Shown: positions 1 to 64,000 of the stretch, one piece after another
Layout of the letters: every line of letters begins with the position of its first letter
Position numbering within the stretch: the first letter of the stretch is position 1
Origin: Bacteroidota bacterium
GTDB lineage: Bacteria > Bacteroidota > Bacteroidia > Bacteroidales > UBA4417
NCBI GenBank assembly: GCA_013376995.1
Contig: JACAAZ010000011.1
Coordinates: 69,332 to 133,331, forward strand
DNA: 64,000 nt
Direction: 5' to 3'
The notes under the pieces: generated by a model
Told to the model about the DNA's origin: nothing
Databases searched by the model: none
Seen by the model: only the letters and a program-made list of their open reading frames with translations
Position numbers and translations under genes: made by a program

Positions 1-456
1 CTGCCTCTTGGTTCCTCTCAACAATGGAGTATCTGGTGTTACCCAAAGGTTTCCATCCCGAAAGATGATGTTTGCAAAGGAAGTGTCGGTAATATAACCA
101 TCTTTGACAATTAGAATATCATCTTCGGTCACACCTTCGAGAAGTTTTGTGAAGCCTCTCCTGTCTAAGTACTTATGTGAATAATCAATAGAATTGTCTT
201 CTGTTATCCGAAGGGTCCTGATCGTCCTTGGTTTGTATGGTTCCCAGGTAATTGAACGGATTGAAGTATCGTAAATGACCCTACATTTGACAATGCCTGA
301 GTGCAAACCTTCCGGACACTTCAATAAGTTTTCAAGGGGCGTATTTAGTATTGTTTTATGAATTTCCATTATTGAGCATTCCATGCGCTGCTTGTGCAGA
401 TGCAGGTTACATGGGATGCCATCCCTGAATTTTATGGTCTCAAGTAAAAGGGACAT
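1..456 (-). CDS. pabC: Aminotransferase class IV, probable aminodeoxychorismate lyase (partial)
   Basis: The frame is open to the left edge, so only the N-terminal 152 residues are present; the ORF track missed it. The chosen start is the ATG at 456-454, giving MSLLLETIKFRDGIP, the usual opening of class IV PLP enzymes. Later ATGs at 384 and 369 would remove it. The PLP lysine is visible in SHKYLDR, and SFANIIFRDG-LWVTPDTPLL is the family's cofactor-phosphate region. The start lies inside the end of pabB (17-bp overlap), which implies translational coupling. By context it should convert aminodeoxychorismate to p-aminobenzoate and pyruvate for folate. Branched-chain or D-amino acid aminotransferases share the fold; the pab context decides. 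Confidence 0.85.
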   Translation of the reverse strand, partial: MSLLLETIKFRDGIPCNLHLHKQRMECSIMEIHKTILNTPLENLLKCPEGLHSGIVKCRVIYDTSIRSITWEPYKPRTIRTLRITEDNSIDYSHKYLDRRGFTKLLEGVTEDDILIVKDGYITDTSFANIIFRDGNLWVTPDTPLLRGTKRQ

Positions 457-1435
457 ACACTTTAGCTATCATTTCCCGGTATTCCTTTTCTGCTTCACTG
501 AAGGAGGTGATTCCGCCACCACTTTTAAATATCATGCCTTCCGGTGTGGACTCAATGAACCGTATCATTACCCCGCTATCCAGGTTATTGCCATCAAAAT
601 AACCGAAAACTCCTGTGTAGAATCCTCGATCATACGTTTCAGTTTCCCGGATGATCTGTAATGTCCTTTCTTTTGGAGCCCCGCTGATTGATCCTGCAGG
701 CAGGATCCTGAAGAGTATGCTGCCTAGATTTTCCCGGTAATTATCCGGCAGAATGCCGGTTATTCTTGAACTGGCTTGCAATAAAGCCCCATAATTGGTT
801 TCAATCCTGCCGATATACCTGAATTCTTCTACCTTCACCTGTGATGCAACGCCTCCAAGGTCATTCCTTATCAGGTCCACAATGGTGTAATGTTCAGCAA
901 GTTCTTTTGGATCGGAGAGAAGCTTTTGCTCAGCATCTGGCAATGAGGCATCAATCGTCCCTTTCATGGGGAAGGAGGAGATTTTGCCATTTTCGATCCT
1001 AATAAAAGTTTCAGGAGAAAAAACCACGAAGCGGTTATTGAACCATAGTTTGTAAGGGGCATCGCTTCTGTCGAAAATTTCATGCAGGTCAAGGTTGACC
1101 GCAATAGGAGTAGGGCAGGTAAGATTAAGCAGGTAACTGTTTCCATATTCAATTTCCCTGGCAACCTTGTCATATTGAAAGGCATAGGATTCAAAAGTGA
1201 CTGGAAATTTACTGAAGGTCATCTTTTTGCCAGTTCCTGCATCAAAAGGCTGTCCATTCCCAAATCCATGAATACAAAACTGGAGCATTTCCGGGTCCAG
1301 GTCTATAAGCGGCTGGATAATGGAATGTTCCGCCATGAAATCAACGATGAACAGGAAAGGTTTCTTTTGGGAACCATAGCTGTTCATAAGCCTGATGGCT
1401 GTATTTTTGTCAGACAAGGAATGTGCCTTCATCAT
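440..1435 (-). CDS. pabB: Aminodeoxychorismate synthase component I
   Basis: 331 residues, the short Bacteroidota form that lacks most of the N-terminal domain of enterobacterial PabB. Chorismate-binding motifs are present: PMKGTIDA with the lysine that marks PabB rather than TrpE, HYTIVDLIRNDLG, ILPAGSISGAPK and the closing GGGITSFSEAEKEY. With PabA it aminates chorismate to 4-amino-4-deoxychorismate. The start at MMKAHSL is preferred because related short PabBs also have about 20 residues before the PFLFIVDF strand. It runs into pabC with a 17-bp overlap and is divergent from pabA with only 21 bp between the start codons. Confidence 0.93.
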   Translation of the reverse strand: MMKAHSLSDKNTAIRLMNSYGSQKKPFLFIVDFMAEHSIIQPLIDLDPEMLQFCIHGFGNGQPFDAGTGKKMTFSKFPVTFESYAFQYDKVAREIEYGNSYLLNLTCPTPIAVNLDLHEIFDRSDAPYKLWFNNRFVVFSPETFIRIENGKISSFPMKGTIDASLPDAEQKLLSDPKELAEHYTIVDLIRNDLGGVASQVKVEEFRYIGRIETNYGALLQASSRITGILPDNYRENLGSILFRILPAGSISGAPKERTLQIIRETETYDRGFYTGVFGYFDGNNLDSGVMIRFIESTPEGMIFKSGGGITSFSEAEKEYREMIAKVYVPFT

Positions 1436-1456
1436 GCAAACATACTGATTTCTGTT

Positions 1457-2035
1457 ATGAAACCCTCGGTATTACTGGTCGACAACCATGATTCATTTAC
1501 TTACAATCTGGCAGGAATACTGGAAGAATCGGGTTTGTGCAAGTTGAAGGTTTGTTTCAACGATCAACTGCGAATGGGCATGATGAAGTCCTGTGATAAG
1601 ATCCTGTTTTCACCTGGTCCGGGTATTCCCAAAGAGTACCCCCAAATGAGGGAAATTATTGAGAGATTTGGTGCAAGTAAAAGCATTCTTGGAATTTGCC
1701 TTGGGCATCAGGCTATTGTTGAATCATTAGGAGGTTCATTATTTCGGCTTAACAAGGTAATGCATGGTTCACGTCAGCAGATTCAACTGTCAGAACCGCT
1801 TGATCCATTGTTTCTGGGTCTGCCAAAACGGTTTCATGTAGGATTATATCATTCATGGGCAGCAAATCCCTCTAACCTGCCGTCAAGTCTGCATGTTACA
1901 GTAACTGGCAGAGATGGAATAATTATGGGTATTTCCCATGATTCAATGGACCTGAAAGGTCTTCAATTTCATCCGGAGTCCTATATGACCGAATATGGGC
2001 ATAAAATGATCTCAAACTGGTTGAAAAGTAAATAA
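1457..2035 (+). CDS. pabA: Aminodeoxychorismate synthase component II (glutamine amidotransferase)
   Basis: The listed ORF (1082-2035) is too long: its first 125 codons are antisense to pabB. The real protein begins at MKPSVLLVDNHDSFTYNL, the typical TrpG/PabA opening, giving 192 residues. Class I amidotransferase residues are visible: the nucleophile Cys in GICLGHQA and the His-Glu pair in QFHPES; the oxyanion strand reads SPGPGIP. It supplies ammonia from glutamine to PabB, or to anthranilate synthase if shared. Divergent from pabB. TrpG cannot be excluded by sequence alone, but no trp genes are near. Confidence 0.88.
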   Translation: MKPSVLLVDNHDSFTYNLAGILEESGLCKLKVCFNDQLRMGMMKSCDKILFSPGPGIPKEYPQMREIIERFGASKSILGICLGHQAIVESLGGSLFRLNKVMHGSRQQIQLSEPLDPLFLGLPKRFHVGLYHSWAANPSNLPSSLHVTVTGRDGIIMGISHDSMDLKGLQFHPESYMTEYGHKMISNWLKSK

Positions 2036-2138
2036 GCGAAAGCAAAATTCAGGATATATGAAAGGACCATTCATGATGTCCTTCTCCTACCATGTATAAA
2101 AGTAAAACGATATCTGCAGATAATCAGAAATCTCCAGG

Positions 2139-2789
2139 TTATTTGCCAACCGTTAATTTCCAGTTCATGTTTGCAGGGACTGAGTTTGAAATTTTATTTT
2201 CAATCGTGATCGCCCCGGCATCTTCCGAATATTTTGTGACCTCAGAAGTAATTAAATTCCAACCGGTTTTCAAGTTAAGATCAACAATTTCGGTCTCAGT
2301 TATTCCAAAGTAGGAATAGGAGAATGATCCTTTGAGGGTTGTGTTCTTTGTAACATACATGATATCACCAACTGCACATCCTTTTGTTAATTCGGCAATT
2401 CCATTTGAAAACTCCATAGATCCAATTGAGGTTCCACTATTATCGCCAATTTCAAAGAAAATGTCTGCACACTTTGAGGTAGTGTCACTAATAGCAAGAG
2501 GCATTTCAAAATAACTTACAATTCCATCCAGCGTTGCAACTGAAGGAGCAGTCATACTAATACTAAAACTGCCATCCGAACCGATGATCGCTTCCCCTGT
2601 ATTTTCATTGGCGGTAGAGGAAGTACTTACAATTTTCTTATCACTGCCTTGCGTCCAGCCATAAAGTTTTCCCTTAAGAATATTGCCTGACAAACCCTCG
2701 GAATTTGAGGAATCTGAATCCTTTTTACAGGAAGTAAAGGCTAGTATTATCAGTCCGCATAGGAAAAAATTGAATGTAAATGTTTTCAT
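2139..2789 (-). CDS. Hypothetical secreted lipoprotein
   Basis: 216 residues. The N-terminus is a lipoprotein signal peptide ending in a lipobox (LAFTSC, Cys20), followed by a Ser/Asp-rich linker (KKDSDSSNSEG). The rest looks like a beta-rich soluble domain with alternating polar/hydrophobic stretches and no motif I recognise. It stands alone: about 300 bp upstream (2790-3085) hold no gene or clear signal, and the next genes belong to an LPS-type group. Its location on the periplasmic or outer-membrane side is inferred from the lipobox. No function is proposed. Confidence 0.75.
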   Translation of the reverse strand: MKTFTFNFFLCGLIILAFTSCKKDSDSSNSEGLSGNILKGKLYGWTQGSDKKIVSTSSTANENTGEAIIGSDGSFSISMTAPSVATLDGIVSYFEMPLAISDTTSKCADIFFEIGDNSGTSIGSMEFSNGIAELTKGCAVGDIMYVTKNTTLKGSFSYSYFGITETEIVDLNLKTGWNLITSEVTKYSEDAGAITIENKISNSVPANMNWKLTVGK

Positions 2790-3085
2790 GATTTAGAGGA
2801 TTTATATGAATAAAATAGGATCATGTATCTTTCGAGCAGTTAGAGATTCGAGATTTGGGTTTATTGTGAAAGAGATTTTTACGTTTTGCTGCTTCAGTAG
2901 TTTCAATTAAAATTGTGTTCACGGATGAAAGGTAAAAAGCTATAGAAGTATTTTGGGTGAATCTATTGAATATCTGGAATGAAGTTAAATATTAATGAGA
3001 CTGCTAATCATTAATTAAATGTAAAATTTATTTCCCTGTTATCCAAATAGAAACCTGATTTGATCCAGCCCCCTAAATGTCTCAT

Positions 3086-4111
3086 TTATAGCAATTCCAA
3101 ACTTGCTTTCATTACGTCCATGGTGCTGATATTTTGCATGCAGTTGAAATGTTTTTTAGGACAATAGTTCAATCCTTTTGTAGTACAGGGCCGGCAATCA
3201 ACCTCTTTTTCAATAACCCTGCTCCTGGTTTCCAAAGGGAAGAATCCCAACTGCCTGGTTGTTGGGCCGAAAATTGCTACCACAGCTGTTTTCTGTGATT
3301 GCGCCAGGTGCATCATTCCACTGTCATTGGTAATTACAACTTTCGCATAGGACAGGAGAGCTGCGGATCCCAGCAACGAAAGCTGCCCTGCATAGTTTAA
3401 TGCTTTCTGCTTCATTCCATTAATGATGTCATCGCACAAATGTTTATCATTAGGCCCGCCCAGGAATATTAACTGTCCGCCACGTTGCTCTATTAACAGA
3501 TCCGCCAGTTCACCAAAGCGGGAAGGTATCCATTGCTTGTTACTGAATGAAGCACCCGGGCAGAGCACGAAAAGTGGTTTTGAAACATCGATGCCATCCG
3601 AAGATAGTATTTGTTCCACCTTTAATTTTTCATCGTCAGAAACAAGGACGTCTGTTCCCTTTCCATCATAAGAAATATTGTAATTCTGAACTGCATCAAA
3701 ATATCTCAGGTAAACAGGTTTAGCTTCGCTGAACATATTCCTGCCAATCTTAACGAGTAGCCAACGGCGGAAGGATTGTTTGCTGTAAGTGGATACCTGT
3801 GGAAACCTGATTGACCTCTTCAGGTAATTGGTTCTCAAATTGTTGTGCAGGTCAATGAACCAGTCATAATTTTCATTCTTCAACTGATCTTTTAACTGGT
3901 TCAATGCTTCAGTGCCACCTGATTTATCGAAGGTAATGACCCTGTCAATATTAGGGTTATTGATTAGCAAAGCAGAAAATTCTTTTTTGACCAGGAAAGT
4001 GATCCTTGCTTCCGGGAATGCTTTCCTCACTGATCTAACTACAGCAGTTGTGAGGATAATATCACCTATGGAACTAAGCCTTGCTATCAGTATGTTGGAT
4101 GGATTTGTCAA
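3086..4111 (-). CDS. Glycosyltransferase family 9 (LPS heptosyltransferase-like)
   Basis: 341 residues, the usual length for ADP-heptose:LPS heptosyltransferases. It opens with NILIARLSSIGDIILTTAVV, the GT9 N-terminal nucleotide-fold signature, and has the second-domain motifs PLFVLCPGASFSNKQW and NDSGMMHLAQ followed by IFGPT. The C-terminal part carries a cysteine cluster (CRPC, YCPKKHFNC) seen in part of the family, possibly structural. The expected role is transfer of a heptose or related sugar to lipid A core on the cytoplasmic face. It follows the transglutaminase-like gene by 37 bp on the same strand and is probably co-transcribed. The heptose kinase at 13.6 kb fits this chemistry; acceptor and sugar are not deducible. 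Confidence 0.88.
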   Translation of the reverse strand: MTNPSNILIARLSSIGDIILTTAVVRSVRKAFPEARITFLVKKEFSALLINNPNIDRVITFDKSGGTEALNQLKDQLKNENYDWFIDLHNNLRTNYLKRSIRFPQVSTYSKQSFRRWLLVKIGRNMFSEAKPVYLRYFDAVQNYNISYDGKGTDVLVSDDEKLKVEQILSSDGIDVSKPLFVLCPGASFSNKQWIPSRFGELADLLIEQRGGQLIFLGGPNDKHLCDDIINGMKQKALNYAGQLSLLGSAALLSYAKVVITNDSGMMHLAQSQKTAVVAIFGPTTRQLGFFPLETRSRVIEKEVDCRPCTTKGLNYCPKKHFNCMQNISTMDVMKASLELL

Positions 4112-4148
4112 CGGAATCTGGGAGTCTTATATAATTGTTATACTATAT

Positions 4149-5372
4149 TTATCGACCACTGAACAGTGTAACACGTTTTGCTGCAGGAGTTTGGCAATAT
4201 TTTTTGACAAATATTTTCTCCTTGTCAACCGCTTTGCGAAGGTCTGAAATATTACGTGATAATTCTGTAATATTCCTTTTAAGTCCCGGGTCTTCGGAAT
4301 GCAGGCTTTTTACGACCAGTTCGCTGCTGAGCAGCAAAGAGTCTGTGTCTTCAATCATCCGTCGTATTTCTGAATCCGAAAGATTTGGTTTCCTGAACTG
4401 CTTATTTTTAGCATGAACATACTGATTGAATGTGTTGACGGATTTGTTGAAGTTTTCGATTGCATCATTCCCCTCAGAAACAACTGCATTTTTCTTGTCA
4501 ATCATCTGGTTGGCATGATAAACCTCCAGTGAATTGTCAAGGAATTTGCAATATTCAATAATCAATGGATTTGCTAGCCCTCTTTCATGCACCCTGCGGC
4601 TTTCAATTGCCAGTTTATCGGATGGAGACGCAGCTAGAAACAACTCAATAGAATCGTTGAAATTATAATGATCACCGGTCTCTGGCGTTTCCCCACCAGT
4701 AATAAAATCTTCATATCGCAGTGGTGATGGCAGGAGCTGCCAGCTGGGATCGAATGGCATTCTTTGCAGAATAGAGATTGATGGTGGGATTTTGTAATAA
4801 TCGAGGGAGAAGTGCCGGATAAATATATTTTCCTGAAGCCCGCCGGCTCCCCAGGTAGGATCGAAGAGATACCATTTGTCATTGATCCTCGCTGCATTCC
4901 ATGCATGGGGAATCTTGTCTATAATCCCTTCATGCTGGGTGTAGCCTGTCACGACATAGGAGGTGATACCACAGAGATGGCAAAGCTCGTCAAAAAGAGC
5001 TGAATAGCCTTGACAAATGGCCGCCCTGGTCTTCAATACCTGTTGAATGAGGTCGGAAGTGGAAGAATAGGGTGTAGGGTGGTCAAGTTGTGCCGGGTCG
5101 TAAGCAATGTTATTACCGATCCAACTATATATCTGGAACAAGATAGAATCCGGGTCCCGCGATTCCTGCATTATGGCATCGGCAAGCACTTTAGCAGAAA
5201 ATACGGTATTTGAATCCTTGATTATGGTGCTGTTCTTTTCATGATAAGCAATGCCCGGAACTGATTGCCCGTGCCCTTTGGGAAATACAGACAAAAAAAA
5301 TAAGATAAATAGGATCCAAGGAGAGTTCCTTTTGAGTGTTTCTGCCGAATGTCGTAATTGCACTTTTTCCAT
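4149..5372 (-). CDS. Secreted transglutaminase-like domain protein
   Basis: 407 residues with a positively charged N-terminus and a hydrophobic segment (WILFILFFLSVF) ending near GHGQS, a probable Sec signal. The middle carries a transglutaminase/papain-like core: the Cys in RAAICQGYSALF, the His in IPHAWNAARI and the Asp in YLFDPTWGAG, in the right order and spacing. The C-terminal third is charged and helical with no known motif. Proteins of this class may act as periplasmic proteases or peptide-processing enzymes; the substrate is unknown. It is the first gene of a probable two-gene unit with the downstream GT9 gene. Confidence 0.82.
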   Translation of the reverse strand: MEKVQLRHSAETLKRNSPWILFILFFLSVFPKGHGQSVPGIAYHEKNSTIIKDSNTVFSAKVLADAIMQESRDPDSILFQIYSWIGNNIAYDPAQLDHPTPYSSTSDLIQQVLKTRAAICQGYSALFDELCHLCGITSYVVTGYTQHEGIIDKIPHAWNAARINDKWYLFDPTWGAGGLQENIFIRHFSLDYYKIPPSISILQRMPFDPSWQLLPSPLRYEDFITGGETPETGDHYNFNDSIELFLAASPSDKLAIESRRVHERGLANPLIIEYCKFLDNSLEVYHANQMIDKKNAVVSEGNDAIENFNKSVNTFNQYVHAKNKQFRKPNLSDSEIRRMIEDTDSLLLSSELVVKSLHSEDPGLKRNITELSRNISDLRKAVDKEKIFVKKYCQTPAAKRVTLFSGR

Positions 5373-5579
5373 AGTTAATCCAGCAAATATAGGAATAGAT
5401 GAAATTCAACCCATATTTGATTTCGGTCGAAAAATAGGTTGCTCAATAACAAGATTTTAAGCTGAAAATTAAAGAATCGGTCCAAAATTTATTGAAATTC
5501 GGGCCAGGAAGGCAGAAAAATCATGGAATGTCGTTCTGAAAGTGTTGTCATTATTGATACATGTAGATATGATATATGT

Positions 5580-5610
5580 TTTGGAATAAATTCAATTTGT
5601 CTTTATTTTG
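5580..5610 (+). promoter_or_regulatory. Bacteroidota-type promoter of the FadL-like gene
   Basis: TTTG at 5580-5583, exactly 19 nt, then TTATTTTG at 5603-5610. This matches the Bacteroidota -33/-7 consensus (TTTG / TAnnTTTG) except at one base. It would give a leader of roughly 45 nt before the ATG at 5661. Confidence 0.55.
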
Positions 5611-5660
5611 GCAGTTAACAAATTCAATTTTCAAAAATCAGTTAACCTAAAACAAGCAAA

Positions 5661-7223
5661 ATGAAAAAAACAGTACTTATGATCATGGCCTTCGCAGCCA
5701 TAAGTTCAACATTATGGGCGGGGGGTATCGTTACCAATTCAAATCAAAGTGCAGCCTATGTCAGGATGCTGGCTCGCGATGCTTCATACAACCTTGATGC
5801 TGTATATTTCAATCCGGCGGGACTCACGCTCATTAAAGACGGATTTCATTTTTCACTTAACACCCAGACAATCTGGCAGGATAGGTCAATCAAAAACGAT
5901 TATAAGTACCTGAATAATGGAGAATACAAAGGCAAAGTTTTTGCTCCTGTTTTCCCAAGCATTTATGCAGCTTATAAAACGGGCAAGACTGCATTTTCCG
6001 CGGCTTTCATTCCAGTTGGCGGTGGAGGTGGCGCCACCTTTGATAAGGGGCTTCCTTCATTTGAAATTGGAATTTCCGATCTTGTTCCCAGCCTTAATGC
6101 ACAAGGTATTCCTGTTTCAGCTTACAGTGCCGACCTCTATTTCAAGGGTACTTCTGTTTACTGGGGAGCCCAATTAGGTGTTTCAACTGAACTTACTGAT
6201 AATGTTTCCTTGTTCATTGGTGCAAGATATATTATGGCTTCCACCACATACCAGGGGCATCTTAAAGATATTACATTGTATTCTGAACAACCTGTTTTCG
6301 GCGAGTCTACTTCAATTAAGGCTGCTGATTTCTTTGCCGGGGCCCAGTTGAAATATCAGCAAACAGCTGCTGCTTTTGGAGCCGCATTAGATCAGTCTGC
6401 AGTTATCCCGGAAGCAATGGCAACCCAGGCCGGATTACCTGTAGGAACAACTTTTGGACAAGCCACTGCTATTTTCACGAATGCTGCAGTTCAGGCCGGC
6501 GCACGTAAGGCCCTGCTATCAGACCAGGAAGCCGATGTTACTCAAAAAGGTACTGGGATCACTCCTATTTTTGGGATGAATATCAGCCTGCTGGATAAGA
6601 AACTCAATATCGGTGCAAAGTATGAGTTCGTTACCCCTATGTTGGTGAAGAACAATACCAAGAAAGACTTTCTTGTTGGATATACTGCCAATGGCACACC
6701 TATTACCGAATTCCCCGATAAGGCCGAGACTCATTCTGATATGCCTTGCCTGCTATCCATCGGAGTTGCATATAAAGTTTCCGACAAGTTGAACCTTGCC
6801 CTCGGCTACCATGGTTATTTTGATAAATCAGCAGATTATGGAAAAACCAACAGTGAAGGTGTAGCTGTAAGCAATAAAGGCATTATGGATAAAAATTATT
6901 TCGAAATCGCCCTGGGGGCAGAATATAATATTACCAAGAAACTGCTTGTAAGTGCAGGTATCCTTCGCGCTCAGACAGGTGTTTCCGAAGCTTACCAGAG
7001 TGACCTCAGTAACAGCCTTTCTTCAAATACCGGTTCGTTTGGATTTGGTTACAATGTAACTCCCGGCATCCAGGTTAACGTTGGCGCTCTCTATACAACC
7101 TATGTAAGCAGTGATAAACATTATACCCATTACCTTGGCAAGACTGCTGTTCCGGTAGTTGAAACCTATGGAAAAGGAAATGTTATCGTTGCTCTTGGAG
7201 TTGATGTAAGCCTTGGCAAATAA
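5661..7223 (+). CDS. OmpP1/FadL-family outer-membrane transport protein
   Basis: 520 residues with a Sec signal peptide (MKKTVLMIMAFAAISSTLWA). The mature N-terminus GGIVTNSNQSAAYVRMLARD followed by LDAVYFNPAGL resembles the FadL hatch region, where the NPA motif is typical. The remainder alternates aromatic and glycine positions as in amphipathic beta strands and ends in GVDVSLGK. Members take hydrophobic compounds (fatty acids, aromatics) through the outer membrane. A monocistronic unit is suggested by its own promoter and a strong terminator 50 bp after the stop. The substrate cannot be read from sequence; the aromatic catabolism locus is 10 kb away and not linked. Confidence 0.85.
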   Translation: MKKTVLMIMAFAAISSTLWAGGIVTNSNQSAAYVRMLARDASYNLDAVYFNPAGLTLIKDGFHFSLNTQTIWQDRSIKNDYKYLNNGEYKGKVFAPVFPSIYAAYKTGKTAFSAAFIPVGGGGGATFDKGLPSFEIGISDLVPSLNAQGIPVSAYSADLYFKGTSVYWGAQLGVSTELTDNVSLFIGARYIMASTTYQGHLKDITLYSEQPVFGESTSIKAADFFAGAQLKYQQTAAAFGAALDQSAVIPEAMATQAGLPVGTTFGQATAIFTNAAVQAGARKALLSDQEADVTQKGTGITPIFGMNISLLDKKLNIGAKYEFVTPMLVKNNTKKDFLVGYTANGTPITEFPDKAETHSDMPCLLSIGVAYKVSDKLNLALGYHGYFDKSADYGKTNSEGVAVSNKGIMDKNYFEIALGAEYNITKKLLVSAGILRAQTGVSEAYQSDLSNSLSSNTGSFGFGYNVTPGIQVNVGALYTTYVSSDKHYTHYLGKTAVPVVETYGKGNVIVALGVDVSLGK

Positions 7224-7274
7224 TCAAGATCAGGTGCAATTGACGCAAGGTTAATACGCTTAAAACTTATTTAT

Positions 7275-7312
7275 AACCCTGAAGGAGTATACAAGCTCTT
7301 TCAGGGTTTTTC
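7275..7312 (+). terminator. Rho-independent terminator after the FadL-like gene
   Basis: Stem AACCCTGAAGGAG / CTCTTTCAGGGTT (13 bp, one G-T pair) with an 8-nt loop, followed by a T-rich run. Confidence 0.88.
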
Positions 7313-7438
7313 TTTAGTGCATGATTACTTGTTGAGCATGTATTGTCATGTTTGAACATAGAAAGTATAACCATTGGGTTGGCCATGGCTTTTCTGATAA
7401 AGCTGAAAGGGACTTAAGTGATTATTCCGCTTAGATTC

Positions 7439-8176
7439 TTACTTCGGCTGAACTGCGGAAGGAAGAGTAACTGCTTTAATAGTATCATGCGGAGCTGCAA
7501 TAATGATATTGAATTTCTGATTTGCAACTGCTTCATTTATCTTCTTTTCGAGAAGAAGATTGAGGTACTGTTCTTTCAGGGTGTCATTCTCCTGGTGCCA
7601 ATTCCTGGTTATAGCTCTGAATGCAAAGAATCCTATGATGCAAAGCGTAAGGGAGAACGCAATAATAGCAAAGGTGCGGGATAGCATATCCCTTTTTGGA
7701 GGTTCTGCCGGTTTAACATTCGGATAGGTATCTGTTACCGTGAAGACTTCTTTATCATTGGCCTGTACAGCAATACTCACAGGGAAATGCCGCTCAAGAA
7801 GCTCTTCAAAATAGTCTGCGATTGTATCCTTTACAAGGTAATCAAGCGCTTGCCTGATTGGCCCGAAATTTATGTAACTGGTAATCACCAATAGGTTGAA
7901 CTCAATATGCAGGGAGCCTTCTTTTTCCCTGTAGCCAAGAAAATAGATACGGGTGTTTTCGCGAATAAGGATACTTCTTTCAATGTTTGTCTTCAGGAAT
8001 TCCCTGATTGGATTATCTGTATCGAATCGTTTTCTCCTGACATTATCGTCGAAGCGGGTCAATTCAGAACGCAGCACATCGCGCAGCTCAGAATGCGATT
8101 TATCCTTATCCCTGATCTGGATAGAGTATTCAATCTCTCTGACTGTTAATGCAGCGTTATCGTTAATCCTCGGCAT
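7439..8176 (-). CDS. Hypothetical single-pass membrane protein
   Basis: 245 residues. Residues 1 to about 165 form a soluble charged domain. One transmembrane segment (about 170-190, TFAIIAFSLTLCIIGFFAF) follows, then a short coiled-coil-like stretch (ENDTLKEQYLNLLLEKKINEAV) and a Pro-containing tail. I recognise no family. The arrangement suggests an N-terminal cytosolic domain with the C-terminus outside, by the positive charges before the segment. It lies about 90 bp downstream of another unrecognised gene on the same strand, so the two may form a unit. Real-gene status rests on length, lack of a better frame and coherent protein features. Confidence 0.7.
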   Translation of the reverse strand: MPRINDNAALTVREIEYSIQIRDKDKSHSELRDVLRSELTRFDDNVRRKRFDTDNPIREFLKTNIERSILIRENTRIYFLGYREKEGSLHIEFNLLVITSYINFGPIRQALDYLVKDTIADYFEELLERHFPVSIAVQANDKEVFTVTDTYPNVKPAEPPKRDMLSRTFAIIAFSLTLCIIGFFAFRAITRNWHQENDTLKEQYLNLLLEKKINEAVANQKFNIIIAAPHDTIKAVTLPSAVQPK

Positions 8177-8269
8177 TGGTTTGGTCTGGTTCAGGAAAGC
8201 CTGAAAGGTAGTTGTTAAAACCTATTGGTTAATAGCAATTTGAGTAAAAAGTTTTATTTTTTTGAAGAT

Positions 8270-8965
8270 TTAACTCTTGAACTCGTCATGATCTCCCTGG
8301 AAACGGAATCCCAGGCGTTTTCCCGTAACTATTTTCATATTGTCAAGTGTCATCTGCATATCAGCAACAGTCACCTCCTTCATATTCTCATAAGGTGGAG
8401 TCAACAGGTCAAAATTAATGGTGTACCTGATTGCAGACTCAATGATCTTTCGGGCAGATTCACGGTTCATAACGGATGACTGAAAGTTGTTGAATAATTG
8501 CCCTATCTCCCGTTTCCCTTCAATAAAATAATGGCTTTCGTTATTGATGAATATTCGACCTATCAGGTATCCCAGGTCATTTTCGCGGTTGTATTTAAAT
8601 GAGTCTGCCAGGAAGTTAAAGATCATGATCAGCCCGGAATAGGACCGGTTTGGATCTTCCTTGACATAAGAAGTCTTCATAACTTCATGTTCCCTGGAGA
8701 ATTCAAACACATTGGTGTGCATGATAAAAACCAGTACATCTCCACCAAACTTAAGTTCAGCTTCAAATTCTCCCTTGTCAATGAATTCAAAAGGAATTAC
8801 TGTCGGTTCATTCCTGTATTTTGTACGGTATTCAAGAGCCATTTCGCTCAGGATGGATTTGATCATCCTGAAAGTGTCAAGGGTAATGTTGTAAATACCT
8901 CTTTTGAAAGATGCCTTTTTCTGGATCCCATCAAAAAGGTCATCTCCTGGCAGAACGTCCATCAT
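8270..8965 (-). CDS. Conserved-looking hypothetical cytosolic protein
   Basis: 231 residues without signal peptide or transmembrane segment, acidic, mixed alpha/beta. It starts MMDVLPGDDLFDG and has an aromatic-rich central part (SGLIMIFNFLADSFKYNREN). No catalytic motif is evident and I do not recognise the family. It is the upstream partner of the membrane protein at 7439-8176 (93 bp apart, same strand), so the two may work together; that is inference from position only. The start could be either of the first two Met codons. Confidence 0.68.
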   Translation of the reverse strand: MMDVLPGDDLFDGIQKKASFKRGIYNITLDTFRMIKSILSEMALEYRTKYRNEPTVIPFEFIDKGEFEAELKFGGDVLVFIMHTNVFEFSREHEVMKTSYVKEDPNRSYSGLIMIFNFLADSFKYNRENDLGYLIGRIFINNESHYFIEGKREIGQLFNNFQSSVMNRESARKIIESAIRYTINFDLLTPPYENMKEVTVADMQMTLDNMKIVTGKRLGFRFQGDHDEFKS

Positions 8966-9180
8966 AGTGACTGAAAATTTTTATAAAAGTACTAAGAAAA
9001 ATAGATTTGGAAGTGTCTGAAGGCAGCAAATCAAAAGAAGGTTCAGGAAACCAGGGCTCTGAATATGAAGAATGAAGTAGTTTGGAATCAGCTCTGCAGG
9101 TGGATTAATTCGGTAGAAGGCAAATTTTGAGGGTGGCGGGAAGCGTTTTATGAATGACTGAATTAAATAGAATACTCTGA

Positions 9181-10743
9181 TTACGATTTATTGATCAGTG
9201 CTATTGCCTTTGCACAATTAACGCCATCCATGGCTGAAGAGACAATGCCCCCGGCATAACCGGCACCTTCTCCGCACGGGAAAAGGCGTTTTATCTGAAG
9301 TTGCTCAAATGTATCGGGATCTCTCGGAATGCGGATGGGTGAAGAAGTTCTTGACTCAGTTCCAAGAATGACAGCTTCATTGCTAAGGTATCCTTTCATT
9401 TGTTTATCGAACATCACAAAAGCCTGCTGAAGTCTTCCTGCAACAAGGGGTGGCAAAAGTTCATGCAGAGCCGATGTGCGTAAACCAGGGAAATAGGAAC
9501 TCACTGGAAGGGATGAAGATACCCGCCCTTCAACAAAATCTGTAATTCTTTGGGCGGGAGCTGTTTGTGTCATCCCGCCGGCTCTCCAGCAAGCATCTTC
9601 TATCCTTCGCTGAAACTCAAGTCCTGCAAAAGGTCCAAACTCATTCAGGTGGGCAAAGTCAGCAGGCTCTATGGCTACTACAATGCCGGAATTTGCATAG
9701 GGTGAATTCCGCTTGCTGTTGCTCATTCCATTAACAACAAGCTGCCCGGTCTCGGTGGCAGACGGAACTATGATTCCGCCGGGGCACATGCAGAAAGAAA
9801 ATACCCCTCTTCCTTCAACTTGTTTGACAAGGCTGTAACTAGCTGCCGGAAGGTAGGGATCACGGGGTGCATGGTGATATTGGATGGAATCAATGAGTTC
9901 CTGGGGATGTTCAGCTCTTACACCTAATGCGAAACTTTTTGCTTCCAACCCGACAGCGTGACGATCAAGTATTTCGTATACATCCTTTGCAGAATGGCCG
10001 GTTGCGATTATTACAGCAATTCCTTCGAAGGCATTTCCTGACTTGTCAATCACCCCGGTAGTTTTCCCTTTATGGATAATCAGATCATGAACCCTGTGAT
10101 TGAAATGAATTTCACCACCGGCATCAATTATGCTCTGCCTCATTGATTGTATGATGGCCGGCAGCTTATCTGTTCCGATGTGGGGATGGCTGTCGATGAG
10201 GATGTCAGGATCTGCTCCGTGTGAAACCAGTATTGATAATATCTCCTGTACACTTCCCCTTTTTGTGGAGCGTGTATAAAGTTTACCATCCGAATAAGTT
10301 CCGGCTCCTCCTTCGCCAAAACAATAGTTGGAATCCGGATTCACAATATGCTCGCGATTGAGGCGGGCAATGTCAAACTTTCGCGCCTTAACATCCTTTC
10401 CTCGTTCCAGTATGATTGGCCTTAAATTATTCTGGATTAATGTTAGCGCTGCAAATAATCCCGCCGGGCCTGCACCGACTATGATTACAGGAGCTTTCCT
10501 GCTGACATCAGGGTAGTTCTTGATGAAAGAAGGCGAAACTTCAGGCCCTTTTTCATCAATGAACAATTCTGCCTTTACCCGGATCTTGACTTTTTGGGTC
10601 CTTGCATCGATAGACCTCTGGATTGGATTTATCGTCCGGATCTTTCCAACTGGGATATGCAGGAAATGAGCGAATGCCCCTCTCCACGAAGAGCGGTCAG
10701 CCGCCTGTTTCGGCGTCATCCATATTTCTGCTTCACGACGCAT
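9181..10743 (-). CDS. FAD-dependent oxidoreductase (COG2509-type dehydrogenase)
   Basis: 520 residues. A short N-terminal domain (about 1-85) precedes a Rossmann FAD site PVIIVGAGPAGLFAALTL, then ERGKDVKARKFD. Further features: NYCFGEGGAGTYSDGKL, a second glycine-rich nucleotide contact IIATGHSAKDVYEIL, a Cys-containing loop SFCMCPGGIIVPSATE, and the closing FAD motif FPCGEGAGYAGGIVSSAMDG. This order is that of the uncharacterised FAD-dependent dehydrogenases related to thiazole-synthesis and halogenase-like flavoproteins. Substrate unknown. It is isolated: 215 bp of plain sequence separate it from the upstream-coordinate gene, and a repeat array lies on the other side. Confidence 0.85.
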   Translation of the reverse strand: MRREAEIWMTPKQAADRSSWRGAFAHFLHIPVGKIRTINPIQRSIDARTQKVKIRVKAELFIDEKGPEVSPSFIKNYPDVSRKAPVIIVGAGPAGLFAALTLIQNNLRPIILERGKDVKARKFDIARLNREHIVNPDSNYCFGEGGAGTYSDGKLYTRSTKRGSVQEILSILVSHGADPDILIDSHPHIGTDKLPAIIQSMRQSIIDAGGEIHFNHRVHDLIIHKGKTTGVIDKSGNAFEGIAVIIATGHSAKDVYEILDRHAVGLEAKSFALGVRAEHPQELIDSIQYHHAPRDPYLPAASYSLVKQVEGRGVFSFCMCPGGIIVPSATETGQLVVNGMSNSKRNSPYANSGIVVAIEPADFAHLNEFGPFAGLEFQRRIEDACWRAGGMTQTAPAQRITDFVEGRVSSSLPVSSYFPGLRTSALHELLPPLVAGRLQQAFVMFDKQMKGYLSNEAVILGTESRTSSPIRIPRDPDTFEQLQIKRLFPCGEGAGYAGGIVSSAMDGVNCAKAIALINKS

Positions 10744-10870
10744 AGACTTATTTTTCTGGCCGTGAAATTAGGGTTTCTGATGATATCCGGGACAGATTGA
10801 TCAAAGATTTAGGCTATGAAGGACTTAAATGTGTGATTGTTTTTAGGAAAGGGGGACAGGGGGGCAAGAC

Positions 10871-11066
10871 AAAAGATAAAAGTCAAAAGATAAAAGACAA
10901 AAGATAATAGACAAAAGATAAAAGACAAAAGATAAAAGTCAAAAGATAAAAGACAAAAGATAAAAGACAAAAGATAAAAGACAAAAGACAAAAGATAAAA
11001 GACAAAAGATAAAAGATAAAAGATAACATATTACAGACAAAAGTTACAAGATAAAAGATACAAGAT
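10871..11066. repeat. Heptamer array, AAAAGNN family (28 units)
   Basis: Twenty-eight consecutive 7-base words in unbroken register, nearly all AAAAGAC, AAAAGAT or AAAAGTC, with a few drifted words near the right end (AACATAT, TACAGAC, ACAAGAT). The ORFs reported here (10809-10991, 10883-11269) are low-complexity translations of the array and not genes. Together with the AACGCCGAACC elements it fills the 464-bp gap between the FAD oxidoreductase and porT. Confidence 0.93.
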
Positions 11067-11148
11067 GAGAATCTGAAGACTGAAGTGAGTAATGATAAAT
11101 GAATAAGATATCCGCCAGTTGGAGGATGAAAATGGATTCCTTGTGAAG

Positions 11149-11203
11149 AAACGCCGAACCCTTTAAACGCCGATCCGCCAGCTGGCGGACAAACGCCGAA
11201 CCT
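11149..11203. repeat. AACGCCGAACC elements around a 16-bp palindrome
   Basis: AACGCCGAACC occurs at 11149 and 11192, with the shorter AACGCCGATCC between them. In the middle is the perfect palindrome TCCGCCAGCTGGCGGA (11174-11189). A degenerate copy (TCCGCCAGTTGGAGGA) lies at 11111. The block ends 5 bp before the porT stop codon. Related copies occur near 26337 and 40581. Confidence 0.85.
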
Positions 11204-11207
11204 CTGT

Positions 11208-12020
11208 TTAGTCGCCTTCGAAAGTGAAATTAATCTGGAATATTTTGGATTGCATACTGGAAATAGCATCCGTATAAATAGTATGATCTCGCTTGATTAA
11301 ATCAAGGATTCCATACGACATAACTACTTCAGTGCCGAATTTAAAATAGGCTGTGTAAAAGTCGAAACCTACACCTAAGTGGGCATAAACATCGTTTCTG
11401 TCAATGAAAACATGAACTATGTTGCTGTCCTCTTTCTTTTTCGCATTCGATGCCAGGTCGAGGGCGTATTTGGCCCCAACGAGCACATATGGTCGAGTGT
11501 TGTTAATGCGGCTTCCCTTAAATTTGAAAGAAAGCGGGAATTCAACGAAAGTACTTTGGATATTCTTTTTGGCAACCAATAACTGCGGTGCTGCTGTACC
11601 AGAGAATGCCTGGATATTATAAATAAGATCCCTTTCGCCAAAGGTTAATGAAGGTGTGAATCGAATATTGAAATACTGCCACAACTTCATATCTGCAATG
11701 ATGCCAATCACGAATCCATAGGTAGGATTCGACTCAATTCCGAATAAATTTGCAGAATCGAGGTTTAGATCAGGCACTGCATCTTTTCCTTCGCTCCCAA
11801 AAACCGTATTGTAATACATCCTCTTCTGAAAGCCCGGGTTCGTTTTCAGGCTAAAAAACATCCGGTTTACACCCAACTGGAATCCAAAATGATATGGAAC
11901 CTGGTCTGCATTTCGCAGGTTCAGGCTTTTGACACGCTGTGCAAATACATTGCTGCTTAGTGCAACAAGGATAATAAGTATGAAGAGGATTTTAATGCGG
12001 TTCAAAAGATGTAATTTCAT
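11208..12020 (-). CDS. porT: PorT-family outer-membrane protein of type IX secretion
   Basis: 270 residues with a signal peptide ending near VFAQRV. The N-terminal mature part YHFGFQLGVNRMFFSL and the later FVEFPLSFKFKG and RPYVLVGAKYALDLA are characteristic of PorT/SprT-like beta-barrels, which assist assembly of the type IX secretion system. It lies directly downstream of ubiE/menG on the same strand (88 bp), an arrangement I recall from other Bacteroidota. The window also encodes a protein with a type IX sorting domain (53.5 kb), which makes the assignment coherent. A general PorT-like barrel of other function remains possible. Confidence 0.82.
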   Translation of the reverse strand: MKLHLLNRIKILFILIILVALSSNVFAQRVKSLNLRNADQVPYHFGFQLGVNRMFFSLKTNPGFQKRMYYNTVFGSEGKDAVPDLNLDSANLFGIESNPTYGFVIGIIADMKLWQYFNIRFTPSLTFGERDLIYNIQAFSGTAAPQLLVAKKNIQSTFVEFPLSFKFKGSRINNTRPYVLVGAKYALDLASNAKKKEDSNIVHVFIDRNDVYAHLGVGFDFYTAYFKFGTEVVMSYGILDLIKRDHTIYTDAISSMQSKIFQINFTFEGD

Positions 12021-12108
12021 TTATTTTGAAAACGAACTCAAATTCACTTTAGTATATCAGCCGGCCTTTGGTAATGCAGAAAGCTACTAGATTAGCAAGG
12101 TAAACTTA

Positions 12109-12828
12109 TCATTTATTGCCGATATACAGCATGGTAATCCCAAAAGTAAGCTTCATGTATTTTACATCCTTGAAACCGGATCGCTTCATGATTTCAAGGA
12201 ATTCATCAGCCTGTGGAAAGACATTTACAGATTCAGGCAAATATGTATAAGCTGAACTGTGTTTTGAAACCAACCTTCCAATCAGCGGTAAGATAAACCT
12301 GAAATACATGGAATAAAACTGTTTAACCGGAAAGGCAGTTGGTTTGGAGAATTCCAGGATAAAAGCCTTGGATCCTGGTTTTAGTACCCTGTTCATCTCT
12401 GAAAGCCCCTTGGGCAGGTTCTCATAATTCCTTACTCCAAAAGCAACCATGGCTGCATCAAAGGTTGCAGTTTCAAAAGGTAGGTTTTCCGAATCTGCCT
12501 GAAGGAGAGTTATGCGATCATAGAGTCCTAGTTTTTTTACTTTTTCTCTTCCAACGGACAGCATTTCACCTGAGATATCGGTACCGGTTACCTGTGCAGG
12601 GTTAAGTTTGATGGCTTCAATTGCAAGATCGGCTGTTCCGGTGGCAAGATCCAGGATGTGCTGGGGCTTTTCTTCAGCCATCAGTTTTACCAGTTTTTTT
12701 CTCCAGCCTTTATCAATTCCCAGGGATAAAAAATGGTTCAGGAAATCGTATCTACCGGCAATGCTGTCGAACATGCCTTTCACTTGTTCTTTTCGACCTG
12801 GCGCCTGTTGAATGGGAGGTTTATTCAT
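12109..12828 (-). CDS. ubiE: Demethylmenaquinone/ubiquinone methyltransferase
   Basis: 239 residues. Family motifs are MFDSIAGRYDFLNHFLSLG near the N-terminus, the SAM-binding LDLATGTADLAIEA, and VAFGVRNYENLPKGLSEM-RVLKPG followed by LEFSKP. It performs the last C-methylation of menaquinone, the respiratory quinone of Bacteroidota, so menG is the functionally apt name. Its ATG overlaps the stop of the upstream DUF169 gene (ATGA), implying coupled translation, and porT follows. Assignment is secure on motifs and length. Confidence 0.95.
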   Translation of the reverse strand: MNKPPIQQAPGRKEQVKGMFDSIAGRYDFLNHFLSLGIDKGWRKKLVKLMAEEKPQHILDLATGTADLAIEAIKLNPAQVTGTDISGEMLSVGREKVKKLGLYDRITLLQADSENLPFETATFDAAMVAFGVRNYENLPKGLSEMNRVLKPGSKAFILEFSKPTAFPVKQFYSMYFRFILPLIGRLVSKHSSAYTYLPESVNVFPQADEFLEIMKRSGFKDVKYMKLTFGITMLYIGNK

Positions 12829-13574
12829 GATTGGGTTATACGGTTTTGAACTTTCACCCAGCTTTCAGTAATCAGGAAACTTTCTTCCATATTGCTGATC
12901 ATTTGTGTGAAGCGTTTCATCGGAACAGCAAATGATAATTCATTGGCGCCAACAGAAGGCCGGGCTGAAACATCGAACATGCCCAAAATAGCTGAAGGTT
13001 TTTCTTTTTGATTTTCAAAAAACGGGACCTGGAAGACAGTCATGCATCCGGCACCCATCGGACAAATAACACCGTTTGAACTTTCATCTTCGTAATTGGC
13101 CAGGGTGAACAAGCCTGAAAGTACATCAGGAGTTGCCAGGAAAATAACTGCAAAAGGCTCTTCGTTACTTTCCAGTAAATCCCAGCGTTTTATTGCAAGG
13201 AATTTACCCGGGGCTTCAAATGGTGGGTAGTTCTTGAGCCATTTTTCAACCAATTCGGGTGATTTCTTATAGCGTTCTCCTTCTAAAGTCTCGTTTCCAT
13301 AGGAAAGGAAATATTCAAACCCGGGCCTGAGTTTTTGGCTGAAACCGCAATACCGGTTTCCACCACCACAGGCAATTGAACCTTTGCCAAAACAAATAGC
13401 TTTTCCTTCCCTGGCTTTGTTCATCTGCGCAATCATGCAATGCTGGCCTTTCTCAGGGAAAACCTGTTCCATGCCATCAGGGGTGTCAGTATACCAAACT
13501 GCCAGTGGAAGTTCAACTCCCGGGAAAAAATGAGCCCATTTTTCAGTAAATTCTTCAACCAGTTTTAATTCCAT
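12825..13574 (-). CDS. DUF169 family protein
   Basis: 249 residues. It has the cysteine/glycine-rich signature ICFGKGSIACGGGNRYCGF, a later VICPMGAGCMTVF and the closing FAVPMKRF, which match DUF169. The several conserved cysteines suggest metal or redox-cofactor binding, but the function of the family is not established as far as I know. It overlaps ubiE by 4 bp and follows the heptose kinase gene by 11 bp, so the order kinase, DUF169, ubiE, porT is probably one operon. A link to quinone methylation is only suggested by the overlap. Confidence 0.85.
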   Translation of the reverse strand: MELKLVEEFTEKWAHFFPGVELPLAVWYTDTPDGMEQVFPEKGQHCMIAQMNKAREGKAICFGKGSIACGGGNRYCGFSQKLRPGFEYFLSYGNETLEGERYKKSPELVEKWLKNYPPFEAPGKFLAIKRWDLLESNEEPFAVIFLATPDVLSGLFTLANYEDESSNGVICPMGAGCMTVFQVPFFENQKEKPSAILGMFDVSARPSVGANELSFAVPMKRFTQMISNMEESFLITESWVKVQNRITQS

Positions 13575-13585
13575 AAGAGGGAGGT

Positions 13586-14608
13586 TCAGGATGGATCAAC
13601 AAGTAGTTTAATAGCTTCTGAAAGTAATTCTGATTTCTTAACTGGGACAACTCCCACATATTCGCATACAAGTCCACCGGCTAAGTTGGAAAGACAGGCG
13701 AGGCGGTCAAGAGATTGTTCAGTGGCTATACAAAGTGCTGCTACACTGATCACAGTATCTCCGGCCCCTGAAACATCAGCAATGTTCCTGACATGGGCTT
13801 TCAGGATGCAGGAATTCCTGGAATTGTGGATTTGCTGGCTAACATATACGCCTTCATCCGACAAGGTAATCATGATAGTTTCAGCTTTCAGTAGTTCATG
13901 GAGTTTGTCAGCGGCTCTATCCAAACTGACTTCAGACCTGGGGTCAACCTCTATTTTCAGTCCTTCCCGGATCTCTTTCAGGTTGGGTTTGAACAAGCTT
14001 ACGGATTGGTAGGTGAAAAAGTTTTCGCGTTTCGGGTCAACTACTACCGGGATACCTGACAGGTTTGCTTCATGGATGATCCCGCCTATTACCGCTTCTG
14101 TAAGAACTCCTTTATTGTAGTCCTGGAGGATTACAACTGAGGGTTTAAGCTGTTTCAGGCCTGAGCGGATTATGTCAAGCAGCTGTACTTCTTCCGATTG
14201 CGATAAATCTTCAACTGTTTCATGGTCGACACGCAGCATCTGAACTTTATTGCCAATGATCCTGTATTTCGTTGTAGTGATACGGTCGTGGGACTTTATG
14301 ATCCCGGAACTGCTTATTCCTTCCTTATCAAGGAGTTCAATAAGTTCTTTCCCCTGGTTATCATCTCCGATAATGGAGTATAATAAAGGTTCTGCACCCA
14401 GGGCTTTTATATTGAGAGCCACATTGGCTGCGCCTCCGAGAAGATCTTCCTTTTGACGCAGGGCTACAACAGGCACGGGGGCTTCGGGTGAAATACGATC
14501 GACAATCCCTTTGAGGTAGGTATCGATCATCACATCCCCGACGATCATAATCTTCAGGCTTTCAAATGAACCGAATAACTGTTGGATTTGTCCTGCAGAT
14601 GAAAACAT
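13586..14608 (-). CDS. hldE: D-glycero-beta-D-manno-heptose-7-phosphate kinase (HldE N-terminal domain type)
   Basis: PfkB-family kinase corresponding to the first domain of HldE/RfaE; no adenylyltransferase domain is present, so this is the split form. Motifs: KIMIVGDVMIDTYLKG, VDRISPEAPVPVV, LLGGAANVALNIKALGAEP, DPKRENFF, and ADVSGAGDTVISVAAL with the catalytic Asp. It phosphorylates heptose 7-phosphate at C1 for ADP-heptose, the donor of LPS heptosyltransferases. The listed ORF begins at 14656; I prefer the ATG at 14608 (MFSSAGQIQQ) because relatives start about 18 residues before the first strand. It heads the unit with DUF169, ubiE and porT. Confidence 0.9.
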   Translation of the reverse strand: MFSSAGQIQQLFGSFESLKIMIVGDVMIDTYLKGIVDRISPEAPVPVVALRQKEDLLGGAANVALNIKALGAEPLLYSIIGDDNQGKELIELLDKEGISSSGIIKSHDRITTTKYRIIGNKVQMLRVDHETVEDLSQSEEVQLLDIIRSGLKQLKPSVVILQDYNKGVLTEAVIGGIIHEANLSGIPVVVDPKRENFFTYQSVSLFKPNLKEIREGLKIEVDPRSEVSLDRAADKLHELLKAETIMITLSDEGVYVSQQIHNSRNSCILKAHVRNIADVSGAGDTVISVAALCIATEQSLDRLACLSNLAGGLVCEYVGVVPVKKSELLSEAIKLLVDPS

Positions 14609-14941
14609 ATTTGAAAATATTATTTGACCTTGTATCGGCAGTTGACTGGAAAACAAGTGTCACACTGCCATCAGCTTCATTGTATTACTCAAGTAACTTT
14701 ACAGCAAAAGTAGTGATAATGGTTAATAGTTGGAGATAGGATGAATTTCCCAATATTATCTTCACATAACTAATTTAATGAGAATAGTGAAGGTTTTACA
14801 TCCTGCACGAATAAAGAGTCAGGTAACATATGGATACTTCTTTCCTTCTTATAAAGGAAACCGCATTCAACAGGAAAGTAATTCTAAGAACCAGGAGCCG
14901 GGAAAATCTCAACCTTCTGGAGCCCGTGGAAAAAGATTCAA

Positions 14942-16144
14942 CTATTTGAGCTTCGAAAGCGCTTCCTTGATTCTTCGAATGGCTTCGCGCAGGTTATCTT
15001 CAGAGGTGGCATAGGAAATCCTTATGCAATCAGGAGAGCCGAAAGCAACACCGGGTACTATTGCCACATAAGCAGTGTCAAGAATATAGTCGCATAAATC
15101 TGAACCTGAGAGGATAACCCTGTTCCCGTCCGATTTCCCGTAGTATTGAGATACCTCTGGGAAAAGATAGAAAGCGCCATCAGGTGTATTGGTTTTAATA
15201 CCAGGAATATCTTTCATTAGAGCCAGGGCAAGGTCCCGACGATAAAGGAAAGCCTGGACCATATGCTGGATATCTGCACTCTCACCTGGGATTGTGTCAA
15301 TAGCTGTAATTGCTGCGCGTTGAGTTATAGAGCAGGTTCCGGAGGTTATCTGTCCCTGCAGTTTATCGCAGGCTTTTGCAATTTCAATCCTGGCAGCCAT
15401 ATAACCAAGCCGCCATCCCGTCATGGCAAAGCCTTTACTCACACCATTGACAATGATGACCCTGTCGCGAACATTTTCAAATTGTGCAATGCTTTCATGA
15501 TGCCCAAGGAAATTGATATGCTCATAAATCTCATCAGAAATGATGAATACATGAGGGTATTTAGCCAAAACATCAGCAATTGCTTGTAGTTCATCTTTCT
15601 GGTAGACAGTTCCTGTCGGATTGCAAGGGCTGGAAAAAAGGAAAATCTTTGTCTTTGGAGTGATTGCAGCTTCTATTTGTGCCGGAGTTACCTTGAAATC
15701 CTGGTCAATCCTTGCATCAATATAAACCCCTTTGGCACCGGCAAGTTTGATGATCTCCTTGTAGGAAACCCAGAAAGGGGCGGGTATCAGAATTTCATCG
15801 CCGGGGTTGGCCAGGCATAGGATGGCATTAGCCAGTGATTGCTTAGCACCCGCAGAAACTACAATCTGTTCCGGGCTAAACGTAAGATTATTATCTCTTT
15901 TGAGCTTCTTTGAGATTGCTTCCCTCAATTCAGGATAACCCGGAACCGGAGGATAATGAGTGTAATTCTCATCAATTGCTTTTTTGGCTGCTTGTTTAAT
16001 ATGTTCCGGAGTGTTGAAATCCGGTTCGCCAATACTAAGGTTGATAACATCAAAACCCTGGGCACGTAATTCACGGCTGCGACGGGTCATAGCCAGTGTT
16101 TCCGATTCTGCCAACTCATTGATCCTGTCAGACAAAAAATTCAT
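14942..16144 (-). CDS. PLP-dependent aminotransferase class I (AspC/AspB type)
   Basis: 400 residues. Fold-type I aminotransferase of the I-gamma group: INLSIGEPDFNTPEHIK, PGYPELREAISKKL, SSPCNPTGTVY, the PLP lysine in NGVSKGFAMTGWRLGYMA, and the substrate-carboxylate Arg in CIRISYA. Most likely an aspartate:2-oxoglutarate or broad aromatic aminotransferase. It lies 1.5 kb from the homogentisate genes and could supply 4-hydroxyphenylpyruvate from tyrosine, but it is on the other strand and the link is inference. No adjoining gene on its strand shares an obvious transcript. Confidence 0.9.
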   Translation of the reverse strand: MNFLSDRINELAESETLAMTRRSRELRAQGFDVINLSIGEPDFNTPEHIKQAAKKAIDENYTHYPPVPGYPELREAISKKLKRDNNLTFSPEQIVVSAGAKQSLANAILCLANPGDEILIPAPFWVSYKEIIKLAGAKGVYIDARIDQDFKVTPAQIEAAITPKTKIFLFSSPCNPTGTVYQKDELQAIADVLAKYPHVFIISDEIYEHINFLGHHESIAQFENVRDRVIIVNGVSKGFAMTGWRLGYMAARIEIAKACDKLQGQITSGTCSITQRAAITAIDTIPGESADIQHMVQAFLYRRDLALALMKDIPGIKTNTPDGAFYLFPEVSQYYGKSDGNRVILSGSDLCDYILDTAYVAIVPGVAFGSPDCIRISYATSEDNLREAIRRIKEALSKLK

Positions 16145-16220
16145 ATTTTTCAGGTATATGGATTGATTGCAGGCAAAGGTAGAAAAATAATGCTGTGCTG
16201 GAATTTGTGTTAAAAGAAAA

Positions 16221-16262
16221 TAAGTTATTTGTTATTTGGTTAACAGATATTCGGTTAATGGT
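16221..16262. repeat. Degenerate RGTTATN words
   Basis: AGTTATT, TGTTATT, TGGTTAA, CGGTTAA words at about seven-base spacing, with at least one register slip. They resemble the clearer arrays at 26411 and 62373 (reverse orientation in the former). Confidence 0.4.
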
Positions 16263-16302
16263 CAGATAAATAATGCTTTAGATAGAAGATTTATTCATTT
16301 AT

Positions 16303-16310
16303 TACTTTTG
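16303..16310 (+). promoter_or_regulatory. Possible promoter -7 element before the 174-aa membrane protein
   Basis: TACTTTTG fits TAnnTTTG; the -33 partner is poor (TTTA 22 nt upstream). It lies 52 bp before the ATG at 16363. Confidence 0.35.
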
Positions 16311-16362
16311 TCTCTGGTCCGTCTGTTAATTTTTCGACCTTTGTACTTCATAAAATAGTGAT

Positions 16363-16887
16363 ATGGCTGTAATTCTTGAAATCCTGAAATATATTCTTCC
16401 TTCACTGCTCGTATTAGCTACAGCATATTATTTGCTCAGAGAACTTTTTGCACGTGAAAAGAGCAGGGAAGTCCTTCAACTGAAAGTGGAAGCGCAAAAA
16501 GCAAGTTTGCCTGTCAGGATGCAAGCCTATGAGCGTTTGGTGTTGCTCCTGGAACGTATTCAACCTGCCGGGCTAATTCTCAGGACCAGTGCACCGGGAA
16601 TGAATGCTTCTTCGATGCATGCAGCCCTTATACAAGCTGTAAGGGATGAATACGATCATAATCTTTCCCAGCAATTGTATGTTTCGTCAGAGGCCTGGGA
16701 ACGCGTGAAAAACTCACGTGAGGAAGCTATCAAGATGATTAATTCAGCAGCCACCCTGGTTGCCCCTGAGGCTTCTGTCGCTGAATTGGCTCAGCATATC
16801 CTTGTTCAGGACATGGAGCAGGTACATGATATGACAAATCAAGCCATAGAGTTTCTCAAGCAAGAAGCCCGAAATAATTTCTTTTGA
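16363..16887 (+). CDS. Hypothetical N-terminally anchored membrane protein
   Basis: 174 residues. One transmembrane segment at about 8-27 (LKYILPSLLVLATAYYLLRE), then a soluble, mostly helical domain with a basic stretch RMQAYERLVLLLERIQP and an acidic/amphipathic helix YDHNLSQQLYVSSEAWERVKNSREEA. I believe this type of protein is common in Bacteroidota but know no function. The anchored domain is probably cytosolic, judged by the charges after the segment. A short hairpin lies downstream and the SRPBCC gene follows after about 200 bp, so co-transcription is doubtful. Confidence 0.75.
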   Translation: MAVILEILKYILPSLLVLATAYYLLRELFAREKSREVLQLKVEAQKASLPVRMQAYERLVLLLERIQPAGLILRTSAPGMNASSMHAALIQAVRDEYDHNLSQQLYVSSEAWERVKNSREEAIKMINSAATLVAPEASVAELAQHILVQDMEQVHDMTNQAIEFLKQEARNNFF

Positions 16888-16981
16888 GAGAACAAGTCTG
16901 ACGGCTTGTGGCTTCCCGGATAATCCTGCTATTCACCATCGCCAATCCTGCCCTGAAAGAAATCAGCGACATTGACGTTAG

Positions 16982-17000
16982 AAATGACGCCGTCATTTTT
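16982..17000 (+). terminator. Short terminator-like hairpin
   Basis: AAATGACG and CGTCATTT around a single C, followed by TT. The stem is compact with a minimal loop, so termination strength is uncertain. It lies about 95 bp after the 174-aa gene. Confidence 0.45.
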
Positions 17001-17095
17001 CACTTAACATGATAAAAGAATCTTCATCGAAATATTCTTTCAGCGAACCAATTTGCTAAATCCTTGTTTAATATTTGTTTACTAAAGATTAAACA

Positions 17096-17554
17096 ATGCA
17101 AAGATTGGAATTTACTACGTATGTTCCGGGTTCTCTTTCAGCCATCTGGGATTTCTTTTCATCACCGGCTAACCTTGGAAACATAACTCCTCCTGAAATG
17201 AGGTTTCAAATTACTTCCCCTGATCAGGATCAAATGTATGAGGGAATGGTTATCAGTTACCGAGTTTCTCCGATGCCGATGATGAGAATAAACTGGCTCA
17301 CGGAGATTACACATATCCGTGAGAATATACATTTTATTGATGAACAGCGAATAGGGCCTTATAATGTCTGGCATCATGAGCATCATTTCAAAGAAGTTGA
17401 TGGAGGTGTTGAAATGAAAGATATTCTGATCTATTCAGTTCCATTTGGAATACTCGGCAGACTTGTTGATGTGATCATGGTCCGAAATAAGGTAAAGGCG
17501 ATTTTCAGCTTTCGCGAACAACGCATCCGGGAGCTATTTCCTTCATCAAAATAA
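17096..17554 (+). CDS. SRPBCC-fold ligand-binding protein
   Basis: 152 residues. The pattern RLEFTTYVPGSLSAIWDFFS at the start, ITPPEMRFQI, a central WLTEITHI strand and YSVPFGILGRLVDVIMVRNK near the end match the START/polyketide-cyclase-like SRPBCC proteins of about 150 residues that resemble cell-division inhibitors or SufA-linked ligand binders. A hydrophobic pocket protein is expected; ligand unknown. It is the gene before hmgA on the same strand with a 108-bp gap, so a role in aromatic catabolism is possible but unproven. Confidence 0.8.
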   Translation: MQRLEFTTYVPGSLSAIWDFFSSPANLGNITPPEMRFQITSPDQDQMYEGMVISYRVSPMPMMRINWLTEITHIRENIHFIDEQRIGPYNVWHHEHHFKEVDGGVEMKDILIYSVPFGILGRLVDVIMVRNKVKAIFSFREQRIRELFPSSK

Positions 17555-17662
17555 AAGTGTGCTGGAGCCTATTATTTTATTGAACAATCACATGATTTTC
17601 TGTGTTTTTTTTATCTTTATATTTCTTTCTTCCAGGGTGATAAACGATATTAATAAGTTAGC

Positions 17663-18820
17663 ATGCCACATTATCAGAAGTTGGGATTGATTCCGGCAAA
17701 ACGTCATATCCAGTTTAATAAACCTGGAGGAGGATTGTATTCTGAGCAATTATTGTCGACAGAAGGCTTTTCAGATGCCTATTCTCTAACCTACCATCTC
17801 TATCCGCCAACCATGGTACTCTCGATTGATGAGCCCTATTCGGTAGCACCGGAGATTTCGCTTGAGAAAAATATGCAGAACCGAAGTTTCCAGGGATTTT
17901 CGGCGAATCCGGCCGATGATTTTTTGGTAAGCAGGGTGCCGTTGCTGGTTAACAACGATGTTCATATTTCAGTTGCTTCGCCTCGCAAATCGATGGATAG
18001 TTATTTCTACAAGAATTCATCTGCTGATGAACTCCTCTTTATCCATGAAGGCTCTGGGACAATTAATACGATGTTTGGCAAACTGCGGTTTTCCTATGGC
18101 GATCATGTGGTTATTCCACGTGGAGTTACCTATTCCATCAATTTTATAACAGCAGAGAACCGGATTTTAATTGTTGAATCTTTCAGCCCTTTCCGTTTCC
18201 CAAAGCGTTATGTTAACCGTTTCGGGCAATTGCTGGAACATGCACCCTTTTGCGAAAGGGATATTCGGACTCCATCGGATCTTGAAACTATTGATGCCAA
18301 AGGGGATTTTAAAATCCTGATAAAAAAGGATGGGTTTATATATCCATATCATTATGCTACGCATCCGTTCGACGTGGTAGGCTGGGATGGATTTCATTAC
18401 CCATATGCTTTTTCTATCCATGATTTCGAGCCAATAACAGGTAGAATACATCAACCGCCTCCGGTGCACCAGACCTTTGAAGCCAATAACTTCGTGATGT
18501 GTGCATTTGTTCCGCGTCTCTATGATTATCATCCAGGGGCAATTCCTGTTCCCTACAACCATAGCAATGTTGATTCGGATGAAGTCCTCTATTATGTGGA
18601 TGGGGAATTTATGAGCCGCAAGAATGTGAAAAGAGGACAACTTACGCTACATCCTATTGGAATTCCTCACGGACCCCACCCCGGAACAGTAGAGAGAAGT
18701 CTTGGCGCAAAGGAAACATTGGAACTGGCAGTAATGATCGATACTTTCAAACCATTGATGATCACTAAACAAGCGATGGAGATTGAGGACCAGGAGTATT
18801 TTAAATCCTGGGTTGAATAG
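17663..18820 (+). CDS. hmgA: Homogentisate 1,2-dioxygenase
   Basis: 385 residues, the short bacterial form. It begins MPHYQKLGLIPAKRHIQF; cupin-type features include ELLFIHEGSGTINTMFG and HVVIPRGVTYSINF. The Fe(II) ligands are expected in YNHSNVDSDEVLYYVDGEF and the later HPIGIPHGPHPG, both present. It opens the ring of homogentisate to maleylacetoacetate. It is the first of four same-strand genes (hmgA, hppD, fahA, flavin reductase); the hmgA-hppD gap contains two heptamer arrays. Confidence 0.94.
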   Translation: MPHYQKLGLIPAKRHIQFNKPGGGLYSEQLLSTEGFSDAYSLTYHLYPPTMVLSIDEPYSVAPEISLEKNMQNRSFQGFSANPADDFLVSRVPLLVNNDVHISVASPRKSMDSYFYKNSSADELLFIHEGSGTINTMFGKLRFSYGDHVVIPRGVTYSINFITAENRILIVESFSPFRFPKRYVNRFGQLLEHAPFCERDIRTPSDLETIDAKGDFKILIKKDGFIYPYHYATHPFDVVGWDGFHYPYAFSIHDFEPITGRIHQPPPVHQTFEANNFVMCAFVPRLYDYHPGAIPVPYNHSNVDSDEVLYYVDGEFMSRKNVKRGQLTLHPIGIPHGPHPGTVERSLGAKETLELAVMIDTFKPLMITKQAMEIEDQEYFKSWVE

Positions 18821-18834
18821 AGAGGGAAAATGAA

Positions 18835-18869
18835 GGATTGCAAATTGCAAATTGCAAATTTCAAAATAG
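18835..18869. repeat. Heptamer array, AAATTGC family (5 units)
   Basis: GGATTGC, AAATTGC twice, AAATTTC and AAAATAG in strict 7-base register, 14 bp after the hmgA stop. Confidence 0.75.
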
Positions 18870-18955
18870 GAAGCATTAATCAATGAACATGATAAATTTC
18901 AAAATGCAAATAATTGGGGAGATTGAATGCTTAAAATTTGAGTAGTCAGTTTTTT

Positions 18956-19049
18956 CATTTCATATTTCCCATTTCAATTTCCCTTAGATCATTTGCATTT
19001 TACACTTTGCACTTTAGCTTTTTTCTTTTGCCTTTTATCTTTTGTCTTC
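18956..19049. repeat. Mixed heptamer array before hppD (13 units)
   Basis: Thirteen words in one register: CATTTCA, TATTTCC, CATTTCA, ATTTCCC, TTAGATC, ATTTGCA, TTTTACA, CTTTGCA, CTTTAGC, TTTTTTC, TTTTGCC, TTTTATC, TTTTGTC. The word family shifts from ATTTC-like to TTTTGNN (the complement of the AAAAGNN family) without losing phase. It ends 35 bp before the hppD ATG. Confidence 0.8.
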
Positions 19050-19084
19050 AAAAAAAATAAACCAGAAATAACAACCATAAACCA

Positions 19085-20179
19085 ATGACAACTGATTTTC
19101 TTCCAATAAATGGAACTGACTACGTTGAGTTTTATGTGGGCAATGCCAAACAAGCAGCTCATTATTACCAGACTGCATTCGGATTTCAACCCCTGGCATA
19201 TGCCGGGCTTGAAACCGGGCTTACAGACCGAACCTCCTATGTTTTGCAGCAGGGTAAAATTCGATTTATGTTCACGACAGCGCTAACTCCAGACTCACTT
19301 GTTGGAGAACATGTAAAACAGCATGGTGACGGGGTCAAAGTGGTTGCTTTATGGGTGGATGATGCCCGTTCAGCTTATAACGAAACTGTGAAGAGGGGTG
19401 CAAAATCCTATTTTGAGCCTATGGTTTCGAAGGATGATTCAGGTGAGGTAATGTTGTCGGGGATACATATTTATGGAGATACTGTTCACATTTTTGTCGA
19501 AAGGAAAAACTACAAGGGGACCTTCCTTCCCGGTTTTATTCCCTGGGAACCTGAATACAAGCCTTCGGAAGTGGGATTGAAATATGTTGATCATATGGTA
19601 GGTAATGTTGACTGGGGACAAATGAATACCTGGGTGGATTTTTATGCCAATGTAATGGGATTCAAACAGTTGATCTCTTTTGATGATAGTGATATATCAA
19701 CTGAATATACTGCCCTTATGAGTAAAGTAATGTCAAATAACAACGGTTTTATCAAATTTCCTATCAATGAGCCTGCCAAGGGAAAGAAGAAGTCACAAAT
19801 CGAAGAATATGTTGATTTCTACCATGGGTCAGGGGTTCAGCATGTTGCAATGGCAACTGATAACATCATTGAAACGGTTAGCGCTTTGCGTGCCCGTGGG
19901 GTAGAATTTCTTACTGTGCCTGATTCCTATTATGATACAGTTATCGAGAGAGTTGGATTGATTGCCGAGGACATAAATGAACTGAAGGCAAGAGGGGTTC
20001 TGATTGACAGGGATGATGAAGGTTACCTCCTCCAGTTATTTACCAAACCCGTTGAGGATCGTCCTACCGTTTTTTATGAAATCATTCAGCGGAAGGGTGC
20101 AAAATCTTTTGGGAAAGGCAATTTCAAAGCGCTCTTCGAAAGTATTGAACGTGAGCAGGAAAGAAGGAATACACTCTAG
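19085..20179 (+). CDS. hppD: 4-hydroxyphenylpyruvate dioxygenase
   Basis: 364 residues in two vicinal-oxygen-chelate halves. The Fe(II) ligands are expected in YVDHMVGNVD, SGVQHVAMATDN and the Glu of VFYEIIQRKGAKSFG, all visible; the C-terminal FGKGNFKALFESIEREQ is the family's closing helix. It converts 4-hydroxyphenylpyruvate to homogentisate. It sits between hmgA and fahA, giving consecutive steps of tyrosine degradation. The ATG at 19085 gives the full N-terminal half (FLPINGTDYVEFYVGNAKQA). Confidence 0.95.
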   Translation: MTTDFLPINGTDYVEFYVGNAKQAAHYYQTAFGFQPLAYAGLETGLTDRTSYVLQQGKIRFMFTTALTPDSLVGEHVKQHGDGVKVVALWVDDARSAYNETVKRGAKSYFEPMVSKDDSGEVMLSGIHIYGDTVHIFVERKNYKGTFLPGFIPWEPEYKPSEVGLKYVDHMVGNVDWGQMNTWVDFYANVMGFKQLISFDDSDISTEYTALMSKVMSNNNGFIKFPINEPAKGKKKSQIEEYVDFYHGSGVQHVAMATDNIIETVSALRARGVEFLTVPDSYYDTVIERVGLIAEDINELKARGVLIDRDDEGYLLQLFTKPVEDRPTVFYEIIQRKGAKSFGKGNFKALFESIEREQERRNTL

Positions 20180-20214
20180 ATTTTAAGTACTTATTTGATG
20201 ACTGAGTTTCTGTT

Positions 20215-21465
20215 ATGATAAAATCCTGGATTGAAATTAAGGAGAATAGTGATTTTTCAATGGAGAACATTCCTTTCGGAATAGGGAATATTCCTGGTTC
20301 AGGCCCAAAGGTATGCACCAGGATTGGGGATACATTGATTGATATTTCCATGCTTTCGAAACTTGGTTATTTTGATCAGCTTGGAAGGGATGAAGATGTT
20401 TTTGATAAAGAAGTTCTAAATCCTTTTATCGCTAAGGGCAAGTCTTTTACCTGTGGAGTCAGGACAATCATTTTTGAGTGTTTTATACATGGGGGTGCAT
20501 CCGAAAATGAATCTTCCCTGTTAAACGAACGAGCGCTTTATCCCGCAGATTCAATTGAAATGCTCATGCCATTGGATGTTGGCGACTATACTGATTTCTA
20601 TTCAAGCCGGGAACATGCAACCAATGTTGGTGTAATGTTCAGGGATCCTGAAAATGCACTTTTGCCCAATTGGCTTCATCTTCCTGTAGGTTACCATGGC
20701 CGGGCTTCGTCTATTATAGTTTCAGGTGCATCCATTCATCGTCCTAAAGGCCAGATAAAACCAGCTGACAGCCCCTTGCCGGTCTTCGGGCCAACCCGAC
20801 AACTTGATTTTGAGCTGGAACTTGCATTTGTTGTTGGTAAAAATACAAGCCTGGGACAATCGGTTCCGGTTGCAGAAGCTGAAAGCTACATATTTGGATT
20901 GTTGCTTTTTAATGATTTGTCAGCCAGGGATATACAAGCTTGGGAGTACGTTCCGCTCGGGCCATTTCTTTCCAAGAATTTTGGATCTGTGGTTTCACCC
21001 TGGGTCGTAACAATGGATGCTCTGAAACCTTTCAGGGTTCCTGGCCCCATGCAGGAACCAGAAGTTCTTCCCTATCTTAGAACCGAGGGGGACAATAATA
21101 TTGATATCAATCTCGAAGTGTCTATCCAAGCCGCTGATCAGCCGGAGTTTACAGTCTGCAAATCCAACTTCCGTTATATGTATTGGAGTATGAGCCAGCA
21201 ACTAGCTCATCATACAGTGAACGGATGTAATATCAGGATAGGTGACCTGTATGCAAGTGGTACCATCAGTGGCCCGGAAGAAGGTAGTTTCGGAAGTATG
21301 CTTGAATTGACCTGGAGAGGGACCAGGCCTATTATTTTGCCTGATGGCTCTGAAAGAAAATTTATAGATGATGGTGACACCATAATCATCCGTGGACATT
21401 GCCACAAGGAAAATCTTCGGGTAGGCTTTGGAGAGGCAGTAGTAACTATACTCCCTTCCAATTAA
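20215..21465 (+). CDS. fahA: Fumarylacetoacetase
   Basis: 416 residues. Characteristic stretches are YTDFYSSREHATNVGVMFR (metal Asp and general-base His), LPVGYHGRASSIIVSG, LDFELELAFVVGK, and LLFNDLSARDIQAWEYVPLG, followed by SMLELTWRGTRP near the end. It cleaves fumarylacetoacetate into fumarate and acetoacetate, the last step of the pathway. It lies 35 bp after hppD and 13 bp before a flavin reductase gene, a tight operon. The preceding isomerase (maleylacetoacetate isomerase) is not in the window. Confidence 0.95.
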   Translation: MIKSWIEIKENSDFSMENIPFGIGNIPGSGPKVCTRIGDTLIDISMLSKLGYFDQLGRDEDVFDKEVLNPFIAKGKSFTCGVRTIIFECFIHGGASENESSLLNERALYPADSIEMLMPLDVGDYTDFYSSREHATNVGVMFRDPENALLPNWLHLPVGYHGRASSIIVSGASIHRPKGQIKPADSPLPVFGPTRQLDFELELAFVVGKNTSLGQSVPVAEAESYIFGLLLFNDLSARDIQAWEYVPLGPFLSKNFGSVVSPWVVTMDALKPFRVPGPMQEPEVLPYLRTEGDNNIDINLEVSIQAADQPEFTVCKSNFRYMYWSMSQQLAHHTVNGCNIRIGDLYASGTISGPEEGSFGSMLELTWRGTRPIILPDGSERKFIDDGDTIIIRGHCHKENLRVGFGEAVVTILPSN

Positions 21466-21478
21466 TTTTGATATATCT

Positions 21479-22381
21479 ATGAAGACAATTGATCCGCTAG
21501 CACTTCCTCCAAATCTGTTGCACCGGATGCTGCTGACTGCGATAGCACCTCGTCCCATCGCTTTTGCAAGCACCATCGATGCTCAAGGTTTGCCTAATCT
21601 GTCTCCATTTAGTTGTTTTAATGTCTTTGGAATTAATCCAACTACCCTGATATTTTCACCTTCAAGAGGGGGAAGAGATAACAGGCTTAAGGATACCTAT
21701 CTCAACATTAAAGAAATTCCGGAAGTTGTTATAAATACTGTAAGCTACAGCATGGTAGAACAGGCGAACCTTGCCAGTACCGAATATCCAAAGGGCATCA
21801 ATGAATTTGTTAAAGCTGGATTTACACCTATAGCGTCAGACAAGATTAGGCCATTCAGGGTAGGAGAATCGCCTGTGCAATTGGAATGTAAAGTGAGGCA
21901 GGTCATCGAAACCAGTGATAGGCCTGGCTCAGCAAACCTGGTCGTATGCGAAGTAGTCCTGATCCATGTTAATGAAAAACTGATGGATATAAAGGGTCAG
22001 CTTGATCCCCGAAAACTTGACCTGGTGGGCAGAATGGGGGTTGACTATTATGTGAGGGCTTCCGGTAAAGCATTATTCACTGTCGAGAAACCGGCAGAAA
22101 AACAAGGCATCGGTATCGATTCCCTTCCCGAAGAAGTGAGAATGAGCAATGTACTTACAGGCAATGATCTTGGAAAGTTAGGCAGCGTTATAATGCTTCC
22201 ATCAGCCCCGGAAGTCAATGAGGCTAAAAAAACTGCGACATACAAAAAACTTATCTCTGAAAACCCGGTGGACCGTGACAAGTTAATTGATTCTTCGCAT
22301 AGGATAGCCCGGGATATGATATCCAGGAATGAGGTTCATGAAGCCTTAAAGTTGCTGCTTGCGATAGCCAGGTACCAGTAA
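21479..22381 (+). CDS. Flavin reductase-like FMN-binding split-barrel protein
   Basis: 300 residues. The first 190 show the flavin-reductase-like split barrel: LLTAIAPRPIAFASTIDAQG, NLSPFSCFNVFGINPTTLIF, KEIPEVVINTVSYSMVEQ. The C-terminal extension of about 100 residues is helical with no recognised motif. Members bind FMN; some feed reduced flavin to monooxygenases, others have unknown partners. It is the last gene of the hmgA-hppD-fahA unit (13 bp after fahA), so a role in aromatic degradation is likely from context, but no partner oxygenase is encoded here. Confidence 0.85.
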   Translation: MKTIDPLALPPNLLHRMLLTAIAPRPIAFASTIDAQGLPNLSPFSCFNVFGINPTTLIFSPSRGGRDNRLKDTYLNIKEIPEVVINTVSYSMVEQANLASTEYPKGINEFVKAGFTPIASDKIRPFRVGESPVQLECKVRQVIETSDRPGSANLVVCEVVLIHVNEKLMDIKGQLDPRKLDLVGRMGVDYYVRASGKALFTVEKPAEKQGIGIDSLPEEVRMSNVLTGNDLGKLGSVIMLPSAPEVNEAKKTATYKKLISENPVDRDKLIDSSHRIARDMISRNEVHEALKLLLAIARYQ

Positions 22382-22444
22382 GCTGGTCAATTGTTAATGC
22401 TTTGATATAGGTTATTGGAGTTTAGACTATAAAACATTGGTTCA

Positions 22445-22852
22445 TTATTTCCAGTTCTGTTTTTGTGGAAAGATCCGGGATGCTATCCAGGCAAAAAAGC
22501 CAAGTACGATACCTGAAAACAGTCCGATTATTGGCCCGGAAACCAGCATAAGTATCCTCGGGTTGACAGGGATTTGTATTTGTGCCATCATGTTGGACTC
22601 TTCAGCATGGTTTGCAATATAAGAATCATATAGCAGGATATGAGCCGTAGTTATATAAACTGAGTTTACCAGGCTAATAACCAGACCATGGCTGAAAAAG
22701 CGTCCTCCACTCTTTTTTGCAATCAGGTATGCACACACCAGGAAGATCGCAAGCCAGAACAAAGGCTCAATATTGGAAGGAATCCAGTAAACTGTTGCAA
22801 TAGCCATTGCCAAACCAAAGAGGGAGAGTTGTAAGATCAGTTTTATGTTCAT
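22445..22852 (-). CDS. Hypothetical four-helix membrane protein
   Basis: 135 residues with about four hydrophobic segments: near 3-22, 30-45, 55-78 and 102-125 (LMLVSGPIIGLFSGIVLGFF). A Met/Gln-rich loop (ESNMMAQIQIPV) precedes the last helix. It resembles the small DUF4199-like membrane proteins of Bacteroidota in size and layout, but I cannot assign it. It is convergent with the flavin reductase (63-bp gap with no clear terminator) and about 195 bp downstream of the phenylalanine hydroxylase gene. Confidence 0.72.
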   Translation of the reverse strand: MNIKLILQLSLFGLAMAIATVYWIPSNIEPLFWLAIFLVCAYLIAKKSGGRFFSHGLVISLVNSVYITTAHILLYDSYIANHAEESNMMAQIQIPVNPRILMLVSGPIIGLFSGIVLGFFAWIASRIFPQKQNWK

Positions 22853-23046
22853 CTGAAGAGTGTTAATTAAATTGATATTGGTTAATGACTTAAGAGCAAA
22901 TAAATCGTGTTGGGAATTTGCATCCTGAAAAATCTAAATATTAGCTTTGATAGAATTGCGAGAGTGGAAAACTTAAGAAACCTTTTACATTTCTGACAGC
23001 TATGCAGAGTTTGTTGAGCGTTGGATAATAATTAAAAAGGTTCAAG

Positions 23047-24813
23047 TTATTCCTGTAACTGGATTTTATTCGTCAACAACTCTGTCTTCTCCAGTGCTAG
23101 TCCATCCTGGATAAGCTTTAACAGGGAACCATCCTGTATGGCTTTCAGCTTTAAAAAGCGGAGAATGTCTTCTCTTAGTTTCTTAAATTCAGGGTAAGGT
23201 TCAACCAATTCCTGCATCTCGAGTGCGAGCAGCCAATCCTGGGAATAATTTAACTTCAAATCCTCCAATATATCTTTAAGGATGCCTGGTTCAGGTGATC
23301 CTTCACGCATCATATTAACTGTTTCATAGTAAATATGTAATTTTCTTGTCTGCTGCGAATGGATCAGTTTATGCGTTTTCTCCTGCGGAACCGGGAATTC
23401 GAATTTGTATGCGGCCGGATCTGCCACACCGGAATAGCATGATACAATTTCAGAGCCAATTGCCATATCATATAGGCCCCACTGGGGGTTGAACAAGATT
23501 TCGTTCTGATAACTTACTGTGCAATCTGAAAAAGTAAAAAGAATGTTTCTACCATTCAGGCGAACTTTGGATCTTAAAACTCCTCTCACTTCAACACCAC
23601 TCTCAAAAATAAGCTCAACGTGATTTTCTTCCTCTATCCCGAGATTGCAAAGCTCACCTTCGGTGATCATTTCAACTGGTGTTTTAATGCCTTTTAATAG
23701 ACCTACAGGGGAGCCAAATCCCGTAGAATGATAATCAATGCCATGGCCGGGAATGACTTGCCCGGAAACGGATAGTATGACAGGTCCGCTGAAGTTGATA
23801 TACGAAGGTTGGTCATTGAATTCAATACATTTTGATAACATCCCTGAAACCTGTAAGCCGGAACTGTAACAAATTGTTGAGAGTGAATCCGACTTCAATG
23901 CTTTTTTAATTCCTGCTGAACCGCCTTTTCTCACAGCCATTGTAGATGCATATTCTTCAAGAACCGTATTCAAATGGTCGAAGTCTGGTGTAACAAAAAG
24001 TTGTGGTTGCTGGGTTGTGATATCGAAACTCATCAGCCTGGCATCGATGGAATAGGGTATCTTTTTTACTTGCGGTTGAAGGCAGTTATAGCTTTCGCCT
24101 ATAGATGAAAGGAGACCTGCGCCATAAATCCTGGGTTTTTCCAAATCGCCAATGAGGCCATACTCAACGGTCCACCAGTGTAAATTCCTGAGTAATGCCA
24201 TCTCAGATTGACATTCAACAGAAGGCATTAAGTGTTCAAGGTCCTCTTCGGCTTCTTCTATGCTTGAGGCAGATGAATACGGATCAGCTTTAAGGATGGA
24301 AAGATGCCTTATGGCTTCATAGATATGGTCATCAAAAGGAGTGGAAAATGCCATTGAACCCAATTTGCCGAAATTGCGCAAATAGCTGGCATACATTGGG
24401 TCGGCAATTATAGGAGCATGTCCTGCAGCTTCATGAATAATATCAGGGGCAGGTGTATACTGAATCTGATTAACGGGCCTGATGTCCGCAGCAATAACCA
24501 GTACATTGTAAGCCTGGAACTCCATGAATGCTGCTGGAGGGATGAAGCCATCCACAGCCACAGCAGCCCATCCGATCTCTTTAAGGATTCGGTTCATCCC
24601 ATACATATGAGGTATCCGGTCAATGCTGATACCGGTTTGCCTTAATCCTTCCAGGTAGGAAGAATGAGCTACATTAGGCAGAAACCGTACATTCTGTCTC
24701 ATGATATAACGCCATACTGCATGATCCTGAGCAGTATACTCATTATAAGGTTGCTCGATCACCAGGCTAAGAAGGTGCCCGGGTAAGCGGTCGAGTACTT
24801 CATTCATCTCCAT
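23047..24813 (-). CDS. phhA: Phenylalanine 4-monooxygenase with long C-terminal extension
   Basis: 588 residues, about twice the 260-300 residues of typical bacterial phenylalanine hydroxylases. Residues about 25-300 are the pterin-dependent aromatic amino acid hydroxylase core: TPAPDIIHEAAGHAPI with His127 and His132 as iron ligands, HWWTVEYGLIGD with the Glu ligand, and GAGLLSSIGES. From about 310 to 588 there is a second domain with beta-rich stretches (NFSGPVILSVSGQVIPGHG, VRGVLRSKVRLNGRNILF) that I do not recognise. It hydroxylates phenylalanine to tyrosine and so feeds the divergent tyrosine degradation genes. The start may be the second Met (MNEVLDRL). Confidence 0.92.
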   Translation of the reverse strand: MEMNEVLDRLPGHLLSLVIEQPYNEYTAQDHAVWRYIMRQNVRFLPNVAHSSYLEGLRQTGISIDRIPHMYGMNRILKEIGWAAVAVDGFIPPAAFMEFQAYNVLVIAADIRPVNQIQYTPAPDIIHEAAGHAPIIADPMYASYLRNFGKLGSMAFSTPFDDHIYEAIRHLSILKADPYSSASSIEEAEEDLEHLMPSVECQSEMALLRNLHWWTVEYGLIGDLEKPRIYGAGLLSSIGESYNCLQPQVKKIPYSIDARLMSFDITTQQPQLFVTPDFDHLNTVLEEYASTMAVRKGGSAGIKKALKSDSLSTICYSSGLQVSGMLSKCIEFNDQPSYINFSGPVILSVSGQVIPGHGIDYHSTGFGSPVGLLKGIKTPVEMITEGELCNLGIEEENHVELIFESGVEVRGVLRSKVRLNGRNILFTFSDCTVSYQNEILFNPQWGLYDMAIGSEIVSCYSGVADPAAYKFEFPVPQEKTHKLIHSQQTRKLHIYYETVNMMREGSPEPGILKDILEDLKLNYSQDWLLALEMQELVEPYPEFKKLREDILRFLKLKAIQDGSLLKLIQDGLALEKTELLTNKIQLQE

Positions 24814-24844
24814 GAGCTGTTCTTTTCAATAATAACAAATCAAT

Positions 24845-24852
24845 TACCTTTG
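24845..24852 (+). promoter_or_regulatory. Possible promoter -7 element before the GT2 gene
   Basis: TACCTTTG is an exact TAnnTTTG, 53 bp before the ATG at 24906, in the divergent region with phhA. The position expected for -33 reads CTTT, a partial match. Confidence 0.45.
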
Positions 24853-24905
24853 AAGTTCAATCTCCTTTATTTTTACGAATATAATAAACGCATTCATGAA
24901 TTTCA

Positions 24906-26150
24906 ATGCCTGACCCAATTCTTCATATAGCGCTTCCAGTTTTGGATGAAACCGCAACCATATCTGCGGTTTTGAATTGCCTTTTTCTCCAAACTGTCCA
25001 GGATTTCAGGTTATATGTATGTGTTAATCAGCCGGATGAATGGTGGAATGAACCATCAAAAAGGAGAATATGCCTTGAAAATGCATCCCTGCTGAATTTT
25101 CTGCATTCTTTAAAGGATGAACGCATCGTGATAATTGACAGGACTTCTCCAGGAAAAGGATGGCTTGGGAAAAATCACGGGATTGGCTGGGCAAGGAAAA
25201 CACTGATGGACAGGATATCGGAAGTGGCTGACAAAAAAGATATTATTGTCAGTATGGATGCTGATACCTCCTTTGATCCAGGGTTTCTTGAATCCATTCT
25301 TTCCAATGTACTGGTAAATCCGGAAGTAGTAGGCTATTCGATTCCTTACTATCACCGGATTACCGGGATAGAAGACCTGGACAGGGCAATGCTCCGGTAC
25401 GAGATATACATGAGGGCATATGCCATTAATCTTTGGAGGATCAAAAGCCCTTATTGTTTTACAGCTCTCGGCTCAGCAATCGCTGTTCCTGTATGGGCCT
25501 ACAGGGCAATTGGCGGACTCACCCCAAAGCTAAGCGGTGAAGATTTTTATTTCCTTCAGAAACTTGTTAAATTCGGAACAATCCTGCATTGGACAACAGA
25601 GCAGGTTTACCCGGCAGCCAGGCTGTCGGAGCGAGTTTACTTCGGGACAGGCCCGGCACTTATAAAAGGACTGGCAGGAAATTGGGAAAGTTACCCGATT
25701 TATAATGTGGAGTTCTTCAAGCCAATTTCGGAAGCTTACAAGCTCTTTCCCCGTCTATTTGAAAAGGATATTCCGACTCCCCTTGATGAATTCCTGGCTT
25801 GTCGTTCAGGAGGGCTTCCCTGGGCAGGAATAAGGAAGAATTCCAGGAGCAGGGAACAGTTCATAAGGGCTTGCCATGAAAAAATTGATGGCTTACGGAT
25901 CTTGCAATACCTAAAGGAAGTTGACAGGAAATATCCTGTTCCTGCGGAGTTATCAACCCTTGAATTGATTGCCGTAATAGCAGAAGAACAGGAAATTATA
26001 CCAGAGCTGGAAATCCTGCCTGATTTCACTTTCTCCGGATCTTCTGTAAAATGCCTGAACGCAATCCGCAATACTTTAGCGAGAGCTGAAATGAGTTTCC
26101 GGAAACGGCATTGGACCCAGGTAAGTGGTTTGAATGCTATTTTTAATTAA
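24906..26150 (+). CDS. Glycosyltransferase family 2 protein
   Basis: 414 residues. It opens with ILHIALPVLDETATISAVLN, a GT-A donor site of the GT2 type; IIVSMDADTSFDPGFLES provides the DxD metal motif and LSGEDFYFLQKLVKFG the later catalytic ED motif. No transmembrane segment is apparent, so it is probably cytosolic or peripheral. Sugar donor and acceptor are unknown. It is divergent from phhA (92 bp) and separated from miaA by a 313-bp repeat-filled gap; no polysaccharide cluster adjoins it, which is unusual for a GT2. Confidence 0.85.
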   Translation: MPDPILHIALPVLDETATISAVLNCLFLQTVQDFRLYVCVNQPDEWWNEPSKRRICLENASLLNFLHSLKDERIVIIDRTSPGKGWLGKNHGIGWARKTLMDRISEVADKKDIIVSMDADTSFDPGFLESILSNVLVNPEVVGYSIPYYHRITGIEDLDRAMLRYEIYMRAYAINLWRIKSPYCFTALGSAIAVPVWAYRAIGGLTPKLSGEDFYFLQKLVKFGTILHWTTEQVYPAARLSERVYFGTGPALIKGLAGNWESYPIYNVEFFKPISEAYKLFPRLFEKDIPTPLDEFLACRSGGLPWAGIRKNSRSREQFIRACHEKIDGLRILQYLKEVDRKYPVPAELSTLELIAVIAEEQEIIPELEILPDFTFSGSSVKCLNAIRNTLARAEMSFRKRHWTQVSGLNAIFN

Positions 26151-26196
26151 CCGGAACTTTGAAGGGAGGTGTTTGTTAATTGAGGGTGGAAGTTTA

Positions 26197-26273
26197 GGAA
26201 GATAAAAGGAAAAAGATAAAAGGAAAAATATAAAATATGGAAGCATTAGGCAGGAAGCAGGAAGCAGGAAAGT
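26197..26273. repeat. Heptamer array mixing AAAAGNN and GGAAGNN (11 units)
   Basis: Words in one register: GGAAGAT, AAAAGGA, AAAAGAT, AAAAGGA, AAAATAT twice, GGAAGCA, TTAGGCA, GGAAGCA twice, GGAAAGT. Both word families seen elsewhere occur here side by side in phase. It starts 46 bp after the GT2 stop. Confidence 0.85.
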
Positions 26274-26336
26274 GAAACTATGGTAGAGTAATTTAATAAT
26301 TTATAAGCTGGCTGCCATAAGGAAGCGCTTAACTTT

Positions 26337-26384
26337 AAAACGCCGAACCCTTGTAGCGTCCATCCTCAAGCTGGCGGTAGAATG
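26337..26384. repeat. AACGCCGAACCC element with half palindrome
   Basis: AAAACGCCGAACCC followed by AGCTGGCGG, the right half of the palindrome seen at 11174. The left half is degenerate (ATCCTCAAG). Confidence 0.7.
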
Positions 26385-26410
26385 CAAACCTAATATATCG
26401 AGTCCATTTA

Positions 26411-26464
26411 ACTAGTAACTAATAACCAATAACTCATATCCAATAACTAACTGCCAACTATCTC
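26411..26464. repeat. Heptamer array, ACCAATA family (about 8 units) ending at miaA
   Basis: ACTAGTA, ACTAATA, ACCAATA, ACTCATA, TCCAATA, ACTAACT, GCCAACT and most of ATCTCAT, in register, directly before the miaA ATG. The complement gives AGTTATT/GGTTATT words as at 62373. Confidence 0.75.
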
Positions 26465-27388
26465 ATGTCCCCAACCAACCTGATAACGCTACTTGGACCT
26501 ACTGCAGTCGGGAAAACGCAACTCGCGGCCAGGCTTGCTAATTCCATCGGGGGAGAAGTAATAAGTGCGGATTCCAGGCAAGTTTTCAGGGGTATGGATA
26601 TTGGGACAGGGAAGGATCTGGCAGATTATATCGTTGATGGGAAAATGGTTCCCAGCTACCTGATTGATGTTGAAGATGCAGGGAAGGAATATAGTGTGCA
26701 CTCTTTCATGCGGGATTTTGAGGATGCCTATAAAAAGATTCGCCTTATAGGCAGGATCCCGGTACTTTGTGGTGGAACCGGGCTATATCTGGAAGCCGTT
26801 CTGAAAGGTTACCAACTAGTAAATGTACCTGTGAACGCGGAGTTCCGGAATGAAATGGAGAAATTCCAGGACGCAGAACTTTTGGCGATGCTCAGCATTA
26901 AAAAGCCATTGCATAACACCACCGACAGCCTGGACAGGCAACGCATGATCCGGGCCTTGGAGATCGAGACATACAGGGAGTTGACTCCATCCAAAAAAAA
27001 TCCGGACTTTTCACAGACACTCGTGTTTGGACTCCGATTTGAACGCGCAATTATAAGGAAAAGGATTACGCAGAGGCTTCGGGCCAGATTGGAGAATGGA
27101 ATGATTGAGGAGGTGGAGGGACTGATTGCACGTGGTGTCTCTCACAGTATGCTTAAATACTATGGGCTGGAATATAAATATATTTCCATGTATCTTGCCG
27201 GTGAATTATCGTATTCGGATATGTTTGAACTACTGAATACTGCGATTCACCAATTTGCCAAGCGACAAATGACCTGGTTCAGGCGGATGGAGAAGCATGG
27301 TATTAACATTCACTGGCTGGAAGGAGAAGACGGCCCTGAAAATAACCTGATTGAAATGCTTTCTTCAATTTCAAAAGTGAATAGCTGA
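26465..27388 (+). CDS. miaA: tRNA dimethylallyltransferase
   Basis: 307 residues. P-loop LLGPTAVGKTQLAARLA, substrate motif GGEVISADSRQVFRGMDIGTG, VLCGGTGLYLEAVLKG and the tRNA-contact region QFAKRQMTWFRRM are all present. It adds a dimethylallyl group to A37 of tRNAs that read UNN codons. The ATG at 26465 directly follows a heptamer array, so the ribosome-binding region is made of repeat sequence. No neighbour is functionally linked. Confidence 0.96.
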   Translation: MSPTNLITLLGPTAVGKTQLAARLANSIGGEVISADSRQVFRGMDIGTGKDLADYIVDGKMVPSYLIDVEDAGKEYSVHSFMRDFEDAYKKIRLIGRIPVLCGGTGLYLEAVLKGYQLVNVPVNAEFRNEMEKFQDAELLAMLSIKKPLHNTTDSLDRQRMIRALEIETYRELTPSKKNPDFSQTLVFGLRFERAIIRKRITQRLRARLENGMIEEVEGLIARGVSHSMLKYYGLEYKYISMYLAGELSYSDMFELLNTAIHQFAKRQMTWFRRMEKHGINIHWLEGEDGPENNLIEMLSSISKVNS

Positions 27389-27504
27389 TCAGTTCCGCCA
27401 AAGCAAGCCTTTAATATCTTTAATCCTTGATTTCCTATTATTAGCATATCTCTGTTAATATCATTCTGATATCCTGCTGCCAAACTCTGAAAAATAACTC
27501 TTTT

Positions 27505-27528
27505 TTTCTGTAAATTTACCTACAGAAA
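27505..27528. promoter_or_regulatory. Inverted repeat upstream of the VWA gene
   Basis: TTTCTGTA and TACAGAAA, a perfect 8-bp inverted repeat with an 8-nt spacer, 46 bp before the ATG at 27575. The spacer side carries TAAATTTA, a weak -7-like element, so an operator over a promoter is possible. Confidence 0.45.
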
Positions 27529-27574
27529 GCGATTGTCGGTAATTTTCCCCCAGGGTTATCGTTCATGATTAAAC

Positions 27575-28990
27575 ATGTCATTTGTGAAGCCATTTAACCG
27601 GAGAAAACTCATTTATCCTGTTCTTTTTTTGGGGATGTTATCCCTTGCTTTTCAGGGATTTGCGCAACGTGACCCAGAACCAAAGCCCAAGCCCCCTCCT
27701 TTAAACCGCATACTTTTCATCTTCGATGCCTCTCAAAGTATGTTGGGAAGGTGGCAAAGCGATACAAAGTTCAACTATGCCAAGCGGATCATGAGTGAAT
27801 TGTTGGATAGCCTTTCTACAGTGCCCAATATTGAACTTGCCCTCCGGCTCTATGGTCACCAGTTCCAGTTCCCACCACAGCAATGCAATGATACCAAACT
27901 GGAAGTGCCTTTTGGCCCCGGCAATGCTTACAAAATAAAGAATAAATTACGATCCATCGAGCCAAAAGGGACAACACCATTAGCCTATTCCCTGGAACAG
28001 TCAGCCAAGGATTTTCCTCCCTGCACAAATTGCAGGAATATAGTTTTGCTCATCACTGATGGAATTGAAGAATGTTCCGGCGACCCCTGTGCAGTTTCCA
28101 GGATGCTACAGAAAAATGGTATTATCCTGAAGCCCTTTATCATTGGGATAGGTCATGATTTCAATACTGCCTTTAATTGCGTCGGGTCCTATTTTGATGC
28201 TACCAGCGAACGTGATTTCAAGAAGGCTCTAAATGTTGTCATTTCGCAGGCTCTGAATTCCACCACCATGCAGGTTAACCTGCTGGATGAGGCAGGTAAG
28301 CCAACAGAAACGGATGTAAATATGACTTTCTACGATGCTGTTTCGGGAAAGATCATGTATAATTTTATTCATACAATTAATAACCGCGGGCTGCCTGATA
28401 CGCTTATTCTTGACCCATTGATCACCTATAACCTGGAGGTTCATACCATTCCTCCTGTATCATTGGATAGCCTTACACTTTCCCCAGGCAAGCACACTAT
28501 TGTAGGGATCAATGCACCCCAGGGTTACCTCCAGTTGAAAATGGCTGGTTCTTCTGTCGCTTCGAAGGGATTGCAATGCCTGATTCACCCGGCCGGTAAA
28601 AAGGATATTCTCAATCTGCAGTTATTTGGGCAAACAGAAAAATACATTACTGGTCATTATGATCTGCAGGTATTGTCCTTGCCAAGGCTTTTTATCCCGA
28701 ATGTTGAGATAAAACAAAGCACTACAGCTACCATAGAAATCCCTGAACCTGGAATTGCTGTAATCAGGAAATACTTCAATGGGTATGGTAGCCTTTATCT
28801 GGAGGACAAAAATAAACTTACATGGATCTATAACCTGGATGAGAACCAGATTCAGGAAACTCTATTCCTGCAACCCGGAAATTATCGGGTGATTTTCCGT
28901 CCTAAGACAGCGCGCCATTCCATCTATACCATCGAAAATAAGTTCACCGTTACTTCCGGTAAAACTTCCGATATAGTCCTCTATAAATAA
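27575..28990 (+). CDS. Secreted von Willebrand factor A domain protein
   Basis: 471 residues with a signal peptide ending near FAQRDPEP and a short proline-rich linker (PEPKPKPPPLNR). The VWA domain (about 45-230) shows the MIDAS motif ILFIFDASQSM, the later Thr in EPKGTTPLAYSL and the Asp in LLITDGIEECSGDP. The C-terminal half is beta-rich with PEGA-like stretches (PGKHTIVGINAPQGYLQL, QPGNYRVIFRP), suggesting surface or envelope binding. It precedes an ECF sigma unit on the same strand (80 bp), but a functional tie is not shown. Confidence 0.83.
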   Translation: MSFVKPFNRRKLIYPVLFLGMLSLAFQGFAQRDPEPKPKPPPLNRILFIFDASQSMLGRWQSDTKFNYAKRIMSELLDSLSTVPNIELALRLYGHQFQFPPQQCNDTKLEVPFGPGNAYKIKNKLRSIEPKGTTPLAYSLEQSAKDFPPCTNCRNIVLLITDGIEECSGDPCAVSRMLQKNGIILKPFIIGIGHDFNTAFNCVGSYFDATSERDFKKALNVVISQALNSTTMQVNLLDEAGKPTETDVNMTFYDAVSGKIMYNFIHTINNRGLPDTLILDPLITYNLEVHTIPPVSLDSLTLSPGKHTIVGINAPQGYLQLKMAGSSVASKGLQCLIHPAGKKDILNLQLFGQTEKYITGHYDLQVLSLPRLFIPNVEIKQSTTATIEIPEPGIAVIRKYFNGYGSLYLEDKNKLTWIYNLDENQIQETLFLQPGNYRVIFRPKTARHSIYTIENKFTVTSGKTSDIVLYK

Positions 28991-29070
28991 ATTTTGCCGG
29001 ATTCTTCCTTTCCCGGATTAAACCCGGGCAAAATAGAGTTGTCTTACTCTCACAAATTTAAATACTCACC

Positions 29071-29619
29071 ATGGCCGAATACTCGGATGAAGAATTATTG
29101 AAACTCTTCCGTAACGGCGAGAATCCTGATTATGCTTTCAGTTTGCTGGTGCGGAAACACCAGGAGCGTATCTACTATTTTGTACGTCGAATGGTTGTTG
29201 ATCACCAGGATGCTGATGATGTCGTACAGAATGTATTTATCAAGGTGTGGAAAAACCTTGGCAGTTTCAGGGAAGATTCCAAATTGTTTACCTGGATTTA
29301 CAGGATCGCGGTGAATGAATCACTCAGTTTTCTTAAAGGCAAGCGGCTAAGATCATTTCTTTCATTTGATGACCTGGAGGCTGGAATGCTGCGTTCATTA
29401 AATGATGATAATTATTTTGACGGCGACCATGCCATGAAAAAGTTACAGGAAGCTATTATCAGGTTGCCATCAAAACAAAAAGCAGTATTTAATATGCGAT
29501 ACTTCGACGAACTGAATTACGAAGAAATGTCAGCTATTTTAGGTACTTCAGTTGGAGCATTAAAAGCATCCTATCATTTTGCTGTAAAAAAAATTGAAGA
29601 ATATGTAAGCAGCAATTAA
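29071..29619 (+). CDS. ECF-type RNA polymerase sigma factor
   Basis: 182 residues. Region 2: YYFVRRMVVDHQDADDVVQ-VFIKVWKNLGSF with FTWIYRIAVNESLSFLK. Region 4: LPSKQKAVFNMRYFDELNYEEM and SVGALKASYHFAVKKIEE, the helix-turn-helix. It directs RNA polymerase to a small stress-type regulon. The next two genes encode a single-pass membrane protein and a periplasmic Spy/CpxP-like protein, an order typical of Bacteroidota sigma/anti-sigma units. Its target promoters cannot be read here. Confidence 0.92.
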   Translation: MAEYSDEELLKLFRNGENPDYAFSLLVRKHQERIYYFVRRMVVDHQDADDVVQNVFIKVWKNLGSFREDSKLFTWIYRIAVNESLSFLKGKRLRSFLSFDDLEAGMLRSLNDDNYFDGDHAMKKLQEAIIRLPSKQKAVFNMRYFDELNYEEMSAILGTSVGALKASYHFAVKKIEEYVSSN

Positions 29620-29658
29620 ACGAATAATAAATGGAGTAGTCCTATTAACGTCAATAAA

Positions 29659-30189
29659 ATGACAAAAATGAAAAAAGATCAAAATCCGGTTAATTTATCT
29701 GATACTGATGATATTGGAAATATCTTGCCTGCAATAAAAGGGCTGGAGCATTTCAAAGTGCCGGAAACATATTTTGATCAACTTCCGGGTAGGATCCACG
29801 ATCGGATCGGGAAAGAATCGATGCCCGGGATTTTATCCTTACTGAAGAAAATGCCGTATCTGAAACCCCGGATCGTTTTCCCGTTAGCTGCAGCTATTAT
29901 AATTATAGGCGGGATCCTTATTTTCTTACCGCGCACGAAGGATTCGAACCGGGATCTTGTTATGAAGCAGGATTCAAGTGTAAACATGGAAGAATATGAC
30001 GAGTCATATGCTACGGAAGCCCAGTTTGAAGAATTCAGCTATGCCTATCAGACACTCCAGGATTCAGATCTTACAAATGAAGTAATATCTGGATTTATTT
30101 CTCAGAATGAGAATTCCGTATCAGAGCAGGATATTGCCGAATACCTTAAAGATCAGGATATAGATTCGGATGTTCTTGCAGAACTTTAA
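29659..30189 (+). CDS. Probable membrane anti-sigma-type partner protein
   Basis: 176 residues. A cytosolic N-terminal part contains FKVPETYFDQLPGRIHDRI, a motif I know from proteins coded beside Bacteroidota ECF sigma factors. One transmembrane segment follows at about 75-92 (FPLAAAIIIIGGILIFL), then an acidic periplasmic tail. No zinc-type anti-sigma motif (HxxxCxxC) is present, so anti-sigma function is inferred from position alone. The second ATG (MKKDQN) is an equally good start. It lies 39 bp after the sigma gene. Confidence 0.75.
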   Translation: MTKMKKDQNPVNLSDTDDIGNILPAIKGLEHFKVPETYFDQLPGRIHDRIGKESMPGILSLLKKMPYLKPRIVFPLAAAIIIIGGILIFLPRTKDSNRDLVMKQDSSVNMEEYDESYATEAQFEEFSYAYQTLQDSDLTNEVISGFISQNENSVSEQDIAEYLKDQDIDSDVLAEL

Positions 30190-30218
30190 AGAATGGTAAC
30201 TAATTAATTAACAATATC

Positions 30219-30764
30219 ATGAAACTATCTCAAAAGATTTCAATACTTGTCATCGTCGCTTTGGCAAGTATCACAAGCAGGATTGATGCTCAACCTGAAG
30301 GCGGCAACAGGCAAAAAAGAATGGAAAGAATAGATGCCCAGCGAGTTGCTTTTATCACTGACCGTTTGCAGCTTACTCCTTCTGAAGCACAGGTTTTTTG
30401 GCCTGTATTCAACGAATACGATGCTAAACGAAAAGCCTTGACAAAGAACTTTCACAAAGCGCCTCCGGGTGAAGAAAAACGTTTTGAAGATATGTCGGAC
30501 AAGGAAGCATCTGAAGCTGCAGATAACCAGCTGGTTGAAGCTCAAAAGCTACTTGACCTCAGGAAAGAGTATCACGCAAAATTCAAGAGTGTGCTCCCTG
30601 CTCAAAAAGTATTAGGGTTGTATGAATCTGAGAAGGATTTCCAGAGGCACCTGATTGATCAGCTGAAAGAAGGCCGTGGCCAGGGGCCAGGAAAAGGTAA
30701 AGGGCCAGGATCCGGAAGGCAACTTAGGGACAGGAGCGGTAAGGAAGCACCAGATAATGAATAA
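30219..30764 (+). CDS. Periplasmic Spy/CpxP-like protein
   Basis: 181 residues with a signal peptide ending around RIDAQ. The mature protein is helical and charged, with RVAFITDRLQLTPSEAQVFW, an LTPxQ-like motif as in Spy/CpxP/LTXXQ proteins, and a low-complexity Gly/Pro/Lys tail (GRGQGPGKGKGPGSG). Such proteins bind misfolded envelope proteins or sense metals; here it is the third gene of the sigma unit (29 bp after the membrane protein), so it may be sensor, effector or both. A bidirectional terminator follows. Confidence 0.75.
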   Translation: MKLSQKISILVIVALASITSRIDAQPEGGNRQKRMERIDAQRVAFITDRLQLTPSEAQVFWPVFNEYDAKRKALTKNFHKAPPGEEKRFEDMSDKEASEAADNQLVEAQKLLDLRKEYHAKFKSVLPAQKVLGLYESEKDFQRHLIDQLKEGRGQGPGKGKGPGSGRQLRDRSGKEAPDNE

Positions 30765-30781
30765 TGATTGAAGTGGGAGAT

Positions 30782-30812
30782 AAAAAAAGGCAACCACCTG
30801 GTTGCCTTTTTT
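30782..30812. terminator. Bidirectional terminator between the Spy-like gene and rho
   Basis: GGCAACC and GGTTGCC with loop ACCT, flanked by seven A on the left and six T on the right, so it can work on both strands for these convergent genes. Confidence 0.92.
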
Positions 30813-30832
30813 ATCTGATCAAAATCCCATAA

Positions 30833-32785
30833 TTACCCATTCATGGATATGAGGAATTCTTCATTTGTATCTGTATATTTCATCTTATCTTTCAGGAATT
30901 CCATTGCTTCAATTGGGTTCATGTCAGCAAGGTGATTCCTGAGAATCCAAAGACGTTGCAATACATCTTTCTCAAGCAGGAGGTCATCACGCCTTGTGCT
31001 GGAGGCAACAATATCAACAGCGGGAAAAATACGCTTGTTGGACAATTTCCTGTCTAACTGCAATTCCATGTTGCCGGTTCCCTTGAATTCTTCAAAGATA
31101 ACCTCATCCATACGAGATCCTGTTTCGATAAGTGCTGTTGCGATGATGGTTAGCGAACCTCCATTTTCAATCTGGCGGGCAGCACCAAAGAACCTTTTGG
31201 GCTTTTGCAGTGCATTTGCTTCAACACCGCCTGACAGTACCTTGCCTGATGCGGGTGCTACTGTATTGTAGGCACGTGCAAGGCGGGTAATGGAATCAAG
31301 CAGGATGACTACATCATGGCCACACTCAGTCAATCTTTTTGCTTTTTCAAGAACAAGGTTGGCAATCTTAACGTGCCTGTCAGCCGGCTCGTCAAATGTG
31401 GACGAGATAACTTCTGCCTTAACAGAACGCGCCATATCAGTTACTTCTTCCGGGCGTTCGTCAATTAACAGAACAATGAGGAAAGCTTCAGGATGGTTTG
31501 CAGCGATTGCGTTGGCAATTTCTTTAAGTAGGACAGTCTTACCGGTCTTTGGCTGAGAAACAATCAGGCCTCTCTGGCCTTTTCCGATTGGGCAGAAAAG
31601 GTCAATGATCCTTGTACTCATTGTAGATCCGGGATGACCGGTCAGCCGGAATTTCTTTTCAGGGAATAATGGTGTAAGGTAATCAAACGGAATACGGTCA
31701 CGGATCTCCTCAGGAGTGCGGCCGTTAATCGTTTCTACTTTCACCAGCGGGAAATATTTTTCTCCGTCTTTTGGCGGACGAATGGTTCCTTTTATTGTAT
31801 CCCCTGTTTTGAGGCCGAATAGTTTAATCTGTGATTGGGAAACATATACATCATCAGGAGAATTCAGGTAGTTGTAGTCGGATGAGCGCAGGAAGCCATA
31901 ACCATCAGGCATGATTTCCAGGACACCCTCGCATGCAACAATTCCTTCAAACTCCCACAAATAATCTTCACGTGGTTTACCACGCTCCATCTTGTTGTTG
32001 AAACGTTGTTGCTGGTTATCCCTGTTTTGTTCGTTGGGACGTTGAACTTCCTGTGGAAGTCCAATTTCCTGAGTTATGCCCATTTCCTGTGGGAGGCCGA
32101 TTTCCGGGGCAATGCTGTTTTCAGCTTCCTGGGGCACAATGCGGTTTGACGATGGTTCCTTGAATTCAAACGATGGCAGGAAGTCATCCTGTTCGATCAA
32201 TGGCATCCCCAAATCCATGATAGCTTCATCGTCACGGATATGCCTTGAGAGTTTCTCCCTTTTTTCCCAGCGTTTGTTTGGCTGGTTATGACGATCCTGG
32301 TTTCCGGGAGTATTGGCATGAGGAGTTACAACCTGGGTAGGTTGCTGAACAGGAGTTGTTGGAATGATCTTCTCCTCTTTTGGTGGTGCGGTAAATAATT
32401 CCGGAGTAGATGCTTTTACAGGTTGAGGAGGAGTAAATGGTGTACTTTCTTTTCCTTCAGGATTCCTGGGCATTGGCTGGGGAATGGTCGGACGGTTGGG
32501 TTGTCCTGGTTTGCGGCCCCTACGTTGTTTATCTTTAAATTCACCTTGCCCCGGGCGGCTTAATACCTCAGGTGGGATACGTTTGCGCCTCTTTTCACGC
32601 TCTGTCTCCTGGATTTTCTTTTCAGCTTCCAGCAGGTCCTCAGGGGGATTGGCGGCTTGGTGGTCGAGTATCTGGTAAACCAGATCTTGTTTTTTGAGGG
32701 AATCACTTTTGCGGATATTGAGCTTCTTTGCCACATCACGCAAATCAGGAAGCAGCATCTCTTCGAGCTGGCTTTTATCGTACAT
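30833..32785 (-). CDS. rho: Transcription termination factor Rho with long polar insertion
   Basis: 650 residues, against about 420 in E. coli. Order: Rho N-terminal helix bundle (about 1-50, [18 protein letters not shown]); a low-complexity region of about 220 residues rich in Pro, Gln, Asn, Arg and Glu with repeats of the type PQEIG; the RNA-binding cold-shock-like domain ([18 protein letters not shown]); then the ATPase with [34 protein letters not shown] and the Q/R loops around [20 protein letters not shown]. It terminates untranslated and structured-signal-free transcripts. Long insertions of this kind are known from Bacteroidota Rho. Its own -7 element lies about 140 bp upstream, leaving a long leader. 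Confidence 0.95.
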
Positions 32786-32925
32786 GCGAAAAATAATTAA
32801 TGAACTTGAAAGAGTTTTGGTTTTTCAGATTATGTGTTTTTGGATATAGCCTCAAACAGGCATACTGGAAAGGCTGAACCGGGAAAATGATAAGGGAGAC
32901 TTGAGAAATAAGTGTAATAACGTCA

Positions 32926-32933
32926 CAAAGATA
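32926..32933 (-). promoter_or_regulatory. Probable rho promoter -7 element
   Basis: On the minus strand TATCTTTG, an exact TAnnTTTG, 140 bp upstream of the rho ATG. The -33 position reads CAAC, a poor match. The leader it implies is long enough for autoregulation by Rho. Confidence 0.5.
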
Positions 32934-33068
32934 GATTAAATTATTCAATTTGGTTGAGACATACAAAAAATTTCTTTTCACATCCACTTGTTGAAAGTAT
33001 TTATTTGTCGAGCATTACGAATGAACGTTACACTTCTGTATTTTCGCTGCAAAAAGAAGGGAATTTTT

Positions 33069-33731
33069 ATGACCGCAACGCGGCTGACAGATACATACCG
33101 CCACCAGGGCCTTCGGAGGAAATTGACTGAGCTGTTGCGTCAGAAAGGAATAATGGATGAAAGTGTTTTAAATGCTATTTTCACAGTTCCCCGCCACTAT
33201 TTCTTTGATTCTTCTTTCCTCGAATTCGCCTATGAGGATAAGGCTTTCCCAATTGGTTCCGGCCAGACGATCTCCCAGCCATATACTGTGGCATTCCAGT
33301 CTGAATTACTTAAAGTAAGCCCGCATATGCGGGTTCTTGAAATAGGCACTGGATCAGGATACCAGGCATGCATTCTTGCTGAAATGGGGGCTAAGGTTTA
33401 CACCATTGAAAGACAGAAATTGCTGTTTGATAAAACAAAAGACCTGCTGCCAAAAATGAACTTCCGTATTCGTCCTTTCTATGGTGATGGGTATAAGGGA
33501 CTTCCGGCCCATGCCCCTTTTGATCGAATACTGATAACTGCTGCAGCTCCAAATATCCCCAATGAACTACTTTCTCAGCTTAAAGTTGGGGGAGTAATGG
33601 TAGTACCTGTAGGAGAAGATGTTCAAACCATGTACAGGCTTGAGAGATCCAGCGAGACAGAATTCATATCTGAGAAACATGGAATGTTCAGATTTGTACC
33701 AATGTTATCAGATAAAGCAAAGGATATTTAG
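33069..33731 (+). CDS. pcm: Protein-L-isoaspartate O-methyltransferase
   Basis: The listed ORF starts at 32988, but relatives begin close to the DTYRHQGLRRKLTELLR helix, so the ATG at 33069 (MTATRLTD) is chosen, giving 220 residues. Motifs: IFTVPRHYF, DKAFPIGSGQTISQPYTVAF, and the SAM site MRVLEIGTGSGYQACILA, then FDRILITAAAPNIP. It repairs isoaspartyl residues in aged proteins. It is divergent from rho, separated by about 280 bp when the later start is used. Confidence 0.93.
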   Translation: MTATRLTDTYRHQGLRRKLTELLRQKGIMDESVLNAIFTVPRHYFFDSSFLEFAYEDKAFPIGSGQTISQPYTVAFQSELLKVSPHMRVLEIGTGSGYQACILAEMGAKVYTIERQKLLFDKTKDLLPKMNFRIRPFYGDGYKGLPAHAPFDRILITAAAPNIPNELLSQLKVGGVMVVPVGEDVQTMYRLERSSETEFISEKHGMFRFVPMLSDKAKDI

Positions 33732-33784
33732 CTGATATCTTTACGAAACTACCTTCAACAGCCGGTATAATTTCTTCCCTTCCC

Positions 33785-36184
33785 TTATATCTCAACGATG
33801 ATGCCAATAGTTGGTAATACGGTGCCTGATACGTTCTTAAGGTATTTCACTTCATAACGGGAAGCATCTTCAGGGTTTATTACCGGATTACCGTTTAAAT
33901 CTCTTTGCAGCACCAGGTTAGGAGCACCATCAGCTTTAAAATTGTAGACATTTTGAATATCCAGGTAAATGTTGAGGGACCATTTCTTAAAAAAATACTC
34001 CTTATCCACTCTCAAATCTAATTGCTGAAATGCCTTTAACCTCTCGGAATTATAACGGTTATAATCCAGGTAGCCTTGCCCTTGAACATTCCAGGCTGCA
34101 ATGAGCGTTGATCGGTTAATGTCGTAGGGTGTGTAAGGTGCACCTCCAACATACCTCCATTTCATACCGATCTCCCAGTTTTTCTTCAGACTGCTGAAGG
34201 CTGTGATGTTTAGAATATGATGATTATCCCATGCGGATGGAATAAATTTTCCCAGCTTATCTTCTGAATAAGAATGAACCCAGGAGTAGGAAACCGTGAG
34301 GTCTACAAAATTCATGATCTTATCCTTGATATAAAGTTCAGCACCGTAAGCCTTACCTTTGACTGTTGAAACTACTTCTTCATTGCCGTAAACACCAAAG
34401 TCAGCAGGTTTGCTTGCTAATGATACAGAATCTTTAACTGAGAATGGATAATGCGAATACCATTTGTAGAATCCTTCAAGGGTAATGCGTGAATTGGGTT
34501 TCCTGCGGTATTCCAGGCCAGCTACAAGGTGATCTGCCTGTATATACTTGATTTTATTCGATTTGTTTTTAAGCTCTCCATCTGCATCCCGGTATCCTAG
34601 CATGGTGTAAGATGGAAGCTGGTAATACCTGCCAACGTTGAAGTTTAGCAGTAACTTATCTGTTAAGGTATAGGATGCTGAGAACCTTGGAGAGAACTGT
34701 CGGAGAAGGTTGTTCATGCTGTTGGAGTAACTGTTGGCATCCATGCGTGCTCCAAGGGATAGTGACAAGCGTTCTTCAAGGTAACTTCGGCTTACCTGTG
34801 CAAAAATGTTCCACTTGATAAATTTCAAAGCAGAATCAAAGCGAATGGCAGTAACGGTATCCGTTGCATTGGGGATGAAAACCTTTTCAAACGTATTATT
34901 ACTGTATTTGCTGAATTCCGAACCGGCACCATAGGTCAGCTTATACCCGTTAAACCGGGCAACTTCTTCATACCGGAATTTATTCTCAATTTCCTGTGAA
35001 ACATACTTCAGATTTAACTTGGAAGGATCAGAGTCGAGATTTTTTTCAAATTTGAATTCTTCGTTGTTCAGCATGTTTCTGCTGATAACAAATGTTCCGT
35101 AGGAATTTTCCCTGTAATGGCGGTAAATAGCTCCAATGGCATAATTCCACTGGTTGTTCACAGGGAGGTAATCCAGGATGTATTGCTGGTCTTCAGTTGG
35201 GTTGTTTATACCCGTATTCAGTTTCATTTTGTCAAGGGCACCAAGGCTGATAATAGTCAACTCATTCTTGACATTGAATTTTGTCTTCACTTTGAACATA
35301 TAGTCGTTGAAAGTGGGGAGAAAAGGGAGGCCGATCGCACTAAAAAGGAATTGAAGATAAGAGCGGCGGACAGAAAAAAGGAAGTTAGTCTTCTTATTGA
35401 TTGGCCCGTTAGCGCTGAATGCTGTTTCACTGGCCCCTAAAGTAGCACGGTAAACAATTTTGTCAGGATTTCCGTCAATCAATTTCATGTCAAGCACAGA
35501 GCTAAGTGTGTTTCCACGGCTTGCAGGGAATGAGCCTGAATAGAAATCAACATCCCGGAGGAAATCGGTGTTAATTATACCAACCGGCCCGCCGGAAGCG
35601 CCCTGGGTAGCAAAATGATTCAGGTTGGGTATTTCCATGCCATCCAGCAGGAATTTGTTCTCTGCGGGGCCACCACCTCTTACAATTACATCATTTCGGA
35701 ATGATACCGAGGATGCGACACCGGGCAGCGACTGAATTACTTTGGATATATCCCTGTTTGCACCCGGGCTTTTTTCAATTTCTGAAATCCCAAGCGACCT
35801 GAGCGATACCGGGCTTTCTTCAACCCGCTTGAAAGGGGAAGCTTTAATTTCTACATTACCTAATTCCACAGTTTGTTCCTTCATTGCAATATCCAGGAAT
35901 ACTGTTTTGGAATTGGAAACATGGATCTCTTCTGTAGTTACTTTCTCAAACCCAACTGATGAAGCTGTGACCCGCACAAAATCCGGTATCAGCCCGTCGA
36001 ATTCGAAATTGCCGTCAGGATCGCTGACAGCCCCTATGGTTGTACCATCAATAATCAGGTTGGCAAAAGGAATAGGGGAGTTGTTCTTAATGTTGTATAC
36101 CCTTCCTTTGAGTGTCCCGGATTGGGCAAAACCTTCAAAAGCAAGAACTATAAAAAGAATTGACAAAATTCCATTGAACCTCAT
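33785..36184 (-). CDS. TonB-dependent outer-membrane receptor
   Basis: 799 residues. Signal peptide ending at EGFAQ; residues about 22-105 form a carboxypeptidase-regulatory-like domain (GTLKGRVYNIKNNSPIPFAN-to-VFLDIAM); the plug follows (VIQSLPGVASSVSFRNDVIV, RGGGPAENKFLLDGMEIPN); the rest is a 22-strand-type barrel. It is not SusC-like: no SusD gene adjoins it and the length is shorter. Such receptors import siderophores, metals or oligomers with TonB energy. It is divergent from nothing obvious; a small lipoprotein gene lies upstream on the same strand (230 bp). Substrate unknown. Confidence 0.9.
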   Translation of the reverse strand: MRFNGILSILFIVLAFEGFAQSGTLKGRVYNIKNNSPIPFANLIIDGTTIGAVSDPDGNFEFDGLIPDFVRVTASSVGFEKVTTEEIHVSNSKTVFLDIAMKEQTVELGNVEIKASPFKRVEESPVSLRSLGISEIEKSPGANRDISKVIQSLPGVASSVSFRNDVIVRGGGPAENKFLLDGMEIPNLNHFATQGASGGPVGIINTDFLRDVDFYSGSFPASRGNTLSSVLDMKLIDGNPDKIVYRATLGASETAFSANGPINKKTNFLFSVRRSYLQFLFSAIGLPFLPTFNDYMFKVKTKFNVKNELTIISLGALDKMKLNTGINNPTEDQQYILDYLPVNNQWNYAIGAIYRHYRENSYGTFVISRNMLNNEEFKFEKNLDSDPSKLNLKYVSQEIENKFRYEEVARFNGYKLTYGAGSEFSKYSNNTFEKVFIPNATDTVTAIRFDSALKFIKWNIFAQVSRSYLEERLSLSLGARMDANSYSNSMNNLLRQFSPRFSASYTLTDKLLLNFNVGRYYQLPSYTMLGYRDADGELKNKSNKIKYIQADHLVAGLEYRRKPNSRITLEGFYKWYSHYPFSVKDSVSLASKPADFGVYGNEEVVSTVKGKAYGAELYIKDKIMNFVDLTVSYSWVHSYSEDKLGKFIPSAWDNHHILNITAFSSLKKNWEIGMKWRYVGGAPYTPYDINRSTLIAAWNVQGQGYLDYNRYNSERLKAFQQLDLRVDKEYFFKKWSLNIYLDIQNVYNFKADGAPNLVLQRDLNGNPVINPEDASRYEVKYLKNVSGTVLPTIGIIVEI

Positions 36185-36413
36185 CGTTTTTTGTTTAATG
36201 ATTTGTTTAAATACATAAACAAAGTGAAAATAAAAAGGTTTGCAGAAATTGAAAAAAAATCAAAATGGAATACCAAAGAGGTGTCAAAGTGAAAAAACCA
36301 ACATCCAACATCGACTCATGCATGTGAAAAGAATCTGCATATTTAAACCTGGCTTTGTAGAAAGCAGGCATAAAAAAGAATCCGGTATGACAGAGAAAGT
36401 GAGAATGCCTTGT

Positions 36414-37127
36414 TTATGGCACTACATTCATTTCAACCTGAAGCTGTTTCGGAGTATTTTCCTCAATAACTATAGGTTTAAGCAAGGAGTTGGCATAATC
36501 GCCAGAACCATACCAGCCAAGGAAATCCCCAGGGGAGAGCGTAATGCTGTTATCCATGTCTTTCCAGACATCAAGATAATATGTCCCTGGTGCGACAGCT
36601 GGGAACGAAAAACTTACAATAGACCCGAACCCGAATACATTAACACTGTCAGCCGATTGGCCAGCTGACCTTGCTGCAAGGGATGTAAATAAACGAACCT
36701 TGGCTGAAGAGAGGTCCAGTTTTTTACCTTCAGCAAAGCTTGCAGTGCCACTCAGCGCCGACTTCCCGGAAGGTAATACATAAAGTTTGACACTGTCAGA
36801 AACCTGGTTTCCTGAAGGGTCGGTTACCCTGATTATGGTGCGGTATAATCCTCCTTGCAAAGGTGCAAGCCAATAAACTGAATCTCCATATCCAGATATC
36901 TTTCCCCCATTGGTTGTATAGGAAAAAACCAGTTCATCCCCGTCAGCATCAGAAGCCAGAACAGTAAGCAAAGCTATGGAACCGGCAGGAACTGTATCCA
37001 TTGACAATAAAACTCCATCAATGGTTGGGATACTCTGGACCTTTTCGGAGCAGCTACTGATAAACAAAGCAGTTATAAGAGCAACGCTGAGGAAGCCTAG
37101 GATGTAAAATTTCAGATATTGGTTCAT
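36414..37127 (-). CDS. Hypothetical lipoprotein with Ig-like and regulatory-like domains
   Basis: The listed ORF starts at 37148; the ATG at 37127 (MNQYLKFYILGFLSVALI) puts a standard lipobox (LFISSC) at residue 26 and is preferred, giving 237 residues. After the lipid Cys come an Ig/cadherin-like domain (LLTVLASDADGDELVFSYTT to RVTDPSGNQVSDSVKLYV) and a prealbumin-like domain (FSFPAVAPGTYYLDVWKDMD). It is probably exposed on the outer membrane. It lies upstream of the TonB receptor on the same strand with a 230-bp gap, so a receptor partner is possible but not shown. Confidence 0.75.
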   Translation of the reverse strand: MNQYLKFYILGFLSVALITALFISSCSEKVQSIPTIDGVLLSMDTVPAGSIALLTVLASDADGDELVFSYTTNGGKISGYGDSVYWLAPLQGGLYRTIIRVTDPSGNQVSDSVKLYVLPSGKSALSGTASFAEGKKLDLSSAKVRLFTSLAARSAGQSADSVNVFGFGSIVSFSFPAVAPGTYYLDVWKDMDNSITLSPGDFLGWYGSGDYANSLLKPIVIEENTPKQLQVEMNVVP

Positions 37128-37256
37128 AAGTCGCCTGATTAGCAGCATGCAAAATAATTAAAAATTGTGCTAGCTGAGGCAAAATGCAGATATTATTTTA
37201 CAGTATGCCCGTTTTGATCAACAAATTGAAATTGCCAGCATTCATTTTTAGGTTCC

Positions 37257-40200
37257 ATGAAAAAAACTGACCTTTGCCAAAAAATATACATTAACGATTT
37301 CCTGATGATTTTCGGCTCAAAGAACTGTTATTCTCTACTCATTTTACTCTGTATACTGCTTTTAGGCAAAACATTTCATAGCAATGCCCAAAATGTTTTT
37401 CATCCGCAGAAGCCCGATCCAGGATGTGTTTCATGGGTTGATTCTGTTTATTCACGGTTAACTCCCGCTCAGCGGGTCGCTCAATTGCTGATGATCCGCG
37501 CCAATTCTGTTGTTGACTCAGGCGAAATCAGGCAGGTCGCTGCATGGATCAGGCAATACAACATTGGTGGTATCTGTTTTTTTAAAGGGGGTCCACTTAG
37601 GCAGGCAATTCTGACTAATTACTACCAGTCGATGGCTGCTACACCTATACTTATTTCAATGGATGCGGAATGGGGACTGGGTATGCGTTTGGATAGCACT
37701 ATTGCTTTCGCTCGTCAAATGACCTTAGGCGCAATGGCTGATGAATCTCTTATCACCCGCTATGGTGAGGAAATGGCCAGGCAATTAAGGAGGATAGGAG
37801 TACAGGTGAGTTTTTCACCTGTGGCTGACATAAACAATAACCCGGCAAACCCGGTGATAAATGTGCGCTCATTCGGTGAAGACAGAAAAGATGTTGCCAG
37901 AAAGGCGCTACTTTACATGAAGGGTTTGCAAAAAGGAGGTGTAATGAGTGTGGCAAAGCACTTTCCAGGCCATGGTGATACTGATACCGATTCACACCTT
38001 GCTTTACCAGTCATTGATCATTCTGCTGAAACAATTGATACACTCGAATTATACCCGTTCAAAAAACTCATTGAAGCTGGTGTTGATGGGATCATGATTG
38101 CCCATCTTTTTATCCCTGCGCTTGATTCCTCCCGGAATCTGCCTTCCAGCTTATCCAAAATTGTAGTCAATGATCTGCTCAAAAATAAGCTCGGTTTTAA
38201 AGGTGTGATCTTTACTGATGCACTCGATATGAAAGGTGCAGCCAATTTTGCCCCCCAGGGGATGGTTGAAGTGAAAGCTTTGGAGGCTGGAAATGATGTG
38301 CTTTTATTACCTGAATCTGTCGACAGTGCAGTTCAAAATATCCTGGCTGCAGTTGATAGCGGACTAATAAGCCAAACGATTATAGAAGAGCGTTGTAAAA
38401 AGATGCTTGCTCTTAAATATAAGTTGGGGATTTCTCAAACGCAGACAGTAAAAGTTGAAGGATTAGTTGCGGACCTTAATACCCCCATGGCTGATTACCT
38501 CAACAGAACTTGCTACGGATCAGCAGTTACACTTTTAAAGAATGATGGAGGTCTTCTCCCGATCCAACGACAAGACACACTTAAGATAGCTTGTGTGACC
38601 ATTGGTTTCAAAGATGAGACTCAATTTCAGCAACGCTTGTCTTCCTATGCTGCTATTGATCATTATTCTTTTCCAAGAGATCCGGAAGCAAGGCAGTTAT
38701 GGAAATTCAGGACTACACTTGATAAGTATAACCTGGTAATAGTCAATATAAACAATACACATCCTTCACCCTTACGTGATTTCGGGATTTCCGAGGTTAC
38801 CACCGCTTGGGTGGATACTTTGCTGGCCAGTAAGCCTTGCGTGCTGAATGTCTGTGCTTTGCCCTATTCTGTTGCCCTGTTCCGAAATGCTGACAAGGCC
38901 CAATCAGTTATCATATCTTACCAGGATAATGCTACAGCCTATGATGCATCCGCTCAATTGATATTTGGGGGAATAATGGCGAAAGGTCACACCCCGGTTT
39001 CCATTTCTGCAAGATTCCCTCTTCATAGCGGACTACCTGACGCCAATGTAAGCCGATTTAAGTTTACACTTCCTGAAGATGCAGATATTCCATCTGCTTC
39101 ACTAGCCAGGGTTGATAGTATAGTAAGAGAGGGTATGCAGGCAAAGGCCTACCCGGGTTGCCAGGTTCTGATAGCAGTAAATGGCAAGGTTATCTATTCA
39201 AAATCTTTTGGTTATCATGACTACAGCAATAAGGAACCGGTACTGAATTCTGATATTTATGATCTTGCCAGTGTCACTAAGGTGGCAGCTACTACCCTGG
39301 CTGTAATGAAGTTACACGATGAACATAAAATAGATCCGAAAAAGCCTTTATCCCGCTATCTTCCTATGCTTGATAACAGCAACAAGAACAAAATAAGCGT
39401 ACAGGAAGTGATGGCTCATCAGGCAGGGCTTGTTGCCTGGATACCTTTTTACAAAAAGGCCATGGAAGGAGGAAAATGGGATTCTGCTATCTTTAGCAGG
39501 GTTGCTGATTCATCTTTTTCTCTTCGAGTTGCTGAAAATCTTTATGTCCGTAAGGATTATCCGGCTTGGATGCTTGATTCCATTGTTCGCTCTCCGCTTT
39601 CTCCGAAGAAGGAATACAAATACAGCGACCTGGGTTTCATCCTCATGCAGCAGGCTATAGAACACATCGCAGGAATGCCATTGGACCAATATGTTAAAAA
39701 TGAGTTTTACAGTCCCATGGGGTTACCCACTCTGGGATTTCACCCCAGGGAAACATTTCCATTGAAAAGAATTATTCCGACTGAGAATGATACTGTATTC
39801 AGAAGGCAGGTGGTTCATGGTGATGTGCATGATCCAGCAGCTGCTATGATGGGTGGCGTAGCGGGCCATGCGGGCCTGTTCGGGAATGCTACCGACCTGG
39901 CTGCTTTGTTCCAGATGCTCTTGCAGCATGGGAATTATGGAGGCCAGCATTACCTGGATAGCTCAACTATAGAGGAATTTACATCGCGACAATTCCCAGG
40001 TAACCGAAGGGGATTAGGGTTCGACAAACCCCAGGATCCGGGTGAAGAAGGCCCTGCATGTGCTGATGCCTCCCCCAGAAGTTTCGGACACACAGGGTTT
40101 ACCGGTACTTATGTATGGGCAGATCCTGATAACCAGATGATCCTTGTTTTCCTTTCGAATCGAGTAAACCCGGATGCCGAGGATAATAAACTTGTAAAAC

Positions 40201-40301
40201 TGGGTACACGAACAAAAATTCAGCAAGTAGTCTATGATGCGATCCGGGAATCGAATAAACAGGTTAGCCCCGCGAGGAAACTTGTTAATTCGGCAGAATG
40301 A
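37257..40301 (+). CDS. Glycoside hydrolase family 3 fused to a beta-lactamase-like serine hydrolase
   Basis: 1014 residues. After a hydrophobic signal (SLLILLCILLLGKTF) comes a GH3 domain (about 55-400) of the beta-N-acetylhexosaminidase (NagZ) type: SVAKHFPGHGDTDTDSHLAL with the NagZ His/Asp loop, and FKGVIFTDALDMKGA with the catalytic Asp. A C-terminal GH3 beta domain follows (about 410-590). The last 380 residues are a class C-like serine hydrolase: SxxK in LASVTKVAATT, Tyr motif YKYSDLGFILMQQ and HTG in FGHTGFTGTYVW. Both parts fit peptidoglycan processing in the periplasm. The stop codon is directly followed by a heptamer array. Confidence 0.93.
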   Translation: MKKTDLCQKIYINDFLMIFGSKNCYSLLILLCILLLGKTFHSNAQNVFHPQKPDPGCVSWVDSVYSRLTPAQRVAQLLMIRANSVVDSGEIRQVAAWIRQYNIGGICFFKGGPLRQAILTNYYQSMAATPILISMDAEWGLGMRLDSTIAFARQMTLGAMADESLITRYGEEMARQLRRIGVQVSFSPVADINNNPANPVINVRSFGEDRKDVARKALLYMKGLQKGGVMSVAKHFPGHGDTDTDSHLALPVIDHSAETIDTLELYPFKKLIEAGVDGIMIAHLFIPALDSSRNLPSSLSKIVVNDLLKNKLGFKGVIFTDALDMKGAANFAPQGMVEVKALEAGNDVLLLPESVDSAVQNILAAVDSGLISQTIIEERCKKMLALKYKLGISQTQTVKVEGLVADLNTPMADYLNRTCYGSAVTLLKNDGGLLPIQRQDTLKIACVTIGFKDETQFQQRLSSYAAIDHYSFPRDPEARQLWKFRTTLDKYNLVIVNINNTHPSPLRDFGISEVTTAWVDTLLASKPCVLNVCALPYSVALFRNADKAQSVIISYQDNATAYDASAQLIFGGIMAKGHTPVSISARFPLHSGLPDANVSRFKFTLPEDADIPSASLARVDSIVREGMQAKAYPGCQVLIAVNGKVIYSKSFGYHDYSNKEPVLNSDIYDLASVTKVAATTLAVMKLHDEHKIDPKKPLSRYLPMLDNSNKNKISVQEVMAHQAGLVAWIPFYKKAMEGGKWDSAIFSRVADSSFSLRVAENLYVRKDYPAWMLDSIVRSPLSPKKEYKYSDLGFILMQQAIEHIAGMPLDQYVKNEFYSPMGLPTLGFHPRETFPLKRIIPTENDTVFRRQVVHGDVHDPAAAMMGGVAGHAGLFGNATDLAALFQMLLQHGNYGGQHYLDSSTIEEFTSRQFPGNRRGLGFDKPQDPGEEGPACADASPRSFGHTGFTGTYVWADPDNQMILVFLSNRVNPDAEDNKLVKLGTRTKIQQVVYDAIRESNKQVSPARKLVNSAE

Positions 40302-40560
40302 GGAGGTGGGAAGCTGGAAGCCGGAAGTCGGAAGTCGGAAGTCGGAAGCCGGAAGCCGGAAGTCGGAAGCCGGAAGCCGGAAGTCGGAAGTCGGAAGCCG
40401 GAAGCCGGAAGTGGGAAGCCGGAAGTGGGAAGCTGGAAGCCGGAAGTCGGAAGCCGGAAGTCGGAAGTCGGAAGCTGGAAGCCGGAAGCCGGAAGTGGGA
40501 AGTCGGAAGTCGGAAGCTGGAAGCCGGAAGCCGGAAGCCGGAAGTCGGAAATCGGAAATA
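40302..40560. repeat. Heptamer array, GGAAGNN family (37 units)
   Basis: Thirty-seven 7-base words in perfect register, starting at the base after the TGA of the GH3 fusion gene. All but the first (GGAGGTG) and last two (GGAAATC, GGAAATA) are GGAAG followed by CC, TC, TG or CT. The three ORFs reported over this stretch on both strands are translations of the array and not genes. Confidence 0.97.
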
Positions 40561-40580
40561 CAAATGTAAATACCTAACCT

Positions 40581-40628
40581 TTATAACGCCGAACCCTTAT
40601 AACGCCGAACCCTTATAACGCCGAACCC
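40581..40628. repeat. 16-bp tandem repeat TTATAACGCCGAACCC (three copies)
   Basis: Three exact copies, followed by the degenerate TTTTAACCCTAAACCC. The core AACGCCGAACCC is the same as at 11149 and 26339. Confidence 0.92.
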
Positions 40629-40731
40629 TTTTAACCCTAAACCCTTCGAACATATAACAATAATTTGAACAACAACAGATAATCCGCCTCTTGCGGAAAA
40701 TTAAATTCACAACTATTAAATACGTTTTTGT

Positions 40732-41238
40732 ATGGCAACAGTAAAATTTAAAGGTAATCCAATTCACACAGTTGGTGAACTCCCGGTAGTTGGAAGTGCA
40801 GCACCAGATTTCACACTTGTTAAGAATGATCTCAGCGAGGTTTCCGTCGTGGATCTTAAAGGCAAAAAAGTTGTTCTGAACATCTTCCCAAGCCTTGATA
40901 CAGCCGTTTGCGCTGCATCCGTTAGAAGATTCAATGTTGAGGCGTCCAGGCTTCCAAATACAGCAGTTGTATGTATTTCTAAGGACCTTCCCTTTGCACA
41001 CACACGTTTCTGCACCACTGAGGGAATCGCGAATGTGATCTCCGCTTCCGAGTTCAGGAGTAACAATTTTGGTAAATCTTATGGCGTAATGCTGACGGAT
41101 GGCCCTTTGCAGGGCCTGATGGCTCGTTCAGTCGTTGTGCTTGATGAAACCGGGAAAGTCATGTATAATGAGCTGGTTCCGGAGATCACCCAGGAGCCTG
41201 ATTATGATTCAGCAATTAAGGCTATCATGAGCAACTAG
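40732..41238 (+). CDS. tpx: Thiol peroxidase (Tpx family)
   Basis: 168 residues, the family length. The peroxidatic Cys60 lies in [15 protein letters not shown] and the resolving Cys94 in HTRFCTTEG, the spacing of E. coli Tpx. N-terminal [18 protein letters not shown] and C-terminal [14 protein letters not shown] are typical. It reduces hydrogen and alkyl peroxides with thioredoxin electrons in cytosol or periplasm; no signal peptide is present, so cytosolic here. Upstream 170 bp contain plain sequence and the AACGCCGAACCC repeats; tRNA-Leu follows with its own promoter. Confidence 0.96.
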
Positions 41239-41239
41239 G

Positions 41240-41270
41240 TTTGCAGGTTTCAAAAAGAGGCGTATCTTTG
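41240..41270 (+). promoter_or_regulatory. Promoter of tRNA-Leu (TTTG-N19-TATCTTTG)
   Basis: TTTG at 41240-41243, exactly 19 nt, TATCTTTG at 41263-41270: a perfect match to the Bacteroidota promoter consensus, 17 bp before the tRNA. The -33 box starts one base after the tpx stop. Confidence 0.85.
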
Positions 41271-41287
41271 CACTGCTTTTTAAGCCC

Positions 41288-41369
41288 GCGGATGTGGCGT
41301 AATTGGTAGCCGCGCCAGACTTAGGATCTGGTGCCGAGAGGCGTGGGGGTTCGAGTCCCTTCATCCGCA
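41288..41369 (+). tRNA. tRNA-Leu (anticodon UAG)
   Basis: Acceptor arms GCGGATG/CATCCGC, anticodon stem CCAGA/TCTGG with loop CTTAGGA (anticodon TAG), a long class II variable arm (GCC-GAGA-GGC) and T-loop TTCGAGT. CCA is not encoded: the sequence after the discriminator A is CAAG. Its own promoter precedes it and a strong hairpin follows six bases later. Confidence 0.97.
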
Positions 41370-41639
41370 CAAGACAAATGCCTGCATTCGCAGGCATTTG
41401 TTATTAAAGCGGATGAATGGACGAGAAGTTTATCCCGAACGGCATCAAAAGAAATAGTTTTGGAGTAAAAAGAGGACTGCCGATTCGGGGAGTCCCTTCA
41501 TCCGCACAAGACAAATGCCTGCATTCGCAGGCATTTGTTATTAAAGCGGATGAATGGACGAGAAGTTTATCCCGAACGGCATCAAAAGAAATAGTTTTGG
41601 AGTAAAAAGAGGACTGCCGATTCGGGGAGTCCCTTCATC
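41353..41639. repeat. 137-bp tandem repeat grown from the 3' end of tRNA-Leu
   Basis: Unit 1 is 41353-41489, unit 2 is 41490-41626, and a 13-base start of a third unit (GAGTCCCTTCATC) follows. The first bases of each unit are the tRNA T-arm/acceptor end; unit 1's copy is the real tRNA 3' end. Each unit then has the tRNA terminator hairpin, then GCGGATGAA, then 80 bases unlike the tRNA body. GCGGATGAA and the next TTCATCCGC form a 9-bp acceptor-like stem enclosing 79 bases (41409-41505). The small ORF 41417-41605 is read through the repeat and is not credible as a gene. The following 290 bp (41640-41931) hold nothing I recognise. Confidence 0.95.
41375..41405 (+). terminator. Terminator of tRNA-Leu (duplicated at 41512-41542)
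   Basis: CAAATGCCTGC and GCAGGCATTTG with loop ATTC, a perfect 11-bp stem, then TTATT. An identical copy lies one repeat unit downstream. Confidence 0.85.
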
Positions 41640-41931
41640 AGTTATAAGGTTTCCTGAACAACAACATTGCGTATCCTAACCGGAATAACCATTCCGGAAT
41701 ACATACCTGATTGCTTTTAGTTTGAAAAGTAGCTGGTGAAATGAACAAAATCTGCATTTTCTCTCTTTAAATGTGATAGAGAAATTAGAATATACACGAT
41801 TAAAAAATGGTTGGGCAACTATGAACCCCCACGCCTATTTGCAAAACTTTGTCTTAATAAATAAGCTAAAGTCTATTTCTCTGTTAAATATTCCTTCTGT
41901 CAAACACCAGCTTAGTCTGAATATAATATAA

Positions 41932-42201
41932 ATGAAAATGAAGAATTGGAAAATCAGGCTGGGAATTTCGCTAATTATTCTGTCTGCTCTGTCATTTTTA
42001 TCATTGCTGATAATCCCTTTTCTTAAAAGTGGATCCGGTATTAAGGTCACAATTTCAACCGTTTTGATAGTATTGGGGGAAGTCACTTTCTGGACAGGTG
42101 GGTTCCTACTTGGGAAAGAAATCCTGTCAAAATATAAATCATACCTGAATCCGGCGAACTGGTTTAAAAAGAAGCTGGATAAACAAGAACTCGAATCCTG
42201 A
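41932..42201 (+). CDS. Small two-helix membrane protein
   Basis: 89 residues with two hydrophobic segments (about 9-31, LGISLIILSALSFLSLLIIPF; and 37-60, ISTVLIVLGEVTFWTGGFLL) and a basic tail (LGKEILSKYKSYLNPANWFKKK). The GEVTFW-GGFLLGKE and LNPxNWFKKK pieces resemble the small proteins annotated as transporter suffix domain; that match is from memory and tentative. No signal for linkage to neighbours: repeats lie upstream and a peptidase gene with its own start 140 bp downstream. Confidence 0.65.
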   Translation: MKMKNWKIRLGISLIILSALSFLSLLIIPFLKSGSGIKVTISTVLIVLGEVTFWTGGFLLGKEILSKYKSYLNPANWFKKKLDKQELES

Positions 42202-42342
42202 TCTCAAAATAACCTTTCGTTTATAACTACTAAACAATTTGTAAATTGCTGAAATTTACCAGCTTTACTAATGGTGTTATGCCATCGAATTGCTGTATGT
42301 TGTTTGTTAAGTTCATTTATTTTAAATCTATATATAAGCAAT

Positions 42343-44433
42343 ATGCACAGAATGTATCTGTTTGCCTTTTTATTCTTTCCAATTATCAATTTGTATTCCC
42401 AGGATTATAAACCTGTTCCGACCCGGACCAGTCCGGTAACTGATACCTTTTTTTGCCGATACAAGGTTGTTGACCAGTATCGATGGCTTGAAAACACTCA
42501 AAGTCCGGAAGTAATTGATTGGGTCGATCAGCAAAACAAGGCATCTTCAAAATATCTGGAAAGGGCTTGCCGAAGGACAGAATCCTTTGATCTCATTAAC
42601 CACTATGCCTATACCAGGTATGATAACCCACAAAAGCTGGGAAAGTACTATTTTACAAATGCTTACTATAATGACCACGGTGGTTCGGCTATTTTCTTTC
42701 AAACTAAACTGGATGCAAACCCGGAAATACTGGTCGATCCAATGGAGATTTCAACCCGTGATAAGATACGGATAGGCTCCTATTCTTTATCGAAGGATTC
42801 AAAGCTGCTGGCATTCCAGTTCAGCCGGAATGGCAGTGACTGGCAGGAGGCAATGGTTGTTACCATGTCAATGGGTAAATTTAAAAACGACCATCTTACC
42901 GGTTTAAAGTTTTCGCACCTGGCATGGAAAGATGATGGCTTTTTTTATACTACTCATTCACAGGATGGAAAATTTGGGGAAACATATGGCCCCAAGGTGT
43001 TCTATCATAAAATCGGGAGTACCCAGGAAGATGATCACCTTGTTTTTGGAAGACCATATAGCCCCGGAGTGACCATCGATTATCTGACTTCCAGCGATGA
43101 ACGTTTTTTTATACTGAAGGAAAGAAATGAAACTAAAGGTATTATAAACGTTTTCTATATTGATTATCAGTCAGGATCAGATTCGCTTAAGCCATTGATC
43201 CAGAATATGAAGAAATTCAATCTCGATTTCCTGGATTCACACGATGGGAAGCTGATAGCTACTGCATACTCTGCTAAAACCAACCGAAGCATTGTAGAGA
43301 TCAATCCGGCAGATCCATATCACTGGAGAGGGATTGGAGATGAATTCTCTGACGCAGTACTCCAGGATGTTATTCCTTTCGCAGACAGGTTGGTAGCAGT
43401 TTATAATGCAAACCAACACCCCAATATTATAGTAATGGATTATAAAGGAGGTGTACTTTATAAGAATGAAATGCCGGTTGCAACTTCCGTTGGAGGTTTC
43501 AGTGGTGATCCCGCTGATGAGGAGCTGTTATATTATTTTACATCCTATACTGTCCCCCCGATTGTATATAAATTCAATATCAAAACTTTTAAGAATGAAC
43601 TCACTCAACAAACTTCTGTTACATTCGATTACCGCGATATTGAATACAAGGAGTTGGAATATCCATCATCTGATGGAGTGATGGTTCCTATTGTACTGGT
43701 TTATAAAAAAGGCCTGGTCCTGGATGGAAACCATCCGGCTATTCTAAATGCATATGGTGGCTTTGGGATTATATCCCAGCCTTCATTTGACCCGGGTATT
43801 GTATATTTTGTCATACAGGGTGGCGTATATGCGTTTGCAAATATCCGGGGTGGGGGAGATAAGGGTATTAAATGGGCATTGGATGGCCGGGGTGACAACA
43901 AGCAAAATTCTTTTGACGATTTTATAGCTGCAGCACAATACCTGCTTGAAAACAAGTATACTTCCAGATCAAAGCTCGCGGCCACCGGGGCTTCAAATGG
44001 AGGATTGGTAGTTGCTGCTTCAGCTATCCAACGTCCAGATCTTTTCAAAGCTGTTGTTCCTGTGGTGGCTCCCCTGGATATGCTTCGTTTTGAAAAATTT
44101 ACCATCGGTCACTGGCACACGGATGAGTATGGAACGGTAAAAGATAGCAGCAGTTTTAAAAAGCTTCTTGCATATTCACCCTATCAAAATATTGAGGATA
44201 ACATAAACTATCCTTCAATGCTGGTTATAACCTCCGAAAATGATGACCGGGTTCCTCCTCTTAATTCTTTCAAATTTGTGGCAAGGCTGCAGAACAGGGT
44301 ATCGCAGGTAAACCCTGTCTTTCTCAAGACTGAAATGAATGCAGGCCATAACGGGGCCTCAACCTTATTTAATTCTGTTCAATCAAAAGCATATATCTAC
44401 GGCTTTATAATGAATGAACTGACAAATAAATAG
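42343..44433 (+). CDS. Prolyl oligopeptidase (S9A family), secreted
   Basis: The listed ORF starts at 42271; the ATG at 42343 (MHRMYLFAFLFFPIINLYSQ) gives a clean signal peptide, so 696 residues. N-terminal DQYRWLENTQSPEVIDWVDQQN is the S9A hallmark, a seven-bladed propeller follows, then the hydrolase domain: NAYGGFGI, GGVYAFANIRGGGDKG, the nucleophile in ATGASNGGLV, Asp in ENDDRVPP and His in MNAGHNG. It cleaves short proline-containing peptides, here in the periplasm or outside. Monocistronic by spacing; it ends 140 bp before the arsR operator. Confidence 0.94.
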   Translation: MHRMYLFAFLFFPIINLYSQDYKPVPTRTSPVTDTFFCRYKVVDQYRWLENTQSPEVIDWVDQQNKASSKYLERACRRTESFDLINHYAYTRYDNPQKLGKYYFTNAYYNDHGGSAIFFQTKLDANPEILVDPMEISTRDKIRIGSYSLSKDSKLLAFQFSRNGSDWQEAMVVTMSMGKFKNDHLTGLKFSHLAWKDDGFFYTTHSQDGKFGETYGPKVFYHKIGSTQEDDHLVFGRPYSPGVTIDYLTSSDERFFILKERNETKGIINVFYIDYQSGSDSLKPLIQNMKKFNLDFLDSHDGKLIATAYSAKTNRSIVEINPADPYHWRGIGDEFSDAVLQDVIPFADRLVAVYNANQHPNIIVMDYKGGVLYKNEMPVATSVGGFSGDPADEELLYYFTSYTVPPIVYKFNIKTFKNELTQQTSVTFDYRDIEYKELEYPSSDGVMVPIVLVYKKGLVLDGNHPAILNAYGGFGIISQPSFDPGIVYFVIQGGVYAFANIRGGGDKGIKWALDGRGDNKQNSFDDFIAAAQYLLENKYTSRSKLAATGASNGGLVVAASAIQRPDLFKAVVPVVAPLDMLRFEKFTIGHWHTDEYGTVKDSSSFKKLLAYSPYQNIEDNINYPSMLVITSENDDRVPPLNSFKFVARLQNRVSQVNPVFLKTEMNAGHNGASTLFNSVQSKAYIYGFIMNELTNK

Positions 44434-44542
44434 ATCTGAAATTCTATATGGATCATCATCTTTTTATGGTTAACCTTTTCTTTCAATATACTTAAATGGA
44501 AAGATTCCAAATTAGCTTGAAATGAGATTATCCATTCTGTAG

Positions 44543-44558
44543 TTCGTATTTTTGCGAA
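44543..44558 (+). promoter_or_regulatory. Proposed ArsR operator 1 over the arsR promoter
   Basis: TTCGTATTTTTGCGAA, an imperfect palindrome. It contains TATTTTTG (44547-44554), an exact TAnnTTTG -7 element, and lies 15 bp before the arsR ATG. An overlapping inverted repeat GTATTT/AAATAC (44546-44562) adds symmetry. A sequence identical at 14 of 16 positions precedes arsC at 48206. Confidence 0.7.
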
Positions 44559-44573
44559 ATACTAAATAGTCTT

Positions 44574-44897
44574 ATGAAAATTCCTTATTCAGAAGATCAG
44601 GTCAAACTAGCCCGTTTTGCAAAAGCTATGGGGCATCCTGCAAGGATTAAGATTCTTGAGATCCTGTCAAATCAGGAATGTTGCTATAGTGGTAACATTG
44701 CGGAAGAATTTCCTATTGCTTTATCAACTTTATCACAGCACCTGAAAGAATTAAAGAAATCAGGATTGATCCAGGGAGAGATTAACCCTCCGCGGATTAA
44801 ATACTGCATCAACGAAGACAACTGGAAAGTTGCCAAGAAATTGTTTGATGCATTCCTGGTGGATAAATTGAATCAAAGCGAAGATTGTACTAGTTAA
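44574..44897 (+). CDS. arsR: ArsR/SmtB-family metalloregulatory repressor
   Basis: 107 residues, winged-helix fold: FAKAMGHPARIKILEILS, then IALSTLSQHLKELKKSGLI as recognition helix and GEINPPRIKYCIN as wing. A vicinal cysteine pair in NQECCYSG (Cys36, Cys37), with Cys78 in the wing and Cys105 near the end, is a plausible As(III)/Sb(III) site, different from the CVC motif of E. coli ArsR but known to me from Bacteroidota ArsR. It should repress the locus until arsenite binds. Its stop overlaps the next start (TAATG). Confidence 0.93.
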   Translation: MKIPYSEDQVKLARFAKAMGHPARIKILEILSNQECCYSGNIAEEFPIALSTLSQHLKELKKSGLIQGEINPPRIKYCINEDNWKVAKKLFDAFLVDKLNQSEDCTS

Positions 44898-45316
44898 TGC
44901 TAATTTGCATGAAAGAACATTTTAAGAATCTGGGGTTTGTCATTGAAGGTATGTTACACCTCACTGGGAGACAGGCATTGCAATGTCTTGAAGAAGGAGC
45001 AGTATTGGTGGATATCAGGGAAGACTTCGAATTAGCCATCAAGGATTTCCTTGTGGATGAATACATTCGTTGTCCATTCAGCGAATTCGATCAGAATTTC
45101 GATTTGCTGCCAAAGGACCGGGCTCTCATCCTGGCTGATTGTGTAGGGATTTCAAGTAAGAAAGCAATGCAAAAACTTCATGATAATGGGTATTCAATGA
45201 TAGCCAACCTGGCAGGCGGAATTGCTGACTGGGAAAAGGATGGACTGCCTATGAACAAGGATATAGAATCAATGAATGGTCAGTGCCCTTGTATGATCAA
45301 GTCCAGGAAATCATAA
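44897..45316 (+). CDS. Rhodanese-like domain protein
   Basis: 139 residues. Rhodanese fold: LTGRQALQCLEEGAVLVDIRED, FSEFDQNFDLLPKDRALIL, the active-site loop with Cys82 (ADCVGISSKKA) and ANLAGGIADWEKDGLPM. The tail ends in QCPCMIKSRKS, a CxC motif outside the usual fold that could bind a soft metal(loid). Probably moves sulfane sulfur or acts on thiol-bound arsenic; that is inference. It starts at the last base of arsR's stop; the fifth codon is also ATG (MKEHF). A 180-bp gap follows before the next gene. Confidence 0.85.
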   Translation: MLICMKEHFKNLGFVIEGMLHLTGRQALQCLEEGAVLVDIREDFELAIKDFLVDEYIRCPFSEFDQNFDLLPKDRALILADCVGISSKKAMQKLHDNGYSMIANLAGGIADWEKDGLPMNKDIESMNGQCPCMIKSRKS

Positions 45317-45500
45317 ATCATAATATCCTGCTATTATCATGAGATTCGACATGATGGATTATTGGTTTCAGTTTTTTAAATCCCTGAGGTGCAATATCTT
45401 CTAATTCGAAAATCATATTGCTGGTTTTTTGGAAAATCAATTTATTAATTCAAATCTGTTTTCGATACTGTCACCGAACTATAACCTTTAAAAAATACCA

Positions 45501-46247
45501 ATGAAAAAAGAATTTGTACGGGTCATCGCTACCACTGTGTTGATAATGGTTGCATGTTTTGTAATGGCTCAAACTAAAGTGAAGATTGATAAATCAGGTT
45601 CAAAAGGAAATGTTGTTTTCCTAGTGGTGACCGAAGGAAGCAAACAATTGCCTGAGGCTACTAATATGGCAATTAAAACGCAAAGAAAGTACCCTAAATC
45701 AGAAGTGATTGCCATGGACAGGACTGATAAAGCGAATTCAACCTTGGTAACAAAATATGGCCTGGCCGGTGCACCGCTTCCAATTATCCTTGTTATTGCA
45801 ACTAACGGAGTTGTGGCAGGTGGTTTACAGTTAAGTGAGGCAACTCCAGAGGACCTGCTTGACCTGGTACCAACTAAAAGACAGGCAGCTGCATTGCTGG
45901 CATTCAGTGAAAACAAGCCAGCCTTCATTGTGCTCTATAAAAAGAACATGAAAGACAAACTAAAAGTCGTGGAAGAATGCAATAAAGCTGCTGCTGGCCT
46001 GGGAGGAAAAGCTGTAGTCGTTGAAGTGGATCTTGATGATAAGTCAGAGACGGGCTTTATGAGTTTGCTCAAACCTGACATGAAAGCAACTACCACCCAT
46101 GTACTGGTCTTCAATGCAAAAGGTCAGTTTACGGATGAGCATAAATCACCTGTACAATCAGCAATCCTGATTGCATCTTCCAAAAAAGTGGTAAAAAGCA
46201 GTTGTGCTCCGGGGGCTTGTGGTAGTGGTGGTTGTGGTAAAAAATAA
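45501..46247 (+). CDS. Secreted thioredoxin-fold protein with Cys-rich tail
   Basis: 248 residues with a signal peptide (VIATTVLIMVACFVMAQT). Two stretches look like thioredoxin folds without a CxxC site: about 35-125 (VVFLVVTEGSKQLPEA to GAPLPIILVIATNGVVAGG, with a cis-Pro-like APLP) and about 135-230 (KPAFIVLYKKNM to THVLVFNAKGQF). The C-terminus is SSCAPGACGSGGCGKK: Cys235, Cys240, Cys245 in a regular C-x4-C-x4-C pattern, a plausible As(III)- or metal-binding site. It ends 11 bp before the ABC permease gene, so it is probably the periplasmic partner of that transporter. I know no characterised relative. Confidence 0.8.
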   Translation: MKKEFVRVIATTVLIMVACFVMAQTKVKIDKSGSKGNVVFLVVTEGSKQLPEATNMAIKTQRKYPKSEVIAMDRTDKANSTLVTKYGLAGAPLPIILVIATNGVVAGGLQLSEATPEDLLDLVPTKRQAAALLAFSENKPAFIVLYKKNMKDKLKVVEECNKAAAGLGGKAVVVEVDLDDKSETGFMSLLKPDMKATTTHVLVFNAKGQFTDEHKSPVQSAILIASSKKVVKSSCAPGACGSGGCGKK

Positions 46248-46258
46248 AATTGGGGGAT

Positions 46259-47476
46259 ATGAACTTATTAAAATTAGTCTGGCTTGAACTTGGCCAACGC
46301 AAAACGCAGTTGATATCAGGTATTATAGCAATAACTCTTGGGATTGGTGTAATAGTAGCGATTCGCTCAATTTCTGTAGTTTCAGAAAAAGCTGTAGCAA
46401 TTAACCTCGATAACCTTGGAGCAAATATCCTTGTTCTTCCGCAGGGAGCCAGTGTGGATAACTATTATGCAGCAGATATTGACGCTCCAACTTTCCCGGA
46501 AGAATATGTGGAAAGAATTGCTACTTCAGACCTTACAGGAGTCGACAATATGTCACCAAAATTGACCCGCAGGATTGACATAAACGGACAAAAATTAGTT
46601 CTAACCGGGATTCTCCCTAAAAATGAACTTGCATCAAAGCCTATTTGGCAGAATTCCGGGTTATTTGGTGCAGATTTGAAAGCTTCGTGCGGATCAAATC
46701 CATCGAATGCCACATTGGGCTATAAAGATGAGAAACTCCAGCGGAAATCTATAGATTCGCTGGGGCTTACAGATTGCCTGATTGGGTCTGTGGCTGCAAG
46801 CAGGTTGAAACTTGAGGAAGGAGATATTCTAAAGATTTCCGGGACAGGGTTAAAAGTTGCCAGGGTACTTGGTGAGACTGGAACTGTAGATGATGACAGG
46901 GTTTTCGCCCATCTTCATACTGTACAGGTTATTTTGGGAATAAAGGACCAGGTTAGTGCCATTGAAATAATGGGCTGTTGTAATGCTATTTCAGAAGGGT
47001 TACTCAGTAAACTGCGCAATATTTTGCCAGATACAAAGGTGACAACCATCGGCCAAATTGTATCCACTCAGATCAAAACAAACAAACTGATGAACCAGGT
47101 ATCTTTGATCATGCTGATAATTATTGTATTTGTCGGGGGAATATCGATTGGGAATTATATGTGGGCAAATGTTAATGAGCGGAAAAGAGAAATCGGCATC
47201 TTACGCATGATTGGTTACTCCAAGTCATCAATCTATGCTTTGCTTATGCTTAAGGCGACTATTATGGGTTTTGTTGGAGGGGTAATTGGGTTCCTGGCCG
47301 GTGTTTTGATTGCATGGTTCCTAGGGCCATACATTGCCGGGATAAACATAGCACCGATACCCATACTTTTATTGTGGTCTATACTGATCTCAATATTCAT
47401 TTCTTTGGCTGGATCAATACTGCCAGCATGGTTTGCAGCTCGTTTCGAACCCTTCACCAATATGCAGGAAGTATGA
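46259..47476 (+). CDS. FtsX/MacB-type ABC transporter permease
   Basis: 405 residues from the ATG at 46259, preceded by GGGGGAT; the listed start is a TTG nine bases earlier. Layout: TM1 (about 19-37), a 240-residue extracytoplasmic domain, then three TM segments with REIGILRMIGYSKSSIY between TM2 and TM3, the FtsX/MacB signature. The outer domain has four cysteines: Cys144 (KASCGSN), Cys173 (LTDCLIG) and adjacent Cys240-Cys241 (IMGCCNA), unusual for this family and suggestive of soft-metal binding or disulfides. MacB-type proteins work by mechanotransmission on periplasmic partners. The stop overlaps the ATPase start (ATGA). Confidence 0.88.
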   Translation: MNLLKLVWLELGQRKTQLISGIIAITLGIGVIVAIRSISVVSEKAVAINLDNLGANILVLPQGASVDNYYAADIDAPTFPEEYVERIATSDLTGVDNMSPKLTRRIDINGQKLVLTGILPKNELASKPIWQNSGLFGADLKASCGSNPSNATLGYKDEKLQRKSIDSLGLTDCLIGSVAASRLKLEEGDILKISGTGLKVARVLGETGTVDDDRVFAHLHTVQVILGIKDQVSAIEIMGCCNAISEGLLSKLRNILPDTKVTTIGQIVSTQIKTNKLMNQVSLIMLIIIVFVGGISIGNYMWANVNERKREIGILRMIGYSKSSIYALLMLKATIMGFVGGVIGFLAGVLIAWFLGPYIAGINIAPIPILLLWSILISIFISLAGSILPAWFAARFEPFTNMQEV

Positions 47477-48147
47477 CAACCATTTTAAATGTTCAGAATT
47501 TAGCAAAAACCTACAGGATGCGGGAAGGTATGGTCCATGCCTTAAATGATATTTCTTTCTCAATTAATAAAAGCGATTTCGTTTCAATAACCGGTCCATC
47601 GGGATCAGGGGAAACAACTTTATTAATGGCTTTGAGCGGGTTAATACGTCCAACCTCAGGAGAGATAATTTTTGAAAATAATAATCTTGTTACTGCTTCT
47701 GATAAGGAATTGGCTGGATACAGGAAAAAACATGTTGGTTTTGTAATGCAAAACTTCTCGCTTATTCCTTATATGACAGCTATTCAAAATGTTATGATCC
47801 CTTTGGGCTTAAATGGGCATTCTGAACGTGAGCAAAAGCAATTATCCGCATCAGTACTTGAGTTAGTTGGCCTTGGAAACAGGAAATCCCATTATCCAAG
47901 GGAATTATCAGCCGGTCAACAACAAAGAGTTGCCATTGCGCGAGCACTGGTAAATAAGCCTGATATCATTTTTGCTGATGAGCCTACAGGGAATTTAGAT
48001 CCATCCTTGTCGACCGGGATATTAGAGTTCCTTCAGAAAGTGAACAGGGAATTTAACATTACTATTATGATGGTAACTCATAGTCCCCAGGCTGCCAATT
48101 ATGGTGATGTGAAAATCCGCCTTGATGAAGGAAGACTTTGCAATTAA
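47473..48147 (+). CDS. ABC transporter ATPase with Walker A Lys replaced by Glu
   Basis: 224 residues from the ATG at 47473, overlapping the permease stop by 4 bp; the listed ORF start (47314) is antisense-free but lies inside the permease. LolD/MacB-type: Y-loop ILNVQNLAKTYRM, Walker A GPSGSGETT (Glu47 where Lys is near-universal), Q-loop GFVMQNFSLIP, signature LSAGQQQRVAIARAL (Ala for the usual second Gly), Walker B IIFADEPTGNLD, H-loop VTHS. The codon is GAA, one transition from AAA. A true E47 should strongly weaken ATP binding, so this may be a regulatory or decayed subunit, a sequencing error or a strain mutation. Confidence 0.9.
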   Translation: MTTILNVQNLAKTYRMREGMVHALNDISFSINKSDFVSITGPSGSGETTLLMALSGLIRPTSGEIIFENNNLVTASDKELAGYRKKHVGFVMQNFSLIPYMTAIQNVMIPLGLNGHSEREQKQLSASVLELVGLGNRKSHYPRELSAGQQQRVAIARALVNKPDIIFADEPTGNLDPSLSTGILEFLQKVNREFNITIMMVTHSPQAANYGDVKIRLDEGRLCN

Positions 48148-48205
48148 ACTGTAGCCAAATTCTTAATAATTTGATAATACACATAATAGGGGTAGATTTT
48201 CAAAC

Positions 48206-48221
48206 TTCGTAATTTTACGAA
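48206..48221 (+). promoter_or_regulatory. Proposed ArsR operator 2 before the arsC unit
   Basis: TTCGTAATTTTACGAA, arms TTCGTAA/TTACGAA around TT, a perfect palindrome but for the centre. It contains TAATTTTA, close to the -7 consensus, 82 bp before the arsC ATG. It matches operator 1 at 14 of 16 positions. Confidence 0.7.
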
Positions 48222-48303
48222 ATGTTTTCTCTTTCAATTATAGCATTGTTATTGAATGAATTAGATGAAAAAGAGAATGTGAGAATCAAATCATGTCAAT
48301 ATT

Positions 48304-48741
48304 ATGAAGACTAAAGTTTTGTTTGTTTGTGTTCATAATTCAGCCCGCAGCCAGATGGCAGAAGCCTTCTTGAATTTAATTGCTGGCACTGAATTTGAAG
48401 CTGAAAGTGCCGGCCTTGAACCAGGAAACCTTAATCCTTTTGTTGTTAAAGTCATGAATGAAATAGGCATAGATATTTCAGGCAATAGAACTAATGGTGT
48501 TTGGGATTATTTTCGGAAAGGCCGGGTTTACCAATATGTGATTACAGTATGCGATGTTAATACTGAGGAAAAATGTCCAATATTTCCGGGAGTTACAAAG
48601 AGGCTGAGTTGGCCTTTTACCGACCCAGCATCCTTTACAGGTACAGAAGAAGAAAAACTTTCGCAAACAAGGTTGGTCAGGGATAGCATTAAAGCTGAGA
48701 TCGAGAATTTCATTCATACGCATCAGCAGGTAAATTTCTAA
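48304..48741 (+). CDS. arsC: Arsenate reductase, low-molecular-weight phosphatase type
   Basis: 145 residues. P-loop VCVHNSARSQ with nucleophile Cys9 and Arg15 (C-x5-R), and the redox pair Cys83 (ITVCDV) and Cys91 (EEKCPIF), matching thioredoxin-coupled ArsC. LSWPFTDPASFTG is the family's Asp loop. It reduces arsenate to arsenite for export. First gene of the second ars unit, after operator 2; the next gene is a related protein 19 bp downstream. Confidence 0.93.
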   Translation: MKTKVLFVCVHNSARSQMAEAFLNLIAGTEFEAESAGLEPGNLNPFVVKVMNEIGIDISGNRTNGVWDYFRKGRVYQYVITVCDVNTEEKCPIFPGVTKRLSWPFTDPASFTGTEEEKLSQTRLVRDSIKAEIENFIHTHQQVNF

Positions 48742-48760
48742 CAACAAATCATTTTATGAG

Positions 48761-49183
48761 ATGAAAGTATTGATCCTTTGCACTGGGAACAGTTGCAGAA
48801 GCCAGATGGCCCATGGTTTTCTACAGTCCTTTGATAATGAGCTGACTGTATGCTCAGCTGGCACTGAAGCTTCCGGCAAACTCAACCCCAAAGCAGTTGA
48901 AGTAATGGAAGAAATTGGAATTGATATAAGTCATCACACATCCGATTCAATCGATTTGTATCTTAACGAGGAATGGGATTATGTAATTACTGTGTGCGGT
49001 GGTGCAAATGAAGCATGTCCTGCATTCCTTGGTAAAGTAAAACATCGTTTGCATATCGGTTTCGATGATCCTTCCCATGTTACAGGTTCAGATGATTTTA
49101 TATGGAGTGAATTCAGAAGGGTTCGGGATGAGATCAGGTTAGCGTTTTTAGCGTTTTATGAGAAGAATTTGACAATTCGGTAA
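48761..49183 (+). CDS. Second ArsC-like low-molecular-weight phosphatase family protein
   Basis: 140 residues. P-loop LCTGNSCRSQMA (Cys7, Arg13, with an extra Cys12), candidate redox cysteines Cys79 (ITVCGG) and Cys86 (EACPAF), and the Asp loop IGFDDPSHVTG. Only moderately similar to the adjacent ArsC, so it is not a recent duplicate. Either a second arsenate reductase or a partner with other phosphatase/reductase chemistry. Its last residues (LTIR) and stop codon are encoded by the first words of an octamer repeat array, so the original C-terminus may have been replaced. Confidence 0.87.
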   Translation: MKVLILCTGNSCRSQMAHGFLQSFDNELTVCSAGTEASGKLNPKAVEVMEEIGIDISHHTSDSIDLYLNEEWDYVITVCGGANEACPAFLGKVKHRLHIGFDDPSHVTGSDDFIWSEFRRVRDEIRLAFLAFYEKNLTIR

Positions 49184-49362
49184 TTTGACAATTCGGCAAT
49201 TCGACAATGAGACAATTCGGCAATTTGGAAATGAGACAATTTGAAAATGAATTAATTTAGGAATGATTTAATTTGGAAATTTGAAAATGAGGCAATTCGA
49301 CAATTCGGCTATGAGATAATTTGGCAATGGGTCAATTAGGCAACTTAGACAATTAGACAATG
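49171..49362 (+). repeat. Octamer array, GRCAATKN family (about 24 units), left of the four-helix gene
   Basis: Words of exactly eight bases in register: GACAATTC, GGTAATTT, GACAATTC, GGCAATTC, GACAATGA, GACAATTC and so on to GGCAATGG, GTCAATTA, GGCAACTT, then one-base shifted AGACAATT, AGACAATG. It begins inside the end of the second ArsC gene. Confidence 0.93.
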
Positions 49363-49429
49363 AGGATGATTTATCATTCTAAAATGATTGGTTATAAGAA
49401 TTTATTATTAATTTTCAGAAACTTGAGCT

Positions 49430-49783
49430 ATGAAAGATGAATTCAAGGAAAATGTGATTATTAACTTAACATTTGATTTTGCTTTAAAAATTATTGATTT
49501 CTGCGACGAACTTGAAGCCTTGAGAAAGTACAAACTTTCAGAGCAGCTATTTAAATCAGGAACTTCGATTGGCGCAAATGCAAGAGAAGCTCAGAATGCA
49601 GAAAGTAAAGCAGACTTCATTCATAAATTTAAAATTTCAGCAAAAGAAGTTGAAGAAACCGAATATTGGTTATTGCTTTGTAAATATTCTGATAAGCTTC
49701 CTGACTCCACTCAACTTTTATCTGACCTGGAACCGATAAAAAAAATAATTTCGAAAATAATAGGCACATCTCGAAGGATATAA
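49430..49783 (+). CDS. Four-helix-bundle protein (23S rRNA intervening-sequence type)
   Basis: 117 residues, all helical: LTFDFALKIIDFCDELEALRKYKLSEQLFKSGTSIGANAREAQNAES, then DFIHKFKISAKEVEETEYWL, the typical pattern of the small four-helix-bundle/IVP-like family. These are found in rRNA insertions and, in many Bacteroidota, as stand-alone genes at repeated or mobile sites; they form pentameric-type bundles and their function is open. It interrupts the order arsC-arsC2-acr3 and is bracketed by octamer arrays in opposite orientation, so it looks like an inserted cassette. Confidence 0.92.
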   Translation: MKDEFKENVIINLTFDFALKIIDFCDELEALRKYKLSEQLFKSGTSIGANAREAQNAESKADFIHKFKISAKEVEETEYWLLLCKYSDKLPDSTQLLSDLEPIKKIISKIIGTSRRI

Positions 49784-49835
49784 AGGTTTCGATGAATAAC
49801 TGAGTCGAAAATGGAAAATTTCCCAAAGTAGCCAT

Positions 49836-49906
49836 TATCACATTGCCGAATCGTCGCATCGCCGAATTGCCGAATTAACTCATTGCCAAATTAACACATT
49901 AACAAA
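49836..49906 (-). repeat. Octamer array in opposite orientation, right of the four-helix gene
   Basis: TATCACAT, TGCCGAAT, CGTCGCAT, CGCCGAAT, TGCCGAAT, TAACTCAT, TGCCAAAT, TAACACAT and TAACAAA, all 8-base words. Read on the minus strand they give ATTCGGCA, ATGAGTTA, ATTTGGCA, the words of the left array. It ends at the acr3 start codon. Confidence 0.88.
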
Positions 49907-51001
49907 ATGCCCTCACAACCCCGCCTCAAATTCCTTGACCGATATCTGACTCTGTGGATATTTCTTGCTATGGCCATTGGCGTTCTTTCAGGTTACTTAT
50001 TTCCCGGAATCGCTAAATTTTGGGATTCGCTGAAATCTTCACCGGATAGCACGACCAATATCCCTATTGCCATCGGGCTTATCCTGATGATGTACCCGCC
50101 ATTGGCTAAAGTAAAATATGAAGAGCTTGGCGATGTGTTTCGCAACTGGAAAGTACTCATCCTTTCGCTCATTCAGAACTGGGTAATTGGTCCGGTCCTG
50201 ATGTTTGCCCTTGCCATATTGTTCTTCCGGCTGTTCCCTGGAGAAAACAATTCAAATCTCCCTTATATGTATGGCATAATTATGATCGGCCTTGCCCGCT
50301 GCATTGCAATGGTCATTGTGTGGAACGACCTGGCTAAGGGAGACGCACAATATGCCGCCGGTTTGGTAGCTTTTAACAGTATATTCCAGGTCCTGTTCTT
50401 TTCCGTTTATGCCTATGTCTTCATTGCAGTTCTTCCGGCATGGTTCGGGATCCCGACCAATGATGCAGTGGAAAGAATAACGATCGGACAAATAGCAAGG
50501 AGCGTTTTTATTTACCTTGGCATTCCTTTCCTTGCGGGATTTATCACACGATTTATCCTGGTTCGCATCAAAAGTAAAGTTTGGTATCAGAACAGGTTTA
50601 TCCCCAGGATAAGTCCAATAACACTTATCGCTTTACTTTTCACAATCCTGGTCATGTTCTCACTCAAAGGTGAATACATTGTAAAAATCCCTTTGGATGT
50701 TATCAAGATTGCCATCCCCTTACTTATCTACTTCCTGATCATGTTTATCGGGTCTTTCTGGATGAGCAGGAAAATAGGCGCAAGCTATGAGCAATCTGTC
50801 ACACTTTCATTTACGGCAGCTAGCAATAATTTCGAACTGGCCATTGCTGTCGCTATAGCCATATTCGGAATGAATTCCGGAGAAGCATTTACGGCAGTGA
50901 TCGGCCCCCTTGTTGAAGTTCCTGTCATGATCGCCCTGGTAAACCTTGCGTTTTATTACAAGCGGAAGTATTTCGCCCTAAAGGCAGATGGTAACTCTTA
51001 A
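49907..51001 (+). CDS. acr3: ACR3-family arsenite efflux permease
   Basis: 364 residues with about ten transmembrane segments. Family features: [20 protein letters not shown] at the N-terminus, [15 protein letters not shown], the essential Cys132 in [19 protein letters not shown] and the Glu in [15 protein letters not shown]. It extrudes arsenite from the cytosol using the proton or membrane potential. By order it should follow arsC in one transcript, but the four-helix cassette and its arrays now lie between; its ATG is directly after the right array, so translation initiation uses repeat sequence. Confidence 0.95.
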
Positions 51002-51206
51002 AAACCAACGCCTAAGATTCTTAATAATTAATCTGTTAATTCCCTTTAGTTGATAACTGAACTGTTTATCAACTTTGATCCTGCTTTTGCATTATTACTA
51101 TTAAATTTTGTTTAGAGATTATCATTGCCAAGAATCAAAATTGAGATTTGATTGTTATTAGTTGTTGAATATTTAAACCAGTATTTTCTAACCAAATTAC
51201 AAAAAC

Positions 51207-51704
51207 ATGAAAACACCTATTTATCGTTTAATTGTCCTACTGCTGGTAATTACCTGCAGTTTTTCGACTGCTTTTTCCCAGGAAAATGCTGATTATAAGG
51301 GTCAAATTGCCAAAATCAATAAGGAAATGAAAGCAAATATGCTGTCGGGTAATAATGATGCAAGCCTGAAATTTTATACAGATGATGCAATCTCGATGCC
51401 TGCCTATGAGCCTATGCATGTAGGTATTGAAGCTATCAAAAAAGCAAACGAGGAAATGGCAAAATCAGGCTGGAAGGTAACAGCCTTTGAGCCGACTACA
51501 TTTAAGATCAGTTCCAGCGGCAAGCTTGTTACTGAAGTGGGTACCTATAAAATCAGTTTCAAGGGGCCCGGTGCAGATATGGCTATGGATGATGTTGGCA
51601 AATATCTCACCGTTTACCAGGTTCAGGCTGATAAATCGTTGAAAGTTAAAATTGAAACCTGGAATTCGGATAAAAATCCCATGGAACAGGAAAAGAAGAA
51701 ATAA
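51207..51704 (+). CDS. Secreted DUF4440/SnoaL-like protein
   Basis: 165 residues with a signal peptide ending at AFSQ. The mature part is an NTF2-like cone fold: IAKINKEMKANMLSGNNDASLKFYTDDAISMPAYEPMHVGIEAI and a closing GKYLTVYQVQADKSLKVKIETWNSD. Such proteins bind small ligands or are enzymes of the ketosteroid-isomerase fold; no catalytic set is obvious. It lies 200 bp after acr3 with its own leader and a terminator directly behind, so it is not part of the ars unit. Confidence 0.8.
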   Translation: MKTPIYRLIVLLLVITCSFSTAFSQENADYKGQIAKINKEMKANMLSGNNDASLKFYTDDAISMPAYEPMHVGIEAIKKANEEMAKSGWKVTAFEPTTFKISSSGKLVTEVGTYKISFKGPGADMAMDDVGKYLTVYQVQADKSLKVKIETWNSDKNPMEQEKKK

Positions 51705-51728
51705 AAGTATCGTCTGGTGAAAGGGAAG

Positions 51729-51764
51729 TAAAGCCACCTAGAATATCAAGGTGGCTTTACTTAT
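51729..51764 (+). terminator. Rho-independent terminator after the DUF4440 gene
   Basis: TAAAGCCACCT and AGGTGGCTTTA, a perfect 11-bp stem with a 9-nt loop, then CTTATTTT. Confidence 0.88.
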
Positions 51765-51878
51765 TTTCAGTCACGTGATTGCCAGAATGAATTTAAAAGG
51801 TTTATTTATAGATATATGGGAACAATATCCGCATAACCTGCTAAAATATTACCTGGTTTTTCCTCTTTGGATTCTTTC

Positions 51879-52190
51879 CTAGTCTTTTCTTTTCCTTGAA
51901 GAACCTTTTCCTCCAAGAAAACCCCAACCTCCACTTCCAATCAGGAATCCAAAAGCATACCAGGCACCATTGTTATTCTGGGCGAAGACAGTAATATCAT
52001 CCCTGAAAAACATAAGGATCAGGTCAACAGGAGCTATGAATCCATGCAGCAACCCTCCCCAGAAACCATAAACATGTCCATGAAGACAAGCGGTCACTAT
52101 TTCCTTATTGGCGCAGGAATTTAAAGCCAGCGCGGCAGTTATTAGAATAAAAAGGCTAATTAGCTGCTTCGATTGAATACGTATTTTCAT
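51879..52190 (-). CDS. Hypothetical small lipoprotein
   Basis: 103 residues. Lipobox LALNSC (Cys26) after a basic/hydrophobic N-terminus; then a His-containing stretch ACLHGHVYGFWGGLLHGFIAP with a hydrophobic run (VDLILMFF), and a Gly-rich end (FLIGSGGWGFLGGKGSSRKRK). The layout Cys-HGHV-x5-GGLLHGFIAP-x-DL resembles small Bacteroidota envelope proteins of unknown role. Ends 175 bp from the DUF4440 gene and lies 53 bp after an unrecognised membrane protein gene on the same strand. Confidence 0.7.
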   Translation of the reverse strand: MKIRIQSKQLISLFILITAALALNSCANKEIVTACLHGHVYGFWGGLLHGFIAPVDLILMFFRDDITVFAQNNNGAWYAFGFLIGSGGWGFLGGKGSSRKRKD

Positions 52191-52243
52191 ATTGTGAAGA
52201 TTTAGATACGAAAGTAAGCCGAAAAAACAGGTTTACAAAATCC

Positions 52244-53257
52244 CTATTGTTTAGCTGTGGAATTATCCTCATCGCTGTTTAAGTTCTTCTTGATTGGAGC
52301 CCGGATACTCAAAGCCTTCTTCATAATATCGAACCAGAAGTTGCTTCCTAATTGCACGGCAAATGCAGTGATAAGCACCCCCAGGAATTTGAGGGAAAAG
52401 CCAATCCATCCCTGCCCAAACCATTCTTTCCCGAATTCTCCCGGCCTGTAACCCAGGAAATAGCCTGCCGATTCTTCGTACATTATCCTCAGCTTGTTCA
52501 CGTTGCCCTTTGAGGAAGTGGAGTCGGACGGACTGGATCTGCCTGGCATAACTATGGGATCCACCTGCTGCGACACCAGCACCTGGCCTTTCTCGTTCCA
52601 AATCCGGATAGTGGTGGTAGAGTCGTGAGACATGCTGATATTGGGCATCATGGCGACAATGTTATCTACGTTTTTGCTTAATTCGTTTTTGTCACTTAAT
52701 GCATCATTAGCGATTTTTATCGTGTCAATGTTTAGACCGATTGCCAAAACAAATCCCAAAAGAAGCAGGATCCGCCTTACCTTTTTCCTGTACCATACAG
52801 TTGAATGTTCCAGGGCATCATCATAGAACTGAGTCAGGCTGGTTTCAAATGGTCTTAATTTATTTCCGCTTTTAGCTGCCAGGTCCTGGAGAACCTTCTT
52901 AAAGGCTTCAGGGATTTCTGCACCCTGTATTGCATTTTGAAGATTGCCTTCCCTGAAATTCGGAGCCCCGATTTTCTCAATTACAAACAGGAAGAAGTTA
53001 TTTGCAGGTATATAAACCGGGTATTTTCCTGATTTGTGCATGAGGCTTTGAATATGCGGACTTTTCTCGAAATCGGTCCGGATAAAATTTCTCCATTCTT
53101 TAGAAATAAAAAGCAGTTCAATAGCTTTCTTAAGATTCTTTTCCCTCAGGTGGAAGATGCCCTGCGTTATTCCTTCATTTATTGATGACAGAATGAGGCT
53201 GCTGGTGAAATAGGTAAAAGTCAGCAGTATTACCAGGTTTAGTATAGGTGAATCCAT
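52244..53257 (-). CDS. Hypothetical membrane protein with three TM segments
   Basis: 337 residues. TM near 4-26 (LNLVILLTFTYFTSSLILSS), a cytosolic helical domain (FIRTDFEKSPHIQSLMHKSG), a second TM at about 163-182 (RILLLLGFVLAIGLNIDTI), a soluble loop with Ser/Thr-rich part, and a last TM near 290-310 (FSLKFLGVLITAFAVQLGSN) followed by FWFDIMKKALSIRAP. I do not assign it; the last piece recalls proteins with a C-terminal membrane-proximal domain of unknown function. Probably co-transcribed with the small lipoprotein 53 bp downstream. About 285 bp upstream (53258-53544) show no gene. Confidence 0.75.
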   Translation of the reverse strand: MDSPILNLVILLTFTYFTSSLILSSINEGITQGIFHLREKNLKKAIELLFISKEWRNFIRTDFEKSPHIQSLMHKSGKYPVYIPANNFFLFVIEKIGAPNFREGNLQNAIQGAEIPEAFKKVLQDLAAKSGNKLRPFETSLTQFYDDALEHSTVWYRKKVRRILLLLGFVLAIGLNIDTIKIANDALSDKNELSKNVDNIVAMMPNISMSHDSTTTIRIWNEKGQVLVSQQVDPIVMPGRSSPSDSTSSKGNVNKLRIMYEESAGYFLGYRPGEFGKEWFGQGWIGFSLKFLGVLITAFAVQLGSNFWFDIMKKALSIRAPIKKNLNSDEDNSTAKQ

Positions 53258-53544
53258 AACAATTAGGCTAATTCATGACTTTTTTGGATGAAGATGATTA
53301 ATCTATCTCAAACAACCATGCCTGTTAATTGTGCGAATTGTCAGTCATAAAACCGGATTGTTTCTAAAGGCCACACTCAGGAGATGAAATTATTGATGTG
53401 ATGTATTGTTAGTTAGCCTGTTGAAATAAATAATATGGGATTCAGCGTGTGACAATTATTCAAATGAGTACTTTCGCCTTCGAAATATTTTATAAGCACC
53501 AATTCATTGTTAATACGCATTACAACCAACCACAAACCATAACC

Positions 53545-56500
53545 ATGAAACTAATCTTACTTTCCTTGGTTTTGAGCCTGTTTTGCATTGTATTGAATGC
53601 ACAACCTCAATTGACTCATCCCACTTTTATTGCAAAAGGAACCTATTATGGATTGAGCAAACCCCTCAGGGATCTGCCGGTCATGACACAAGCCGATGTC
53701 GAACAAATGGCTAAGAAAGCCAAAGAAGGCGAATTAAATCCTGGGTTGGGAATCAGGAGCTATCCATTTGCCTCCATTGCACTTCCGAGAGGCGAAGATC
53801 AAGCATGGCAAAAACAATTTGGTAAAGCAGCTGCATCAAAGGCTCCTATCATCAATTTTGAAGGACAGGATTCCCCTTATTATCCGCCTGATTGTAATGG
53901 CACTGTTGGACCAAACCACTATATGCAAACTGTAAATTGTTCCTATACAATTTATAGCAAAACCGGCGCTGTCCTGGCGGGTCCAACCCAGTTGAACTTG
54001 ATTTTTGGTTCTGTTCCGGGAGCGAATCGTAACGATGGAGACCCGATCATCCTTTATGATGACCAGGCTGATCGCTGGCTGGTAACGGAGTTTTCTATTC
54101 CCAGCTCTGGCCAGAACTATATGCTGATGGCCGTTTCCGAAACCAATGATCCAACAGGTGCATGGCATCAGTATTCATTCCCTGTTGCCTCCATGCCTGA
54201 TTATCCTAAGTTTGGGATATGGCAGGACGGATATTATATGGGTGATAATAACTCCAGTGGTAACGATATCTATGTTTTTGAGCGTGCCCCTATGCTTACA
54301 GGTGCAACAGCACAGGTAATGGGGTTCAATAATCCTAACCGTCCCAACAGTGTAGATGGTTTTATGTGTGTTCCCCCGGTTGATAATGACGGACCTTTTG
54401 CGCCAGCTGGTTCCCCGGGATTATTCATTGCTTTTAATGATGATGCCTTTGGCGGTGGAGTTGATGAACTTTGGATCTATGAGCTGGCAGCTAACTGGAC
54501 AACGCCTTCTCTTTCTACATTCGGTCGCACACAACAGTTACCGGTACAGCCTTTCGATAGCAATTTTGGCAATAACTGGAGTAATATTACCCAGAAAGGT
54601 ACTTCCCAAAAAGTTGATGCTATACCACAGGTGATTATGAATGCTCCCCAATACCGGAATTTTGGATCACATCAAACACTTGTCTGCTGTCATACTGTGG
54701 ATGTCGACGGCACTAACCATGCTGGTATCCGTTGGTATGAACTACAGAAAACAACCGGCGACTGGACAATCAGGCAGCAATCTACCTATGCCCCCGATGC
54801 GAACAACCGGTGGATGGGATCAATATCGATGAATGCTGGTGGAAATATCGGGATTGGTTATTCCGTTTCAAGCAGTACTATGTATCCGAGCATAAGGTAT
54901 TGCGGGCAAACATCTGCCGCAAATGTTTTAGCAAATGGTGTACTTGATTACCCGGAAATGTCCATTTTTGAAGGTTCAAATTCTCAATCAGGAGCAGATC
55001 GCTGGGGAGATTATTCAAAAATATCACTCGATCCTCTCGATGATGGAACATTTTGGTTCACTACTGAATATATTGGAGGAGGAGGATCTCGTAAATCAAA
55101 GGTTGCTGCATTTACAATTGGTATAATTGCACCCCTTGCAAATTTTTCGGCCAGCAATTATACACCTTGCATCAATAATCCTGTGGTGCTTTCTGATCAA
55201 AGCACCAGTGCCCCTATTTCATGGTTGTGGTCAGTTTCTCCTTCATCTTTTGAATATTTAGATGGCACTGACAGCACTTCACAAAATCCCCATATCAAAT
55301 TTACTTCATATGGTAGCTATACAATATCTCTCACAGCTACAAATGCTGGTGGAGATAATACTATTACCAAACCGGCATTTATTTCCGTTAATCCTGTAAA
55401 TGCTGCTTTCCATGCAACTGCCACAACAGTTGTTGTTGGCAGTTCAACTATTTTCTATGATGAATCAACCTGTGATGTAGCTTCCTGGTCCTGGAATTTT
55501 GGTGACGGGGCAAGCCCGGCAACCGCAAATACCCAGGGACCGCATGTTGTGACCTACTCTACATCCGGCTTGAAAACAGTTACCCTAACCGTGAATGATA
55601 CCCTGGTACTAACTAAAACAGATTATGTAAATGTTATTGACCCTTCATTCAACATGACAAACGCAAGCATTAGCGCTTGTTCCGGAAATTTCTATGATCC
55701 GGGTGGTTCAGGAGCCAACTATGGGAACAACCAGGATTATGTTCTTGTTCTTTACCCCGGTACACCTGGTAATATGGCGCAGGTAGATTTTTCAGCGTTT
55801 AACCTTGAGTCTGGAATGTTTTGTGCCAATGATTACCTTAAAATCCTTAACGGGAATTCAATCTCATCTCCTGTCATGGGTGTATACTGTTCAAATACAT
55901 CACCCGGGACTAAAACTGCCTCCAATGCCAGTGGAGCACTGACTTTTATTTTTCATAGTAACAATGCAGTAACCCTCTCCGGGTGGAATGCTGCGATCAG
56001 CTGTATTGAAGGAGTAGGAAGTCCCCTGACCTTGAATGCAACTCCCTTCAGTTATTCCCAGATCGATTTGACCTGGGTTCCCAATGTTCAGAATAATGGA
56101 GTAATGCTGGTATATTCACCTGATGGCGTATTTGGAAGCCCTGTCAACGGTTCTGCATATCAGGCTGGTGATAATATTGCCGGTGGAGGTATCGTGCTGT
56201 ATGCAGGCAGCCAGACTTCATACAGCCATATGCAATTGCAGGCTTCAACACTTTACCATTACAGGGCCTATTCCTATGATGCCTCCCAGAACTGGTCATA
56301 TGGAGTTGAAGCCAATGCTACAACACTCAGTCTTCCTGCAGTACTAATTACCCCTATGAGCCAAACAGTTGCTTACCAGGCTGGGACTGCCTCCTTCGAT
56401 ATAACTACGAATAATCCATGGGCAGCAACTTCTGATGTGTCCTGGTGTTCCGTAACACCATCAGGCAATGGTACAGGTGTAATAACAGCCAGTTACCAGG

Positions 56501-56859
56501 AGAATACCGGGCCGGTTTTTAGAACAGCAAACCTCACGGTGACTCTAACAGGACTTCCCAACCAGGTTCTGCAACTGATCCAGTTGCCGTCCTTCGTTTC
56601 AGTTCCTGAAGCCTCTGAAGCAGGAATTATGCTTTTTCCTAATCCAACTTCCGGGATATTTACCATCAGCGGACCTGCAAAACAGGCACTGGAACTTGAC
56701 CTGGATGTGTATGACTCACATGGGTCAATTGTCATGTCAAGGAAATGCAGCGGTTCAGCAACTTATGCGTTCAACCTGTCTTCCAGTCCAAAAGGATTGT
56801 ATTTTGTCACTGCCAGGTATGGTGAGAAAAACCTGCATTGGAAGATGGTGCTTAAATAG
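53545..56859 (+). CDS. Type IX-secreted multidomain surface protein
   Basis: The listed ORF starts at 53449; the ATG at 53545 (MKLILLSLVLSLFCIVLNAQ) gives a signal peptide, so 1104 residues. Order: a large N-terminal domain (about 100-530) with DSPYYPPDCNGTVGPNHYMQ and many Asp/Trp-containing turns; two PKD-like domains (SYGSYTISLTATNAGGD; SWNFGDGASPATAN); a CUB-like domain with paired cysteines (ISACSGNFYDPGGSGANYGN); a fibronectin-like region; a BACON-like domain (WAATSDVSWCSVTPSG); and a type A sorting domain (IMLFPNPTSGIFTIS to KGLYFVTARYG). The sorting domain sends it through the type IX system to the surface. No catalytic site recognised. Confidence 0.9.
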   Translation: MKLILLSLVLSLFCIVLNAQPQLTHPTFIAKGTYYGLSKPLRDLPVMTQADVEQMAKKAKEGELNPGLGIRSYPFASIALPRGEDQAWQKQFGKAAASKAPIINFEGQDSPYYPPDCNGTVGPNHYMQTVNCSYTIYSKTGAVLAGPTQLNLIFGSVPGANRNDGDPIILYDDQADRWLVTEFSIPSSGQNYMLMAVSETNDPTGAWHQYSFPVASMPDYPKFGIWQDGYYMGDNNSSGNDIYVFERAPMLTGATAQVMGFNNPNRPNSVDGFMCVPPVDNDGPFAPAGSPGLFIAFNDDAFGGGVDELWIYELAANWTTPSLSTFGRTQQLPVQPFDSNFGNNWSNITQKGTSQKVDAIPQVIMNAPQYRNFGSHQTLVCCHTVDVDGTNHAGIRWYELQKTTGDWTIRQQSTYAPDANNRWMGSISMNAGGNIGIGYSVSSSTMYPSIRYCGQTSAANVLANGVLDYPEMSIFEGSNSQSGADRWGDYSKISLDPLDDGTFWFTTEYIGGGGSRKSKVAAFTIGIIAPLANFSASNYTPCINNPVVLSDQSTSAPISWLWSVSPSSFEYLDGTDSTSQNPHIKFTSYGSYTISLTATNAGGDNTITKPAFISVNPVNAAFHATATTVVVGSSTIFYDESTCDVASWSWNFGDGASPATANTQGPHVVTYSTSGLKTVTLTVNDTLVLTKTDYVNVIDPSFNMTNASISACSGNFYDPGGSGANYGNNQDYVLVLYPGTPGNMAQVDFSAFNLESGMFCANDYLKILNGNSISSPVMGVYCSNTSPGTKTASNASGALTFIFHSNNAVTLSGWNAAISCIEGVGSPLTLNATPFSYSQIDLTWVPNVQNNGVMLVYSPDGVFGSPVNGSAYQAGDNIAGGGIVLYAGSQTSYSHMQLQASTLYHYRAYSYDASQNWSYGVEANATTLSLPAVLITPMSQTVAYQAGTASFDITTNNPWAATSDVSWCSVTPSGNGTGVITASYQENTGPVFRTANLTVTLTGLPNQVLQLIQLPSFVSVPEASEAGIMLFPNPTSGIFTISGPAKQALELDLDVYDSHGSIVMSRKCSGSATYAFNLSSSPKGLYFVTARYGEKNLHWKMVLK

Positions 56860-56873
56860 TAAAATTAGGTGTT

Positions 56874-56926
56874 AAGTCATACAAAAAATGCCGGCTGAAT
56901 TTGAGCCGGCATTTTTTGTATGACTT
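56874..56926. terminator. Long perfect-stem bidirectional terminator
   Basis: GTCATACAAAAAATGCCGGC and its complement form a stem of more than 20 bp around GAATTTG, with A and T tracts inside the arms. It serves the convergent surface-protein and msrA genes and touches the msrA stop codon. Confidence 0.92.
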
Positions 56927-57579
56927 TATTTCTTCAGTTTGTCCTTGAAGACCTTTCTGATCTTATCAACTTTTGGGTCTATTACCATTTGGCAGTAGGG
57001 GGCATTGCCGTTCTTGTCATAATATGCCATATGATAGTCCTCCGCTTTATAAAAGATCTTCAGTGGGCTTATTTCGGTAATTACCGGGTCCGGGAAAGCT
57101 TTTTCTTTATTCAGTTTATTCTTGTATTCAGTGGCCAGGGAGTGCTGATTTTCATTGTGGTAAAATATTACTGATCGGTATTGAGTACCCCTGTCGCCTC
57201 CCTGCCGGTTGAGGGTTGTGGGATCATGGGCGGTCCAGAAGACTTCCAATAGTTCGCTGAAGCTGATTTTGGTGGTATCATATATTATTTGAGCGACCTC
57301 TGCATGGCCTGTTAGCCCCGAACAAACATCCCTGTATGTCGGATTAGCGGTCGTGCCCCCTGAATATCCCGGTGTTACTGAAATTACACCATTTAGCTGT
57401 TCATACACTGCTTCTGTACACCAGAAGCAGCCGGCTCCGAAAGTTGCTGTATCCAGGACACCAGGGTTAGCATAGGTTTCTTTGATCATGGTATGCGAAG
57501 TTGAAGGATGATTATTGCATCCTGCTATGAGTGGAAAAAGCAGGACAAGTAGAAGGGCTTTTAAAAAATGAATGTTCAT
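56926..57579 (-). CDS. msrA: Peptide methionine sulfoxide reductase A, lipoprotein form
   Basis: 217 residues. Signal ending in a lipobox (PLIAGC, Cys21), so periplasmic and membrane-anchored. The catalytic FGAGCFWCTEAVYE holds Cys54-type nucleophile; VTPGYSGG, GHAEVAQIIYD and QYRSVIFYHN are family motifs. It reduces methionine-S-sulfoxide in exported proteins. Divergent from tig with a 190-bp gap. Confidence 0.95.
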   Translation of the reverse strand: MNIHFLKALLLVLLFPLIAGCNNHPSTSHTMIKETYANPGVLDTATFGAGCFWCTEAVYEQLNGVISVTPGYSGGTTANPTYRDVCSGLTGHAEVAQIIYDTTKISFSELLEVFWTAHDPTTLNRQGGDRGTQYRSVIFYHNENQHSLATEYKNKLNKEKAFPDPVITEISPLKIFYKAEDYHMAYYDKNGNAPYCQMVIDPKVDKIRKVFKDKLKK

Positions 57580-57651
57580 GGAGTTTATTTTAAATACAAC
57601 AAACAGTTACTAATTTAGGTTCAGTGTTGCAAATGTGATAAGATTTCAGGA

Positions 57652-57682
57652 ATTGGTGGTTCCTTAATTTTTTTTACCTTTG
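57652..57682 (+). promoter_or_regulatory. Promoter of tig
   Basis: ATTG at 57652, 19 nt, TACCTTTG at 57675-57682 (exact TAnnTTTG), giving a leader of about 80 nt before the tig ATG. Confidence 0.65.
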
Positions 57683-57767
57683 CAGCCTTATTTTGAATAG
57701 GGGAAATTACATTGTATCTCTTTGAAAATAAGGATATTTATAAAGAACGGATAAACAAATTGAATTA

Positions 57768-59129
57768 ATGGAAATTACGAGAGAGAATTCTGGCGAAATG
57801 ACTGCCACTGTGAAAATTGCAATCAGCCCTGCTGAATACACCGAAAATGTCAACAAGGTCCTGAAAGACTATCAGCGAAAAGCGAATGTACCAGGTTTTC
57901 GTCCCGGACATGTTCCTTTCGGAATGATAAAGAAGATGTATGGCAGTGCTGTGTTTGCCGATGAAGTGAACAAATTGGTTTCAGACGCACTTCATAATTA
58001 TATAGCTGAAGAAAAACTGGATATACTCGGGCAACCTTTGCCTAATATGGAACTTACCCCATTATTTGACTGGAAGGATGAAAAAGAGATCACCTTCTTT
58101 TTCGACCTTGGTCTTTCTCCGCAGTTTGACATGACATTGGATGATAGTATAGCTATAGATTATCATGTTATCAAGGTAAATGAAGAACTGCTTGATAAAT
58201 ATATGGTGGATATTCGTCAGCGTTATGGAACAATGAGCGCTACTGAAGTTGCCGGTGAAAAAGATGTTCTCGACGGTGAATTTGTTGAGCTTGATACTGA
58301 AGGTAATATTCTTGAAAATGGTATCGCGAACAAATCGAAATTGATGATTGATACCGTTAAAGACGAAGAAATCAGGAAATCTCTTGTAGGAGCCAAACAA
58401 GGTGATGTCATTAGTTATAATCCTGCCAAAGCTTCAGGAAATGCTTCTGAGACAGCTTCTTTGCTGGGAATTACCCGCGACAGGGCTGAAAATCTTGAAT
58501 CCGATTTCAGGTTTACAATCCAGGAGATTACAACCATGGTCCCAGCTGAACTGAATGAAGAATTTTACAATAAAGTATTCCCGGATGAGGGAATCACTGA
58601 ATTGAAAGATTTCCGCGAACGCATTCGGATTGAATCAGAAAAAGCATTTACAGCAGACAGCGACCACCTGTTCATGCACCATGCCCAGGAAAAACTTTTG
58701 GAACTCGCGCCTATGCAGCTTCCGGATGCTTTCATGAAACGCTGGCTTGTTGAAAGCAATGATGGTAAAATCAAGGCTGAAGATCTTGAGAAGGATTATG
58801 ATAAGTACGCTGCTTCTATGAAATGGCAGCTTATCGAGAATCGCCTGATCAAGGATTTCAACATCGAAGTACCTGACGATGAAATCAAGGATTATGTGAA
58901 GGATCGTTATCTGCCGGGCTGGAGAACCATGCCGTTAACTGATGACCTTAGCAGCCGCCTCGAAACGTTAGCTAATAGTTTCCTGGAGACCCGTCACGAT
59001 GAGGTTCGCAGGATAATTGATGGCCTGTTTGAAACTCGCATTTCAGCACTTATCAAATCAAAGGTTAAGCTGCATGAAATTGAGATCAGTTATGAAGATT
59101 TTGTAAAACTGGATGCTGAAAAGCACTAG
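57768..59129 (+). CDS. tig: Trigger factor, ribosome-associated chaperone
   Basis: 453 residues. N-terminal ribosome-binding domain with NVPGFRPGHVPFGMIKKMYG (the ribosome-contact signature) and a helical C-terminal arm. The middle, which in E. coli is an FKBP-type prolyl isomerase, is divergent here (VAGEKDVLDGEFVELDTEGN) and lacks recognisable catalytic aromatic residues, as is usual in Bacteroidota. It holds nascent chains and lies upstream of clpP-clpX, the classic order. Start ATG at 57768 fits the family. Confidence 0.93.
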   Translation: MEITRENSGEMTATVKIAISPAEYTENVNKVLKDYQRKANVPGFRPGHVPFGMIKKMYGSAVFADEVNKLVSDALHNYIAEEKLDILGQPLPNMELTPLFDWKDEKEITFFFDLGLSPQFDMTLDDSIAIDYHVIKVNEELLDKYMVDIRQRYGTMSATEVAGEKDVLDGEFVELDTEGNILENGIANKSKLMIDTVKDEEIRKSLVGAKQGDVISYNPAKASGNASETASLLGITRDRAENLESDFRFTIQEITTMVPAELNEEFYNKVFPDEGITELKDFRERIRIESEKAFTADSDHLFMHHAQEKLLELAPMQLPDAFMKRWLVESNDGKIKAEDLEKDYDKYAASMKWQLIENRLIKDFNIEVPDDEIKDYVKDRYLPGWRTMPLTDDLSSRLETLANSFLETRHDEVRRIIDGLFETRISALIKSKVKLHEIEISYEDFVKLDAEKH

Positions 59130-59318
59130 CAGAACCTTTTCGACGTTAAATTGTTAGGTTTTACGCCTAATTTAGAATAAGGAATTATCGTTTTAGGATG
59201 TTACCTTTTGCGGCTTTTAGCTATTAATAGTTGCTTCTGGACCATAAAACATCCTTACCGGGTTCGCTTGAAGCTGAACCTGTCATTGGGTGATCAATAA
59301 CTTAATACATAGAAGCAA

Positions 59319-59987
59319 ATGGATGATTTTCGCAAGTATGCTTTACATAACCGCGGTATCAGTAGCCTGAGCATGCACAGGTATACTTCGGTTCTGAATA
59401 ATTACATCTCCCCAACCATTATTGAAGAACGTCAGTTGAACATTGCCACAATGGATGTTTTCTCACGTTTGATGATGGACCGCATTATCTTTTTGGGTGT
59501 GCCAATTGATGATTATGTAGCCAATATCATACAGGCACAGCTTCTCTTCCTCGAATCTGTTGATTCAAAACGTGATATACAGATATACCTGAATACTCCC
59601 GGTGGCTCTGTATATGCCGGCCTCGGAATTTATGACACCATGCAGTATATAGCTCCGGATGTTGCAACAATTTGCACCGGGATGGCTGCCAGTATGGGTG
59701 CCGTTCTGCTTTGTGCTGGAAAGAAAGGGAAACGCACTGCGCTTAAACATTCACGCATTCTGATTCATCAGCCAATGGGTGGTGCTGAAGGCCAGGCTTC
59801 CGATATCGAGATCACTACACGTGAAATACTCAAACTGAAGAAAGAGCTCTATGAAATTATTGCTCTGCATTCAGGTCAGCAAATCAAAAAAATTGAAAAA
59901 GACGGTGATCGCGATTACTGGATGACCTCCGAAGAAGCTAAAGAATACGGAATGCTGGATGAAGTGCTTCACCGCGATGTTCAGTAA
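59319..59987 (+). CDS. clpP: ATP-dependent Clp protease proteolytic subunit
   Basis: 222 residues. Catalytic Ser in TGMAASMGAVLLCAG, His in SRILIHQPMGGAEGQ and the Asp near KDGDRDYWMTSEEAKEYG. An N-terminal extension of about 40 residues before RQLNIATMDVFSRLM carries the processed peptide. It forms the tetradecameric chamber used with ClpX. The 190 bp after tig contain small inverted repeats (TTAGG/CCTAA, GGTTC/GAACC) but no clear promoter, so read-through from tig is likely. Confidence 0.95.
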   Translation: MDDFRKYALHNRGISSLSMHRYTSVLNNYISPTIIEERQLNIATMDVFSRLMMDRIIFLGVPIDDYVANIIQAQLLFLESVDSKRDIQIYLNTPGGSVYAGLGIYDTMQYIAPDVATICTGMAASMGAVLLCAGKKGKRTALKHSRILIHQPMGGAEGQASDIEITTREILKLKKELYEIIALHSGQQIKKIEKDGDRDYWMTSEEAKEYGMLDEVLHRDVQ

Positions 59988-60126
59988 GCAATTCAACGCT
60001 ACACCAACTATATACTTGAACTACAGGTGCTTTTTTTGTAACTTTACACAATACTCGTGAACTAACTATAAACTTATTTCCATGAGAGGACAGCATTAAC
60101 CTCCCATCTACCAACACTATCAACTT

Positions 60127-61362
60127 ATGACAAAAAAAGAAGAACGTTGCTCATTTTGCGGAAGGCTCAAGCATGATACGAATATCCTGATTGCTGGCCT
60201 GGAAGCACATATTTGTGACTATTGTGTTGACCAGGCACGCGAAATCATGAAGGAAGAGCTCACGCACACTGTTCAGCGTGACCAGAAGCATTTTGAAACA
60301 CCTAAACCGCTGGAAATTAAAAATTACCTGGATGGTTATGTAATTGGTCAGGATGATGCGAAGCGTATCCTTTCCGTGGCAGTTTACAATCATTATAAGA
60401 GGATCAATCAGACCTCCGTTAAATCAAAGGATGAAATTGAAATAGAGAAATCGAATATTATCCTGGTAGGTGAAACAGGTACCGGCAAAACTTTACTTGC
60501 CCGTACTATTGCCAGGATGCTCCACGTTCCGTTCTGCATTGCTGATGCTACTGTCCTTACTGAAGCAGGTTATGTGGGTGAAGATGTTGAAAGTATCCTT
60601 ACCCGGCTATTGCAGGCAGCTGATTACAATGTTTCAGCTGCAGAGAAAGGGATTGTTTTTATTGACGAGATTGATAAGATTTCAAGAAAGAGCGATAATC
60701 CCTCGATAACAAGAGATGTTTCCGGAGAAGGTGTTCAACAGGCCTTGCTTAAATTGTTGGAAGGTGCTGAAGTGAATGTTCCACCACAAGGCGGAAGAAA
60801 GCACCCGGAACAAAAAATGATCCAGGTGAATACCAAGAATATACTGTTTATCACTGGCGGTGCTTTTGATGGTATTGCCAATAAGATTGCTGCTCGTATG
60901 CAGACCAGTATTATTGGTTACAGTATGGATAGAGAAAAAGATCAGATAGATAAAACAAACCTGCTGCAGTATGTTGCTCCCCAGGATTTGAAAAGCTATG
61001 GACTCATTCCGGAACTTGTAGGACGTTTTCCTGTAGTAACTTATCTTAACCCCTTGAGCAGGGAGGTTCTTATCCGTATCCTCACTGAACCCAAGAATGC
61101 GCTTATCAAGCAATTTGTCAGGTTATTTGAAATGGATAATGTGAAGCTCACATTCACAGATGACGCTTTTGAATTTATCGTAGACAAAGCCCTTGAATTC
61201 CGGACTGGTGCCCGAGGTCTTCGTTCTATTCTCGAAGCTATCCTTACGGATGCGATGTTCGAGATCCCTTCCCAGTCGAAACATACCGAGCTGGTTATTA
61301 CAGCTGGCTATGCCATTGAAAAACTGGGTAAGACCAACGTTGCCCGTCTAAAGGTAGCCTAA
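60127..61362 (+). CDS. clpX: ATP-dependent Clp protease ATP-binding subunit ClpX
   Basis: 411 residues. N-terminal zinc finger ([10 protein letters not shown] to HICDYC), Walker [17 protein letters not shown], Walker [14 protein letters not shown], pore loop [11 protein letters not shown], sensor [13 protein letters not shown]. It unfolds substrates for ClpP. It lies 140 bp after clpP; TAACTTTA before it is a weak -7-like element. A terminator follows at 61387. Confidence 0.96.
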
Positions 61363-61386
61363 GTCCAGAAAAATCTTACTTCATAC

Positions 61387-61416
61387 AAAGCGCCTCGAAA
61401 AGGGGCGCTTTTTTTT
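61387..61416 (+). terminator. Rho-independent terminator after clpX
   Basis: AAAGCGCC and GGCGCTTT around a 9-nt loop, followed by a run of T. Confidence 0.9.
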
Positions 61417-61451
61417 ATTTCAAAATGCAAAATACAAATTGAAAAATCGAA

Positions 61452-61500
61452 GTGCCGGGTTCCTAGTGCCTTGTTCCTAGTGCCTGGTGCAATGTGCTTG
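61452..61500. repeat. Heptamer array, GTGCCNN/GTTCCTA (7 units)
   Basis: GTGCCGG, GTTCCTA, GTGCCTT, GTTCCTA, GTGCCTG, GTGCAAT, GTGCTTG in register, in the clpX-DUF4294 gap (405 bp). That gap otherwise holds the clpX terminator and the next array. Confidence 0.8.
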
Positions 61501-61614
61501 TACTAGGAGTTGAACTCAAGATTCAGGTTATAAGCATATCGATAAGATGATTATGTAAATAAATATTTTGTACATTTTTGTCCCTTTTCGTCCTACACCC
61601 AATACACTCAGCCC

Positions 61615-61691
61615 TTTTGTCTTTTCCGCCTGAGGATTTGCCTTTTTACTTTTGTCTTTTTACTTTTTACTTTTGTCTTTTGACATTTTGC
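61615..61691. repeat. Heptamer array, TTTTGNN/TTTTTAC (11 units)
   Basis: TTTTGTC, TTTTCCG, CCTGAGG, ATTTGCC, TTTTTAC, TTTTGTC, TTTTTAC, TTTTTAC, TTTTGTC, TTTTGAC, ATTTTGC in register; the complement is the AAAAGNN family of 10871. Confidence 0.88.
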
Positions 61692-61768
61692 CTGTCCTCA
61701 TCCAATAAATCCCCCTCTATCGTAGTTAATACTTTAATTTATTTATTGACCTTTGTGGTAGCAAATTT

Positions 61769-62368
61769 TTGAAAGTGAAAGCTCTTATCCTCTGTTTCAT
61801 GGTATTTATTCCTGCTCTCCTGTTTTCGCAGGTTATGAATCCTCATGATGAAAGGGGGTATAAGTGTACTGTTGTAATTATTGATGGTGACACCCTTCCG
61901 GTTGTCTATTATGGAAAGGTTGACGTAACAGGTAACAAGTCATTCCGTAACAGCGCTGATGCCCGTCAATGGCAAAGGCTGGTCTATAATGTCAAAATTG
62001 CATACCCCTACGCCAAGTTGGCTGGCATAAAATTCGCCGAGTACAGCAAAAAGTTGGAGACCATTTCCAGCGAGAGGGAAAAGAAGCTTATGATGAAGAA
62101 GGCAGAGGATGAGCTTCAAGCCCAGTTTGGTGCTGAATTAAAAGATCTGACCTTTACCCAGGGTAAAATATTGCTTAAACTGGTAGATAGACAGACTGCT
62201 AATTGTCCGTATGATATAGTTGTTGAATTCAGGGGAAGGTTTGTCGCCTTCTTCTGGCAGGGGATAGGCAAATTGTTTGGCTACGACCTGAAATCGAAAT
62301 ATGATCCTTTGCATGAAGATGCAGATATTGAGCGGATCGTTATTATGATTGAGAACGGGTCTATTTGA
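61769..62368 (+). CDS. DUF4294 domain protein, secreted, non-ATG start
   Basis: 199 residues. A signal peptide (KALILCFMVFIPALLFSQ) and then the DUF4294 domain: YKCTVVIIDGDTLPVVYYG, YNVKIAYPYAKLAGIKFAEYSKKL, and DLTFTQGKILLKLVDRQT with NCPYDIVVEF. No ATG lies before the signal peptide: the reading frame opens with TTG at 61769, and GTG at 61775 is the other choice; the first ATG would destroy the signal. Function unknown; common in Bacteroidota. A heptamer array begins four bases after its stop. Confidence 0.85.
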   Translation: MKVKALILCFMVFIPALLFSQVMNPHDERGYKCTVVIIDGDTLPVVYYGKVDVTGNKSFRNSADARQWQRLVYNVKIAYPYAKLAGIKFAEYSKKLETISSEREKKLMMKKAEDELQAQFGAELKDLTFTQGKILLKLVDRQTANCPYDIVVEFRGRFVAFFWQGIGKLFGYDLKSKYDPLHEDADIERIVIMIENGSI

Positions 62369-62372
62369 AATT

Positions 62373-62428
62373 GGTTACTGGTTATCAGTAATAAGTTATT
62401 GGAGGAGAGTTATTTGTTATCAGTTATC
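62373..62428. repeat. Heptamer array, RGTTATN family (8 units)
   Basis: GGTTACT, GGTTATC, AGTAATA, AGTTATT, GGAGGAG, AGTTATT, TGTTATC, AGTTATC in register, starting four bases after the DUF4294 stop. Confidence 0.8.
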
Positions 62429-62565
62429 TGAATTAGGTTAATTCGGGCTGAGGCGTTGAAATAGGTGTTGTTTCAAAAGGAATAATTCTCCATATATTCT
62501 GCTGTTAACTCAATCATCTTTCCGTCCGATGTCCTGGAGAAGCTATCGGCTTCTACTTCTAGAAG

Positions 62566-62642
62566 CCTCTTACTTCTTACTTCTTAATTCTTACTTCTTT
62601 CCTCCTGCCTCCTGCCTTCTGCCTCCTGCTTCCTGCTTCCTG
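62566..62642. repeat. Heptamer array abutting the sugar transferase stop (11 units)
   Basis: CCTCTTA, CTTCTTA twice, ATTCTTA, CTTCTTT, CCTCCTG twice, CCTTCTG, CCTCCTG, CTTCCTG twice, in register. On the minus strand it begins CAGGAAG directly after the TAG stop of the sugar transferase gene, the GGAAGCA words of 26239. Confidence 0.9.
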
Positions 62643-64000
62643 CTATTGTCCGCTTCCTTTAATCACGGTAAGCAACGTATAGGCAATAATCTTAAAGTCC
62701 ATGGCAAGTGACATGTTTTCCAGGTAAAGGATATCAAATTTCAGTCTTTCTATCATTTGGTCAACACTCTCTGCATAGCCATATTTTACTTGTCCCCATG
62801 AAGTAATACCGGGTTTTACCTTTAATAGGAGGCGGTAATGGGGTGCCCTTTGCGCGATCTGATCAATGTAATATTGCCTTTCCGGCCTGGGTCCGACTAA
62901 TGACATATCTCCTTTAAGCACGCTGAAAAATTGGGGAATTTCATCTAGCCGTACTTTCCTGAGAAATTTACCAAATGGAGTGACGCGGTTGTCGTCTTTC
63001 GACGAAAGCATAGGTGTGCCGTTTTCAGCCCCGATTCTCATTGAGCGGAACTTGGGTATGATAAAGGGCTTACCATTTATCCCGATTCTTTCCTGCTTAT
63101 AAATAACTGGTCCCTTGGAAGTAAAAAGTACTCCCAGGTAACAGAAAATATATACCGGAGTGAGGATCACAATGGCTATTAAGGATAGGACAATATCAAA
63201 AAAACGTTTTAACGACAGTTGCCATGGTGGCATAAAATCAAACGATACCTGTATTAGGGGTGTCTGGTAGATGGATGTCGTTCTGACTGTACCTAGTAAG
63301 AAGTCCTGCATATCGGGAATAACTTTGATAAATACATTTGTGTCTTCTATTTCAGAGATGATCTTCTCAATAGTTTTGTGCTCCGAGCGTTCTGTCGCTA
63401 TAATAACCTCTTCCACATTCATTTCCTGTATGAGGGTTTTTAGTTTCGTGTAATGTCCCAGATGGGGTATGAAATTTTCCAGTTTGTAATTTGGGTATTC
63501 GATGGCATGAACAAATCCAAGAAAATGGTTACCCGAAGAAACGGTTTGATTTTCAAGTTCATTATAAAGAGACACTGCATTGCCATTGCTTCCTACAATC
63601 AGGGTGTTGAATCCAATCTTCCTGTGCCTAAGTTTGTAAAGTGTTACAGAAGCAATGATATAGCGGAACGTGAAGGTGATGAAGAAATGCAGGCTGAATA
63701 AGGTCAGGAAATACTTGTAATAACTTTTGTAGCTTACGATGATGTCATCCAGTATAAGAGAGAAGAAGATTATGATAACTCCAATCGTAGTCAGTAACAA
63801 GGTTTGGGCAAGTTCCCTCATCCTGGCTTTCCTGTAAACACGATGGTAGGCCCCAGTTAAAGCATACAGCAGTAACCAGAAGAGGGGTATGAATATTATT
63901 CCGTAGTAGAAATTTTTATCTTCCAGCACCAGTTTCAATGTATCATTGATAAGTGGTGTTTCTGTGGCCTTTCTACTGTAAAAAAACAGGCTCCATGCTA
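62643..64000 (-). CDS. Polyprenyl-phosphate sugar-phosphate transferase (WcaJ type), partial
   Basis: The ORF track starts it at a TTG (63938), but the frame stays open to the right edge (AWSLFFYSRKATETPLIND upstream), so the N-terminus is outside the window. Several TM segments are present (FYYGIIFIPLFWLLLYAL, LLTTIGVIIIFFSLIL), a Rossmann-like central part, then the C-terminal catalytic domain: SLKRFFDIVLSLIAIVIL, KFRSMRIGAENG, RKVRLDEIPQFFSVLKGDMS, VGPRPERQYY, VKPGITSWGQVKYG. It transfers a sugar 1-phosphate to undecaprenyl phosphate, starting exopolysaccharide or glycan synthesis. Confidence 0.93.
   Translation of the reverse strand, partial: AWSLFFYSRKATETPLINDTLKLVLEDKNFYYGIIFIPLFWLLLYALTGAYHRVYRKARMRELAQTLLLTTIGVIIIFFSLILDDIIVSYKSYYKYFLTLFSLHFFITFTFRYIIASVTLYKLRHRKIGFNTLIVGSNGNAVSLYNELENQTVSSGNHFLGFVHAIEYPNYKLENFIPHLGHYTKLKTLIQEMNVEEVIIATERSEHKTIEKIISEIEDTNVFIKVIPDMQDFLLGTVRTTSIYQTPLIQVSFDFMPPWQLSLKRFFDIVLSLIAIVILTPVYIFCYLGVLFTSKGPVIYKQERIGINGKPFIIPKFRSMRIGAENGTPMLSSKDDNRVTPFGKFLRKVRLDEIPQFFSVLKGDMSLVGPRPERQYYIDQIAQRAPHYRLLLKVKPGITSWGQVKYGYAESVDQMIERLKFDILYLENMSLAMDFKIIAYTLLTVIKGSGQ

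Follow-up and report, generated by a model that had tools for sequence, protein, structure and literature searches.

The window, i.e., the whole 64,000-nucleotide stretch of Bacteroidota DNA analysed here, carries an arsenic locus whose genes all lie on the plus strand in the order arsR, a rhodanese-like gene, the gene of a 248-aa protein, an FtsX-type permease, an ABC ATPase, two arsC genes, a four-helix-bundle gene and acr3. The arsR gene (44574..44897) encodes a CC-type ArsR/SmtB repressor of 107 aa with cysteines C36, C37 and C78 and a recognition helix from residue 50, and the rhodanese-like protein (44897..45316; PF00581) belongs to the same first unit. The 248-aa protein (45501..46247) has no family match and is kept in the ars loci of relatives; it is followed by the FtsX/MacB-type permease (46259..47476) and a LolD-like ABC ATPase (47473..48147). 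The products of arsC1 (48304..48741) and arsC2 (48761..49183) belong to the thioredoxin-type arsenate reductase family (TIGR02691, both below cut-off), and acr3 (49907..51001) encodes an arsenite efflux transporter (TIGR00832, above cut-off). The gene between arsC2 and acr3 (49430-49783) encodes a four-helix-bundle protein of the 23S rRNA IVP family, which is also encoded in the ars loci L057-L059, L065, L085 and L141. Degenerate tandem repeats of the type GACAATTCGGCAATTTG (49184-49370) lie between arsC2 and this gene. In the ABC ATPase, codon 47611-47613 gives GSGETT in place of the GSGKTT of a relative (G001), and this exchange of the Walker A lysine for Glu would point to an inactive ATPase or to a wrong base in the assembly.

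Two related 16-mers on the plus strand are predicted to be operators. Operator 1, TTCGTATTTTTGCGAA (44543..44558), is located 5' of arsR with 15 nt between it and the ATG at 44574, and is predicted from its exact sequence and its conservation across genomes. Operator 2, TTCGTAATTTTACGAA (48206..48221), is located 5' of the arsC unit, 82 nt ahead of the ATG at 48304. The sequence-only reading had called them near-identical palindromes. Of their 16 positions 14 are indeed identical, and TTCG and CGAA form a perfect inverted repeat around 8 nt; the full 16-mers, however, are imperfect palindromes, with 5/8 pairs at arsR and 7/8 at arsC. TTCG-N8-CGAA has just these two copies in the window, against 0.6 expected under a first-order model. 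When the 5.05-Mb genome was scanned by pattern matching only, exact TTCGTAWTTTTRCGAA was found twice, at the two sites of the window, and one additional site elsewhere appeared with one mismatch; with two mismatches allowed, the motif was no more frequent than its backward control.

The upstream site of arsR is widely conserved. Relatives of arsR were present in 146 of the 198 genomes sampled, which represent the genus of the window and its order, and the 60 best orthologues were examined with their flanking DNA. Footprinting upstream of these orthologues, as the sequence-only reading had proposed, retrieved TTCG-N8-CGAA within 75 nt in 43 of the 60, while shuffled upstream regions averaged 0.08, and the site is present in all 10 genus members having upstream DNA. 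In the genus-level alignment, the block ATTTCGTAYTTTTGCGAAATA stands as a conserved island in upstream DNA that is otherwise hardly alignable. The exact upstream site is absent in 17/60 orthologues, 7 of which have one just 3' of arsR. TTCG-N8-CGAA is also found 16-29 nt past the arsR stop in 27 of the 60 loci (within L051-L110), mostly ahead of a thioredoxin-like gene (MEIKVLGTGCPKCK), and this downstream copy may serve as a separate promoter or as a roadblock within the operon.

The arsC site recurs in G001 and G011, in which, alone among the other genus members, the arsC layout of the window was found. Both have the order ABC ATPase, site, arsC and the identical 16 bases of operator 2, while the flanks have diverged. 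This backs the proposed co-regulation of the arsR and arsC units. A CC-type arsR was not found in G011, the contig of which stops where arsR is expected, at a thioredoxin-like gene like those located after arsR in relatives. Judging from this contig end, an assembly gap would be the simplest reason.

The motif is also specific. A scan across the 198 genomes returned 65 exact copies of the motif, compared with 7 of the backward control. An arsR orthologue is no more than 440 nt away from 45 of the 65, and 33 of the 36 copies upstream of arsR share the direction of the gene. Among the remaining 20, about 10 are ahead of ars-type units as read from their ORFs (arsC, ArsG-like permease, thioredoxin-like), and the last five or so look like chance. 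A further five occur in one genome (G148; L150-L154) with no arsR near. A G148 regulon based on these extra exact sites was considered and rejected, as the copies are part of a CTTCGAAG-rich dispersed repeat. Hence the motif is nearly absent from unrelated places, where frequent matches would have told against an operator. Within the same loci of the order, TTCG..CGAA precedes CC-type genes in 46/64 cases and ArsR-type genes of other kinds in 0/16. Together with the conservation island, this comparison favours the proposal that the motif is the operator of the CC-type ArsR.

The repressor itself scores above cut-off with HTH_5 and NF033788. Its AlphaFold model (pLDDT 89) is matched by Foldseek to SrnR, ArsR 6j05, CzrA, SmtB and NolR. 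It thus has the winged helix-turn-helix of ArsR-type proteins. Comparison across genomes also assigns it a palindromic operator in the promoter region of arsR itself. The classic ELCV(C/G)D motif with its CxC pair is absent from the window ArsR, which has ECCYSG and KYC. Among the TTCG-type genes, C37 is found in 67/67, C78 in 66/67 and C36 in 54. A C-terminal CC is present in 9/13 genes lacking C36 and in only 3/54 of those having it (p = 3e-6), a cysteine pattern compatible with a ligand site made of thiols. Judging from the neighbouring genes, the inducer would be arsenite. Since thioredoxin-like and permease genes stand beside the orthologues, the inducer could also be another thiol-reactive compound.

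The sigma-ABfr promoters of Bacteroidota have the consensus -33 TTTG and -7 TAnnTTTG (PMC7366714). A -7-like element had been noticed in both sites, and this is correct: TATTTTTG (44547..44554, plus strand) in operator 1 matches TAnnTTTG exactly and TAATTTTA in operator 2 is one base off. A sense TAnnTTTR spacer is found in most operators of the phylum. Among ArsR-type operators across the phylum, TAnnTTTG or TAnnTTTA forms the spacer in 80, TAnnTTTG stands directly before the operator in 23, and neither applies to 17, counts which, like all the promoter and operator counts given here, cover related sequences and are hence not independent events. Within the spacer, TAnnTTTG is in sense orientation in 57 cases and antisense in 4. 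Where the box precedes the operator, the operator is about 10 nt closer to the ATG (p = 3e-7), and the box itself stays at about -30 from the ATG in both groups (medians -29 and -32). Likewise, a TTG is located 18-22 nt 5' of the box in 46/80 operators with the box in the spacer (5-12 in neighbouring intervals) and in 11/23 with the box before the operator (0-2 in neighbouring intervals). A -7 box inside the operator is therefore backed by its sense orientation, the spacing to the ATG and the -33 TTG in relatives.

The claim that the sites lie over the promoters of both units stands for arsR in part and is not established for arsC. At arsR the -7 box is exact and relatives indicate a promoter there, but neither site of the window has a TTG 18-22 nt from the box, the nearest being 27 and 36 nt away. 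A weak candidate for the promoter of the arsC unit (48170..48200, plus strand) consists of TTTG (48170-48173), 19 nt and TAGATTTT (48193-48200); its TTTG side is partly conserved among relatives, and its -7 side is not. Ending just ahead of operator 2, it might place this operator over the start site. Sigma-70 and terminator scans gave no excess over shuffles.

The outer bases of the operator differ among repressors. The core flanks ATCG..CGAT are mainly those of Flavobacteriales and other groups, and a second ArsR type has GTCG..CGAC or GACG..CGTC. Of the 126 genes with a perfect operator, those in which residue 50 is K, L or N, or is R after Ala, have TTCG in 65/65, and those with Q50 have ATCG in 48/49. 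Where R50 follows Ser, Gly or Glu, GTCG or GACG is found in 11/12, the sole exception (GRST) having TTCG..CGAA. The outer bases thus fit the first recognition-helix residues in 124/126 genes, which represent few independent changes, and residue 50 opens the recognition helix in the predicted structure. On the tree, about five operator changes are needed, only one of which is forced by supported branches, and the columns are few. The residue-50 rule was dropped as a proof by covariation because the changes on the tree are too few, and it counts as suggestive.

Allowing T, A or G as the outer base, the pattern has exactly three matches in the genome of the window, in two variants, each before an ars unit. 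The third is GTCG-TATGTTTG-CGAC, located before a second arsR, arsC and arsM. This second unit is on another contig (L268; G000:C19, record 40191-40206), where GTCGTATGTTTGCGAC is followed by an arsR of the SRTT type. The genome appears to hold separate arsenic regulons, with TTCG for the CC-type ArsR and GTCG for the second ArsR with its arsC and arsM. An initial conclusion that the other ArsR types have no operator, drawn from the count of 0/16, was wrong; GTCG..CGAC is present there, hidden by start codons called inside the operator. The called N-termini in L063, L086, L172, L051 and L141 (e.g., MSYVCDIKH or MFATLNIK) are the translated operator GTCGTATGTTTGCGAC, and the annotated arsR starts in these loci are probably too early.

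We consider it fairly probable that the operator of ArsR-type repressors in Bacteroidota is modular, with a -7 TAnnTTTG spacer, a common CG on each side, and outer bases that separate paralogues via the first residues of the helix, which would let one genome run separate arsenic regulons. The code that goes with this reading is suggestive: TT would be selected by Ala with K, R or L after it, AT by Q, and GT or GA by Ser-Arg.

Both sites are best explained as operators to which the CC-type ArsR of the gene at 44574 binds; this repressor would block RNA polymerase and be removed by arsenite, releasing both units jointly (probability about 0.85). That the sites are operators is strongly supported by comparison across genomes. 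What the sequences show is the two sites with their conservation, the register of the -7 box and the association with the CC-type ArsR; what we infer is binding, repression, induction by arsenite and the precise position of the arsC promoter. An ArsR dimer would place its two recognition helices on TTCG and CGAA and, the 8-bp spacer being the -7 box, would keep sigma and RNA polymerase off its own promoter. At the second site, ArsR would act as a block at, or just past, the arsC promoter. Arsenite bound to the conserved cysteines (C37 and C78, plus C36 or the C-terminal CC) would take ArsR off the DNA, and both units would be switched on together.

The signal is the point on which another explanation has the most room, although it is still unlikely: the CC-type repressor may sense a redox or other thiol-reactive signal, as RexT senses peroxide, instead of arsenite. 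Its Cys-Cys pair is close to the recognition helix, its half-site resembles that of RexT, and thioredoxin-like genes adjoin many orthologues. The gene company is nevertheless arsenic-specific, with arsC and acr3 in the window and ArsG or arsC/acr3 in relatives, and C78 is almost invariant in TTCG-type genes. Moreover, the RexT pair probably aligns a few residues later, and its half-sites are spaced by N15 against N8. It is quite improbable that the arsC-unit site is bound by a different ArsR-family repressor, leaving the CC-type ArsR with the arsR site alone. G011 would fit this, as its arsC site belongs to an operon with a second ArsR and a CC-type arsR was not detected, but its contig stops at a gene that comes after arsR and its permease in relatives. 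The second ArsR type, furthermore, has GTCG..CGAC at its own gene and TTCG..CGAA in just 1/12 (GRST), and in the genome of the window the second ArsR, with its own GTCG site, is on a different contig.

The palindromes could also act as RNA hairpins or terminators instead of DNA operators, as some of them can pair in RNA, the arsC site at 7/8 positions. With the -7 box inside, however, the 5' half would be at or ahead of the expected start and hence untranscribed, no terminator-like site was found in the terminator scan, and several sites with C5 and A12, which form no RNA pair, keep both DNA half-sites intact. On these grounds (start-site position, terminators, unpairable C5/A12) the RNA reading was rejected, and we regard it as extremely improbable.

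As far as the literature searched reaches, neither operators of Bacteroidota arsenic repressors nor this motif were found in it, regulon databases such as RegPrecise being outside its scope. An ArsR operator over a promoter is of a known kind; the new part would be the -7 box as spacer and the paralogue-specific outer bases. Bacteroidota are plentiful in guts and sediments. If the operator reading and its modular form are true, arsenic regulons of the whole phylum could be recognised by sequence, the presence of paralogous repressors in one cell without cross-talk would be accounted for, and a residue-to-base rule for ArsR-type repressors would be at hand, as would a set of arsenic-responsive promoters, separate from each other, for use in Bacteroides-type hosts.

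Operators of ArsR/SmtB proteins are palindromes that overlap the start site or elements of the promoter, with the repressor gene in its own operon (PMC5658604). E. coli ArsR, pI258 ArsR, SmtB and T. thermophilus TtSmtB are, like the window ArsR, small winged-helix proteins with their own gene in the operon. The ArsR/SmtB pairs, however, combine a 12-2-12 repeat with ELCVCD, whereas the window combines TTCG/CGAA around an 8-bp -7-box spacer with ECCYSG and KYC. An SmtB-type imperfect inverted repeat (12-2-12 or 6-2-6) was found neither in the window nor in its relatives, where the arrangement is 4-8-4.

RexT of Nostoc sp. PCC 7120 is an H2O2 sensor with a Cys-Cys pair, the operator ATTCG-N15-CGAAT and Lys50, where its recognition helix begins, as candidate for base contact (PMC8960804). 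It shares with the window ArsR the ArsR-SmtB family, a Cys-Cys pair and the half-site core, and differs in its N15 spacing (half-sites 15 nt apart were not found in the window and relatives, where the spacer is 8), in responding to H2O2 and in targeting a thioredoxin gene. Published NolR/RexT correspondences suggest that the window Cys pair is 3-4 residues earlier than RexT 40-41. The recognition helix of rhizobial NolR has Gln56 at its N-end, and this residue contacts A or T in a base-specific manner (PMC8960804, citing Lee et al., 2014); by family alignment residue 50 of the window ArsR is probably in the column of NolR Gln56 and RexT Lys50. NolR has the same ArsR-SmtB fold, but its operator is (A/T)TTAG-N9-A(T/A), it has no cysteines and it controls symbiosis genes. 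The operator spacer equals the -7 consensus of sigma-ABfr promoters, with the difference that here the half-sites of a repressor flank the box on both sides.
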